Origin: Leptodontidium sp. MPI-SDFR-AT-0119
Lineage: Eukaryota > Ascomycota > Leotiomycetes > Helotiales > Leptodontidiaceae
Assembly (NCBI GenBank): GCA_020726505.1
Contig: JAHLEZ010000005.1
Span: forward strand, 1,736,001-1,800,000
Length of the DNA stretch: 64,000 nucleotides
Direction of reading: 5' to 3'
The number at the start of each line of letters is the position of its first letter. Position 1 is the first letter of the stretch. Made by a program: the position numbers and the translations under genes. Shown in pieces: positions 1 to 64,000 of the stretch. A model generated the notes under the pieces. The model did not search any database. It was not told where the DNA came from and saw only the letters and a program-made list of their open reading frames with translations.

Positions 1-187
1 GCCCTTTTATAGATTTTAATAAAAAAAGATCCACGAGATATACGAACTATATATATTCCAATCGATTCCGAGATTTATATAACGATCGCATAACGTTTAG
101 TAGTGGAAAATAAGTGGTTATATCAAAAATATAGGTTTCGGGATACTCGCTTATGTAATCCCTCTTCAACCCTAACTCAAATACCCC

Positions 188-2790
188 TCAATTGTAATCA
201 TCGTAATCTACAGGCCCACCACCACTATTATCACTCAAATTGACGTCGGAATCGGAATCAGCGGACGAATCTGACTCCATAGGGCTCTCAATATCACTAC
301 CATCCTCTTGCTCGTTGTCGCTAGATATCTTAATCGCTTTTTGTGTTAGTCTTTTGGCGCGAATTAGTCTTTAAGATACGGCTATAACTACAGGCTCTTA
401 TTGTGTAACCTCTTCTTCTTTAATTGTAGTCGATTTCCGACCCCTAGGCTTCTTCCCAGTACTAATCAACGCTTGTAACTTCATAGCTTTGTCGAGTTTA
501 TGTTGTATTTTAGCCTAAGCTTTCTCCTCCTGGATGCGTGCCTTTTCTATTCTTTTTTAAACCTTCGTAGTTTCTTTCTCCTCCCTCTTTTGCTGTCGAG
601 CTAAAGCTTTAGTAACTCTCTCCTCTTCTAACTTTAATATATTTCCAGCAATATTCGCCTCCCTTTGAAGCTTCGCAAGTTTGGACTCCTAGGCAACATC
701 ATTCCTTTCGCCGATGATTCGCAATCCTTCGCCAGAGGAGATTACGCGGCCCCCACCGCGAGGTTTGACTCTCCTAGCACCCTCTTTGTTATTCAATACA
801 AGGGAATTACTGCCCCAAGTATTATTTAGAACGGTTAAAGTAAGCTCTTAGCGCGCGGCGTCAGCTATAATCGCACTAACTGTACTACCTTTACGGAACT
901 TCTTATTAGAAAGTCGCCTTAATGGAGACGATAATATATCTTCGTAGGTCTCAAGAAATTCGGCGTGTGCGTTAATTCCTTTAGCTCCATATAGGGTACC
1001 AAAAAATGGCGTCTTTCTATACTAACGAAGATCATCCGCCGTACTTTTAAGCCCGTAATTCCCGTAGTCTTCTATGCCTCTAGGTTACGAAGGTTGCTCT
1101 AGAGTAGTTGCCACTTCTAGTAATTCGTCGATACGAGAGCTTGCCAATAGAGCTATCAAATCGTTTGTAATATCAACATTGTCGTCACGTGGGAGCTATA
1201 GAAGCTCAATTCCGTCCTCTGGCTCATCGTCGAAAGCTCCGTCATTATAAGTCCACGGGACATAGTCGTATTCTTCGTCTAACGCTGTTTCGGCCTCCTA
1301 GAACTCGTTATTAACTAGAATCCAGCGTGGCACTGGCTCGTTAGATGCAAGAACATTGATTACCGTGAATGGATCACTTAGGGTATAGTTATACACCCGT
1401 CCACCCGTGTCTTTGTCGCCCATTTGAGTATCCTAGGTAAGCTTAAAAACTTTAATAATAACATCCGCGTTCAATGGCCATATGCCGGTACGCCTAAAGG
1501 CTGACTAAATCGTCTCTTTCTTGAAGGTTTTGGCTCTGATCTAGTGAAGGCATTAAAGAAAGGTGTATTTAGTAAAAGAGTTACAGCCGTCTCTAATTCT
1601 ATCTTTAATTGCTCGGCCATGCTAGTGCTTTTCAGACTAGAAACAAGCAACGTCGAGTAGTTGTGTGGCATGTGTTAAGTAAGCAATTAAACAAAAAGGT
1701 ATAATCTTTAGTTGCTCACACCTAGAGATAAACTCGTAGGTTATATGGCTACCATGGCCATCAAATATCAAGAGACGCCAAGGGCCTTGTTGGCGGCCTT
1801 TGGTTTGTTAATCAAAGTGTTAAAGCCACTCTAATACGAGCTCGTCACTTGAGTACCCCTTTTCACTACAAGAGATCTTTGTGCCTAGTAGTAAGTTGTT
1901 GTTAAACATCTTCTTAAGGTAGACAGTCCCCGGCATAATAATGTAACAATCAATAGCGTAGCCAGCAGTAGAGATATACTCAATGATTAACACAGACTCG
2001 CGGTCGACAAGGTCACGGGTGAAAACCTAAAAACAGTTAATACGTACTCAGTCATCAGGATAAGCGGTTTTTTAGTAGTAAAACGTACCTTCCGGATGTT
2101 CTTGTACGTAATAACCGTTATACTACTAATACACCCGACCCTGAAGCCAATTTCGTCTATATTAAAGATATCTTTCTAATATATTAAGTATTTAGCTATC
2201 ACTAGAGCTAACTTCTCAAAGCAACCAGTAATCTCTTCAATCGTCATATAATCTTTACGCTTTTGGTCCATTAGAGTGGTCCGCAAAGCATGATATCGGC
2301 CAGTAACGTCCATTCTGTCCACCCATCTTCTAGCCCAATTTAGCCTAATTCGCTAGAATATCTCCATAGAAAGACTTAATATCATAGTTGCGGCGGCAAT
2401 AATCATATCATATCTCATAGGAAAGCCTCTCTCAATAGCAGTATCAATATACCATATTAAAGACGCCTCTTAAGCCTCATTTAATTTCTTGTTATGACCC
2501 CCATTCTCAACCAACGTCTTTGAACTATCGCTCTTCTTATAACGACTATTTAACGTAAAGTAACTAACTCCACGGAAAACGCTAGTAGCGATACGTAGAC
2601 TAGTAATATCAGTATCATCTAGGTTCTCATATGCCGCCAAAGCAGCCTGAATCCTAGCCTCCTGGCTCATATAAGCGGGGGTCTTATATTTGGGCATCTT
2701 CCGTATGCGAGTAATCCTAGCATCCAAAGGAGACTTCTTCTTGCCCTTCTTGGACCCTCCATGCTTAATTTGAGGCGTAGATTTGGCCAT
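188..2790 (-). mobile_element. Decayed pogo/Fot1-type DNA transposon (transposase remnant)
   Basis: Read on the minus strand, one nearly continuous protein can be followed from an ATG at 2790 to a stop at 188. The N-terminus (2470-2790, open for 106 codons) looks like the helix-turn-helix end of pogo-family transposases (RIQAALAAYENL). Further on are NIDEIGF (about 2150) and LLIFDGHGSH (about 1760), matching the first two acidic catalytic positions of the DDE domain (DExGF and FDGHxSH). The C-terminal part is acidic and Lys/Glu-rich. The frame is broken by many TAA and TAG codons, most explained by C-to-T change of CAA or CAG, the pattern of repeat-induced point mutation (RIP). It cannot encode an active enzyme. 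I could not find matching terminal inverted repeats; the left end may lie outside the window. The family assignment rests on the DDE motifs. Confidence 0.82.
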
Positions 2791-3831
2791 AGTAGGCGTA
2801 GTTCGTAGTCTAGATTAAATCGTGTATGTGTAGGGAAGATATCGCGTTTTTATGTGTTAGTGGGATATCCGGACGCGATTTAGCACCCCTGTCAATGAAC
2901 TGCGGGACGTCCCGAGGTGCCAAGACCTACCAGCTTTACACCAAAAAACCATATTCAGTTCAAAACAACGCATGATTAATTAGCCTTAGCCCTAATACAC
3001 TAGTGTGATAATTATACTTTCAACTGCGGCGTTTTTCTATAAAGAAATCAAATCAAACGGACTAGAATTGGATTTTTAAAGTAATTAAACAGGCTGAATA
3101 GGCCATGTCGAAGTTACTAGTATGTCGAAGTTGGTGGTTCCGACCTACTTGCGTAGGTCGGAAAAAAAAAACAAAAAAAATCAGGAAACCGACGAGTAGT
3201 ACTGTATTTTACTGTACTCTCCCTTCCACCATCCCACCATTCTACCGACTGAGAATGAGATTAAAATTGTGGATAACGAAATTTCATGTTAGAGGAACTA
3301 CAAGCGAATGGGAGGGGGTTGGTGCCGGTTTCGTTTGTGATTGGCTTCATTCGCATAGTAAGAACTCAGGGGGAGGGAGAAGTTGGGATGAAGTGGGCAA
3401 GGGAGAATCCGAAGCCGAATGTGAAATTTCAAGATAATATCGATTTAATTCCCCTTTTCTTCCCAAGCCGAATATCAAGAAGAACGAACGCCTAAAAATA
3501 GTTTCCATACCTTGAGATATTCTAGTATACAGTACAGAGCGCACAGGACAAGACATGGCGGGACCAAAGACAAACTCCAAAATACCTCATTCCCATTCTC
3601 AGGTTCAGACGTTTACTCGCATGACTTCGATCAGATGGTGCAGGATGAACACCACAATACCCTCTCATTCCTCATAACCATCACCTCGTTTCCCTTCACC
3701 CATGGCCAAGTATGTCATTTCCAGTTCCAGATCCTCCCTCCATTACCAACCAACCAACCGAACCCAATCCAAACCTAAACACCAAAAAAAAAGCAAACCC
3801 TCATTCCCCACATCCCTCTCTCCCTTCCCAA
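2791..3831. other. Transposon flank and spacer; no gene seen
   Basis: The first part (to about 2960) is probably the transposon's untranslated end. It holds a short palindrome, GGGACGTCCC near 2907, inside a GCACC...GGTGC inverted pair, but no confirmed terminal repeat. The rest is the region downstream of the chitin synthase gene. Short ORFs here have no recognisable domain. The stretch 3780-3930 is C-rich and probably lies in the 3' untranslated region of that gene. Confidence 0.5.
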
Positions 3832-6800
3832 CTACCCCTTCCTACTCCCCCCGAACCTACTCCCGCCCACACTACTAACCCCGTCCCTCCACTTCTCACC
3901 CACCCTCTCCCCAAAGCCCCCCATCCACTTCGGCGCCTTCATACTAAACTTCACCCTCCCCTCCACCACCGCCTCAATCGCATTCAGCACCCCAAAAGTC
4001 CCACTACCCAGCGCGCGGAACAGCGCCAAACTAGCAACAGACCAAAGGATAATCTTAAGATACGTATTATCACCGACCGCTTTGGGACCATACGTCTCAC
4101 TAACAGCCATAGCAAGGATAGCGTTCGCGACCAGCCAGCAGACGACCATGTACGTGCGCACGGACTTGTAGTAGTCCTCCTGCTGCTGGGCTTCGGATGT
4201 TACGGGTTGGGGGACCTCGAGTCTGTCGCGGAGGTTGCGGAGAGCTTCGTCGTACCCGGAGTCGATGTCGAGTTGTTCGCTCGGCATCTCGAGTTCGACG
4301 GTCGTGGATTTGCCGGAGCCGTGGCCGGTCGCGGCGCCTAGGTCGGTGTGGATTACGTTGTCGCCTTTGGTGCCCCAGGAGATGTCGTGGGTGTTGCAGA
4401 AGGCGTAGACTTGGAGTGTGCAGATGTAGCTTGGTAGTAAGATGAAATATTGTGCGGAGGATGTGAACATGTGCCAGGGGTCGAGGTAGAGGAAGGACAT
4501 CAGGAAGTATAAGCCGACGGTTGAGGCGGTTGAGACGAAGAGGTTCGTGAATGCGTTGTTGCCGATCTTGAGCTGGGAGTCTTTGGCTGTGAGCTGCTTG
4601 ATGATGATCCAGAAGGACGCGAAGATCGTGTAGATCATTATGATGGCGTAGATTATCATGGACATCAGATAGAGCCGTTTAGCACCTTGAGGACGGTTGC
4701 CCATCGAGAGGATGAATTGTGTGCAGATTAGAAGGATGCATGTGTATCTGAATATCACGAAGATTACTTTCCCGATCCCGTGTCCGAAGGGGTCGATGAG
4801 GGGGTCGGATAACGAGCCCGCGACGAAGTAGAATGTTAGATAGAAGTTGGCGAGTGAGAAGTAGGTGAAGAGGAGTTGGATGAATTGGTAGACGAATTCG
4901 ATGTGTAGTAGGATTTTACGTCCCATAGTATGATCGGTGTTCCAGATTTGTCTGAAATGGACGAGAGAGTAAACAGCAGCGAAAAAGGCGCCGTTGAGCC
5001 AACGACGACGTTGGGAGATGAATTCAGGGACGGAGTCTAGATAATGTCAGTCTATACTCTCGACCCCTCATACTCAAACCATCCCCTATTTTGTAGACAC
5101 CTCAGACAGGGTAAAAGGGAACTAAACTCACCAGGTACATCAGTCTCCCCTGTACAACTCTTAACATACTTCAACACCCACTTCTCATCCCTCTTGGCAA
5201 CCAGCTCCCAACACAGGATCCGATCCTCAGCCAAATACATATTAGCGGTAAAGACATCTGCATTCTGACCATGGAGCGTCTCGCCCTTGAAATACTGACT
5301 GAGCGGACCATGACCAGTATGATCATTCTGCAAAGCATGATAACGGTACGCACTCAGCGCTCCAGGCAAGACAGTGATATATCCAAACACCGACTCTAGA
5401 GGCTTATCCAGGATATTTGACAGCTTGTACTCGAAGTTCTGGGACGCCACGAGAGGGTTGAGCAAGCCGGTGCCATATTTGCCTTTCATGGCTTTGATCT
5501 CCCCACAAGCACCTGCAACGTTCGAGTCCGTGTCGAAAGCTTTCCATAGATGATAGAGTGAGTTCCCACCTGGTTTCGTGCCAACATCAAGCATGATACA
5601 GATATTTGGCGTCAGTGCCCGGCCGAAAGCGTTGAAGAACCAGCGATGCGAATTCAGTTTCTTAGCGTTCTTCTCTTTCATACAGAAAATCATCTGGCAA
5701 GGCACAATACCCTTCTCAGCACCCTTGAACTTGAGTTCTGAGTCGAGGGATACTTGGGTGGTGTACTCGTACACGTGAGCTTGCACTTCCTTCTGATTGA
5801 CTAGGTTCTTGGCTATGCCATCTTGGTAGACTCCCATAGCGGCGAGAGCATCAAGGGTTCGAGGATAGACCTTCTGACGACCGTCGGCGATGACACAAAC
5901 GACTATCTTCTGCCATCCGTTCTCACCCCACGTCCTAGACTTCGACCGTCCGCAGAAATGCGACACGTTCTTCATGACCGCGTGCATAGTCCGCGTGAAA
6001 TCAATCTCGTTCTCATTGTACATAGTGATACAGATGAACAACTCCGTCTCTCGTGCCGTACTCCCGATGTTCTGGCGGAGTTTATAGCCCTTGGAAACGA
6101 AATCGTCAGGATCGCAGGTCACGGCCGTGTACCGCATATGAGTGAACTCGATCTCGTCTCTCCTGGGCAGGAAACTGTACAGGATAGTTGGGATCTTGCA
6201 CTCGAGGATCAGCTCGCCGTTGATAAGCTTGACTTCCTTCTTGGCCATCTGCGCCTGTCGAGCTCCACGTCTCTCTTGTTTGCCATCTGGCGCTGGGCCG
6301 TAATGTTCGTAATCCTCCTCCTCCTGCTCCTCTTCTTCGTTTTGTAGAGTGTCGGTCGTCATGTATGAATCACGGCTTTTCAAACCATGTCTGAACCCTG
6401 ATTTCGTCGTGCTTGGGGGGCCAAATACATCATCGCCATCTCCGATATCGTTCTCAAGTGGGATAGAAATCGTAGCATCGTCTGCGAAAACCGAGTTTCT
6501 AGCTGAAGCACCGGGTCCTGAGAATAGCGGCGCAGGAGGTAATGGCCGTCTTGGACTGCCACCATATCTGGAAGATGGCGTGCCAGGTCTCGACCCGCCA
6601 TTGATTTCCGACGGCTCGTAGTTGATATTAGGAGGAGGAGGCCTGATGTATTCCGCCGAACCTCTCGACGGACTCCACGATCTCGTGGGCGAAGTTCGTC
6701 CCGAAGGCGAGTAAGGTACATATGTGGAATCTGGGGGCGGCATCATCGGCGCGGTGTCTATAATAGAGGGTGCTGGCTCTGAGTTCACAGACGGCTGGTA

Positions 6801-7406
6801 GGATCGTCGGGGTGTGTATTGACTAATGGGGGAACTATTGTGTAAGCTTGACTGATTCTTCAAGGAGGATTCTAGTTTTGACAGAGGGGATTTGACGGGG
6901 TTTCTGAGACTGCGTCTGCGTGAGGGGCCATCTGGGATGGAGGGCAAGACAAGATCCATATCTGTACCCGTCGATGCCGCTGTTTCTGTCCCTGTCTCTG
7001 TTCTCGTCCTCGAAGAAGATTTTTTCTGCAGCTTGCAGGTCTTCGACGAGATAGCCTCTTCTTCTTCCTTGAGAGATGCGAGATGCTCGGGGGTAGAGAG
7101 TGGGACAGGTCTCTGGTGCAGTTTCTTCTTCTGAAGCTTGACTGCCAGAGGTCGGGGTAGGAAGTTCTTGGATTGTTCGGACTCAGACTGAGCTCGAGGC
7201 CGGGAATGAAACTGAAGCTCAAATTGAGATTGAGATTGAGATGGTGGCACATACGGACGAATCTCCGGCTCGTCGACGGACGTCAACAATCGGATGTGTG
7301 ACGAGTTGCTAGGTTGACCTGTAGGCGTGGAACCGTTCTCGTCGCCGTACGAAGGAGGTTCCGAGTACATTGGAGGACGTCCTCCTGGAGTATTTGGGCC
7401 GTCCAT
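3832..7406 (-). CDS. Chitin synthase, division 1 (class I or III)
   Basis: Processive glycosyltransferase 2 enzyme that makes chitin from UDP-GlcNAc at the plasma membrane. Two exons (7406-5132 and 5036-3832) are joined by a 95-nt intron (GTGAGT...TAG) and encode 1159 residues. Residues 1 to about 385 are Ser/Pro-rich and probably disordered. The catalytic part follows, with [16 protein letters not shown] near residue 725 and QRRRWLNG near 768. The last motif only appears once exon 2 is joined, which supports the splice site. The C-terminal part has a series of membrane helices (for example [15 protein letters not shown]) and the [16 protein letters not shown] block. Lack of a myosin head or cytochrome b5 domain excludes classes V-VII, and the layout excludes class IV. 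The unusually long N-terminus argues for class I, but some C-terminal motifs also fit class III. msb2 lies upstream on the same strand. Confidence 0.93.
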
Positions 7407-8399
7407 TGTGATTGTGATGGTTGTGAGGGTTGCGCTGTGGAATGCGCCAATTCGCGCTCGCAGGGAATGTGTGTTTACTTTCTGCTCATCCGGATTTATC
7501 GGAAAACCGTCGTAAGTCTCTGGAAGAGGATCTCGGGGTTCAAGCGATTGTTCGATAGCAATCGACTCGAAGTGTGATGTCTGAAGGGAAAATGTCCTTG
7601 CGTGAGACAGAGAGGGGAGAACAATATGGGAGGGGAGAGTAGCGTAGGGCGTCAGAGCTCGATATGATGCTTTGTGTCGGGTGTTTTTCCCGCTGTCGGA
7701 GCGTTACCTATGGCAACATGAGGCTGTGCGCGAAAATCACATGGTAATTTCTAGCCGATCAGGATAGGGGCACCCTGGTCAGAACGGAAAGGAAATTTGT
7801 GATGATTTGGCATGTCAAACGAAACGCTGGCAGATTGGGGAAAGACTTCTGAGGTCCGAGTCGACAGCAGTTCGGCCAAACAACTGCATGTCAGTCATAT
7901 TTCCAAACGCAGCCTTTACATTCTGCTCAGAAGATCAAATCGTCATTTTTTACACCATGCAACAATTTATTATTGGTCACAACCGGGCCACTGCACACCA
8001 AACGAAGTCCAATTCAAATCGCTTTTTATTGGAATCCATATTCATCGGATCATAAATGTACAAAGCCTCTTGACTCCTCAATTCTGTCCGCCGCATGCCC
8101 CAAGCCTCTCTTTCTTTCTCCTCTGCACTACTCGTACTAAAATAAGCCCCTGATCAGATCAATGTCGAAAATAATGACGAGAGATCCCAGTCGATGCAGG
8201 GGGTGTGGGTGACGTCTCCGAACGCCGAGATGAAGGTTTGATGACAAGAAAATGGGGAGCGCCATGCTCAGGATCAAACACAGGAGAGTGTTGATATGGT
8301 TGATTGTATTGTACAGCGTAAGTTGAGGTAGATCGCGGGGCGGGTGATGGGTATCAAAAACAGAGCTGAAAAATATCGACTGGTGTATTATGTGATTGC
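7407..8399 (-). promoter_or_regulatory. Spacer: chitin synthase upstream region and msb2 3' region
   Basis: About 990 bases between two minus-strand genes. It must hold the chitin synthase promoter and 5' leader (near 7407-7800) and the msb2 3' untranslated region (near 8399-8000). No convincing ORF, RNA gene or clear TATA box is visible. Confidence 0.5.
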
Positions 8400-11192
8400 T
8401 CAGTTCCAGCCGAGGGAGTTCTCAGCCATCATAGGTGCCGAAATTTGCTGAGTCCTTGCAGAGTTGCCAGTTCTTCCGCTTCCCCGGCTGTTTCTATCGT
8501 ATCCCGGAGTTGTTCGTCCACCGGACATGAAGGCACCACCTCCCATCAATGCCGGGCTACCAGATTGTCTCATCTCACCACCATGAAGGACAGAGCTTGA
8601 TCGACGATGGCCCTGCTTGCGCTTCTTATACCTTCGTGCAATCAAGAACATAGCCGCACCATAAGCTACAGAACCTCCGACAGCGGCCATGGCAATACCA
8701 GCTGTTGCTCCAGTCTTGCCAGGAGATTGATTTTGCTCATTGGTATCACCAAAGACTGAGTTTCCATTGCCTGAAGCGGAGCTAGTCGAGGGCTCACTGC
8801 CACCCGAAGTACCAGTAGACCCACCAGTCTCCAAGTTAGATCCAGGCGTCAAGGGAATTGCAGGGTTGATGTAATTCATGAGCGTGTTGACACTAGCATC
8901 GTCGTTGTTGTACAGGGCAGATGCTGGAATGTGAAGGTCCAAAGAAAGAGTGCTGACCATGTTGCTTGGAATGTATGCCAACGCCAATGTCGTGATGTAG
9001 TTCATTCTTTGCGTGGTATCGAGAGGAACAAGACTGTGCATGGTGACCTGAGTCTTTTTCAATCCCAATCCGTCGGAAATACCTTGTGGTAGATACTCGA
9101 AAATCTGAGCAGATGACATTGGGTTGTCCACAACAAACTTATAGTTCAAGGGGAACAGGAATCCAAGTTGTATCTGGGTGGTATCTTCAGGCTGGACGGT
9201 AGCATTTGGATTGGTAATGACTCTGGGCAAGCTCGAGGCAATTCCAGTTGGCTGAGAGGTCTGGGTCTGTCCAATTGGTAAAGTGGTTGAAGATGCCGCA
9301 ATGATCGTCGCTGGAAGCCACAAAGATGTATCGCTATTCGTCGAGATTGGGGCGATCGTTTGAGGAATGACCGATGTTGTGGTTGGAGCAAGAGTCGTAG
9401 TGGGCAGAGACGTCTCGACTGGACCAGCGGTTGTCGAAGGTGCTGAGGTTTGTGGGTCGGTAGGTTCGGTGGCATTGGTGGTAGACGCTGTTGAAGTTGG
9501 TGTAGTATCCGACAAAGAAAGAGTGACCGATCCAGAAGGGAGACTCGTCGTAATATCACTTCCATTGACTGAAGTGGAAGTCGTCAATGGATCGCCAGTG
9601 ATCGGGATTGAGGTTGAATTAACAGAGCTGGTGATGACAGGACTGTCAGTAGGGGTGGTAATCGGTGGGGTCGTGGTAATGGGCCCTGAAGTGATTGGTC
9701 CTGTGGTGGTATCCGTTGGAGTTGGGTCAACTGTGGTGGTATCCGTTGGGGTTGGGCCAACTGTGGTGATCGGTCCTGAGGTCGAGTCTGTGGGCGTGGG
9801 AGGGATAGTCGTCAAATCTGTAGGTGTCAAGGTGACATCGGTCACGGTTGGAGTTGAATCTGGAATGGTGGTGTTGACTGTAGGCTCAGGACTTGGTGTT
9901 GGTATAGGCTCAGGAATAGTGGTCACGGGCTCAATGGTGCTGGTTGCGGATCCCAAATCAGTGCTAGCAGTCTCAAGAATACTGGAAAGAATTCCTCCAA
10001 GATCGGTTGTTGGGGCCGATGTCACGGTGGGCTCAGCAGAAGACGAGATGACGGGCGTGATAGTAGATCCAGTCCCATCAACTGTGGTGGTTGGAGCGCT
10101 GCCTGTACCAATAATTGAAGAAAGGTCAATCAAGGGAGTAGTAGTTGGCTCTGCCTCCGATGCAGTTGTTGGATCCGCAGTGCTTGTTGGAGCGCTGCCT
10201 GTACCAATAATTGAAGAAAGGTCAATCAAGGGAGTAGTAGTTGGCTCTGCCTCCGATGCAGTTGTTGGATCCGCGGTGCTTGTTGGAGCCGAAGATTCCA
10301 CTGCACTCGTAGGCTCAGATGTAGGCTCACTAGTTGGCTCTACAGACGCAGAGGTCGACGAAGGGATCAAGACAGAGCTGAGAACCTCTCCAAGAGAAGG
10401 CAGAATTCCATCAGCGGTGGTCGTTGGAGCCGAGCTTTCAGTAGTAGTGGTTGGATCAGAGCTCTCAGCAGTCGTAGTTGGAGCCGAACTTTCCACGCCA
10501 GTTGAACCAGCTGATCCAGTGAACGAAACTCCATCACTGGAACTATCACTCTTGGGAGTCGGGGTCGCTGTTGGAGATGTGGTCGCATCAGTCAGAATTC
10601 CACCTGGACCAAAAGTAATTCCTTCAGCAGAAGATGTCGTTGTCGGATCGGCCGTATCAGACTGGGACGAATCGCTCGATGGACTGGGGGTTGGTTGAAT
10701 GACAACATCGGGAGTGGATCCAGTTGGTGCAGGATCCAAAGCAGTAGTGATGAAACCCAAGAATCCTTGACTTGTAGTTGGGTCTGGAGTTGAGGTCTCA
10801 GTAGGACCCTTGGACTCATCAGAACTAGTGCTTGACTTCGATGCCGTGGGTTGAATTGGGCTGAAAGTACTGTCGAAGAAACCTCCTGTTCCTGCTGCCG
10901 GGGATGGGTTGGAGCTTGAGCTAGCCGAGTCCGATGTTGAATCCTGTTGTCCAGTTATCGAGTCCAAGAAATCCGACAGGCCTCTCTTCGTCGACGAAGA
11001 CGAACTCGAAGGTGAGGAAGACGACGTAAGTCTCTCCTGGCTAGTCTGCTGCGGCGCAGACGTGATGGTAGTGTTAAAAAAGACTTGTCGCTTGATCTGC
11101 CTGGGAAAATAGAATTTAGGTCGCTGAGGCTCAGCAGCGGCGAAGGTAGAAAGGACCGCCACAGAGGCCACAAATAGCGTAGGTGTATGCAT
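8400..11192 (-). CDS. msb2: Signalling mucin MSB2
   Basis: Cell-surface mucin sensor acting upstream of Cdc42 and the Fus3/Kss1-type (Pmk1) MAP kinase cascade; in plant pathogens it helps sense surfaces. One exon, 930 residues. Residues 1-20 form a signal peptide (MHTPTLFVASVAVLSTFAAA). A Ser/Thr/Pro-rich mucin region runs to about residue 665, with internal tandem repeats. Next comes a conserved extracellular block, IQLGFLFPLNYKFVVDNP through YLPQGISDGLGL and DTTQRMNYITTLALAYIPS, as in fungal MSB2 proteins. A single membrane helix lies near 824-848 (IAMAAVGGSVAYGAAMFLIA), followed by a basic RRYKKRK stop-transfer and an approximately 80-residue tail ending SAPMMAENSLGWN. HKR1-like mucins are the alternative, but the conserved juxtamembrane block and tail favour MSB2. 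The opposite strand is also open over 443 codons, which is a by-product of Thr/Ser codon use. Confidence 0.93.
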   Translation of the reverse strand: MHTPTLFVASVAVLSTFAAAEPQRPKFYFPRQIKRQVFFNTTITSAPQQTSQERLTSSSSPSSSSSSTKRGLSDFLDSITGQQDSTSDSASSSSNPSPAAGTGGFFDSTFSPIQPTASKSSTSSDESKGPTETSTPDPTTSQGFLGFITTALDPAPTGSTPDVVIQPTPSPSSDSSQSDTADPTTTSSAEGITFGPGGILTDATTSPTATPTPKSDSSSDGVSFTGSAGSTGVESSAPTTTAESSDPTTTTESSAPTTTADGILPSLGEVLSSVLIPSSTSASVEPTSEPTSEPTSAVESSAPTSTADPTTASEAEPTTTPLIDLSSIIGTGSAPTSTADPTTASEAEPTTTPLIDLSSIIGTGSAPTTTVDGTGSTITPVISSSAEPTVTSAPTTDLGGILSSILETASTDLGSATSTIEPVTTIPEPIPTPSPEPTVNTTIPDSTPTVTDVTLTPTDLTTIPPTPTDSTSGPITTVGPTPTDTTTVDPTPTDTTTGPITSGPITTTPPITTPTDSPVITSSVNSTSIPITGDPLTTSTSVNGSDITTSLPSGSVTLSLSDTTPTSTASTTNATEPTDPQTSAPSTTAGPVETSLPTTTLAPTTTSVIPQTIAPISTNSDTSLWLPATIIAASSTTLPIGQTQTSQPTGIASSLPRVITNPNATVQPEDTTQIQLGFLFPLNYKFVVDNPMSSAQIFEYLPQGISDGLGLKKTQVTMHSLVPLDTTQRMNYITTLALAYIPSNMVSTLSLDLHIPASALYNNDDASVNTLMNYINPAIPLTPGSNLETGGSTGTSGGSEPSTSSASGNGNSVFGDTNEQNQSPGKTGATAGIAMAAVGGSVAYGAAMFLIARRYKKRKQGHRRSSSVLHGGEMRQSGSPALMGGGAFMSGGRTTPGYDRNSRGSGRTGNSARTQQISAPMMAENSLGWN
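9701..9760 (-). repeat. 30-bp tandem repeat in msb2
   Basis: Two adjacent 30-bp units (9701-9730 and 9731-9760) differ at two bases. They encode the mucin motif PTPTDTTTV(D/G) and keep the reading frame. Confidence 0.8.
10093..10284 (-). repeat. 96-bp tandem duplication in msb2
   Basis: Two adjacent 96-bp units (10093-10188 and 10189-10284) are identical except for one A/G difference in GGATCCGC(A/G)GTG. Each encodes 32 residues containing TADPTTASEAEPTTTPLIDL and SSIIGTGSAPTS. The near-identity points to a recent duplication or ongoing gene conversion in the mucin domain. Confidence 0.92.
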
Positions 11193-13120
11193 CCTGGCAA
11201 TTGGTGTATGGGATACGCGTTGGTGTTGTTGGGAACGCGAAGTTGGGGAGGAAAGTAAGCTTTAAGATCTGGACTTAGAGTCAGCGAACGAGCGACGAGG
11301 TGTTGTTGGATTGCCTGCAACGCAAACTGACTGTCTGGGCAAATTGTTATTTAACGAGTGTACTTGACAAAAATGTCAAAGAGCGTCTGCAGAGATTGAA
11401 GTCAGCATTCATCATTCCTGGATTGGAATGAATTGGGTTGAATCGAATGTTGAAGATGTTCGCATGAATGATCCACGCATCCCCATCCAACGGAGCCTCG
11501 ATAGAAACCGCAAGAAACGGAACCAAGGCCCAAACAATTCATCATCGACCCATCCGTTCGCAGAAAATCGAGGGAAATGGACTCACTGGGTGAGATTATT
11601 GTATCAGTCGTAAACTTGGAATCGCAAATCTTAAATGAGCGTGGTGACGAGAAATCGTCGAGAGGGATGGTGGCTGGTATTCAGCTCTCAATCGTTCGCG
11701 ATCATCAATCAATCAATCAATCAATCAGCGGGCCACGACCATTATCCGTCTGCCTCCCGAGGCTCCTTTGTCGTTTATCTGTTTCGATAGTCTCGTAGAA
11801 GGCGTGCACACAGGTCGCACGTCTTTTGGAGTTGATGGTCCACGAGGAGGAGGGTGGTAGAGGAGGAGGAGGAGGAGGCGAGGCGAGGTGAGGTGAGGTG
11901 AAGGTGGAGAGACGAGAAGGGTGGGTGGGTGGATGAGAAAGAGAGCGAGGGAGGGACGGAAGGGAGGGTAGGGCGAGATGAGCTGGGCGGTAGCGCGAGC
12001 GAGTATTAGGCGTGGGAACCGTGGCCGTGGGTGGATTGGAATAGGAAGGGAAGGGACGCTGGCGTCTTTCCTTGGGAGGGGGGAAGGGAAGGGGAAGGTG
12101 CATGTATGTGCAGGGTGGGTGGGCACTGGGTGGAGGGCAGCACGGCCAGCGAAATTTGACTGAGAGTGACTGAGTGAGTGAGTAAGTGAGTGCAAGTGTG
12201 TTGACCCTGTTGGGGGTGGTAGCGTCGCGTCGGTAAGCGTAAGCTAATTATCGGAACCTGAGCGTGTAAACTGAATTGGCCCTGGCCTGGTCTGGCCTGG
12301 GGTGGTGTTGGCGCTGGTGTTGGCGCTGGCTCTGGCGCTGGCTCTGAGCACTGCACTCTATCGGGCTGTCTGTTTGTTTCTCGGCGAGCGAGCAAGTGGA
12401 AGCGCAGGGCAACGAGAATGATGGGACCCAAGGAGGGAATGGATACGCAAAAGAGGTCCAGGCGTTGAACTTGATTGAATCAATTCAAAGAACTGTCGTA
12501 AAAATACGGGCCAGAGCAGAGCAGAGCAGAACACTGACTCCAAAGTCTGAATGAACCTCGGACGGTTCTCCAAATACGAGATGAGTGACCGGTGATGCGT
12601 CTGCATGCGGATTGGATCAGGCTTTGGTAGTGGTGACTCTGGTGAGAGGACAAAGCAAATGCAATGGGATCGGTGGATAATGAGACTCAAGCTTAAGTTC
12701 AAGTCAAGGTCAAAGTCAAGTCACTTGGCCGAGGGCGAGGGTGAGGCGATATAAATTGATTAATTTTATTTACTTATCCCAGACAAAGAAACATTTGGCA
12801 TCCACATATCTAATATACTTGAGATCTGACAGGCCAAAGTGAAAAGGGTGCATCCTGGTGTCACGGTATCCTCGAGTGCAACACTGTACTGTACAGTAAG
12901 TAACAAGGTCGAAGATCTGCCAGATAAGACCGGAAACAGAATATCACCGTTGTATTCGGTGATGTTTCTTTCTTTTATGTTTATCTATCTTGAAGTAACA
13001 TTCTTTTACCGGCTGCATTTGTCTTCCATCTCTTTGTTCTGTCCTGTCGGTCAAGGGTTGGGGATATCCGTGCCGAAGAACAGGACATCGATATCAATAA
13101 CATCCACCAGTCAGGAGAAT
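11193..13120 (-). promoter_or_regulatory. msb2 upstream region with long pyrimidine tracts
   Basis: On the msb2 sense strand, 11830-12150 is strongly pyrimidine-rich (complement of GAGGAGG, GAGGTGAGGTG and GGGTGGGTGG runs), starting about 640 bp before the ATG. Long CT tracts are common in strong fungal promoters and 5' leaders. 12300-12345 has a degenerate GGCGCTGG(T/C)(G/T)(T/C)T repeat. Overlapping short ORFs are low-complexity and have no domain. Confidence 0.45.
11704..11727. repeat. (ATCA)n microsatellite
   Basis: About six perfect copies of a 4-bp ATCA unit upstream of msb2. Confidence 0.85.
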
Positions 13121-13148
13121 GCCATGCCATGCCATGCCATGCCATGCC
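13121..13148. repeat. (GCCAT)5 microsatellite
   Basis: Five perfect GCCAT units plus a partial sixth. Confidence 0.9.
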
Positions 13149-16100
13149 GTTGAAGTTGCAGTTTGCATCAATGACACCTGCCTTTCTCATCCATCCATCT
13201 TTCACTTCCAGAGAACCCTCTTTTCTCCCCAAGTATTTACAGATGTACAACACCTCCACATTTACATATAAAATCTCTCTCCACCCAAAACCACCACGTT
13301 CCCCTTCACAGCCCCGCCCCACTTCCCTCTAAACCCACCACTCACAATCCTCTACATTACCACGCTACCATAACCCCTGGCCCAACCCCGACCACCTCAA
13401 GGAACGGGACGGCATAAAAAAGGCAGAAAAGGCAGAAAAGGCAGAAAAATCTCCACTATCCCCCTTACCCTAAGCAGCCCCTCCCCTCCCTAGCGCCTGG
13501 GCACACACCACAAATTAAAATGGCCATTAAAATAACCGGACCAGTCATCGCGCCGAAGTGGTCTCGATAGCGCGTTTGACCAAGAAGAGGTGGGGACATG
13601 TTTAATTTCCGGCTGTTGGGAGGGGACGGGGATGTGCCTGTCAGGAGAACAATCAGTAAGGGAAGGGATCTCGAGGTTGAGTCTTCATTTTCCATATTTC
13701 GAGATTTCGCAAAAGACTGTTGGTAAAGACACATAGAGTAGGTAAACATGCTTAAACAAATATTCCTTTTCCCCTTCCCCATGGGAGGGAGTCCTTTCCT
13801 CCTCACCATTCATACAAACCACGAGGCGAGCATGAGGCTTGGTGGCTTTGAGGCTGAGGAAAGAAAAGACGCGCACGCACTCACCCCTCTTCTCAATATG
13901 GATAATACTTATGCATGTATTATGCCGCTGCCCTGCATTGCCTTGCCTGAAATATGGATTCGCTTGGATTGGATTGGATGGGAGGGTAGTGGTGCTGATC
14001 ACGAGATGTCCAATTGAATCATTTTCTTGAGCCGTCACTTCTCGACTGGACTGCAAGACTGAGAGACTGGCTATCGGATAATTTATCTCGCTTCCTCTCT
14101 CCTTCTCTTCGCATGACCTGCTTGCATACAATATCGATATCGAAAACCAGAAGAACATCACGTCCGTTACATCACCCGTCAAAGAAAGAGAAACGTCCCG
14201 AAGCGGTAATCGACTTTTCAAGTCACACAAAAACGAGAACCGGTCTTGCATCTGCATCTGCATCATGAAAATTTCAAGGGTCCAAAGGTTCGAGGTTCCT
14301 TTGTTGATCAATTTCTCCCCGAGCCGCCTCACCTACATGCCAAGCTCCCGTCTCTCTACCCATCAAAGGAAAGCGAAAGCGCCTCCATCAAAACTTGAAT
14401 GGAAAGCACCACCTCACGCTTTTTCACTCCAAAAATACCCACCACTAGATCAAACCCAAGCCCGTGAAGGCGTGATCAAACAAAGACAAAGACAAAAGTC
14501 ATCAACACGAAAAAGACTCCATGTCAAGGCACAGAAACAACCCACCTGCTTGCCTCGCACCAAGTCCGAGTCCGAGATACCGTCCGTACACGCTGAAGCT
14601 GACAAACATAGCCCCAAGCTCCGGACCTCCGACCTACAAGTATCTCCTACTGTTCCACAATAATCCAATCACAGCCCTCCTCTCTGTGCAGTCAGATCCA
14701 GATCCGGGCGCTCTGGATCTGGTTCCTGGATCTGTGGTGGGACCCTGACCAAGCACTTCTTCTGATTTCCAGACGGGGCCAACTTCGAAGTTGAGAGTAA
14801 AGATCACCAAAACATCAACCTCAAAGAACGTTTTATTCCCACATTTAATACGGTAGAGGATTCCGGACTAGATCAGAAGAATAAAATGACAACCATCCCA
14901 AAACCGCAATTCATCGCCCAATCAGTCGACTCTCGACGATCCCTCCTTCTAGATGCGACTCTGTAATTCCGGTACTTGACTTCACTTCACCCACCTGCCA
15001 TCCCCCTAATAAAAATCTACGCTGCTTCCATACGGACTCCCACAGAAATACGGATATCCCGTAAAAACTCAAAAAGTGCATTCCTCAACCCCATCCCATC
15101 TCTGCCCTTCCCTCCTTGATTAAAGATCCGGAGCAGGGGGTCTTGTTTCAAGTCCCCAAGGACAGGCAAAACAACGGATGAAAAGGCACGCACACAGACA
15201 AGGGATAAGGCAGGGAACGGGGTAGAGTACTCCATACAGACGGAACGGAAATTGTGTTTCAAGAGTCGAGAGACTCGACTTTCGGTGGAACTGCGGATTG
15301 GCATTTTGTATCCACAGTTTCGCACATCATACCACATCATGAACAGCGCATCTTTTCTCCACTCTTGACAAAGATGTGAAAAAGCTTGATTACGTTCGTT
15401 CGTGTTCTGTGACAGCTATCCATCTTATCTCTGTGGGAAGTTTGAAGACTTTGACTGCCACACCATCTGAAGTTTCAACATGACGATACTTTAAGGATGT
15501 CATTCAGCTCGTGTTCAACGTTAACGTCAACGACGTTTCACCATCCCCCTTCTCCTTCTCCTTCTTCATACAATTCTAGCTTCCAACACAGCCTACCACC
15601 ACCACCTTTCTACAAGCTAGAATCTTCTCCCGTATCAGCATCAACGACCCCTCGAGGTACGGGGTATACAAGTATCTCGTCATACGGAGAACATTACACC
15701 CCTCCCAACCTCCTTCCCTCACCAAAGTATCACCATGAAATCGGTACAGTAGCCAGCCGAGTTCCGATCCCGTTCAGCTCAGCTCAGCTCGTCTCGTCTC
15801 GAGTTTTACAACCTTCCTTCGAACTTTCCTTCCTTATTCCTTCCCTCATTATCTTCCTCGTTCCTCGTACACGGTCCGTGCAACACCACCTACGTGTACA
15901 TTACAAACCGCGACACGGCAGACTTTTTATTTTTTTCACTCTTCGAATCCTTCAATCCTGCACATTTTCCTTAATTTCTAACTTACTTACACTTTTACAA
16001 CAAAAAAAAACCAATCCAAAAACTGTACTCAGGTCAAATCAAATCAACTCAACCCAACAAACCCCCACTAAATAACCAAGCATTCCGACGTCGTTTCATC

Positions 16101-18334
16101 CCCATCCCATGCTATCACATCACATTCCCACCCCTGAATCATCCACTCACTCCATCTTCCATACCGAGTATCCTGTAAAGTTTAAAACCCTTCGTCCCAA
16201 ACAACCCCCCAAGAAATTTCGGAAACAAACCTCCCCTTCCATCCGAAATATTTCTCAAACCCAAACCCAAACCAAATCATCATCATCTCCTTATCCCCTA
16301 CAAGTAAGAAGCCGATGCCGAACGAACCATGATCGTCTTGATCACCCAGACCACGCTCACTGCTGATGATAATTTTTGCCAAGCCAAAAGATATCTAATA
16401 AATTTCTGCTTACTGGAGTAATAGCGGCCTGACTACGGCTACGGCTATGACTAAGATATTAAGAACCTTGCGAAGTCCGTCGTGAGACAAAGAGATGGAT
16501 GGTGCCAGCCAGGCTGGCGTTTTCGATAGCTTGACGCCTCGCCTCGCCTTGCTTTATCACCGGCTTCAACTTCTCTCGTATTTGTCCATTTTTAAAAGAT
16601 CGAGGTCAGCACATAACCCCCTCTCATCATCATCCCCATACCGGTATTGACTCTAAAGAACAAGTGTTCTTCGTATTTCCAGACCTCACGATACCCGCGT
16701 TTCGCTGGAGCTCCAGCTTCATCGAAAAGGGATCAATCAATCATCCACGTGACCCTCACTCCCTCCCCCTCAAAACGCCACGCCACGCCACGCGCTCATT
16801 TCAGTCAGGGGGGCCAGGGGAGAGCAAAGCAGCCAATGACGCGCCAGACACGGCCTTGCGAAATGGGGTTTGTTGCATGTCGCATTTCGAATTATGTCCA
16901 CGTCACTGCTGGACCTCTCTCGCTTAACTTCACTTCTTCTTTTCTGAGTCTCACAACTCAATTCAGGTGAACCTGGAAATCAACATCATCCACCACCTTC
17001 CCTCATTTCTTTTCTTTCGGGCTTATTCATGGGATTTTGATTTCGCCATCATCATCTCTTCTGTTCTTTTCTTTTCCTCGTTGTTTTTAGGGTGAGTGGG
17101 GAAGTGCCAAGGATGAGGAAGATACGAGGCAGAGGATTTGATTGCACGGCGCTTCGAGAAAGATGAGGTGGCTGGCGGAGCGAAGCGCTTGCTTTTATAT
17201 CGTAATTTACCTAGGTATGTATCGCTGAGATGTGGCTTATCTTCATCAGCTGGTTTTACGATGGGATCCTAATAATTTCTTGGAGTCGCGAGAGAGTTTG
17301 GGGATTGTCGTGTTTTGATACTTCCGAGAAGGATGCTTACTAGAGGTGCAGTCCGTTTGAAGCTGGACTCCGGTCCATCGCGAAGGGTCGGAGGGAAGGT
17401 CGGAGGGAAGAGGAGTGAATGGAACGGATGGGATATCAGATATTCTAGCTTCGGCTTCGAAATCGCGAGCTTTGTGAATGTTCCTTCACTTTCAACACCG
17501 ACAAACGCTGTCCCAAGTCGTATATATATACCTTCAACCAAGCGGCTGAGGTTGAAAGCAGTCACTGTACATAAAATCGACAAAAAGATACAATACGTGT
17601 TGACGCCTTGCTATGAGTCTCCTTTACCATAAGATATAGATAGACTCCGGTCCTCTGCTCTACTTAACTTCAGCAACCTACGCCAATATCAGTCATAGCT
17701 ACCTCATTCGGACATTTCTTAACTTTCAGCGTTTGAGCAGATTGCTGTCAACTCGGGTGATACCGTCAATTTATCGACACTGTCTATCTCAATGCTCTAT
17801 CCATGCCCTCTATTTCGTTTGTCTAGAGCACACAATCCTCCTTAGACTTGATTTCCTGCCTGCCCTCTTAGTTTCCTCATCCCAACATCTCAACTCCAGT
17901 ATTTCTTTCCATGAGATCAAGTTTACATGAACTTTGGGTTGGGTCAAGAGTGAACTTTCCACTACTGGAACAGCGACTCTCCCATGGTCCATCTCTACTT
18001 CTAGACGTAGGATACACTTCCCCCACCTTTCCATGTCAAAAGTGTGTCAAGTGAATTATTCTCCGAAGCCCAGAAGAATTCGTATTGATCAGCCGTTCCC
18101 GGGGTACTATTGTAACATCCCTACTGTAAGATTGATAAATACAGAGAGACGGGATGGTTCTGAGGAGGTATCGACCCTATGGACCCGTGGAGCATTCGCA
18201 GACGAGTCGACGATGTTAGCGTCTCGTAGCAGATATCCTTCCAGTACAAACATCCCGCCTCTCTATTTTATCTTCAATCTGGCAAAAAAAAGTGTCGTAT
18301 TTCTCTATGTCCCATCGGTTGATACACCCGCCGA
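13149..18334. other. Gene-poor interval; no recognised gene
   Basis: More than 5 kb without a protein I can recognise. The longest ORFs are a 192-codon plus-strand ORF (15497-16075), whose first 80 residues are Ser/Pro/Thr-rich, and a 215-codon minus-strand ORF (13685-14332). Neither shows a domain, and both could be chance. Three copies of GGCAGAAAA lie at 13422-13448. Base composition is ordinary and not AT-rich, so this is not simply RIP-mutated repeat. It could include long untranslated leaders, non-coding RNA or an unrecognised intron-rich gene; sequence alone does not decide. Confidence 0.4.
13422..13448. repeat. 9-bp minisatellite (GGCAGAAAA)3
   Basis: Three perfect tandem copies of a 9-bp unit. 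Confidence 0.85.
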
Positions 18335-18960
18335 TTAACTGTTGTCAATCATAGCTTCCCTGTCGAAAATCCAACCATCACCTTGCTTTTTATATAATTC
18401 TTCTGCAATAAGGCTAGATCTTTTTTTGAGTTGGTTATGGTAAGCTTGTAAGTCAGCTATCTTAGTCTCGCGTCGAATTCGAGGATTTGGTGTTTCGTTT
18501 ATCCATTTTCGCCAGCTCTGCCACGTGCTCGCGTTGTTTTACCTGCAATGCCTCTCGGGCTTCGCGTCCACCTACTTCCAGGTATTAAATCATTCTATTG
18601 AGCTCTTCTTCGCGCTTTGTTTTCTTTGTTATTTCCTTGGTTGCGGCTGCTCTCGTGTTCACCTCCACCCAATCCAAAAGTGCTGAAGGCAGAATACATT
18701 AATTCAGTTTCTCACCTTCATTTTCATATTTGGACTATACGTCCGTTATTAGCTTATTTCCAGATTCACGAACCTGGCTCTCCAAACCCTATGACGCTTC
18801 CAAGACGACGATGACGGTTAAGTCTCCTACTCTCTCGTGGCTCATAGCCTAGACTTTGGAAGCCTTGTCGTTCATATACCCCATTGGAAACCTTCTGCCT
18901 CTTCTTGTACCAATTCTCACCACATTTGCGAAATCTATACAATATTCAAGATCTAGGCTT
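18335..18960 (-). pseudogene. Degraded coding remnant, probably of a repeat element
   Basis: Read on the minus strand, clear protein-like segments appear in shifting frames. They are GENWYKKRQKVSNGVYERQG (about 18,930-18,870), VNTRAAATKEITKKTKREEE (about 18,660-18,600), REALQVKQREHVAELAKMDK, and IADLQAYHNQLKKRSSLIAE followed by an ending in DREAMIDNS and a stop at 18335. They are interrupted by stops explained by CAA to TAA or CAG to TAG, and by at least one frameshift near 18,460. The charged helical tail and the C-to-T stop pattern suggest a transposon-associated gene inactivated by RIP. I do not recognise the family. The upstream limit is uncertain; weak coding-like sequence may reach 19,380. 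Confidence 0.5.
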
Positions 18961-20453
18961 CTTAGTTTTACTTCTCTCCTCGGTTATAAAAAGTTCAGCG
19001 AATCCTAATTACCTCGTTCTATTATTGCTCTTAACGATGTTTTGATTTATTCTGCTGTCAATTGCACTGTTATTGTCAATTCTCCCTTCGCTTTTCTACA
19101 CAGGGCTCGTTCCCAGGATTTCACCTCCTTTCCCTAGCTTGGATACAAAACTCCAAAATCATGGGTTTCGTTACTTCTTTGTACCCGATTCCCCTCGCAG
19201 TAGATTTTTCTTCCCGCTTGACTTCCCGAGCGCCAAAATACAGATGCGCTCAAGTTTGGTGTCTCTTGCTAAGGAATATTTTCGGCGGTTGTTAATTATA
19301 TATGGGCGATACCCAAACACAAGAGAAATTGAACGATTCACCTCACCTCAATCGAAGACTAGCTATCCCGACATTATCTTCTCAAGAAATTAAACTTAAG
19401 CCCAAGTTTAAAACCAAATAAATACCACAGTCCCTAGCAAGTCTTTAGAGGACTTTAGCACATGATTACGGAGACGTATGCTATCCTCATCTGGCACCTT
19501 GAAGGACAATCAAGCTGTGTGCGGTTTGATTTGATCGTGCATACCACGTAGAATGGTTAAAATCTAGTTTTCCATGGATGCAAAACTCCAAGTTGAGGTT
19601 GAATGGTTTGTTTTCGTGTGCGATTCAAAAATGAGTGTTGTTCTCGATACATCATACAAGGGTGTCACTGCTGTCAGATCTCGCTCTCGCCATCAGTTTA
19701 GGGACTTGTTGTCATTGTCCCCGAAATCTAAACCGTGGTAATAGCTACTTCTAATTTACTCTGGGAGACACTAGTTTGATAAGATCTACTGGGTTTCACG
19801 ATAGGATTATGAGCTGGAGAAGAACGGAAATTACGATCGATATCAAAGTCGTTGAATCACTCCAAGCCAATCTGAGAACGAATGGAGGATGCATCAGACA
19901 CCTTTGGTAGGGTATTTTGGATCTCAGCTTCAAGGTTGTTAGAAGCTTTTTGTGGCTGTTCTTAGTCATGTACACAATTGGCAGCATTCACGCAGCTTCC
20001 CTCTGGGATGGGCATCCGAAATATCATTCACCGAAACCCAACTCTAGAGCCCAGCTTCATTCGCCTGAACATCAGAGTAGTAATGCTCGTCTCGCCACCA
20101 GGTAGGTTACAAATAGCAAACTTCCTGGGAATCGACAGAAAGATAAATCTACCTTGCACAATTGAGGACCTACTGAACGGCAGGTGCGAGCACTTAAGAT
20201 TACCCAGCCAAGAACAGATTCCAATACATGGTAAAGGTATGCGATCTGTGCTGACTTTTAAATTCATGATACGTGGTAGGTAAGATGGGTAGTATTGTTC
20301 TTTGTGTAGAGTTTGGCGGCGTAATTGCTGTCGACTGTGAGAGGATTGTCATCTACTTCAATGTTGCCATGCACCTCCCCAACTGGCTTCTGGAATTGTA
20401 CTTGCAGAGGCATTTAGCTCAATTCACAGTTTTGAATTTCAGATTCAAAAATG

Positions 20454-20475
20454 CCCCCCCCCCCCCCCCCCCCCC
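20454..20475. repeat. 22-base poly-C tract
   Basis: Uninterrupted run of 22 C. Such runs are unstable, and the exact length may be a sequencing estimate. Confidence 0.9.
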
Positions 20476-20632
20476 TTCCTTTATTATCCTCTTTCTCTAT
20501 CTCCCCACGGCGGTCCCTGGCGCCGCAGTCCGAAGGTTAATCGAATGTTTCCCGATCCTAGATTTCCAATCATTCTCAAGATACTGCCTTAACATACTTG
20601 AATTAAACACTTTCGTGGCTAAGTCTGTCCCA

Positions 20633-20659
20633 GGGTGGGGGGTGGGGGGGAAGGGGGGG
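20633..20659 (+). other. Potential G-quadruplex block
   Basis: Four G runs (3, 6, 7 and 7 G) are separated by T, T and AA, which fits the G3+N1-7 quadruplex pattern. It lies 158 bp after the poly-C run, whose complement could compete for pairing. Confidence 0.6.
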
Positions 20660-21128
20660 TACTAAAGTAAAACTGTAGCCTTCGGAGTTTATTCTACACG
20701 GCGTGGGGGGGGGACAAGAACATGGATAGAGTGATGAATCGATTCAGTCTGCTATCGTTTTATTGTTGAGTGCAATATCAGCTGGTGATATCTGGATTAC
20801 TGATGGAATGTGGATGGGGAGAGTTCTCGCTTAACATGAAGGGGGTCTGTTTACTTTCGGGCTTTGGAGTGGTGGCTTTGTTGCCACATAGAAGGGTGCT
20901 GTCATTTCAGGATACTCCTCAGAAGATAACATGCCCTCATGAGCCCAAAATAACTATATACTAAATTAATAAGTCGCGCCGCGTCGAAGTCCTTACCCCA
21001 CGTAAAATCCACACCAACCCCAGACTCAGCCCCACAACAACACACCTCCCCCCGAAAATTTCTAACAGGAACATATCACCAATTAGCGATTTCTCTTGTC
21101 ACATTACCTCATTCAAACTGAATAATAC

Positions 21129-21263
21129 GGGCGAATGGTTTAGTGGTATAATACTTCTTTAGCATAGAAGTGGTCCAGGGTTCGAGTAAGTTGTTCTGAT
21201 ACTCATCCCACCTGCTTCAAATCTTCAAGTTCTGACTTTCAAAAAAAGTTCCCTGTTCGTCCA
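21129..21263 (+). tRNA. tRNA-Ala(AGC) split by a 63-nt intron-like insertion in the T-loop
   Basis: The 5' part (21129-21185) gives acceptor strand GGGCGAA, a D-arm with A-box TGGTTTAGTGG, anticodon stem CTTCT/AGAAG around loop TTAGCAT (anticodon AGC, Ala), and the T-stem 5' strand CAGGG with TTCGA. The 3' part (21249-21263) gives TT, the T-stem partner CCCTG, the acceptor partner TTCGTCC and discriminator A. Joined, the T-stem pairs 5/5, the anticodon stem 5/5 and the acceptor 7/7 (one G-U). A normal seven-base T-loop TTCGATT is restored. Only the D-stem is weak. The insertion interrupts the B-box promoter after GGTTCGA. This perfect pairing across the gap argues against a simple truncated pseudogene. 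Whether the RNA is made and spliced is unknown. Confidence 0.85.
21186..21248 (+). other. Spliceosomal-type intron candidate inside the tRNA gene
   Basis: The 63-nt insertion begins GTAAGT, has the fungal branch-site sequence CTGAC (21232-21236), and ends AAAAAAAG. Its branch adenosine lies 13 nt before the 3' end. Length and signals match the protein-gene introns of this window. It sits between tRNA positions 58 and 59, not at 37/38 where nuclear tRNA introns lie. It has no run of four or more T, so RNA polymerase III would not stop inside it. Confidence 0.75.
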
Positions 21264-21282
21264 ATGTGAAAACACAATTTCG

Positions 21283-21287
21283 TTTTT
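21283..21287 (+). terminator. RNA polymerase III terminator (T5)
   Basis: Five T residues begin 20 nt after the tRNA discriminator base; it is the first T run of this length downstream of the gene. Confidence 0.6.
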
Positions 21288-21797
21288 GCATCTTCTTCTT
21301 TTTATTTGAAGCTAAAGTACTTTCTCTTTAACTTTGCTATTGTTATGATTGGATTTTTTAAGGAATTCTACGGTGGTGGTGTGTGGAAAGTGGATATCGA
21401 GGTGCTCGCTTATGCAACAGGGATGGGGAAGGTGTTTGGAGAGACTCGCTTCCTGGCAAAAGTGAAAGTTCGTTTCGCGCCTGACCCGTATCGTTATTCG
21501 TTGGCAAGCGCCGCGAGGCTCTGGCATTTCAACATCATCACCCTTCACAACAACATCCATAATATTCTTCAGACCCTGCTCCTCGAGAAATATTGAGCGC
21601 TTGATTTCGTCCTGAGCAAGTTAAGGCTACTGGACTTCAAAGACACGAGACCACTGTCTGTTAATTTCAATTCACATCCCTCAGCCTCGCGGGGGCCTAT
21701 CGACAGTGCAAACCATCCAGCCTTCTGTTGAACAACACTGCCAAACCAAAGCAGGCCGGACACATAAGTCCTCGATTACTTCATCCCTATCGAATTC
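21288..21797. other. Spacer between tRNA and NLR gene
   Basis: No recognised feature. A 96-codon plus-strand ORF (21306-21596) has no domain. The NLR promoter probably lies here. Confidence 0.4.
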
Positions 21798-24700
21798 ATG
21801 GATAGATCAGCCGACGTACGCCGGGACGGAGTGATCCCTCCAGCCGGTTTGACAGTCCTGTTCGATCCCCACAAGCCGTCTCTTGAGTGAGTTTCTGTCA
21901 GTTCTATGGCCAACATATATTCCGCTGACCGAAAAGCATCATATTCATTCATGGTTTCACCGGTCATCCTGAAAGGACATGGACTCACAAGAGAGGAGAT
22001 ATGAGGCACCGAATCGAAGGCAATAACAATGACGAATTAGTCGAACCTCCTGCTAAGTTCGAAGATTCAATCTGTTCTCGAGGCCACATCACGGAGGCAA
22101 CTCCAATACTGCTGTCTATTGGCCGCAAGATCTGATTCCAGTAACCGTCCCGTACGCGCGGGTCTTGACATATGGTTACGACACACATTTGAGATACTAT
22201 TTTGGGCCTCCGGTGAGCAGAAATACCGTTTACGATATTGCGTGGGATTTTCTGGTTGCTCTAGAGGCTCAACGTCGGGTAGAGCCTTCAAGGCCGGTAT
22301 TATTCGTCGCACATAGCCTGGGAGGAATCATTGTTAAGGAAATGCTACGACGATCGAGTGGCTGCCACATAGGCCAAACTCATCTCCGCAGCGTTTTTGA
22401 CTCCACGATCGGAATCATTTTTTTTGGCACCCCGCATGGCGGCGCTGATCCCCGTGGCTTTCTTCAACACATTGCAGAGGCGGTTATCAAAGCTGCCGGG
22501 GTTCGCGTCAACGGACAGATCGTTAACACGCTCTTGCCATCGGCAGAACGCTTAAGGGAACTGAGGGATGAGTTTAGTCCGATGGCTCACCAACAGGATT
22601 GGATGATACATTCGTTCCAGGAGGAGCTAGGCGTTATGGGTCTCAATGGCCACAAAGTACGTTTTCTCCTGTATACTTCTTCTACTGCTCATAAGATGTT
22701 CTATAGGTTGTCGAGGATACATCATCTTATCTAAACTTTCCGTCTATCGAGACTACCGAGCACATTGGACAGAATCACATGGACATGTGTCGCTTCACGG
22801 GGCTTGATGACGTCGAATACAAGAAGGTCGCCGCCGTACTCCATAGAATGACGGGGGCGGTCTCTAGGCAGTCGAGAAGGGGAGACGTTCCCCCTCTCAA
22901 CAATGAGCAGAGACAGACGCTGGTGGACTCAATGAGATTCGACCAAATAGACGCTCGCCAGATGACTATCAAAAAAGCACACGCCAAGACATGCGAATGG
23001 CTTCTGGACAAGTCCGAATATCTCGCCTGGCTTGATGCCGCTAAGCTACACGAACACCACGGCTTTTTGTGGATCAAAGGGAAGCCCGGAACTGGAAAGT
23101 CAACTATGATGAAGTTCGCTCTTAGTAATTCCCGGAAGATCATGAAGGACAGAATCATTATCTCGTTTTTCTTTAATGCACGAGGAACGGACCTAGAAAA
23201 GTCTACAATTGGGATGTATCGATCGCTATTAGTGCAACTCCTTGAACGACTGCCAGAGCTCCAATGTGTTTTTGAATCTCTCGGATTTGCGACTTGGAAT
23301 AGTATTAGTCATCCCCAATGGAGCATCGAATTACTAAAAGATCTCTTCGGGCAAGCTATACAATTACTGGGACAGTTCTCCGTATTATATTTCATTGACG
23401 CCTTGGATGAGTGCGACGAACGTCAGATTCGAGACATGGTGACGTTTTTCGAACATCTGGGGGAACTCACCGTCTCGGCCGCAATTCGATTTCAAGTCTG
23501 CTTTTCAAGCAGGCACTACCCACATATCACAATCAAGCAAGGACTCAGTCTGGTTCTAGAAGGACAAGAGGGACACATTCAGGACATTGCTAGCTATATC
23601 GACAGCAACTTGAAAATCGGGCATAGCAAGCTCGCTGAGCAGATTAGAGCTGAACTTCAAGAGAAAGCAACGGGGGTGTTTATGTGGGTTGTCCTCGTAG
23701 TGGAAATATTGAACAAGGAGCACGATGGTGGCCGCATACACGCCCTTCGGCAAAGACTTCGAGATATCCCTGGCGATCTCCACAAGCTCTTCCGCGATAT
23801 TCTGACACGAGACTACTACAACAAAGACGAACTACTGCTATGTATTCAATGGCTGCTTTTCGCAAGGCACCCGTTAAAGCCGGAGGAATTGTACTTTGCT
23901 ATTTTGTCCGGTATTAAACCTCAGGACCAGTCAAGATGGGATTCCGATGAAATTACGACAGATGTTATTAAGAGATTTATTCTAAGTTCTTCGAAAGGGC
24001 TCGCCGAAATCACGAAGTCAAAGACTCCAATTGTTCAATTCATTCATGAGTCCGTAAGGGATTTTCTTCTTAAAGGAAACGGGCTAAGAGCTGTTTGGTC
24101 TGATCTCGGGGATAACTTCCAAGGACAAAGCCACGAGCGACTAAAGCAATGCTGTCTCAACTACATGAACATCGACATCGCTACCCACCTGAACATCGGA
24201 ACTCCACTTCCGAAAGCATCATCGCCAGAAGCCGCAGCCCTCCGGCAGTCGGCAGCTGAAGCGTTTCCATTCCTACAATACGCTGTACAGAAAGTTTTGC
24301 ACCACGCCGACATGGCAGGAAGGGGCTGTGTTAACCAGAAGGATTTTGTTCAGAGCTTTCAACTGGCCAAATGGATCAATCTGGATAATCTCTTCGAAAG
24401 ACATGAAATACGCCGACACACTCCGAACGCAAGTCTTTTATATATATTGGCGGAGGGAAACATGCCAAATCTCATAAGAGTTTACTCATCTAACCTACCT
24501 TGCTTCGAAATAGAACATGAGCGTTATGGGCCGCCATTTTTTGCGGCACTGGCTACCGGGAGCGATGAGGCTGTCCGGGCATTTTTAGAAATCCAAGCGG
24601 AAGTCCAGCCCCCGACGTCTCCGCTTCATGACTTGTGCAAACAGTACTGCCAGGATAGAAACAAATGGGCCAATTTTGGGCGCAACTTCTCTTTCTCACA

Positions 24701-25493
24701 ACAAAGGGTTGTTCTTTCTTATGTTGCGGAGTATGGCAATGAGATACTACTTACTTTTATGCTTGAGTTAAGACAACATATGCCGGATAGCAAGGATAAA
24801 TACGGTCGGACGCCACTGTCGTATGCTGCTATGCACGGGCACGTGGCCGTGGTCAAGCTACTACTCGAGACTAGTAAGGTCGAGGCCGATTCGAAGGATT
24901 ATAGCGATCGGACGCCGCTGTCGTATGCTGCTATGAACGGGCACGAGGCCGTAGTCAAGTTGCTGCTCGAGATTGGTAAGGTCGAGGCCGATTCGAAGGA
25001 TAAATGTGGTCAAACGCCGCTATCGTGGGCTGCTGAGAACGGACACGAGGCCGTGGTCAAGCTACTGCTTGAGATTAGCCAGGTCGATGTTAATTCTAAG
25101 GATAAAGGTGGTCGGACGCCACTGTCGTATGCTGCTATGCACGGGCACGAGGCCGTGGTTAAGCTGCTGCTCGAGATTGGTAAGGCCGAGGCCGATTCGA
25201 AGGGTTATGACGATTGGACGCCGCTATTGTGGGCTGCTTCGAACGGGCACGAGGCCGTGGTTAAGCTGCTGCTTAAGACTGGTAAGGTGGAGGCTGATTC
25301 GAAGGATCATAAGGATCGGACGCCGCTTTTCTGGGCTGCTGGGAACGGACACGAGGCCGTGGTCAAGCTACTGCTTGAGATTAGCCAGGTCGATGTTAAT
25401 TCTAAGGATAAAGGTGGTCGGACGCCGCTATTATGGGCTGCTGAGAAGGGGCGCGAAGCCGTGGTTAAGCTGCTACACAAACATATTGACTGA
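21798..25493 (+). CDS. Fungal NLR: alpha/beta hydrolase - NACHT - ankyrin repeats, with a frameshift
   Basis: STAND-type receptor of the kind linked to fungal non-self recognition. Exon 1 is 21798-21886 and intron 1 is 21887-21936. The next coding block is 21937-22656, intron 2 is 22657-22706, and the last exon is 22707-25493. The first domain is a SesB/DUF676-like hydrolase with FIHGFTGHPERTWT and the nucleophile elbow AHSLGG. The NACHT domain follows, with Walker A GKPGTGKST and Walker B YFIDALDECDE. Seven 34-residue ankyrin repeats end the protein. Near 22060 the frame changes between EPPAKF and RRFNLFSR. One missing base there explains it, and no GT-AG intron fits. As sequenced, the protein would stop at 22135, or translation would have to start at 22165, after the HGFTGHP block. 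So this is either a recent pseudogene or a sequence error; the NACHT and ankyrin parts are fully open. Confidence 0.85.
24781..25490 (+). repeat. Seven 102-bp ankyrin-coding repeats
   Basis: Units of 102 bp (34 residues) follow the pattern DRTPLxxAAxNGHEAVVKLLLE. Copies are highly similar at the DNA level. The block 25037-25120 is identical over 84 nt to 25343-25426, exactly 306 bp (three units) away. This shows unit shuffling or gene conversion. Confidence 0.93.
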
Positions 25494-27464
25494 GACGTTT
25501 TGGCCTCCTTTGGCACGTGCTCTGATGTATATAGCTATGCTCCTTTTCTCCCTAGCTTTAGATGCTCGAATCGAACCTGCCTTCCTTCCTCGAAAACTTG
25601 TCGTCGTCTCATTAACTAATTTATTAATTTTATGTTATATAATTTATATAACTTTGATAAAGAGGGGCTTGGGTAAGGTAAGCTATATATATTAGTTAAA
25701 CAATTTCTTCTAAGACGTTGGATTATTTAAGCTAGAAGATTCTAGCCTCTCAACGACCGGTTCTCAATACAAGGCAAACCTATTAGAAATCTTCTAGTCA
25801 CCTACGGAGTATATTCATCTCCGCAATCAGAACCGAAACCAACGAAAAATAACGATTGGGCTGAAACATGACGGTGTACTTATTCTACACAATCTCCCAA
25901 GTTCGTAGAAAAGCCTTATTGACTGATTTCTACTACTTGCATAATTGGATCCCTTGCCCGTCATTCATATCTCTACGTCTCGAGGATGGAACTGGTGTTC
26001 GTCCAGAATTCTCATTGGCCCGAGACAGGTTGCCAGAAATCCACACCTGCAAGCTTCTCCCAAATACCCAATACCGCTTGAGGCATAAAAGCCAGCTCCC
26101 AGGTCTCTTATTCATGCTGTCTTGTCTAGTGCCTACCCCTCCCTAGATGGAAAGCGCTTAGTCCCAGACCTCGGAGTAGGATATCTGAGAGCTACGGACA
26201 AAGGCATCATCATCATAAGAGGCGAACGCGCGTTCTGGGACACAGGAAAGATCACGGACGCGGAATCGCGCAATATCTACAAAAATATTTTGTATTCTAG
26301 AAAAGCTTTGGGTCTTGCAGACGGGGACGAAATTGAGATTCAAGAACAACCTACTTGTCGTCTCAGGAGCCAATTCTGCCAGACCGAACTTCCATTGTCA
26401 GACGCCCTCGCACTGTCACTCGACACTGCTGTAGTCACTGTCGAAGCCACGAAAAATATCTCTGGCATATAGATATATTCATACATCTACAGACATCAAG
26501 GCTAAAATCATCGGAGCCTCAAAAAATCCGAGAATTATGCAGTATCCCCCCCCCTCCGCGTTTCCATACACGGTATGAAACTTGCCAAAATAGTAAGTAT
26601 TTGTGAAAAGAGTTTGTGTGATGAATGGAAGAAGCTCTTTAGTCGTGGGATTTATATGTGTTTTCCACCAATGGATTCTGAGGACCAGGATTACTATTCA
26701 ATATTAAATTCTTTCAAGAAGTGACCAAGTATACTCAATTGCTGTTGCAAAACTCTTTGCAAAGTTTTCACTTCATTGTCTGTGATATTGGTAGCACATC
26801 TTATGTTTTAGCTGCTTGTAACAGCTCCTTTTGACAAATGGAGAGTTAGGTATAAATAAATGGACTCTAACTTATGTGTATCTGCACCACAAGACTTGAC
26901 CCAGTACAAAGGAGATGTGATGGTGGTCATCTCCACCGACTCTTAAAGGTGATACGCAGTACAAGTGCAGTAAAACCTGTTTTCTAGCCAGGCACATCTA
27001 TATATTTAATTAGAGATGGAAGTTGAGCTTTTTGGATGCGAATGTTGCGGTTGGAAGGTTATCATTGTCAAAGGGGTTTTGACTGTCAAGTCCATTGGTT
27101 TTCTCCTTGATATTGGCGCCAGACTGACCTTTGAAGGTGCTTGCTTGTTTCCCTGTATTACATATTACGAATGTTCAAAAAATTGCTGCTAGCATGAGAC
27201 AGCTGCTCAAAGTATTGGCAAGGAATGTTGCTCCTCCGTGGACGAGTCAAATATGCAGTCTATCTGTGTTTTTATATACCCCGCTTGGGGATAGACATCC
27301 CCAATACAGTGGAAAACACTAGTCATTGTAGCCATCTGGAGAGAAGCTGGACTGGGTAACAGGTTTCTATTCTTCTGAGGGAGTTCGATTTGAGCCTAGG
27401 TAGGGTAATAAAGTTCATAGAAGCACTCCTGAACGCCTGCCCTATACTCAATCTATACAGCCAC
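25494..27464. other. Intergenic; no recognised gene
   Basis: 25,600-25,760 is AT-rich, as expected of a 3' flank or old repeat. Two overlapping plus-strand ORFs (25868-26146 and 26122-26472) keep reasonable coding character over about 90 and 116 codons but match no family I know; they may be a gene relic. The rest has no clear signal. Confidence 0.4.
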
Positions 27465-28118
27465 TCAAAATGCTGGAATCGCAGCCTCCATTGGTACTCT
27501 CCTTGTCTCCCAGGCCAACCAATCCGACCTCGTCGTCCTGTGTATCATTAGCAAAACATCCCACCTCGTCCTAGGAAAGCAAAACTCACGGTAACAGACC
27601 CATCCCATTAACCTTCCAAACGCCCAGAGCCAACGCTAGAATCTGCATCGCCACGTATACCGCCTTCACCATCAACAGCTGTGCCTTGGTACCTGGACTC
27701 TCGAACTTCTCAAACGCTTGGTTGGTAGCCATCAATCCCATGAACGGATTCTTGAACGCCATCACCACCATCATGATACTGAATATCTGCAACGAGTTGC
27801 CGGACATGTACATCATGATTGCCGTCATGGGCAGTTGCTTGACAGGTGCCAGCGCTACTTCCCATGCCTTCTTGAGCTTCAGGATATCCATCTCTTCGGT
27901 CGTGGGAGGGGCGCGGACGGTGGCGGTTTTAGAGGAAGATTGCTGCTTCTATTTTTCCATTTGTTAGATATTCGGACCAAGATGAGGTGTATCCATACCT
28001 TGTTTCCTGATGCTGCTGCTGTGAATCCTGGAGGGTCTGGAATGCTTGTGGATTTTGACTTCGCGGTGGGGGGAGAGCTGAGGTCAAGGACCCATTGTGG
28101 TGGAGGAGGGTCAGCCAT
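27465..28118 (-). CDS. emc4: ER membrane protein complex subunit 4 (EMC4)
   Basis: Subunit of the EMC insertase, which places tail-anchored and some multipass proteins in the ER membrane. Three exons (28118-27999, 27948-27590, 27537-27465) with introns of 50 and 52 nt give 183 residues. The N-terminus MADPPPPQWVLDL is typical and sets the start; an upstream in-frame ATG at 28163 is less likely. The core KKAWEVALAPVKQLPMTAIM with FMGLMATNQAFEKFE is diagnostic of EMC4. Two hydrophobic helices (IMMYMSGNSLQIFSIMMVVM and VYVAMQILALALGVW) are visible. The last short exon adds TTRSDWLAWETRR, the conserved C-terminal block, which confirms intron 2. It diverges from the beta-adaptin gene. Confidence 0.95.
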
Positions 28119-28657
28119 ATCTATTTCTGATCTGCGCAATATCCGGTATACTGTGCGATGCAAATGGAAGAAGTTATCGTTGAGTGGTGTTGAAGGCTGG
28201 GGTATGCAAGTTGAGGCTCAAGATTCCTCTGTATAGGAGCGGGCGCGCGCTTGTTCGTTTCGTCAGCAGCGGGCCTCCAGATCCCAGCCAGACCGTACCG
28301 TCCTGGTCCGTATCTCTCCTATTGGACCTCCACAGCTTCAACCACGTCTCAAAAAACAGCAGCTTGGCACCGTCGAAACCACAAAATACCTTCCTGGACC
28401 TCCGGATTCATGGAGCACCATCTCCATCAGCAACGCCGTCAAATTCCCTGCTGGAGGTGATCGAAACGACCCAACTGGCGCATCGCATGTGACGGCTTCT
28501 GCGTCTTGTCTTGTCCCAGCCCAGAGCAAGAATCGATTCCCGTTGGTTGACGGTGGAGGGGTAGCAGCAGCAGGCATACCTGCCCCGACAGTACCAATAT
28601 TGACTATCTGCCACACCTTCGACGGCTGTGTGAGGAGGCGTCCTCCCTCTTCTCACC
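28119..28657. promoter_or_regulatory. Shared upstream region of emc4 and beta-adaptin
   Basis: 539 bp separate the two divergent start codons, so both promoters must overlap or sit side by side here. No clear TATA box is seen. Confidence 0.6.
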
Positions 28658-31242
28658 ATGAGTTCAGGCGGCGGAGATGCAAAGCTCTTTGCTCGAGTAC
28701 GTACCGTTCCATGATACCCGTGCGTCTCTTGCGCTGCTATTGTCCTGTCTATGCTTCTTTCTATTGTCCTGCAGTGCTTCATTCACAGCTTAGGACATTG
28801 TGACACTGCATTCCAGTCTATTTGTCTATCTAGAGCATCTGCGCCAATACAAATACCTCCCACCTCGAGTGATTGATCTACCCCATATCAGCTCACCAGG
28901 CGGTCCCCTCCCCTCCCCTCCCCTCATGGCCATGTTCCTCCCTCACTACATCCCTCCTATGGGCTATGGAATTGGTGGCTCACCATACTTGCGTTCTCCA
29001 CAGGGCAAAGTCGCCGAACTACGACTCGAGTTGAATAGCGGGGGGAAGAAGGACAAGAACCATGCGGCCAAGAAGATTGCGCTCAAGAAGATCGTGGCCA
29101 ATATGACCATGAGCAATAACGACATGGTGGCTCTGTTCCCAGATATTGTGGGTTGTATGCAGATACCGAGTTTAGAGATCAAGAAGATGTGGGTTACGGA
29201 TGTTATGGGTGAATGTGGAGTTGCGCTGATATCTGGCATAGGTGCTTCCTCTTTCTTGTGAATTATGCTCGCATGAAGCCTGAAGTTGCTCTGAAGGCTC
29301 TCCCCACACTACAAGAAGTACGGATTCCAAGCTCAAGTCATCCTCTAGCAACTAACAGTGTCTAGGACATGAATGATTCGAATCCTCTGGTCAGAGCCCT
29401 GGCGTTACGGACAATGTCATATATCCACGTCCGCGAATTCGTCGAAGCAACCGTTCCTCCCACAAAACTCCTCCTGCGAGATGCAGATCCATATGTGCGG
29501 AAAACTGCAGCGTTCTGTGTTGCGAAGTTATATGACCACGACCGGCATTTAGTGGAAGCCTCAGATCTGATTGATCGACTAAACTCGATGTTGAGAGACG
29601 ATAACCCAACGGTCGTGGCGAGTGCTTTGGCGAGCTTGATGGATATCTGGGAAAGGAGTGATGCGATCAAGCTTACAATTGATTATGGGAATGCTTCGAA
29701 AATGGTACAGATCTTGCCGGATTGTTCAGAGTGAGTGTTCTGGATCGTGGTGGGCTTTCAAAGCTGATCAGTTGTCACAGATGGGGTCAAACCTACATTC
29801 TGGAGGCTTTAATGTCTTATGTCCCTCAGGAAACTTCCGAGGCCTTGTTACTGGCGGAGCGAATATCTCCGCGACTATCACATTCGAATTCTGCGGTCGT
29901 GCTCACTTGCATACGAGTGATCCTCTACCTGATGAACTATATTGCGGATCAGAAGCAGATCTCGATCCTGTGCCGCAAACTTTCGCCTCCTCTTGTGACA
30001 CTCCTCGCAAAAGGGCCAGAAGTGCAGTACCTAGCACTACGAAACGCGCTACTGATTTTGCAGCGACGACCAGAAGTGCTGAGGAACGACATCCGAGTGT
30101 TTTTCTGCAAATATAACGATCCCATCTATGTCAAGGTCACCAAGCTCGAGTTGATCTTCATGTTGGCGACCGAGAAGAACATCGAGGAAGTTCTCACCGA
30201 GTTGAGAGAATATGCGACAGAAATAGACGTCCACTTTGTCCGGAAATCTGTACGGGCTATTGGGAAATTGGCCATCAAAATTGAGCCAGCGGCGAGGAGG
30301 TGTATCAACACTCTGCTAGAACTCGTGGCAACCAAAGTTACGTATATCGTCCAAGAAGCGACAGTCGTGATCCGGAACATCTTCCGGAAATACCCTAACC
30401 AATATGAATCGATCATTTCAACGCTCTGTGAGAACCTTGACTCTCTGGACGAGCCAGAAGCAAAGGCTGCCATGATCTGGGTCATCGGACAGTACGCGTC
30501 GCGTATTGAGAATTCGGACGTCCTGCTCGAGGATTTCCTGTACTCTTTTGCAGATGAGCCGGTTGAGGTCCAGCTTGCTCTTCTTACAGCCACTGTTAAG
30601 CTGTTCATCCAACGGCCAACGAAAGGCCAAGAACTCGTTCCCAAGGTGCTCAAATGGGCAACTGAAGATACGGACAATCCAGATCTGAGAGACAGAGGTT
30701 ACATGTACTGGCGACTTCTCTCATCAGACATGGCGACCGCGAAGGCCATAGTGATGGGCGAGAAGCCACCCATCACAGCCGAATCCGAGAAATTGGACCC
30801 CGCCACTCTAGAAGAGATGTGTTTGAATGTCGGCACTCTAGCAACGGTATACCTCAAACCCGTGCAGCAAGTCTTCCGCTCAGCTCGACCTCGGAGACTG
30901 CAAGACAGTCCGGCCCTCCAGAAACACATGCTCCCCACAGCCAACGGTCTCGATGGGCAGAAATCCCTCTCCTCATTCGGCAGGGGCGGACAGCCAACCG
31001 TCCGACCACCTCAAAATGGCGATCTGGCAGCTGCCGTTGACGCCGCAGACGAATTCTTCGCTGGTGTAGGCAATCACCAGATGGCAGCCATGAACATCAA
31101 CGGTGGCAACGACGACGGATTTGGAGGCAGCCCAGTCGTCGGAAGGGGAGAGATGCAATATGTGGTTAATCAGAGCGCTCCTGAACAGGTCTACCAGCCT
31201 GCCATGGGGCGCGGCTCTAATGGAGATCTTCTTATGCTGTAA
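28658..31242 (+). CDS. Beta-adaptin of the AP-1/AP-2 clathrin adaptor
   Basis: Large subunit of a heterotetrameric clathrin adaptor that sorts cargo at the trans-Golgi/endosomes (AP-1) or plasma membrane (AP-2). Five exons: 28658-28696, 29004-29188, 29242-29317, 29366-29730 and 29781-31242, total 708 residues. The first exon encodes only MSSGGGDAKLFAR and is followed by a 307-nt intron; the others are 48-53 nt. The armadillo-like trunk is strongly conserved: KKIALKKIVANMTMSNND, YVRKTAAFCVAKLYDHDRH, WGQTYILEALMSYVPQE, KVTYIVQEATVVIRNIFRKY. The trunk ends at SARPRRLQDSPALQKHM, and a hinge of about 110 residues closes the protein without an ear domain, which fits fungal beta subunits. I favour AP-1 (Apl2 type), but beta1 and beta2 are hard to separate by eye. 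Confidence 0.93.
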
Positions 31243-32078
31243 GCATACATGCCTGTTCATTCACGGCTAGGCTAGGGTAATCGAGGAATTTATATCTATC
31301 GTATGAGGTGTTGTTTTGATGGGACATGAAAATATGAGTTTGTTCTAAGCGAGTCGTTGCTGATACTGATGGCGATCGATGCATCGGAAGTTGGTATTTC
31401 GCATGCATGCATAGCTTGCTTGAGTACTGCAGATCAGATCAGATGAGATGATGAGAAGAGACAAGACAAGATAAGCTTGTTGTTAATAGTTTTACGGAGA
31501 TTGCAATGTATATTCTTTCTAATACAGGTACTGGTTGAGAACAAGTGTTCAAACCTCCCGTCCTCTCTCATTATGTACTTGTCTTCCTTCCTTTCTCATC
31601 GATTATTAGTTTTGAGCAGTTAGATCTTACTTCCGATGACTGTGGAGAGGAGACGGCCTCATTTTAGTAGCTGTTGCTGGCACTCAGATGGTGCTTAGTC
31701 TTGCCGTTGTTTACTTTACTTTGCCTTGCCTCACATGCTCGCTTGTACATGGAACTTCAGTTTTTAGTTCTCACCTCGTGATTAGGCCGCTGGGTATGGA
31801 ACCATCTCTCTTTCTCCTTATTGAGTTTTTTTTCTACAACCTGCTGGTCCTGCTTCTCAGACCGTCCAACGCAAATTTGTCTCTGTAAAGCGAGCGCGAT
31901 ATTTGGTTTATTCATTTATTACTTTGATATATTCCGAAGGTATGTCCTTGAGCTTTTCGAGTAATGTAGAAACTCGTGTTCATCCCTACATGCACTAAGA
32001 TGCTCAATTCATAGCTCATCACAGCACAGCAAGAATTTCCCCTTCCACTCTCCTCCTCTCTATTTCCTCGGCTCTCAT
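31243..32078. other. Convergent 3' regions of beta-adaptin and the GMC gene
   Basis: Both neighbours end here, so this is 3' untranslated sequence and spacer. No ORF or RNA gene is recognised. Confidence 0.5.
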
Positions 32079-34050
32079 CTATCCATTCAAGATAACATCC
32101 GCCGCCTTCTCACTTATAATCATCGTCGGCGCCTGGATGAAAACCCCCGGTATCCTCGGGAACACACTCGCATCCACAACCCTCAATCCACCTACACCTC
32201 TGACTCTAAACTTCGAGTCCAGAACCGCCATAGGATCATTATCAGCACCAATAGGATTCGTACAAGACGCATGATGTCCCCAAGCCCGATCCTTGATATA
32301 CTGTCCGATCGCCTCATCAGACGTAACATCTGGACCAGGCTCTTCCTCTACGAACGCATCTCCCCCTAGGATGGAGTATTTCTTATACTCTTGCAACGCC
32401 TGCCGCGACATATTGACGGCTTGGATCATAGATCTGAGATCAAGATCATCTGCCCCGCCAGCTGTGGTTCCCGTGTCGAAATAGTTGAAATTGATGAGTG
32501 GCGTATCTAGCGGGTCATTGGAGCGCAACTCTACCGTCCCGGCTCGATTGCGTGTATGTGCTTTGAGGGTATACCACGAAAAATGCTTATGGTCTGCAAC
32601 AGCATAGTCGCCCCAACCCGGGAAATACCCTATGAAGTTCACGGGCCCGCCGAAGATGAACATATCGATATCAGTCGTGGATGCGAAATCCGATCGTACG
32701 GCCATGGTAGCTGCCAACCCGTTGGTGGCGTACGCGCCCTTCATAGCCAGGATGGAAGGGTTGTTCTGCCATTTCGTGAGGCATTGGTCGGCGGTCTTGC
32801 TGTCGAATGTACAGCCGTTCAAGACGGGGAAGTCCTTGGGGTGCTTGACGTTCACGCCGATCTCGTACCGATCTTGCATGTTTGTCCCGACGCCGGGCAG
32901 GTCTTTGATTACTGGGATGCCGAATTTCTGGAGTTCAGCTTGAGGACCGATACCGCTTAGTTTAAGCAGTTGAGGGGTGTTGAAGGCCCCTCCTGAGAGG
33001 ATGACTTCCTTTGTTGCTTTGGCTGTTCCTGGTGTTCCAGCGGCGCCACTCAAGGGACTTGCTCTGTAGAGCTGCTTGCCGTCGAGGAATTCTACACCAG
33101 TTGCGACGGGTATGCTACCTGTGGTGTTGAAATTGATCTTCGTGACGAAGCAGTTCTGACGAACTGTAAGAGGAAATCCCTTCTGTACCGTGCTGGCGAT
33201 GAAATCCCGAACTGATGTCCTCTTGCCATCTTTCATGATAAGCGGGATTTGGAAGAAGCCCTCTGTGGAATCGCGAGCTGGGTTCGATCTGCCATTTGGA
33301 TCAACGAGGAGGGTTCCTGTTAATCCAGTAACGGCGTTCAAGGGATCAGGTCCGACGCCCATGACTGCGGCGCCTCCAGCTAGATGTTGAGTGAGTTTGA
33401 GATCGCTTAGCAAGATGGTCGGGTCGGTTGGCTGGGTTGGTTGCCATTCGTAGACTTTGTTCAGGTACTTGTTCATGTTTGTTGCTGCCCATGAATTGTC
33501 GCCCGTTAGTGAGGCAATATTATCCCAATCACTGGCATGCGGCGTGATGAAAATAAGAGCGTTGTGGGTGACACATCCACCGAGTGTACCCGCTCGAGGA
33601 TACAAGATTCCTAGTGGCTTTGCTCCAGAAGGTGGATTTGGACCGACGTGGTAAGTGTTTGGGGCGACCTCGTAGGAGTATTTTGGGTCCCGCTGTGCTC
33701 TTTGCTGGTCTTGGTAGTGGTTGACGAAGAAGTCCCACCTTAGTTTGGGGTCTTGAGTGACGATTGCTTGGTAGCCTGGAACTGTGATGTTGACATTGCC
33801 GTTCTAAAGTATCCAGGTCAGTCGGATGGCAATAATGAGATCTCAGTGAAGTACATACCTGATCATCACCCGCCTCAATCAAAAGCGTCTTATGTCCTGC
33901 CATCGCGAGACGACATGCCAAAGGTCCACCCCCAGCTCCAGATCCCACAACGACATACTCATACTCAAGCTCAACTGCAGCCGTTGGAGCTGCAGAGATG
34001 CGAGGTATGACTGCCGCCAACAGCGCTGACACAATACTCCACGACTTCAT
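32079..34050 (-). CDS. Secreted GMC-family FAD oxidoreductase
   Basis: Glucose-methanol-choline family flavoenzyme, likely extracellular. Two exons (34050-33859 and 33803-32079; 55-nt intron GTATGT...TAG) give 638 residues. A signal peptide (MKSWSIVSALLAAVIPRISA) is followed by the FAD-binding VVVGSGAGGGPLACRLA and LLIEAGDD, which straddles the splice site. The GMC block is YPRAGTLGGCVTHNALI. A second signature-like stretch is EVILSGGAFNTPQLLKLSGI. Near the C-terminus WGHHASCTNPIG carries the first active-site His. The position that is usually a second His or Asn appears as Phe in RIPGVFIQAPT, so classical oxidase chemistry is uncertain. The start is the ATG beginning the signal peptide, not the in-frame ATG at 34101. 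It diverges from the peroxygenase-like gene. Confidence 0.9.
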
Positions 34051-36048
34051 AACGAAGAGACAGAGAACAGAGAAATGAGAAATGAGGATCTCAGAATTCA
34101 CAAAGAGTCCTTGACCCTTGGCAAGAAAAGACGTTTACTTACACGCGAGATCAACTCCCTCTTTATTTCAAGCAGAGACGTCAAGTGCGCAGCCGGGAAA
34201 GCGAACCCTTCGGGAATACTTACTTCTTGGCACTCCGATGTACGAAATAGGTAGTGGCCGATCAATCGGTGTCTTACCCATGACGAGAATCTCGACCTCG
34301 TGGGGTAGGACCATCTGACTCGAATTCTCCCGCCTCGCACGCACAATTCATTGATTTCCAGCTAAAACTGATCTACGGTAGTACTTATTCCGTATTTCTC
34401 AAAATTTCAATGTGGAAGTGGTGACTACTCCAAGCCATATTCCGCGAGATCTTGCGTGATCAATTCTACATCATCGACTTTTACTACTGCACGCCATGTT
34501 TGTGACACGGGATGTCGGGTCGAAATATACTTTAGAGTTAGAGCGAGGTGCGGTACACCAAGACAAATGGCGTTGAGAGCCCCCACTTCGGTTTTCCATC
34601 CACCTCTTGTACAGGCTCTTTCTTCCCCTCCTGCCTTTTCGAGGCTTTGCCCCATATGCTCACATGCATTTACGGCATGCAAGCATATGCAAACACCCGT
34701 TCCTCGGTCATCCATCCCAGCTATTCGCCACTGATGCTGTGGCTTTCAGCTGGTTCTGTTGTGACGATGGTAAGTTCCATGATATCAGAATCGATAGAGT
34801 GTTCAAGTGAATTTCTAGTGTATATTCCTAGTCCATATTTCTATTGTAGCGTCGTCAAGTCTGTGCTGAAGTGTGGAAGTAGATACTTGTAGACTGACCC
34901 GGCAGTTCCTTTGAAGACCAGCTACTGACTGAGTTGGCTGACCTTCAACAGTTCAACGATACCACTCACTTCTTTACTTCAGCTCAAGTGGGAATCGTTC
35001 ATCTGTAAATTAAGACATGCAGCTGGATTTATTTACGTCTGAAATTTCCAAAACATTTGTCCAAAAATAGTTAATTAATAAGATATCGAGGTTTTCATTG
35101 ACAAAATACCTCTTCAAAATCGGGTTTCAATTATTTCACCAAGCGAAATTCTACCTCCAAACTTCTAGTCTTTTATTTTACATCATCTGTGGGTATTTGA
35201 TTTGAGCGGGGTATCTCATCCCATCAACCCCGCATCCCCAGATTTCTTAGTTAGATTCTGGGCCCCTTCTCGAATTTCGACGAGAAGTCTTGAAGTCATC
35301 CGAACCAGCTTTTAAGGCATCTCTTTCACATGTATCAAAACCCGTTCTACCATCCCTCGGTACTGAAATTGAAACTATACCAATTTCCACCGTAGTCTTC
35401 AGCTTGTCGATCACCTACTAGCTGAAAAGGCGGGGAATCCACCTTTAATTTGGGAATAGCTTCATTTGAGTGCCGGTTGAGGGAAGATCGTCACTCTTGG
35501 CACCCGTAATTAAATGAGATTGAGACAGTTTTCCACCGTTGTCTCCGTGCGATGACTTGGCTTTGACAGCATTGGGAGATTTCCGCGCTGCGTGGCACTT
35601 TTTCGAGAGGCTTTTTGAGCTTAAGTAGTATACCGACATTCTTCAAGACTTTTTCCTGTCGATCAGTGTTGATGTTTGGGATTCCTTGGTTGGCTCTTGT
35701 CCTTATTCCAACTTCCAAGAGCCTCTAAATTACGCTTTATTCTAGATTTGATTGGCTTCGGTAAGTCCTTCCGTCTCTTCGGGAAGATTTCGGAGGTCTG
35801 TAGCCGTCAAGGATCCGAACTATGTCTTAGGATGGACTGAACATGGGAGAGAATCTGGGCGGCATTACTATTACCTCTTTCGCCAGTGGCTGAAGAGCGA
35901 GGCTTCATGTGATGGCGTTGTGTTATTACATAGGAAGATGCTGCGCTGCCGATGGTCTTCCGAATTGGAGTTCTCTAGAGATATCAAGAAGTGAGGAAGT
36001 CTGTTGACTGCACTCTCTACTGAATTTTCCCATATTCGTACCTTCAAT
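34051..36048. promoter_or_regulatory. Divergent intergenic region between GMC and peroxygenase genes
   Basis: About 2 kb between two start codons that point away from each other. Short ORFs (for example 34456-34734 and 35752-35994) have no domain. It should hold both promoters; no specific binding site can be named with confidence. Confidence 0.45.
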
Positions 36049-37567
36049 ATGAAGACCCTCGCTGTCCTCTCCCTTTTTGCTGAGCTCGCTCTGTCATACT
36101 CGTTTGTTGCAACCCAGCCTGGTGTCAGAAATGCCCATTTCCTCGAAAGACGTCAACAAGTGAGTTCCCAAACCCAAACCCGCTGTAGAATCTCAGCTGA
36201 TAAACAATGTACCAAAGAGTGGAGGTAGCAACCCAGGAGGACCACTTAACTGCCCATTCAGCCCCGACCATGTCTTCCCTACTCCCGTCAATGATCAATT
36301 GTAAGAGTAACAAACATCAATGTTTGACACCTCGTTGACTTTTTGATCAAATAGCCCTTACAACCACGCAAAGGGTGGTAAGCCAGGAAAGGGGATCGGT
36401 GGCTACCTCGTCCCTGCAATTGGAGACGAAGCACACAAATTCATTGCTCCAACCGACAAAGACATCCGAGGACCTTGCCCAGGATTGAATGCAGCAGCAA
36501 ACCGTATGCTTCAACTCGGGCATATTTCGATGCACAGCTGACTTGAAATCAGATGGATTCATTGCTCGTGATGGAATCACCAACTACACCGAGCTTGTAG
36601 ACGCCGTGCAAAACGTCTATAACATGGGCTACGACCTCGCCAATTTCCTTGCTGTCTTCTCGATCTTCATCGCTGACGGAGACTTGATCACCAAAAAGCT
36701 CTCCATCGGCTGCGATGCCACTACTCGAACTTCGTTCAATCCAGTTCTCACTGGCAGCCAACCCGGTCTCGTGGGCCATAATAAATTCGAGGCCGATTCG
36801 TCTCTCACTCGCAATGATTTCTTCCTTGGAAAAGGCGACAACTTTAGATTCAATGGCACTCTATTCGGCATGATGGCTCAGACGACTGGAGGATATTTCG
36901 ACTTGGACGGATTAGCAAAGTTTAGATATGAGAGGTATACGCAGAGCCGAAGAGACAATCCCAACTTGTAAGTCTTTCTTCCCAGCTATGTTCAATCTCT
37001 GAGACTAACTTCGAAAGCTTTTTCGGTCCCCTTGGAGTATTTACTCACGGCGCGGCATCTTTCGTCTACGAACTCTTCCCTTCTGGTACAGAAGGCTACG
37101 TACCAAACCTACAGAACACAGCCGCATTGTAAGTCCCCAAACCCGCTATCCCAACTTCAACTAACACCACACACAGCTTCGGAGCCAAACAAGAAGCAGA
37201 CGGCACCTGGTCTCACGTCCCCGAACGCATCCCCGATAATTGGACAACCCGGCAAAGACTCTACAGTCTCCTCGACGTCGGCGGGCAGATTTTCTCGATG
37301 TACAGCAAATACCCCGTCGGGTTCGGCGGCAACGTCAACGGCAAGTTTATCGGCTTGGACTTCCCACCATATATCAAAGGTGGTAATCTCACTGCAGCCA
37401 AACCGTCGGACTATGCTTGTCTGCTGTATCAACTTGTGGCGGGTCCATTGCCTTCGAGCTTGAATGGGATTGTTACGCCGACTGTTACGGCGTTGCAGTT
37501 TGTACTTACGGCGATTGGAGGGGAGTCGTTTACGAATCTGGGATGTCCGATTCCGTTGACGAAGTGA
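36049..37567 (+). CDS. Secreted heme-thiolate peroxidase (chloroperoxidase/unspecific peroxygenase family)
   Basis: Family 2 heme peroxidase that uses H2O2 to oxygenate or halogenate substrates outside the cell. Six exons: 36049-36159, 36218-36300, 36355-36503, 36553-36967, 37018-37128 and 37177-37567; introns 48-58 nt, all GT-AG; 419 residues. It starts with a signal peptide (MKTLAVLSLFAELALS) and a short pro-segment ending LERRQQ, a likely Kex2-type site. The heme-thiolate Cys is in GPCPGLNAAANHGF, which crosses an intron. HNKFEADSSLTRNDFF matches the EGD...R motif that binds Mg in long-type peroxygenases, with Ala for Gly. N-glycosylation sequons (for example NYT, NGT) are present. Length fits long-type members. 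Activity type (peroxygenase or haloperoxidase) cannot be told from sequence. Confidence 0.92.
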
Positions 37568-38399
37568 GAGGTTCAAAATGTTGGATGAAGGAGGTTCCAA
37601 CGTCAGAGTAAATTAATTCACATCCATGGTAAAATATTTAAAATTTAAAATTTAAAAAATTAAAAATAAAAAAAAGTTCACTTTTCTTGCAACCGTCGAC
37701 ATCGCAATATCCTCGGCGTAAACCCCATTTCACAAACACCTTTGGTACAGTTGCTCAAAAATATGGCAATCGCTAGCTTCGGTGAGGAGCAATTACCGTT
37801 ATTTTTGCTCAATCAGACTTCCAAAGGTCCCTTCCACTGACAAGTGAATTAGGTACGCAGACTATGTTATTCTGTTTAGCTTCCAGCAAATTTCAGACAC
37901 ACTCTTTTCTTCACTGCAAAGTCTTTGTGATTTTTGTTCTCCAAGTTGGTTAGCCGAACTCGCTGGTTAGGAAAGGGGGACCAAATACATTCGCTTGGCA
38001 ATGGTAATTTTTAGAGCTTTTGACAGGATTCCCTTCTGCGCATCTAATGAGTAGTCGAAAATAGTCGAAGCCATAACCATCATTAATTATGTATCTCAGC
38101 CACACACTCTTTTCTTTGAAAATTTCGGGTTTGATATTTGCGGCTAGGAATAGTTGCCTGCTGCTGGATAACCCACCTCGCATTTCAGCTAACGATTTGG
38201 CTGTGATGCAATTGGTCAGCCCGATTGCTGACCTGTCAGCTTCAAGAGTGATAATAGCCGCTCATCTTTCTAGAGCCTTGTGCTTCAAGATTCCAGAGAA
38301 TCACAAACATTACCCCCTCTTCCACCTCTCTCCATTTTAAGCCTTTGAATTTTCAACTCCCAGCAAACGATCTCGAGTTCTTGCGGCTTTCAGAACGCA
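37568..38399. other. Intergenic; AT-rich tract
   Basis: No recognised gene. 37622-37675 is a nearly pure A/T tract downstream of the peroxygenase gene. The upstream region of the HET pseudogene follows. Confidence 0.45.
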
Positions 38400-40059
38400 A
38401 TGAGGTTTATCAACACAACCACGCTCAAGCGGGAGGAGTTCTTCGGCTCGGATATTCCAGAGTACGCAATCCTCTCCCACACGTGGGAAGACGAAGAGGT
38501 GTCTTTCCAGGAGGTCGAATTGTCATCAGCGATTAAAAAGAAAGGATTTTGAAAATCAGAGGGATCTGCAAAGAGGCCCTGAAACGTCGCCACAGATATG
38601 CCTGGGAAGACACGTGCTGTATTGACAAGAAGAGCAGCGCCGAGCTGACTGAGAGCGTCAACTCCATGTTTCAATGGTATCAAGATGCTAAAGAGTGCTT
38701 CGTCTTTTTGTCTGATCTGAAGTCAGGCCCTAATGTTGCTGAGAGATTGAAGACTTACCGCTGGTTCACGAGAGGGTGGACACTTCAGGAGTTGATAGCG
38801 CCGAAGAGAGTCCGGTTTTATGACGACAATTGGGACTACGTTGGTAGCAAGGATCGATATGCCACAGAGATATCATTATTCCTAATATCGAGAGACGATT
38901 ATTGTTGCGCGAGCGAAAGCTGATACACTATTTTATAGCGAAGCGGATGTCATGGGCAGCTCATCGACAAGCAACTCGTGTAGAGGATCAAGCCTACTGT
39001 TTGCTAGGTTTATTCGACGTGAATATGCCGATGCTATACGGCGAGGGGATGCGAGCCTTTGGTCGATTACAGGAAGAGATCATAAAGCGCAGCAATGACA
39101 TGAAGATATTTGCCTGGATCCAACCTGAGGGCCAGCCAGAGGTTGCATCAGGGGCATTGTTTGCACCATCACCGACCTATTTTGCTCAAAGTTGCGATGT
39201 TAACGGCTTTGGTCGACGGTACTCGGATCTCGAGTTTGCGTTGACTAACAAGGGATTACGAATTGACAAATGCGTACACTTCTACGAAGTCACTTCAGAA
39301 CGCAACGGCAACGAACCGCACGTCACTGGCTTTGCCTTGCCTCTAGGCTATCGCCAGACCACCGGTCCCTCAACTGAAGATTACGATATTGTCCTAAACT
39401 TATGGAAAATTGGACCAAATTCTTTCCTTCGGGAATCTGTTTCGGGGCTAGTGGGAAAATTCAACCCGGCGCCAACACCAGCACTCAGTTTCTACATCAC
39501 GGCAACTACTAATGATCTCCGTCGGATCAAGCACGCGAAGATGAGGGGTGCAGTGAAATTCCCTTTGAGCGAGACCATTCAGGTTCAGAATACAATTCCT
39601 CACAGCCACTAGGACCATGCACGACAACTGTTCTTTGCTCCTACCGAAAATAGAGATCTAGTCCTGGCGGCATCGGTCAAAATTGTCTTGGCCGCTCAGA
39701 TCGAGACAAAAATCATCATTTGCCTTGATTTCAATATATATGGGCGTGACTTGAGAAAGCCCCCTCGATGCTTGATCTTCAACGAAAACACACATACTGC
39801 GGTTTCACGTTGGCTGTTTCGCCACAAAAGGCTTGGATACAATGGCCACGATGCAACATGGAGTGATGTGCGTGAAGAAATGGAGGAGACACTTGGATTT
39901 TCCGAGCGTTTACGACTTTCTGTTGGCGAGTCGAACTTTCATGTACAAGCATCGCTCATTAATCGTGTCATTGAGAGTATAAGCACCAAGCCAATATACT
40001 CTCTTGAATTAGTCGTGGAGAAGGTTCACTCTTATACCGCCGCTGCGACCATGCCCTGA
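38400..40059 (+). pseudogene. HET-domain (heterokaryon incompatibility) pseudogene
   Basis: HET-domain proteins trigger cell death when incompatible fungal cells fuse. The order of conserved blocks is intact: MRFINTTTLKREEFF, YAILSHTWEDEEVSFQE, YAWEDTCCIDKKSSAELTES, WFTRGWTLQELIAPKRVRFY, then MSWAAHRQATRVEDQAYCLL with GLFDVNMPMLYGEG. The coding frame is broken three times: a TGA with a one-base frameshift at 38550, a second one-base frameshift near 38,890, and an in-frame TAG at 39610 (CAG to TAG would explain it). No intron fits either frameshift. After the TAG the same frame stays open to 40057. It also continues past two adjacent stops (TGA TAA) for about 78 more codons to 40296, so the ancestral gene may have been longer. 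It is non-functional as sequenced. Confidence 0.9.
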
Positions 40060-40936
40060 TAACGTTCATACACCGGAGCTTTTGGACGTATAGAGTCCAA
40101 TTGTATACTAAAACACCCACTGACAGACTGCGATGTGACTCTGCCGACGAATCTACAGAGAGGCGTATCTTTCAACAAAATGTTGTACGGGATCGAGAAG
40201 TACATCAAGATTCTCAACAGAGAAGTCGGAATTCCTAGCGGCGCATATATTGTTCGGGTGGTAGAGCTTCTTGAACCCGGGAAAGTAACTTTCTGAGTGG
40301 ATTGTTTTCGATAGCGCCCCAATCAAGCGAGGTGGAAAAAGGGGGCCAGATCACTTTCCTCCCCAAACAGACGTGCGTACAAGGCTTCCCAGAATCACAT
40401 GTCATAAAATCGAGAAAGGGCATGAAAGGGATTGGTCGAAGTCGCAAAGAAGGGGAACATCTCGACTGAGAGCCTGCCAGGCATAAACCCTGCTTCGTTC
40501 AAGGAGGATCACGGTTGCATACTATCCACCAGCTAGACTATGAAGAGTCTGAGAGAGGGCAGAGAAGGATGGATAGCTATGATCAGTTGGTAACTGAAAT
40601 AATGCATTCATTCGCATGGGAAGGATTTGCTCTAGCTTCAATCACAAGCAACCATGCACTGTTAAACTAAGGCGAATCGGCGTATACAATCTTCTTTAGG
40701 AGAATTAATCAGAGCACCCTCCCTCAAACTCGTATTCTCCTCTAAGTCACGGTCCTGTAATGCTTACAAGACTTTGAGCATGCTCTGAACGGTGAAAGTA
40801 GTAAATAGTGTTGAGGGCTAGCTTCGCTTCAACAGAGACAAATTTGGCCCGCCCCGTCTACCTAGAATCAACGTTCTCCTGAGTTAAATACAAGCAACGC
40901 AGCCCTAACCAAATACCAACCAATAAAAGAAACAAA
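40060..40936. other. Possible tail of the HET relic, then spacer
   Basis: 40063-40296 is open in the same frame as the end of the HET pseudogene and may be its lost C-terminus. The rest, to 40936, has no recognisable feature and holds the 3' side of the P450 pseudogene. Confidence 0.4.
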
Positions 40937-42765
40937 TCAAAATCTCCTCTTCCTCAATCGGATAGCATTCTCCTTATCCGGAGTCAAAGTCCCCACTCCA
41001 AAGCGTTCAAACTCTGCCCGGTCTTCTTCACACCCTCCAAGTTCAAAAACCTCAATATCAAAAGCCCACAACAACATCGCCACAGCGAGTGCCATCTTAT
41101 TCTTAGCATAGCATCGACCTAGTATCGACTAGGGCACATGTTTATCCCGCCACCTAAGGGAATGTAGACGCCTTTCAGCCCTTCGAGGGTGAATTTTGCT
41201 TCTTTGTGGTCGTGGATGATGGGATTTTCGTCAAAGGAAGAAAGTTCGACAGCTGCGTCTTTCTTGGCAGGTCCACTGAAGGGGTCGTTGGGACATTCGA
41301 GGAAGCGCTCGGCCCAGAAATAGTCTAGTGGATGTTCTTGCTTGCCGTCAGAAAGAGTACGACCTGTGTTCCATGCTGTTTCGTCACGGTGGGCTATGTA
41401 CACACTTGCAAGCATGAGCTTATCTTGCTCAACGAACCACTTCCCGAATCTGAAATCCGGTATCATAGAAGTCTAGATACAAGATAATGTCAGTTTGATC
41501 TTGGATGTCCGAGTTAGACTCCGTGGAACTTACCCGGTTGATCAGGACCGCCATGTTCAATCTCAAGACCTCTGCAATGATCGACTGTAAAAGAGGACAG
41601 CTATTGAGCTTCGCCATATCCACAGACTCAAGATCCTCAGTTGGAAATGCTCGAGCTATCTCCTCCCGGACTCTTCTGGCAAGCTCTTTGTCCGCTAGTA
41701 TGTGTATCAGACACCACGAGGCCGAAGGTACTACGTTAGCATTCGCACCCCAAACCATACCCAAATCATTTGCCGCTCGTCCCATAGCAGACAAACCAGT
41801 AGGTTTGTACATCTTCGCTCGCTCTCTCATCAGTTTATGTCCATACACTGGCTCCCAAAGCACATCATCCGAGATCTCACCAGCGCTATCGAAATTCTTG
41901 TCGGAAAACTCATGCCATTTCATGATACTTTGCAGGACGTTGTCTCGTACCGCGAAGCCTTTCGGGATGAGCCATCGTGGGATCTCTATGACTAATTTTG
42001 GAACCCAGGCATCGAATAGCCAGAAATCTTTCGCAAAGTCAGCGCTGAACTTGAGTAGATTTTCGCCGCAAAGAGCAACTGTAGTAGCAATGAAAGCCTC
42101 GTCGCGGATGAATCCGAATATCAGGAATTTCGGCCCAGTCACCTATCTCGTCGCTCTTCTTCCTGAGTCTCAAGCCAAAAATCCGAATGAACTGCCGAAA
42201 CAGCTCGGCCAGGCTTTGACCAGTGAGTTCTTGACTGAACAACCGATGAGAATTGTGAAATAGACGCCTATCGGGGGCTACTTCGGGGCCAGGCGAAGGC
42301 TTATGATACATTCCCGAGTTGTCAGATTCGAAGATACGCGCGTCGGATGTTGGTAAACCGAAAGCTGAGGCTAAAATCTTCAAAGCAAAGGTTTCATGGA
42401 GAGGTCCCGGGATCTGCTGAAGATAGCTCTCATACTTTGGGCACCTGAGATGAAGTAGATGGTCTGAGTAAAGAAGTGGAGCCTAACTGGCGTGTTTTTG
42501 TAGTCGTGGCTAGAACAAAGTATTTGAAACATCTCGAGAGGTGAGAGACGGCTGGGCTACTTACCTGATGGACTTGATGGTTCCCAGCATGTCGCACCCA
42601 AATGCGACGAGGTTCCAAATTATCGGGATGACGTAAGGGTAAGGAGGGGCTTCGACTCTGTCTGCTTTGCTTCTCTTACGAGCGGCGGATATGATCGATG
42701 TGATCGATCGCGAAAGTTAAGATGAAGAGGAGTGCCACCAGGACTCCAGCATAATAACTATGCAT
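40937..42765 (-). pseudogene. Cytochrome P450 pseudogene
   Basis: A microsomal P450 layout is clear on the minus strand. It has an N-terminal anchor (MHSYYAGVLVALLFILTFAI), a PPYPYVIPIIWNL proline-rich hinge, an oxygen-binding-helix region near WGANANVVPSASW, an ExxR motif (EVLR), and the heme loop PLGGGINMCP. The closing LRKRRF ends at 40937. Introns fit at 42564-42510 and 41532-41473. Lesions are a frameshift near 42676, another near 42381, another near 42120, and an extra 11 nt inside the heme loop at about 41120-41133 that brings a TAG at 41120-41122. Removing those 11 nt in thought restores the frame into RCYAKNKMALAVAMLL. The family resembles CYP7/CYP8-like fungal P450s, but that is weak. 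It is clearly inactive as sequenced. Confidence 0.88.
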
Positions 42766-43701
42766 TTCCAGTTTATCGGGGCATAAGTTTCCCAAAATTT
42801 GTAGAGATCCACGTAGAATAAGAGTGCGTCGACAAATTACAGTACGGTATCGTTTTGGCGGCACTGGCAAGCTGGCGAGGTTGAAGATATGCTAAAATAA
42901 TCTTGCTTAAGCAAGGCTACGTCGTCAACAAGGCTCATATTTGCCAATGAATCAACCATCCAAGCAAATTCACGGCAAGTTTGCCTTCGGACAAACGACA
43001 GCCTCTAGCGACAAGACCTGTGGCGACTGTGAATGACTATGACGACAAAATGAACAACAGAGAATGAGCCAGAAGTAAACAATAATAAGGACAAACCTTT
43101 GACTCAACTTCTACAAACAACCGCTCTTCTACTTGTACCACTTTTAGGAGATGACTTTGCTACCGACACAGAATCTCGCACAGCTAGCTGTAATAGAAAA
43201 TGCTGGACATTAGCATCTTGTGAAATTTCACTTCCTCCACCCAAGCAGGTATTTTCCTCCGGGTACCGAATACACAATTCGAACCAGCCCAGGCAAGTAA
43301 CCACGAAGGCAAACCGTGCTCAAGATGCGAACAAAACATCACAGTACAATAGAATTAATAAATTCAGCATCAACGCCCGAGATGCAAGCTATGCTACAGC
43401 TATTTCCACAAAAGAGAAGAGGGCAACAATCTGAAGGTCTACGCAAAGCAGACTTGTGGGTATAATAACAACGACAACAACGAATGATCGCCAGATTTCC
43501 TTCCTTCTTTGCCTCCGTTCCGTTTCAATACAAGGTTTAATACAATCTCCCGCAAGCCATGCAAATGAAAACAAAAGTTACCAGTCCACGACTGACCCTA
43601 TGGATGCAATGCATCATACGCCCTCCCTAAGTTCTAAAATCACACGAAACGAATTCCCTCCTTAAACAAATCAAATTCTCCATTCCATTTCTTCACTCCA
43701 A
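42766..43701. other. Spacer and dynein 3' region
   Basis: Contains the upstream side of the P450 pseudogene and the 3' untranslated region of the dynein gene. Short ORFs only, with no domain. Confidence 0.5.
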
Positions 43702-46700
43702 TCATGAAGCTTCAGCCATAAGCTGCTCCCCCTCATCCAACAATTCGGTGATCTTCCCCAAGTTCTGGATCATGCTAAGACCCTGTCCAACCAGCAACAA
43801 CTTCTCTGCATTGGCTGGCAGGCCGAGGTATGTGGGCGGTTCTCGTTCTGGTAGCTTCTTGATCCACTCGGTGAAGTCTTTGAGAGAGGTTCCGCTGGGC
43901 ACGACTAAGCTGCCATCGAGACCGTTTGCACCATTGCCAGCAACGCCTTCCACAAGTTTGTGACCAATGTCGTAGGCTGCAGGAGTCAGGAATGTGTTGA
44001 CTAGCTGCGTGAGACGCGCGAAGTCGCCTTCGTCGTCAATCTTTCCACCGTAAGTTTCGGTGATCAGTGTGCGGATCATCTCCCAAGGCAGATTTTGCGG
44101 CGCGACGTTTGTACGGCCCAATGCAACAGTCTCCACCCATGTGTCAATGATGAATGCTGAACATTCATACTACAACTCGTTAGCAATTGATATCTCACAT
44201 TACAATAAGGGAAAGTGGTACTTACATCGCTATCATTGAATTCCCAGAAGCCCTTCCATCCCAGGTTAGGAGCATATCTCAATCTCTCTTGGACCACAGC
44301 ATGCAAGAAAGACAAGAGCAGATACAGCCTAGTTCTCTCCACTGGGTTCTTCGTAGCCCTCGTAGACAGTGATGCCATCGAATCCTTCATGTTTGCTCTG
44401 ACTCCAGCTGGTTGTTCGTACATCAGGACACGAGATGCTCTGAGAAGGTTGACCGGAATCTTTGGGCTGGATTCCATCGACAAGAAGAGTCTGAAGTTGG
44501 CATGGGGTTTCAGAGAGTCCATTCGCTTTTCGAGACTCTGCAACCATGTTGGGGCAAGATGAACGTTCTTGATGAGAACCCAGGAGCCATTGGCAGCGGC
44601 GTTCGCAATAGCTTTGTCGGCAGTTGCTAGACCTTCATTCGAACCCATGGCGATGTTCGTACAGGCTGCACGAGAACGTTCGACCAGGTTATCGACCTTG
44701 TAACTCGCATCGAATCCGGGGCTCGAGCAGAGTGCGATGGGACGGCTTGCAGATACCTGCTCGACGATTTCCTTCAGGTCTTCAGTTGTATCGAAAAGAC
44801 CAGCGCCGAATACGGCAGTAACAAAGCGTTCGGCAGCCGGAACAAATCGGTCAAGGCGGAACAGCTTGACGAGGAGCAGGGACAGAAGTTCTTGGTCTCG
44901 CTTCTCAACCCCTGCGTCCCATATCTGTGGAACATAGTTTTCGCCTATCTCCTCGAACAGGAATCGGTCCCAAGCATCAGACGAAACGGCCTCGAGCTTG
45001 CCCCTGAGGACAGGAAGTTTCGATGCTCTGGCGAAGATTTCGTCTTTCTTGTGTGACTCAGTTGAGACATCGGTACCTTCAATGCTCTCATCAAGGATCA
45101 CATCAATGAGCGTCTTGTCCATCTTGTAAGGTGCGGCTTGTGCTAGGAGCATGGCCAAGGTGATTCTATCCTTCTGAAGAAGACCGAGTGATGTGCGCTG
45201 ATAGGTAGTGACGAAGAGGTCTTCGATGATGATATCACGCCGTACATTGTGATTTGTCTCGGTCGCCAATCGCTTGTTACCGTGCAGTACCGAATGGAAG
45301 ATGTCCAAGAAGTATTGCAATGAGAACTGGTAGAAATGATTGAGGTAATGCAGCTGCTCAAGGACAGCGAAGACTGCACTGCAAGATCGCGCAATGATGT
45401 TGTATTGTAGGGTGATCTCGTCAACCTCGGCCATAACTCCCTCAGTGTTGCTCATCTTGATCGAGATCTCAGCAGCCTCTTTCTTGAGTGTCTCAAGAGT
45501 CTCGATAACATTGTCATCGTCGAGAATGTTACCGCGAGATTCGTTAAGAGCCTGCAGCAAGCGCTTCTCAAGTTGTCGGAGATGAACTTTGAATTCACCC
45601 TGGAGCTTGATGAGGTTGGATCTACGCTCATCAACATCGGGACGCTCAGACTTGAGAACCTCATTCAAGGATTGGGTTTGAAGACTGCTTTGCGTGACTG
45701 TGAAATTGACGAATGTGGTACGACTGCAGATGTCTGGTGCAAAAGTTGCCGATGGATCTCTTGTGGACAAGTAGATCTTGAAAGCTGGAGAGAAATCGAT
45801 CTCTTGCTTTCCAAGCTGGATGAGAACACGCCCACCTGTCTTCTGATACTCCTTGTTGAGAACGTGGTTCAGTACTGGATCCAAGTACTCTGCATCTTGA
45901 ATCAGGATTGGGTTTCCGAAACGAAGGGAGCTCTCCAGTTGTTTGGTAAAGGAATCATCCAAGAAACTGGTGACTGTAAGCCGCCTATCCTTGCTTTCCT
46001 TCTGGAGGAACTCTGTGACTCGGCCGGATGGATCGATGATCAATGGGTATCGGTTGAACCGCTTCAGGATAATCGCATTCTCAGTGCACAGGTCATCAAC
46101 AGGCAGAGAGTTCTCTTGCCACCCAAGTCGTTCGTCAGCAGTCGAGAGGTATTCAGTGATCGGATTGTGCTGCTTGTAGTTGATTCCCGAGAGTTGGAGT
46201 TGATGTAACCAGTCTTCCATCATGTTCTTCCGGAACTGCTGGTCATAAAGACCGCTGTATGCAAGGAAAGCGGCTGCCACGAGAACATCACCAACCAGAG
46301 TACCGATCTGAGTTTCGAAGGACTTGCTACCCTCTTCCCAACGGACTCTCTCAGAAGAGAGACTGTCAAGCAGTCGAACACTGCGGTCAACCTTGAATTG
46401 CACACGAGACATCTCGGTCTTGATGGCTTGTGTCTCGCTAATCAAGGCGGCGTATTCTGTCTTGTAAGTTGCGATGCTCTGCTCAAGTGTGTTGATGGTA
46501 TTTTCGACAGCTTGTGCTTCGGCCTTGGTCTGGAGTGCTTGCTCCTCTAGCATACCTACTTCTTCTCGGAGTGGACCAACACGATCAAGAATCTCAGAGT
46601 AATTGACTTGAGCCTGGACCCATTGGACAAGAGGACCACAAGCCTTACTGGCACGGTTGACCTTTTCGTACGTGAAATCTTCGTTGGAAAGGTACTCGTT

Positions 46701-49700
46701 GCGCATCTTGACACGGAGGTTCTTTGTCATCTGCCTCTCGTTGTCGTAATTGACGATGCTGGCGATGAAGTCGTCCTTTCGGACAATACCCTGGATAGTC
46801 TTCCAGCTGTCTACCTTGTGGCCAAGCAGAGTACAGACAGAGTCAAGGGCGAGTTTGACACCTGCAGGTGGGTTGCCCATAGATCGTACTTCTGTGAGAT
46901 GTTGACGCTTGATGTTGCTGACACTCTTTTGTGCCTCAATAACTGCCGGCTCCGCATTTGCCAAGTCATTCAGAACCAACTCCCTTCTCTCCGCAACCTC
47001 TGCCTCCTGCTTCTCCAATGCTGCCTGGATCTCCAAGGATGTCGTCTTCCGCTGTTCAGCCTCTCGCTGATCTGCCACCATACGTTGCAGCTTCTCGTTG
47101 GCTTCTGCATCCTTGCGCTCCAATTGACCCTTCTTCTCTGCAAGGCTGACACGCAAGTCTCGGACCTTGTCGACAGTATCTCTCAGCTTCTCGAGGCCAA
47201 CATTAAGATGGCGCTGTTGCTCTTCTAGGTCCTCGCGCTTCTCGTTGTAGAGCTTGACGTATTGAGCGACGAAATCCAAAAAGTGGCGAGGTGTGAGGAA
47301 GGTGACTCTGTTCTGCTGCTTCAGAAGCTTGATGTTGAAGCGGTGGAGTGAGTAATGGATATACACCATAGAATTGACGACCGCCGCACGGTGAGAAGCT
47401 GGAAGGATGAGGTCGCGGTATGCGACAGGAATGCTGTCAGGAGCCGTGAAGTTGGGCCTATCAAGATCGACCGATTGTGTCAACTCAGTACCGACTTGGA
47501 ACAAAGCTTGATCAGACCAGTCCCCGAACCAATTCAGGACGCAACGATTGAAAAGTGCAGGACTAGTTGCGGCCTTAGAAGACAAACCATCTTCAGGCGG
47601 ATTCATCGTGAAGACAACGTGGAGATTCTTGACAATTTGACCAGTGAACCATTTGTACAGCTCCTCCTGTGAGTCCAAGAGCAGACCTTGGCGTTGAGCA
47701 CCTTCCTTGCATGCCGTCATCAATGACGCGAGCTCATCACCCTCAAACAAACCTGGCACTTCAGCGTTCGCCAAAAGTGTGTTCATTCTCTCCAAGAAAC
47801 CAGAGTCCAGTACGTTAGATTCATCCATAATGAAACAGATCTTTTCGCCTTTGCAGCCGGAGCGGCGAAGTACATCTCGAAGATCGTCGTCGAAGTCTTC
47901 CGCAGAGTACTTTCCATGAACCTTAATCTGGAACACTTTGAGACCGTTCATCCAAGCAACGAATCGTGACAAAGTTGTCTTTCCACTACCACTGACACCG
48001 ATCAGGATCAAATGTCCCTGGGGCTGTCTGAAGACACGATCGATGCGAAGTACATGCTCGAGGACATCGTTGAACAAGATCAATGGCACATCAACTTCTT
48101 CCTCGCAGAAGGTCTTTAGTCGGGCCTTGACGAACTCACGTAGCTGTTCTCGGTCAACTGGAACATAGTTCTTAGACAGCCAGTTGGAGAACAAAATTGG
48201 GCCACCAAGAGCCTTGTCTTGCTCGATTGTTGGGAAGAAATCGAGCGCGATGCGGTTCACAGCATCATTTGTCCAGTTGCGTTCATCCTCTGCAACAAGA
48301 CGATCCTGGAAAAGACGAAGTGCTTCGTGAGCCCAGATGCGGACCAGTCCTTCAACTGACAGTGTCTCGAGCGGTCGAATTGCCTCGTAGATACCTCGGA
48401 CCCATCTCGTTAGTTCACGAGGACTGTAGACATAGTGGGGTTGAATCTTTGGAGTGAAGCGTTGTTGAGATTCCAGGTAGAACTGAACCATGGCCTTGGT
48501 AAGAGATTCGGAGTAGCCTCTGAGCGATGGAATGATCTTGAGTACGGCGCTATTGAATGTGCCATAGATTTGCTGCAGCGAAAGCTCACCGGGATAATCA
48601 ACCATGACAAGAGGTGCGTGTCGGAGGAAACGAGCGCCCATGGGAGTTCGACCAGCATCGGTGGGAGGATTGCACGCGCCGACGAACTGGATGCGGTCGA
48701 GAGTAACCCAGGTCTTATCAGAAGTTCTCCAAAATCCATTCTGCTCAACAAGTTGTCGAAGGAAAGATATGGCTCTCTGTGTGCCGTACTTATCGGGAGC
48801 TGGCAAATTGATTTCATCGCAGAAGAGTACCAACCATCGTCCAATTTGTGTTGGTGATAGGATCACTCCACTGACTGTCTTCTTGTATTCGCAGTACTGC
48901 TCGAAGGTCTTGATGAGAAGATCGGGCGTAGTGGCACTCGAGAAATTGAGACCGACAACCTCCATGTTTGGAAGCTTGCGAAGAGCGCTGAACAATGTCA
49001 TTGTCTTTCCCGAACCAGGTGGACCGCACAAAAGCAAAGGTTTGTGCTCAGCAAGCCATGAATACAGAACATCCTCGTGTCGTACGGTGTCGAGTGTTGG
49101 AATAACGACATCCGTTTGGGTAATCGAATGTGTGTTGACTTCAATGGTCGGGACCGAGTTCTGCCACGAAACCCATTCAGCCTTGGGAAGTGTAACATCG
49201 TAGTCGATGAGAGAGGAATTGTCCCCCATGATAGGCGACCCGAAGGTGGCAAGCCCTGCCAAACAGTCTCCAAAGCTCTTGCGGTCTCCCAGCGGGCAAT
49301 CTCCAGTCAACGACCAGACAAGTGCTAGGAGAAGCTTCTTTGCAATGAATGATTCAACCTGTTCTGGGTCAAGAGGGAAGTCGACGTGTTGGTTATTGTA
49401 CTCAATGACATCGCGGACTGCCTTGTTAAGCAGCGAGAACAGTGTATTGAGAACTCGAGCTACTGTAAACTCCATGATGTGATTGAAACCTTGGGCGCGT
49501 TCCAGAGCATTAGAGATGAAGTCATCCGTGGTTAGGAAGGCATCAAGGAGGTCTGCAACTTGTGCTTGTATGGCAAGAGCCTTCGCGGCGGTCTGTCCGG
49601 TTGCAACGGAGTCTTCATCAAGGTCCTCGAAGGCCACAGTTCTTAGTGTATCCAGGTAGTTTGACACCATCATGGTGGATGTCACAGTATCCTCACTGAA

Positions 49701-52700
49701 CCACACCATTCCACAACGACTCACAGTTGCAAGAGTGGCATATTTGAGAGTCTCGACTTCAAACATGATGCGCACATTAGAAGGCAAATTGAGACGCTCT
49801 CCGTTCGGGAGGGTGAGCAGTTTGTTGTCGTCGAGAACACTGTTCAAATTCTCAACCCACTCAGGATCGACGTCGCCATCGAAAACGATCCAGTGTCTCT
49901 TGGTCTCCTCACCACGCAAGTTGTCCACAATCTTGCGTAGAATGCTTGTGAAGAGACCATCAGTCCATTCTCGAGTCGTCGAATCCAAGTTACCGTATAA
50001 GGCCTCTTTTGACATAACTTTGGAGTCGATGATGTGGCAAACACCCTCGACACCTTCTACTTGCTGCATGGCTTGAAGTAGAAGCTTCCATGCCACTGAC
50101 TTTCCGGAACCAGAGTTTCCGACCATCATGACACCATGATGAATAGTCTGGATCTGATAGAGTTGAAGAATCTTTGTCATCCAGGTTTCGTTGATGACAA
50201 GGTGCCTCTCGTTGGCAATGGCGTGGATTGCTGCCTTTAATTCCTTGAGAGTGGCCGGAACATAATCGACTCCAGGGAACGAATCTGCTTCGATAGACCT
50301 CATAATTTCTACATCACTCTTGATCAACTTGGGAGCAATGGTTTCTCGGATACTCTGGACAATAATTTGAGGTTCCACTTCTTCCTCTGGACCCAGATTG
50401 CCGCCGGTATCTGTCAAACGAGCACGCTTGAGTCCTCCAGAGCTGACAAGCACGCTCTTTAGAGCACGAAGTCCAAAATCGTAATGTGCTTGCTTTGAAA
50501 GCCTAGCGGCACAGCTGTCAAAGAATGGAACAGTCTGTTTCGAAAGCTGCTTGGCTTGGTTGAAACCCTGAGAGTAGAGCATGACCTCTGCAATGAGTTC
50601 CTTGTCGGGCTTTGACATTGCAACACTCCTGAACAGCTTCTTCAGATTGTCTGGAAGGTTGGAGCGACCAGCGTATCCAGGATTCATGGTGATGAAAATG
50701 CCGGTGTTGGCATTGACTCGCAATTGGCGACCCACCAGCTCGATCTGCGACTTCTCATCCTCCATGCCTTGCTTCAGACCAAGTTGGATGTTTTGAACTT
50801 GTTGAGACACGGCGGACAGAATACGTTCTTCAAGTCGATTAAACTCATCGAAACAACCCCAAGCTCCGACCTGGCAGATACCCAGGAAGATACGGCCCAT
50901 GGCCTGGAAATCGAAAGTGTCGTCGCAACAGAAGACAAGAGTGAAGCGACCTAATTGAACACCCAAAGCCTTGACTGACTCAGTCTTACCAGTTCCGGCA
51001 GGACCATATGGAGAGCCACCCAATCGTTGGCAAAGTGCTTGTGTGAGAGTCAAGAAACAACGATCAGTTAGTGGAGTTCGCACAAGACGCTCTGCTACTC
51101 CAAGGTACTCAAAGCCGTAATTAAGCTTAGCATTGGCCATCTTGATATGCAGTCGCTGGAGCCAGTCGCCTTCGGCTTTGTAGACGTAACGCATCTGGAG
51201 AAGCCAAAGAGAGTGGTTTGGAGTTGAAGCGTTCAGGTTCTTGAGCTTCTCAATAACATCCCGCTGATGGACACATTCTGTGATGAGGTGTTCGCATCTC
51301 TTACGGAGGATTGGATCCAAATCGCCCAGAACGGTTGATGCAAGAAGTCGCAGTACCTTAACCTCTTGATCAAAAAGTCGTTGCAGAGTGGACCCACCAG
51401 CTTCAAGTGATTGTTCAACGGTGGAAGTCCAAACCGCTTGGGTGGCGAGAACAACAATTTGACTGGGGAATGCGGAAATGTACGCATTCAGGGAGGCTTG
51501 ATCTATTTCGTCGGAATTGAAAATGGGCTCGTATTGCTCGACAGCCTCCGCGAGAAGCTCAGCAAGGGTAGACTTCATGCTGCTTTCAAGCAAAGCTAGC
51601 CAGTCGTTGATTTTTGGTGTCTTGATCAACGAGATTTCCTTCTTCAGTCTCACTTCTTCGCCTTCCTTGGAAGTGAAACCGGAGATGAGATGATCCTCGT
51701 CCATAATGAGTCCGGACAGACCCGCAAACATCTTCTTGAAGTGCTTTGCGATGCGTAGGGTATCGTTACTGTTGCCGATGATTTCGAGCAGATCCTCGTC
51801 ACCAACGAAGTAGAATCTGGGGAATGACACACGCTCCCTCTCGAGGTACTCTCCCAGAGCCTTCTGGATCTTATTGAGCAGCTCAGCGAGACGCTCAAGA
51901 GACTTTTGAACTCCAGAGATGTTCAGAACGTCGAGGACGAAAGGCTGTTTGTATACCTTCTTCATGACAGCGAAGAATTCGGAGTTGATATTTTGGAATC
52001 GAGATGATTCGATTGGAAGCAAATGTTTGATGTCCGCATTTCCAGTGAAGACACCTTCCAGATACACCCACTGGCGCTGAACATCGATCCATACGTCGAA
52101 CAGCACGTGCACACGATTGAGCTTGTCTTCCCAAGATGAAGCTTCTTCTTCGAATTCCTTGTAGTACGGGGAGTGTCTCATAGCTTGCAAAGAGTTGAGA
52201 TTCTCACTGCATTTAGCAAAGAGGTCGTCCCAGCCGCGAATGAGTCGGCACTTGTTTTGATAGTTGACAAGATCGAGGGAGTAGTTTGACCAAATCTCGC
52301 GTACTTGCTTCAAGAATTCCTCGAGAGCCATCTCGCCTTGGGCCTGAGCGATGATATCCCGGATGACAACTTCACTGGCCGCAAGTTGGAGGTCCCAGAC
52401 ATCACCAAGGGTCATGGAGATTGGAGAGTAGCGCTTTCCGGGCTTGAGAGCCTTGAATATCTTGTTCCAGTGACGCTCGCGGACGGCTTCGGACTTTAAG
52501 TCTGCGATGATAGGGTTGATCTTGAGGAATTGTCGAAGGATATTCTGGATGTGCTCGAAGGCGGCATACTGGCGCATGCGACTGGGCATCTCTTTTGTCA
52601 TCTTGATGAGACCATCAATGGCGGATCTAAGCTTGCGGGGTTGAACAGTAGTCCAGAGGCTCTCTCGAAGCTCGTTGAGACTCTTCCAGATCGTTGACAA

Positions 52701-55700
52701 AGCAGCCCAAACCGACTTGAAATCTTGAACTTCTTCCAGGATAGCGGCGAGCGCTGTGGCGGGACTGGAGGGAAGATCTAGTGCTTCTTTGGCGCGGGAG
52801 ACCATCTCGGACTCTTCGTGAAGTTTGGTGATGCGAGATTCGAAGGACATGAGCGTTGCCGACGCAACGTCTGGAGCGATAGTCCCAGAAACCGGCTTCT
52901 CTTCGTTCCATTGGCCTGTGATCTCCAAGATCTTGTCTCCAACAACCTTATCCTCGGCTGTGATCTTAGCACGAAGAGCATCTGTCTGGTCCTGTACAAT
53001 CTTGGCCTTTCTCGAAAGAATCTCGTTGAGAGCAGTCCATTCCGAGTCCACCTGCTCGACTTGGAGCCAATCTGCAGGAAATTGATATCGTTGCCGAACC
53101 AATGTAGTCTGGCCCTGTCTGAAGATGTCCACCTCCGGGCCCCAAGCCTTGACTTTGCGTTTACATGTCTGTACAATGGTGATAAATTGTACAGCTTGGG
53201 CTGTGGATGTTGCTTCCAGAGACTGGACCTCGAGATCTTTTCGTGCTCTTTCAATCTCAGAGTACACTTCGCGAACACGATTGCCGAGGCGAACAGCGAA
53301 CTTGGTCAAGATTTCGTGTTGCCATTGGTCGTACTTGGCATTGACCTTTGTCTGAACTTGGTCATAATCGATGGAGAGATGGCCAAATGAGCGGCTGACT
53401 TCGGTTGTGTCGAAAGTGGACCGAACCTTCCGGATATCTTGAAGCATCTGAAGCCACTTAGATAACTGCTCGCCAAGTGCCTCGTATACCTGCTCAGCTT
53501 GGAGATCCCAAAGTGACTGAAATTGAAGCCATTTGTCGACATAAAGACTGATCTCATTGAGCTTCGTTTCAACGCTTGTGTAGACCCGAGACAGGCTGTC
53601 GGTGCATGATCCTGGAAGATCGGTGAAACGCGCTTCGGTGTCATTTCCATTGGATAGACTCATCTGGTATCTCGAAGCCTTGACTTTGCGAAGATTGCAT
53701 ACAATCCCAAGCCACTCATGCAATTGCAGGAACCAGCTTGCTCTGGCAAACTCGAGAGGTGGGTCCAAATAGATAACTTGGTTTCGCATGGACACTTCGT
53801 GTACAAGTCGCTTCAGAGACGGGCCTTGGTCTTCGCCTGAAGCCGTCGTTACGCTGAGATGCTTCCGCCGACTATCATCATTGACTCCCTCAGAGCGCTC
53901 GCTCTCAAAGGCGTCGATCCAAGAGGAGATTGCTTTCCGTAGACGCACTAGAAGAGTGGATTTGATTCTCGCATTCATCTCTCTTACCCAGTACGACAAA
54001 TTCACATAATTCTCGAGGTTCAGTTGATCCACAGCCATTTGAACAGTCTCAAGTCGTTTTTGAAATTGTGCTGCATCGTATGGGCAAGTTTCCAGTTCTG
54101 CAAGTGCTTTCTGAATAGCAAGGTTTGAGACGGCCAGAGAAGCAGTCTTAAGCTGTAGCAACGAAACCGAAGATGCGAATTCTCTAACGAATTGGACATG
54201 CTTGCTCTCATTGCGGCCGCCGATAGCTTGGTCAAGATTTCCATTCGGGAGGTGGTAGGAAGAAGTCTGCTTGACGTGGAGATCGAAGGAATGGACAAAT
54301 GACTCCCATTTCAATGGAACGCCCTTGACAATCAAAGCTTGAACATCGTTCTGGTATCCACTGAGAAGTATGGCCACATCTGACATCTGAGATATTTGTC
54401 GACTAGTCTGAGCAAATGTTCGGGTGCTTTCCATTAAACTGACAGCATACGGATAAACTCGCTTGGCCTCTTTCGAGATGTTGTTGATTTGGTGGGGAAC
54501 AGCGTAATTTAGCCAAAGCAAATTCCGAGTCTCCTTGAAGAGAGCGATAACTTGAGGATCAAAGTTTACAGCCAACTCAAGCGCGTTATTGGATGCTCGA
54601 ATCTTATTGATGTTGAAAAGACGGCCAGCAATGGATATCTGCTTTCTCTGAACATCGTGCAGCCAGGCTTCGAAGATGGGGCGGGTGTCCAGCTTCTTCC
54701 GGAAGAGGTTGCTCTCGCTCTGTAACTTCTGCCCCTCAGAATGGAGACTCCAGTCGTTTCCAAGGACATCCTCTACTCTCTTCATGTATCCGTCAAGCTG
54801 CCTTTCAATCTGACGAGCCCAGATGATTGCACCAGAAACGGGAGGTAGATCCCGAAGCTGTGCCATTGCGTGTGCTTCGGAATGACCATACTGCTGCTTG
54901 AAGCGCTCGTGAAGAGACGTAATATCGTGTTTTACATTGTCAATGAGCTGTGTTTGGTACTCAGTAATAGCACCACGAATTTTCGGTCTGACAAAGAGGG
55001 CGTTGAATTTCGAGAAGACCCGGAACATCTCATTCGCAGTCTTTGCAGTGGCTAGTCGGTCTCGCAATCTGGCGATAATAGAATTCTCAACACGAGATGT
55101 ACGCTCATTGTAAGTAACCTCTGCTTCCACCCATCTTCGAGTTCCCTCAGGAGTGACGTCTAGCAAATCCACATTGTTCAAGGCTGCATAAGCTTGTTGG
55201 ACCTCTTCAACAGCATCAACGTCGCCCATTTCCTCTACAAGAACAACTCCATTCGTAGCACCTTCGCCATCTCCAAGCTTTGGCCCTAGCACATTGACGA
55301 TGGTTCTCTGCAGTTGCTCATGATTGTCGCGGAAAGTGCTAACATACTTCAACCTAGCTTGAAGGTCTGCGTGCTTCGGTACAATTTTGATTGGGATGAA
55401 TTTCTCGTTCCTCCGGCGAGTAACTTCTCGGGCAACGTTGGTAAACTCCTTGACATTCTCATCCCAACTTTTCCAAATTGAATCAGCAGTTCCCATGAGA
55501 CTCTTGAATTCTCTATAATCCAGGTGCATCAACCGTCGACCATGCAACAGCGAATGTAGCTGGGTATCTAGATCCGCAGAGATCAGTTCGACCAAAGGCA
55601 AGGCTCTCCGAATAGGATATGGGCAGATTCTGAGTTTCTTGTTGAGATGCGCGAAGATCAAGCTGATGGCATCTTCAACCTTCAGCAGAGAGGTCGCGGA

Positions 55701-56868
55701 AAGTAACTCGTCCAGAGGGAAATCTCTCATCAACTGGTTGTATTTTTGGACCTTATCCACCGCCTCCTTCAGTCCAGTGTCCGCACTAAAACTGACAGTT
55801 GCTTGGAAACGTTTGGCGGTTCGGAGGATCTCTATCGTGAGGGATACACCACTGCTCCGGAGTTGCTGCTCAATTCCCTCCAGCGCAGATTCCATGGAAA
55901 GCCAGAAGTTGATTTCTTGTGTAGCAGTACCACTTGATGCCTCCCTGGACATCTTGGTAACAGCCTGTATAGACTTGATCCACCCATTCACATTGCTTTG
56001 TAAACTGTTGAGAAAGGCACTGTCGTGGAGAAGATTCGCAGGGACCATGTCCGCGGTGGGCTTCGTATTTCTTGCGGCAGCCTCCTCGACAGCATTTTGG
56101 ACCATGGGATGAAGTGGTAGGATCAACTCGGGGATCTCGATGTTCTGCTGAAGGTGTAACAAGCTCAACTCCAACTCTGCTATCCTCTTCTTGGTAACTG
56201 GAATTCCAGTCTTTGCCTCCGCATCTGATCTGCCTCGAACACCGTTCGCACTGTGCTGGTTCTTGGTATATGCATCGAAGTATGGCGCCAGCGCAAGATG
56301 CACGACCGAGTGTAGAATTTCATAAGGACTGACAGCCGCGCCACCCTGTCCATTTGTGGTGCTGGTGGGCGACGCCGCACCTGGTAAATTAATAATTTGT
56401 ACTTGTGAAGTAATGGGTATCGTCGGATCTATGGGGTATGGCCGTTTCAAAAGCGCGATCGAAGCAGTCGTTGTAGGGGAGAAGGAAATGTCCGTCGTAA
56501 CAGTATAGTTGTAAGTCACCGTGTCTAGAATGATATCAGCGCAAATACCTAGGTTCCTGACGATCCGTAAACATACTGGACTCATCTATTATGCCATCTA
56601 TTCCACCAGCCGCGGCGACTTCCTTGCTCACATAAAGTGCCACTTGATTCTCCGAGGCAAACCTTGAACATCTCTGGAGGGTGGGTATCCTAGATTCTGG
56701 TGACAGCAGACTCCCGGAATTCTCCAGCTCTTTCCTTGTAGCTCCCAAGGTGATCTCAAGGACACTGGCGAGGTAGTCGACGATAATCGAAGGGTCTATC
56801 GTAAAGGTGTCGGTCCCATTTGGTTTGGGGCTCGCAGGGCCAGGAGAAGCTACCAAGCTCTCCATCAT
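43702..56868 (-). CDS. nudA: Cytoplasmic dynein heavy chain
   Basis: Motor subunit for minus-end transport of nuclei, endosomes and vesicles on microtubules. Three exons (56868-56577, 56524-44226, 44169-43702) with introns of 52 and 56 nt encode 4352 residues, the usual length. The N-terminal tail and linker run to about residue 1,890. Four AAA modules carry P-loops: GPAGTGKTE near 1935 (AAA1), GNSGSGKS near 2230 (AAA2), GPPGSGKT near 2595 (AAA3) and GVSGSGKT near 2937 (AAA4). The stalk coiled coil and microtubule-binding tip lie about 3190-3455. AAA5, AAA6 and the C-terminal domain follow, ending in a short acidic segment. The central exon is 12.3 kb without interruption. All four P-loops look intact. 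A second in-frame ATG at 56865 makes the start uncertain by one residue. Confidence 0.97.
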
Positions 56869-57687
56869 GGTGTATCGAGTGAAGGGCGGTTTAAAAGTCG
56901 CGGGAAATGTCCATAATCGGATTTCTGATGCCCACTGATAACGAAGTGGAAATCAGTTGGACTGCGTTGATGAGGTTTGGTGTGTGTTGGCGGATAGGGA
57001 GTGTTGACTTTTATCACGATACAGGTGTCGCGTATGGTGTCGGGGTCTAGAAGTTTACGCGATAGCAGATTGCCCCTGAGCCGGCCTGCTTCCCTAGCGC
57101 CATGCAGTCGTTATTCAAATTGAGATGAGCTAGGCGGCTGCAAGCAGTCCAGGAAGCAAAACATAGTGAATCCGAGATGTGTATTTTACAAAGAGCGCAA
57201 CATTACAGATTACTGGGGTTAGGGCAACGATGACAGCATGCACGTCAGTTTTCCCTCCTGATTCTGGTGCGCACGTTCGGTGCACGTTCATGGCGGCGCT
57301 GGGTAACAAAGGCTGCAGCACTTCCAATCGAACCACCACGGCCAGATTTACCAAGAAGCGCAGTCACATATCAGGAATTCAAGGGCCAAATCATAGTTAG
57401 ACAGATAATCGTGATTTCCACCTGATTTTATTGGTATTACGGGCACTTTTCATCAATACAGTCGTATGGTATATTCTACCCTCATAATAGTGCGCAATGT
57501 ACAAGTGATCGAGAATCGAAGTACGCCAGATGATGTACACAGAGCGGAACGCCTTTGTAGATTGTAGGTATGCAGGTCGCGTCTGAAAGAGGAGGTTTGG
57601 TGGGCGGGGAGGTTCGTCGGATCGAAGGTTCGGAGAGGGGAGAGAGAAGAAATGCAATCGTTGTTGGGATGATGCAATGGGCAGCGT
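56869..57687. promoter_or_regulatory. Dynein upstream region and tom20 3' region
   Basis: 819 bp between two minus-strand genes. The dynein promoter should lie next to 56868. Short ORFs (for example 57130-57354) show no domain. Confidence 0.5.
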
Positions 57688-58414
57688 CTAGTCCATGTCG
57701 GATCCAGGTCCGCCTCCAAATGGTCCAACGTTGAGTTCCGAGTCGGCTGCAATCATCTCTGCGAGTATGTCGAGGACTGCTTTTGGTACTGTATTGATGG
57801 TTAGCAGATATTCTCTGGCGTCTAGTCTCTGCAAAAGATTCAATTGTCTCTAGATAGCTCGACGGGCAACCATCCAAGCTCGGCTTGATCTTAACAGTGC
57901 GGGTGAGACCTACCTGTCTTGTCATAAATCGTAATCAAATCCGATGGTGTTGGGTAGACCTTCAATGCCTTGTAGAAGCATAGCGCAGCCTCGACGTTAT
58001 CGGTTCCTGTAAGAGATTAGACATGGACTTCAACTTCAGTGAAGATGCCACATACCCTCTCCTGCCAATCCTTCTCCCCGAGCAACTTCCTGCATGAAGT
58101 ATGCCTCTCTCTCCTCGACATCTGATGGAAATCCCTCTTCCTTGGCCTCCTCAACAGCCGCTCTGATGGCTTGTCTTTGGCGGACAGTATGAGCCTCTGC
58201 TTCCTCCTTCGCTGCCTTTGCTTGTCGTTTTGACTCCTTCTTCAACTGCTTCCTGAACTGGGGATCATTGCGGCGCTTGTAATCGAAGTAGACGGCATAT
58301 GCTATCATCATCAAAGTCAGCCAAGTCCGCAAAAAGGGAGCTGCTATACATACCAACAAAGCCAGTTGCAAATGTGCCAACCGTAGCGGCTACGATTGTA
58401 GATGTTTGCACCAT
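57688..58414 (-). CDS. tom20: Mitochondrial import receptor TOM20
   Basis: Outer-membrane receptor of the TOM complex that binds presequences of mitochondrial preproteins. Four exons (58414-58354, 58301-58056, 58006-57914, 57788-57688) with introns of 52, 49 and 125 nt give 166 residues. The N-terminal membrane anchor [20 protein letters not shown] crosses intron 1 into [18 protein letters not shown] charged coiled linker follows ([18 protein letters not shown]). The receptor domain has [37 protein letters not shown] and [16 protein letters not shown], all typical of fungal TOM20. The last exon ends in a Gly-rich [12 protein letters not shown] tail. It diverges from exo84 with 358 bp between starts. 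Confidence 0.95.
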
Positions 58415-58772
58415 AGTTCAATTGGATCTGGGTGTCCTGGAAGCTGTTGATGCAAGGAGGTGATGGGAGTGGGAGTGGAATACTGATGGGAAGTCTGGGC
58501 AAGATGCAGTGTTGATGAGAGCTCGGCTTGGGAACTTTTTTTGAGTTGCGGCTGTGAGGGATCCCTGCTTGGTGAGTGAGGTCGGGTGTGGCTGCTCTAC
58601 TGTACTTCGTACTCTATCCTGAGGCAGGCCGCACTGTGGATGTTGTAGCGATGGGGCATGCTTCACCTTTCGAAGCTCCAACGTCAGTCGCTACCTAACA
58701 GCTTGAAGACAAACGCGATTTTAACACAACAACTGAGAACTACGGAACTTTGCACCTGTCTACTTCTACGCC
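58415..58772. promoter_or_regulatory. Shared upstream region of tom20 and exo84
   Basis: 358 bp between divergent start codons; a bidirectional promoter is implied. No specific site can be named. Confidence 0.6.
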
Positions 58773-60935
58773 ATGTCTGAAGAGAAGAGCAAGGGGATTT
58801 CTCTCCGAACAAAGCGAAGCAAGCGACCAGCCATCAGTGCTCCTAAACAGATCTCAGGGCCAATACAACAGTCAGGAGCTATACCAAAAAGCAATCCTGG
58901 ACAGGCAGCATTCGATCCCCCACCTCAGCGTCCGCAGATCGGAGGAGGAAAGGTACTTGAAATGCTCCTCTATTCTCCGGATTTAGTCTCCCTCTAACAA
59001 GTAATGTAGACCTCCGACTTGGTCAAACGCAGATACTCGACTAGATTCAACAACCTCCCTACAGATTACAATGCAGCAGCCCCTCCGGTACCTTCAATAC
59101 CATCACTCCCAAACCAATTCGCTCCGCCAAACGATCGAGGGCGGGGTCCCTCTCCTGCCAGAGGTCCGGTTTTGGCTGTTGATGTGAAAGCTTTACGGGA
59201 TCCGAATCTGCGACCAGAACAATACATTGCTGGTCTCTTGAGTGATGCTTCGGAACAAGATATCGATGAGTATCAGCAGGCTCTACAAAAGCTTCGGAAC
59301 CGTGCTTCAACAGACTTGCAGCAGAATGTATACCAGAATAGATCACAGTTCATCAAGATCAGCAAGGAGGCAGAGAAACTCAAAGGGGAGATGAGGGCAC
59401 TTAAGAACTTGATGTCAGATTTGAAGACGAACACGACGGCTCTTAGGGCAGCTTCTTCGCAAGGACCAGCGCCTTCAACTGACTTTGACTCTGGTTTCCC
59501 ATCCACCTTAAGCAAAAGGGACAAGCGAAGTTCCGTCGCCGACCGAACAGCGATGTGGAATTCTCAGCTTCAGGTGGGCCGAAACTTTGAAAATGGCTTA
59601 ATTTGTATGCTAATGGCTCTAGGCGCTATGGAAAACAGTTGAGGGGTCACAAAAGTTTCTTCCTGCGGTTCCAGGCCGTCACGTTGTTCAGAATGCGGGT
59701 CTTTGGATTGAGCTAGACAATGCTACTTGGAAGTCCCGAAGAGCTATGCAGATCATTCTGTTGAATGACCATCTTCTCATTGCATCGAGAAAGAAGCGCA
59801 AGGTCGAGGGGAGCGGCGCTGATCAGAGACAAGCACCTTCCAAGCTTGTTGCAGATCGTTGCTGGCCACTACTTGACATTGAGATGGTGGATCTCGCTGG
59901 AACCAGTGAGTCAACAAGTGGGCGGAACAAGGTCGCCGATGCTATCATGATCAGAGGTGTTGGACAGGAATCGTTTACGTACCGTACGGAGAAGCCTGAT
60001 GACAACGAGAAGCAATCCTTGATGATGAATTTCAGAAAGGCTGTGGAGGAGCTCCGGAAGGGCCTGCGGACCGAAATGGAATCAAGCAACAAGGCCAAAG
60101 AGACCATCAATTACTTTGCGTCTCGCGACCCAGGATTGCTCAACAAGACGGAACTTCTTGAGACCTTGTCTGATATCAAGGACATGCTCATTGAGGTTGA
60201 GGGGAAGCAGCAAAACTTGCGCTGGGTCGAAAGTCAGGTAGACGAGCTTGATATTGATATAGCCCTGCAGCGGTTCGATACAGCTGTACAGCGGGTTGAG
60301 AAGCTAAATTCTCTGGCCAAAAGTCTCAAGAGTAATGTCGTCGCACAAGATTTCATCAGTTTCAAGGCAGATGAGAGAGCAACAAAGTTGGCCGGGCTCA
60401 TTACTCGTGAGCTCGTCGACACTCACAACGAGCCCAAGAAAACGAGGCGCAACGTACTTTGGCTTGCTCGCCTCGGTTTTGAGGATCGCGCGAGAGAGGC
60501 GTATCTGGAAGCAAGAAGCAATATCATCCAGAAAAGATCAAGGTAATCTAGATGTCTTTGCCACGATTCTCACCGCTAACCATAAATAGACAGTGCATCT
60601 TTGAAGGAAACCTCCACCAATACATATGGGAAGTGTCCTTTGTATACTTTACCATCATTCGCAACACAGTTTCTACATTCCAGGCCTGTTTCCAAGCCTC
60701 GGTGATGAGCGCATGTGTCAAATGGGCAAAGGAACAAGTTGATGCGTTCAATATTATTCTCGCTAGACAGCTGAGCAGTACTGAGCGAGGAGGGCCGCTT
60801 TGGATGGAGTGTATGAATCAGGCCAAAGATCATGCCAAGATGTTATCGGAGGTTGGACTGGACTTTAAAAGTCTGATCGGTCGCGATGTCTCTGACGCGA
60901 GCCAGACTGGACCTGTGGGCTTAGGTTTGGCATAG
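58773..60935 (+). CDS. exo84: Exocyst complex subunit EXO84
   Basis: Subunit of the exocyst, which tethers secretory vesicles to the plasma membrane at the growing hyphal tip. Four exons (58773-58952, 59010-59573, 59623-60542, 60590-60935) with introns of 57, 49 and 47 nt give 669 residues. The basic, Pro-rich N-terminus leads to a Vps51/Exo84-type helical region (LRPEQYIAGLLSDASEQDID, then a coiled coil to about residue 190). A PH-like domain follows (VVQNAGLWIELDNATW, MQIILLNDHLLIASRKKR, CWPLLDIEMVDL). The C-terminal cullin-repeat-like part contains WLARLGFEDRAREAYLEARS and HQYIWEVSFVYFTIIRNT. The splice joints fall inside conserved blocks, which supports them. Confidence 0.95.
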
Positions 60936-61347
60936 TAGAAAATCGTAGAAAATATATCTCGGTCATCATGACAAATTTGCGTTGATTGTGCTGCTCTGCT
61001 GTGAATAATTTGCCTCCGGTGACTGGAATTCAGTCTTGCATGCTCTTGCCGCATCCGCATCAACGTAAATAAGCGAGCCAGCTCGACATCTCCATTTCAG
61101 CAGTGCGGCAACCAAGGCTCTTCCTCCTCCTCACAACAACCTCTCTGTGATACCCCGCCGCGCCGCGAATCAATCCTCAGTCGCAACCTTGCTACCTTAC
61201 CCCACGTACCCTCTCCCCGGCTACGCGATATTTTCGTTGCACACGACCGTCCAGCCTCGTCTGGGAACCTCACCGCGTTCCGTCATTTGAGCTCAAGCTC
61301 CCCGCCATCAACGCAACTCCCCACCACGACAACACCCACCACCCATC
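60936..61347 (+). promoter_or_regulatory. Upstream region of the PP2A gene
   Basis: 412 bp containing the exo84 3' end and the PP2A promoter and leader. The last 150 bases are C-rich (for example CCACCACGACAACACCCACC), a common fungal leader composition. Confidence 0.5.
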
Positions 61348-62662
<1,315 letters not shown>

Positions 62663-64000
62663 ATCACGGTCGACTGGCCCCCACCTCGTCTTTACGAACA
62701 TGCTACAAAGCAAGCAGTGTTCTGTTTGTGTACGTACAAAACATCATGAGAAGTTCAGAGAATCAGCAAGGGGATGCAAATCCGGGTGGGTGTTGAGCGC
62801 GACACATTTGTACCGTAGACTTGCATTAGACTCTGATATGAATGCAAAGACGATTGATATGACAACGATGGCTTTTTGGGAAGGGAGTTTTGCGTTGGCT
62901 CATCTTGCGAATGTTGTGTGATATCATAGGCAAACCTGGAAGGCTTTCCCATGTGGCCGCTTATTTTTACTTCAAAGCCTTGGCCCATTTTATCTCCGTT
63001 TGCCGTCAGCGGGAGACGAGATGAGACAAGTCTACTCGAGTAGTCAGGATCAGAACCCAAACATGCTACCCGGATTTGAATGCTGATCTAATATCAGATT
63101 AGCCCTTTCCCTCCTTGTTTTCACTTGCTCGCTCTATCGCACTCGTATTTCGGAAGAAGCTTCAAGCACACAGATCACAAATTAAAGCATTTACCCATTG
63201 CAGTTGCAAATCCAAATCCAGGATGTCGATGTCGCTGTCGCACTCGTATTTCGCACAGCAGTGTGTAGTGCAGCTTCTTCATGTCTGGCTTCTCCAAAAA
63301 TCACTTCTTGGTAATTAGCCGTTGCAGCCTCCATCCAGCCAAAGATCCAAGAGCGAGCTCGAGGGTCGCACACCTGCCTTATCTACCTTACCTTGAAGGA
63401 ATGCCCTGCAGCTTTCATGTGCGTCAGTACTTTTCTCAGGTTGGACGAGTTTGGTCCAAATGTCTCGACGCCGGACTCTGTGTGGGATGTCCGGTGGATG
63501 AGAAAAGCGGCGTTGTAGGATTTGCGTGTTATTTTGAGTTGTTGCTTTGGGTGTTATGGACCTCAACCTACTTTTTAGAAATTATTGAAATTTAAGAGCA
63601 AGATGGAGTTGCTCGATAGGTATCCATCTGTCTTATTTTTATCAAGTTCCTATTTTCCTTCGACTTTCAGAATGATGCTGGAATAAGCATACTCCTTCAC
63701 TAACTCCTTCCTAGTGCCGCCTCAACCAAACCCGGCAAATCGACACTTCAAACGTCCGACCCTTGGCATCATTACCCCCTTCTAATTGGCTCGAAAATGA
63801 ACGACTTAAGCCACATCGGTCTCGCGTCTTCCAAACGCCGATTTCTTCGATCTTTACCCAGCGGAAAGGGTGTGCTGTTGGTTGACCACAGTCTTGAGGT
63901 GCATAAGATCCTCGGGGCTTGTTCTTGCGTCGAAGGACCAATTTACGAGTGGCAGATTGGGCAGGGTTGATCATGGCGTGGTGTGGTGGGCTGAAGGATA
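62663..64000. other. Terminal interval; no recognised gene
   Basis: Begins with the PP2A 3' region. Short ORFs follow, none with a known domain. A 57-residue plus-strand ORF at 63797-63970 and an 87-codon minus-strand ORF at 63711-63974 cover the same bases; one could be an exon of a gene that continues past the window. Confidence 0.4.

Follow-up and report, generated by a model that had tools for sequence, protein, structure and literature searches.

The 64,000-nt stretch analysed here (the window) corresponds to positions 1736001-1800000 of contig C45 of the Leptodontidium sp. MPI-SDFR-AT-0119 assembly; the assembly searched comprised 77 Mb in 69 contigs (designated by C-numbers). A chitin synthase encoded in the window shared 97% identity (coverage 74%) with one of Leptodontidium sp. 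2 PMI_412, and a GMC oxidoreductase matched a protein of Leptodontidium sp. MPI-SDFR-AT-0119 at 100%; the species is placed in the Leptodontidiaceae (Leotiomycetes, Helotiales). The window contains a tRNA-Ala(AGC) gene on the forward strand (21129-21263), interrupted after the fifth base of the T-loop by a 63-nt GT-AG insertion. Exon 1 (21129-21185; 57 nt, tRNA positions 1-58) included the 5′ strand of the acceptor, the D-arm, the anticodon arm, with the anticodon AGC at 21161-21163 (ARAGORN, joined sequence), the variable loop, the 5′ strand of the T-stem and the T-loop bases TTCGA. Exon 2 (21249-21263) supplied the T-loop bases TT and the 3′ strands of T-stem and acceptor (14 nt), with A73 at 21263. 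The insertion, between tRNA positions 58 and 59 (21186-21248), started with GTAAGT (21186-21191) and ended with AG (21247-21248), as the sequence-only reading had described; the branch-site-like CTGAC that it had placed 13 nt before the end was also present (21232-21236), starting at -17 and leaving 12 nt to the 3′ end. A Rfam match to MIR854 over the insertion was dismissed as chance (8.9 bits vs. a cut-off of 50).

Box A (TGGTTTAGTGG, 21136-21146) agreed with the consensus TRGYNNARNGG at 11 of 11 positions, and box B (GGTTCGAGTAA, 21179-21189) with the consensus GGTTCRANNCC at 9 of 11; the latter spanned the 5′ splice site, its core lying within exon 1 and its final bases inside the insertion. 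A run of five Ts resembling an RNA polymerase III (Pol III) terminator was located 20 nt beyond exon 2 (21283-21287).

The two tRNA halves had been claimed to pair across the 63 nt, and this was verified: 7 of 7 acceptor pairs, with a single G-U at 3:70, the alanine identity pair, and 5 of 5 T-stem pairs. The uncut gene was not recognised as a tRNA by ARAGORN or, at the gathering score, by Rfam, whose tRNA model reached 19.4 bits (cut-off 29) at 21129-21188, nearly all exon 1. Once the 63 nt were removed, ARAGORN called a tRNA-Ala(AGC) with a cloverleaf containing G3:U70.

tRNA-Ala(AGC) genes of the genome

Four tRNA-Ala(AGC) genes were found (contigs C45, C1, C6 and C23) and all four carried a GT-AG insertion in the T-arm, three at 58/59 and one, that of C23, at 53/54. 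Chance is therefore a poor account of the insertion in the window. The C1 copy (C1:1832255-1832326, found by DNA search) had a 52-nt insertion (GTAAGT...CTAAC...ATAG) at the identical 58/59 site, mostly different in sequence from that of the window copy; the anticodon stems of the two genes also differed, by a compensatory change. An ordinary anticodon-loop intron was additionally present in the genes on C6 and C23.

The search for intact copies that the sequence-only reading had proposed gave no uninterrupted tRNA-Ala(AGC) with three genome-wide patterns. A T-loop plus 5′ splice site pattern (GGTTCRAGTANGT) matched 15 places, all of which were read: three were the C45, C1 and C6 genes and the other 12 were judged by eye not to be tRNA. 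A D-arm pattern with up to two mismatches matched 22 places (control 19), and the 18 that were read included the C45, C1, C6 and C23 genes and a truncated 5′ part; among the unread places, C11:639465 and C33:28216 were Rfam tRNA hits without mismatch to a Gly-type D-arm, and C1:5929427 and C8:1654367 were weak matches. The first of the three patterns for uninterrupted copies, TTAGCAT-N5-TGGTC-N3-GGTTCGA, is blind to copies bearing an anticodon intron and matched 12 places with up to three mismatches: C45 and C1 with none, and ten further places with three each, judged from the matched letters alone. GGTTCRANNCCN6GTCC matched two places, a tRNA-Ala(CGC) gene and a locus (L102) not read by ARAGORN. 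GGTTCRANNCCN7TCCA matched seven, namely tRNA-Ala(TGC), tRNA-Ala(CGC), four places that proved on reading not to be tRNA, and one in a locus (L115) where no tRNA was found. Since this inventory rests on patterns, a divergent intact tRNA-Ala(AGC) whose T-arm or acceptor end departs from the usual form could escape it.

The truncated 5′ part (L003; C1:4073174-4073209, reverse strand) was identical to the window copy over 36 nt; it stopped after position 37, and no 3′ half was seen in the following 1.5 kb. An exact tRNA-Ala 5′ pattern had no match in bacterial, archaeal and viral contig collections. GCT and GCC were frequent codons in five ORFs of the window.

Other interrupted tRNA genes

In total, eight GT-AG insertions were found in seven tRNA genes, at sites 6/7, 9/10, 12/13, 21/22, 53/54 and 58/59; five of the seven genes additionally had an anticodon-loop intron. 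Besides tRNA-Ala(AGC), the interrupted genes were a tRNA-Ala(CGC) on C9 (insertions at 9/10 and 21/22 plus an anticodon-loop intron, G3:U70 kept), a tRNA-His(GTG) on C3 (L027, insertion at 12/13) and a tRNA-Glu(TTC) on C10 (L127, insertion at 6/7, acceptor 7/7 Watson-Crick once it was removed).

The T-arm pattern GGTTCGANTCC, free of splice signals, matched 151 places (control 139), and 98 of the 100 places listed were examined. Among 174 loci examined, 37 sites combined a paired T-stem with a fully paired upstream acceptor partner; ARAGORN read 35 of these, and the two that it missed were the interrupted tRNA-His(GTG) and tRNA-Glu(TTC). No tRNA was reported by ARAGORN in the uncut interrupted copies tested, and none of the seven genes was among the 46 places of a genome-wide Rfam tRNA search (63 of 2,877 candidates scored). 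After joining, the five tRNA-Ala and the tRNA-Glu were read with the expected anticodon; the joined tRNA-His, a sequence short by one anticodon-loop base, folded without an isotype call.

A second tRNA-His gene on C14 (L148), read by ARAGORN as tRNA-His(gtg), did not have the 12/13 insertion. Body and 3′ flank of the two tRNA-His genes were 94% identical over 128 alignment columns and the 13 nt at exon 1 were exact, so that L148 is an empty-site paralogue of L027 and fixes the junction within one base.

Three other patterns were used for further insertion sites: GGTTCRAGTGNGT (12 places, five read, none a tRNA), TAGNGGTWGTANGT (17 places, one being tRNA-Ala(CGC) and the other 16 read with no tRNA seen) and CTAACN{3,18}AGTTCGANTCC (four places, one being the C23 gene and the other three read with no tRNA). 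One of the last three was an intron-like stretch in an apparent coding sequence. More interrupted tRNAs may be present in this genome: four T-arm-like stretches with partial tRNA features, unread by ARAGORN (L128, L130, L140 and L167), could be of this kind.

Splice signals of the insertions

All eight insertions began with GTRNGY, ended with AG and contained CTRAY at -14 to -17, and their lengths were between 51 and 63 nt. Among 399,515 segments of matched lengths drawn at random from the window, only 5 met all three signals, a somewhat flattering figure because the insertion edges were set with GT-AG in mind (for most of them the tRNA structure would allow a shift of about one base, and for tRNA-Glu of more). 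Five of the eight insertions (C23, both in tRNA-Ala(CGC), tRNA-His and tRNA-Glu) were found by patterns without a splice signal; for the window copy, C1 (found by homology) and C6 (found by the 5′ splice-site pattern), a start with GT was already fixed.

The insertion in the window had been likened to the introns of protein genes nearby. Four tblastn gaps in the window served as a yardstick, a small sample, and three of these fitted in size and signals, giving introns of 50-55 nt with CTGAY: one in a GMC gene (55 nt, GTATGT...CTGAC...TTTAG), fixed by the species' own protein, and two in an adaptin gene (53 and 50 nt), located close to the gaps by their match to an intron pattern. The remaining gap, in a chitin synthase gene, did not match the intron pattern. 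No introner-type repeats were seen among the eight introns, the longest stretch common to any of them being 14 nt; the first 14 nt of the window intron also occurred in the C1 copy, and the rest of it had no genome match in a search that skipped very common words. TTTT was present in none of the eight introns, and its avoidance was dropped as a Pol III sign since the result was not significant (0.116).

The fission-yeast U6 gene, cited in the sequence-only reading as a precedent for spliceosomal introns in a Pol III gene, had a counterpart in this genome. A search that scored 47 of 4,623 candidates gave two U6-like loci. One (L104; C13:138532-138689, forward strand) was a U6 snRNA gene interrupted by two GT-AG introns, arranged as ACATTTGGT, an intron GTATGT...CAG, CAATTTGAAACGATACAGAGAAGATTAGCATGGC, an intron GTAAGT...CTAAC...CAG, and CCCTGCACTAAGGATGACA; the introns were placed by comparison with the U6 sequence. 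One of the two fell in the conserved catalytic region. U6 is a Pol III gene, so tRNAs are not the only Pol III RNAs of this fungus whose genes have GT-AG introns. The second U6-like locus (L103; C13:117239-117337) was intronless and had an unusual 5′ part.

Covariation of the joined tRNAs

The five joined tRNA-Ala, four of them tRNA-Ala(AGC), were aligned over 20 pairs (100 pair cells). All 100 cells were standard pairs and 11 of the 20 pairs were changed on both sides between copies; such changes occurred in all four stems and included three acceptor and two T-stem pairs. None of 500 shuffles was as good on four of five measures, and four of 500 were on the fifth (pair types). Related sequences may inflate this test; when the partners were slid, a control that preserves relatedness, the paired cells fell to 41-56%. 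With the alignment restricted to the four tRNA-Ala(AGC) rows, both-sided changes remained at three pairs of the acceptor and one of the T-stem. Since each of these pairs has one partner in either exon, it is the joined molecule on which selection has acted.

Processing of the interrupted tRNAs

Nuclear tRNA introns are classically removed by the tRNA endonuclease, and spliceosomal introns belong to Pol II transcripts. The features that can be read directly in this genome (the insertion, its signals, the restored cloverleaf, the paralogues, the covariation and the empty site) indicate that the spliceosome very probably removes the GT-AG insertions from functional tRNA precursors, whichever polymerase transcribes them. 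Such removal is suggested by the complete signals of all eight insertions vs. the absence of GTRNGY from the six anticodon-loop introns, by the covariation across the insertion, by the empty-site tRNA-His paralogue, by the failure of the patterns used to find an uninterrupted tRNA-Ala(AGC) in spite of the frequent GCT and GCC codons, by the U6 introns, by the similar protein-gene introns of the window and by the upstream AATAA described below. The spliceosomal-type intron first proposed for the window gene thus appears well supported by signals, paralogues and covariation. The precursors would be nuclear tRNA transcripts, probably made by Pol III, whose T-arm, D-arm or acceptor stem is interrupted by short introns of the U2 spliceosomal type. 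The spliceosome would remove these GT-AG introns, the tRNA endonuclease and a ligase would remove the anticodon-loop introns, and the product of both removals would be a normal cloverleaf, presumably functional. The GT-AG introns may have originated by reverse splicing.

The usual substrates of spliceosomes are Pol II transcripts, and within this reading the precursors could instead be Pol II or longer messenger-like transcripts, a variant that is unlikely. In its favour, box A lies a long way downstream of exon 1 in tRNA-Glu and tRNA-Ala(CGC) and is split in tRNA-His. Against it, box A was in register in six of the seven interrupted genes (11/11 in the four tRNA-Ala(AGC) and tRNA-Glu, 10/11 in tRNA-Ala(CGC)); a scripted 10/11 match in tRNA-His was out of register. 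Box B was complete (11/11) in tRNA-Ala(CGC), tRNA-His and tRNA-Glu, 10/11 in C23 and 9/11 in C45, C1 and C6, the C1 letters being those of C45 (the site reported by the script for C1 was an equal-scoring one elsewhere). The insertion interrupted box B in the C45, C1 and C6 copies which, with the split box A of tRNA-His, counts against the main proposal. Runs of at least four Ts were located within 62 nt downstream of all seven genes. Of 46 normal tRNA genes, 16 had AATAA at -46 to -27 (background 1.4%), as did five of the six interrupted genes tested (C23 was left out), with the distance taken from exon 1; the exception was the window copy, which had none in this interval and counts against the proposal. 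The intron of tRNA-Glu and tRNA-Ala(CGC) pushes box A 55 nt downstream but AATAA stays at -36 from exon 1, a conserved distance that suggests initiation ahead of exon 1. This element, which the interrupted genes share with normal tRNA genes, and the GT-AG introns of U6 likewise argue against the Pol II variant. Many tRNA genes (L012, L015, L036, L043, L051, L062 and others) had an CAAATAAG-like element, perhaps a Pol III upstream element, located 27-46 nt ahead of them.

The chief rival to removal by the spliceosome is that the endonuclease cuts both types of intron, the insertions being atypical tRNA introns as in Cyanidioschyzon merolae, and it is improbable. Eukaryotic D-arm and T-arm introns at 12/13 and 53/54 are indeed known (PMC9602550), and many ectopic introns of the Guillardia nucleomorph have no defined bulge-helix-bulge (PMC3978253). 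The anticodon-loop introns provided an internal control against this alternative: among six of them (five in the interrupted genes and one in the tRNA-His paralogue) none started with GTRNGY, none had CTRAY at -10 to -25 and one ended with AG, so the full signals set the eight insertions apart from the anticodon-loop introns beside them. Both tRNA-His anticodon-loop introns contained CTGAC, at -6. The size of the insertions and the position of their branch sites resembled the protein-gene introns of the window, and none of the eight used 37/38, the canonical eukaryotic endonuclease site. A strict bulge-helix-bulge with a 4-bp central helix was found in none of the eight insertions (0-3 of 4 pairs), a test which does not discriminate because the anticodon-loop introns failed equally (0 of 6).

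That dead tRNA copies were hit by unrelated insertions, considered in the sequence-only reading as a random recent event in the window copy, is highly improbable: a truncated tRNA-Ala(AGC) does exist, but four interrupted copies without an intact one among the patterns used, both-sided pair changes in every stem, different insertion sequences at the same site with uniform splice signals, and insertions in tRNA-Ala(CGC), tRNA-His(GTG) and tRNA-Glu(TTC) at four other sites all oppose it.

Relation to known introns and significance

Canonical eukaryotic tRNA introns are located at 37/38 and are removed by the Sen endonuclease. Introns of this type coexist with the GT-AG insertions in five of the seven genes, and the insertions differ from them in position, length and signals.

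Among the closest published cases, the U6 snRNA gene of Schizosaccharomyces pombe has an mRNA-type intron (PMC10484740) and resembles the tRNAs described here as a Pol III small RNA with such an intron; its host is a part of the spliceosome, and the explanation invoked there is reverse splicing close to the catalytic core, whereas the hosts here are tRNAs. In C. merolae, tRNA genes contain introns in the D-arm, anticodon and T-arm, including 12/13 and 53/54 (PMC9602550), so that ectopic introns of nuclear tRNA genes and these two sites are common to both organisms. Their processing is little known (PMC9602550) and they have been described as bulge-helix-bulge-mediated (PMC3978253), unlike the GT-AG ends, branch site and mRNA-intron length seen here. 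Lichen fungi have spliceosomal introns in nuclear rDNA, one of which was spliced from yeast rDNA (PMC8527467); these are also spliceosomal introns of a fungal non-coding, non-Pol II RNA, but the host is a Pol I rRNA instead of a tRNA. Spliceosomal introns in tRNA genes were not reported in any of the titles and abstract openings listed from open-licence PMC papers, an absence that is not proof.

The making of the interrupted tRNAs thus probably depends on the spliceosome, and one essential alanine tRNA species would need it. With somewhat less confidence, it is probable that the decoding of alanine GCU and GCC became wholly spliceosome-dependent after repeated intron gains in Pol III tRNA genes and U6 of this fungus, perhaps also of related Helotiales. 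Some tRNAs would need two splicing machines per molecule. A tRNA that requires the spliceosome bears on the need of splicing for the Pol II tail and the cap. The tRNA-His genes, as intron-plus and intron-minus paralogues, bear on intron gain, and sites in a folded RNA without reading frame would record spliceosomal intron invasion, for example by reverse splicing. For tRNA annotation, interruptions of this kind may conceal tRNAs that fungal genomes seem to lack.

Close to the tRNA-Ala(AGC) gene, the window contained, judging by sequence features, a putative NACHT-ankyrin-type ORF (22165-25493, forward strand), with a putative lipase-like ORF just upstream. AT-rich similar sequences formed two groups (L181, L187 and L191; L183, L193 and L194), which are probably dispersed repeats.
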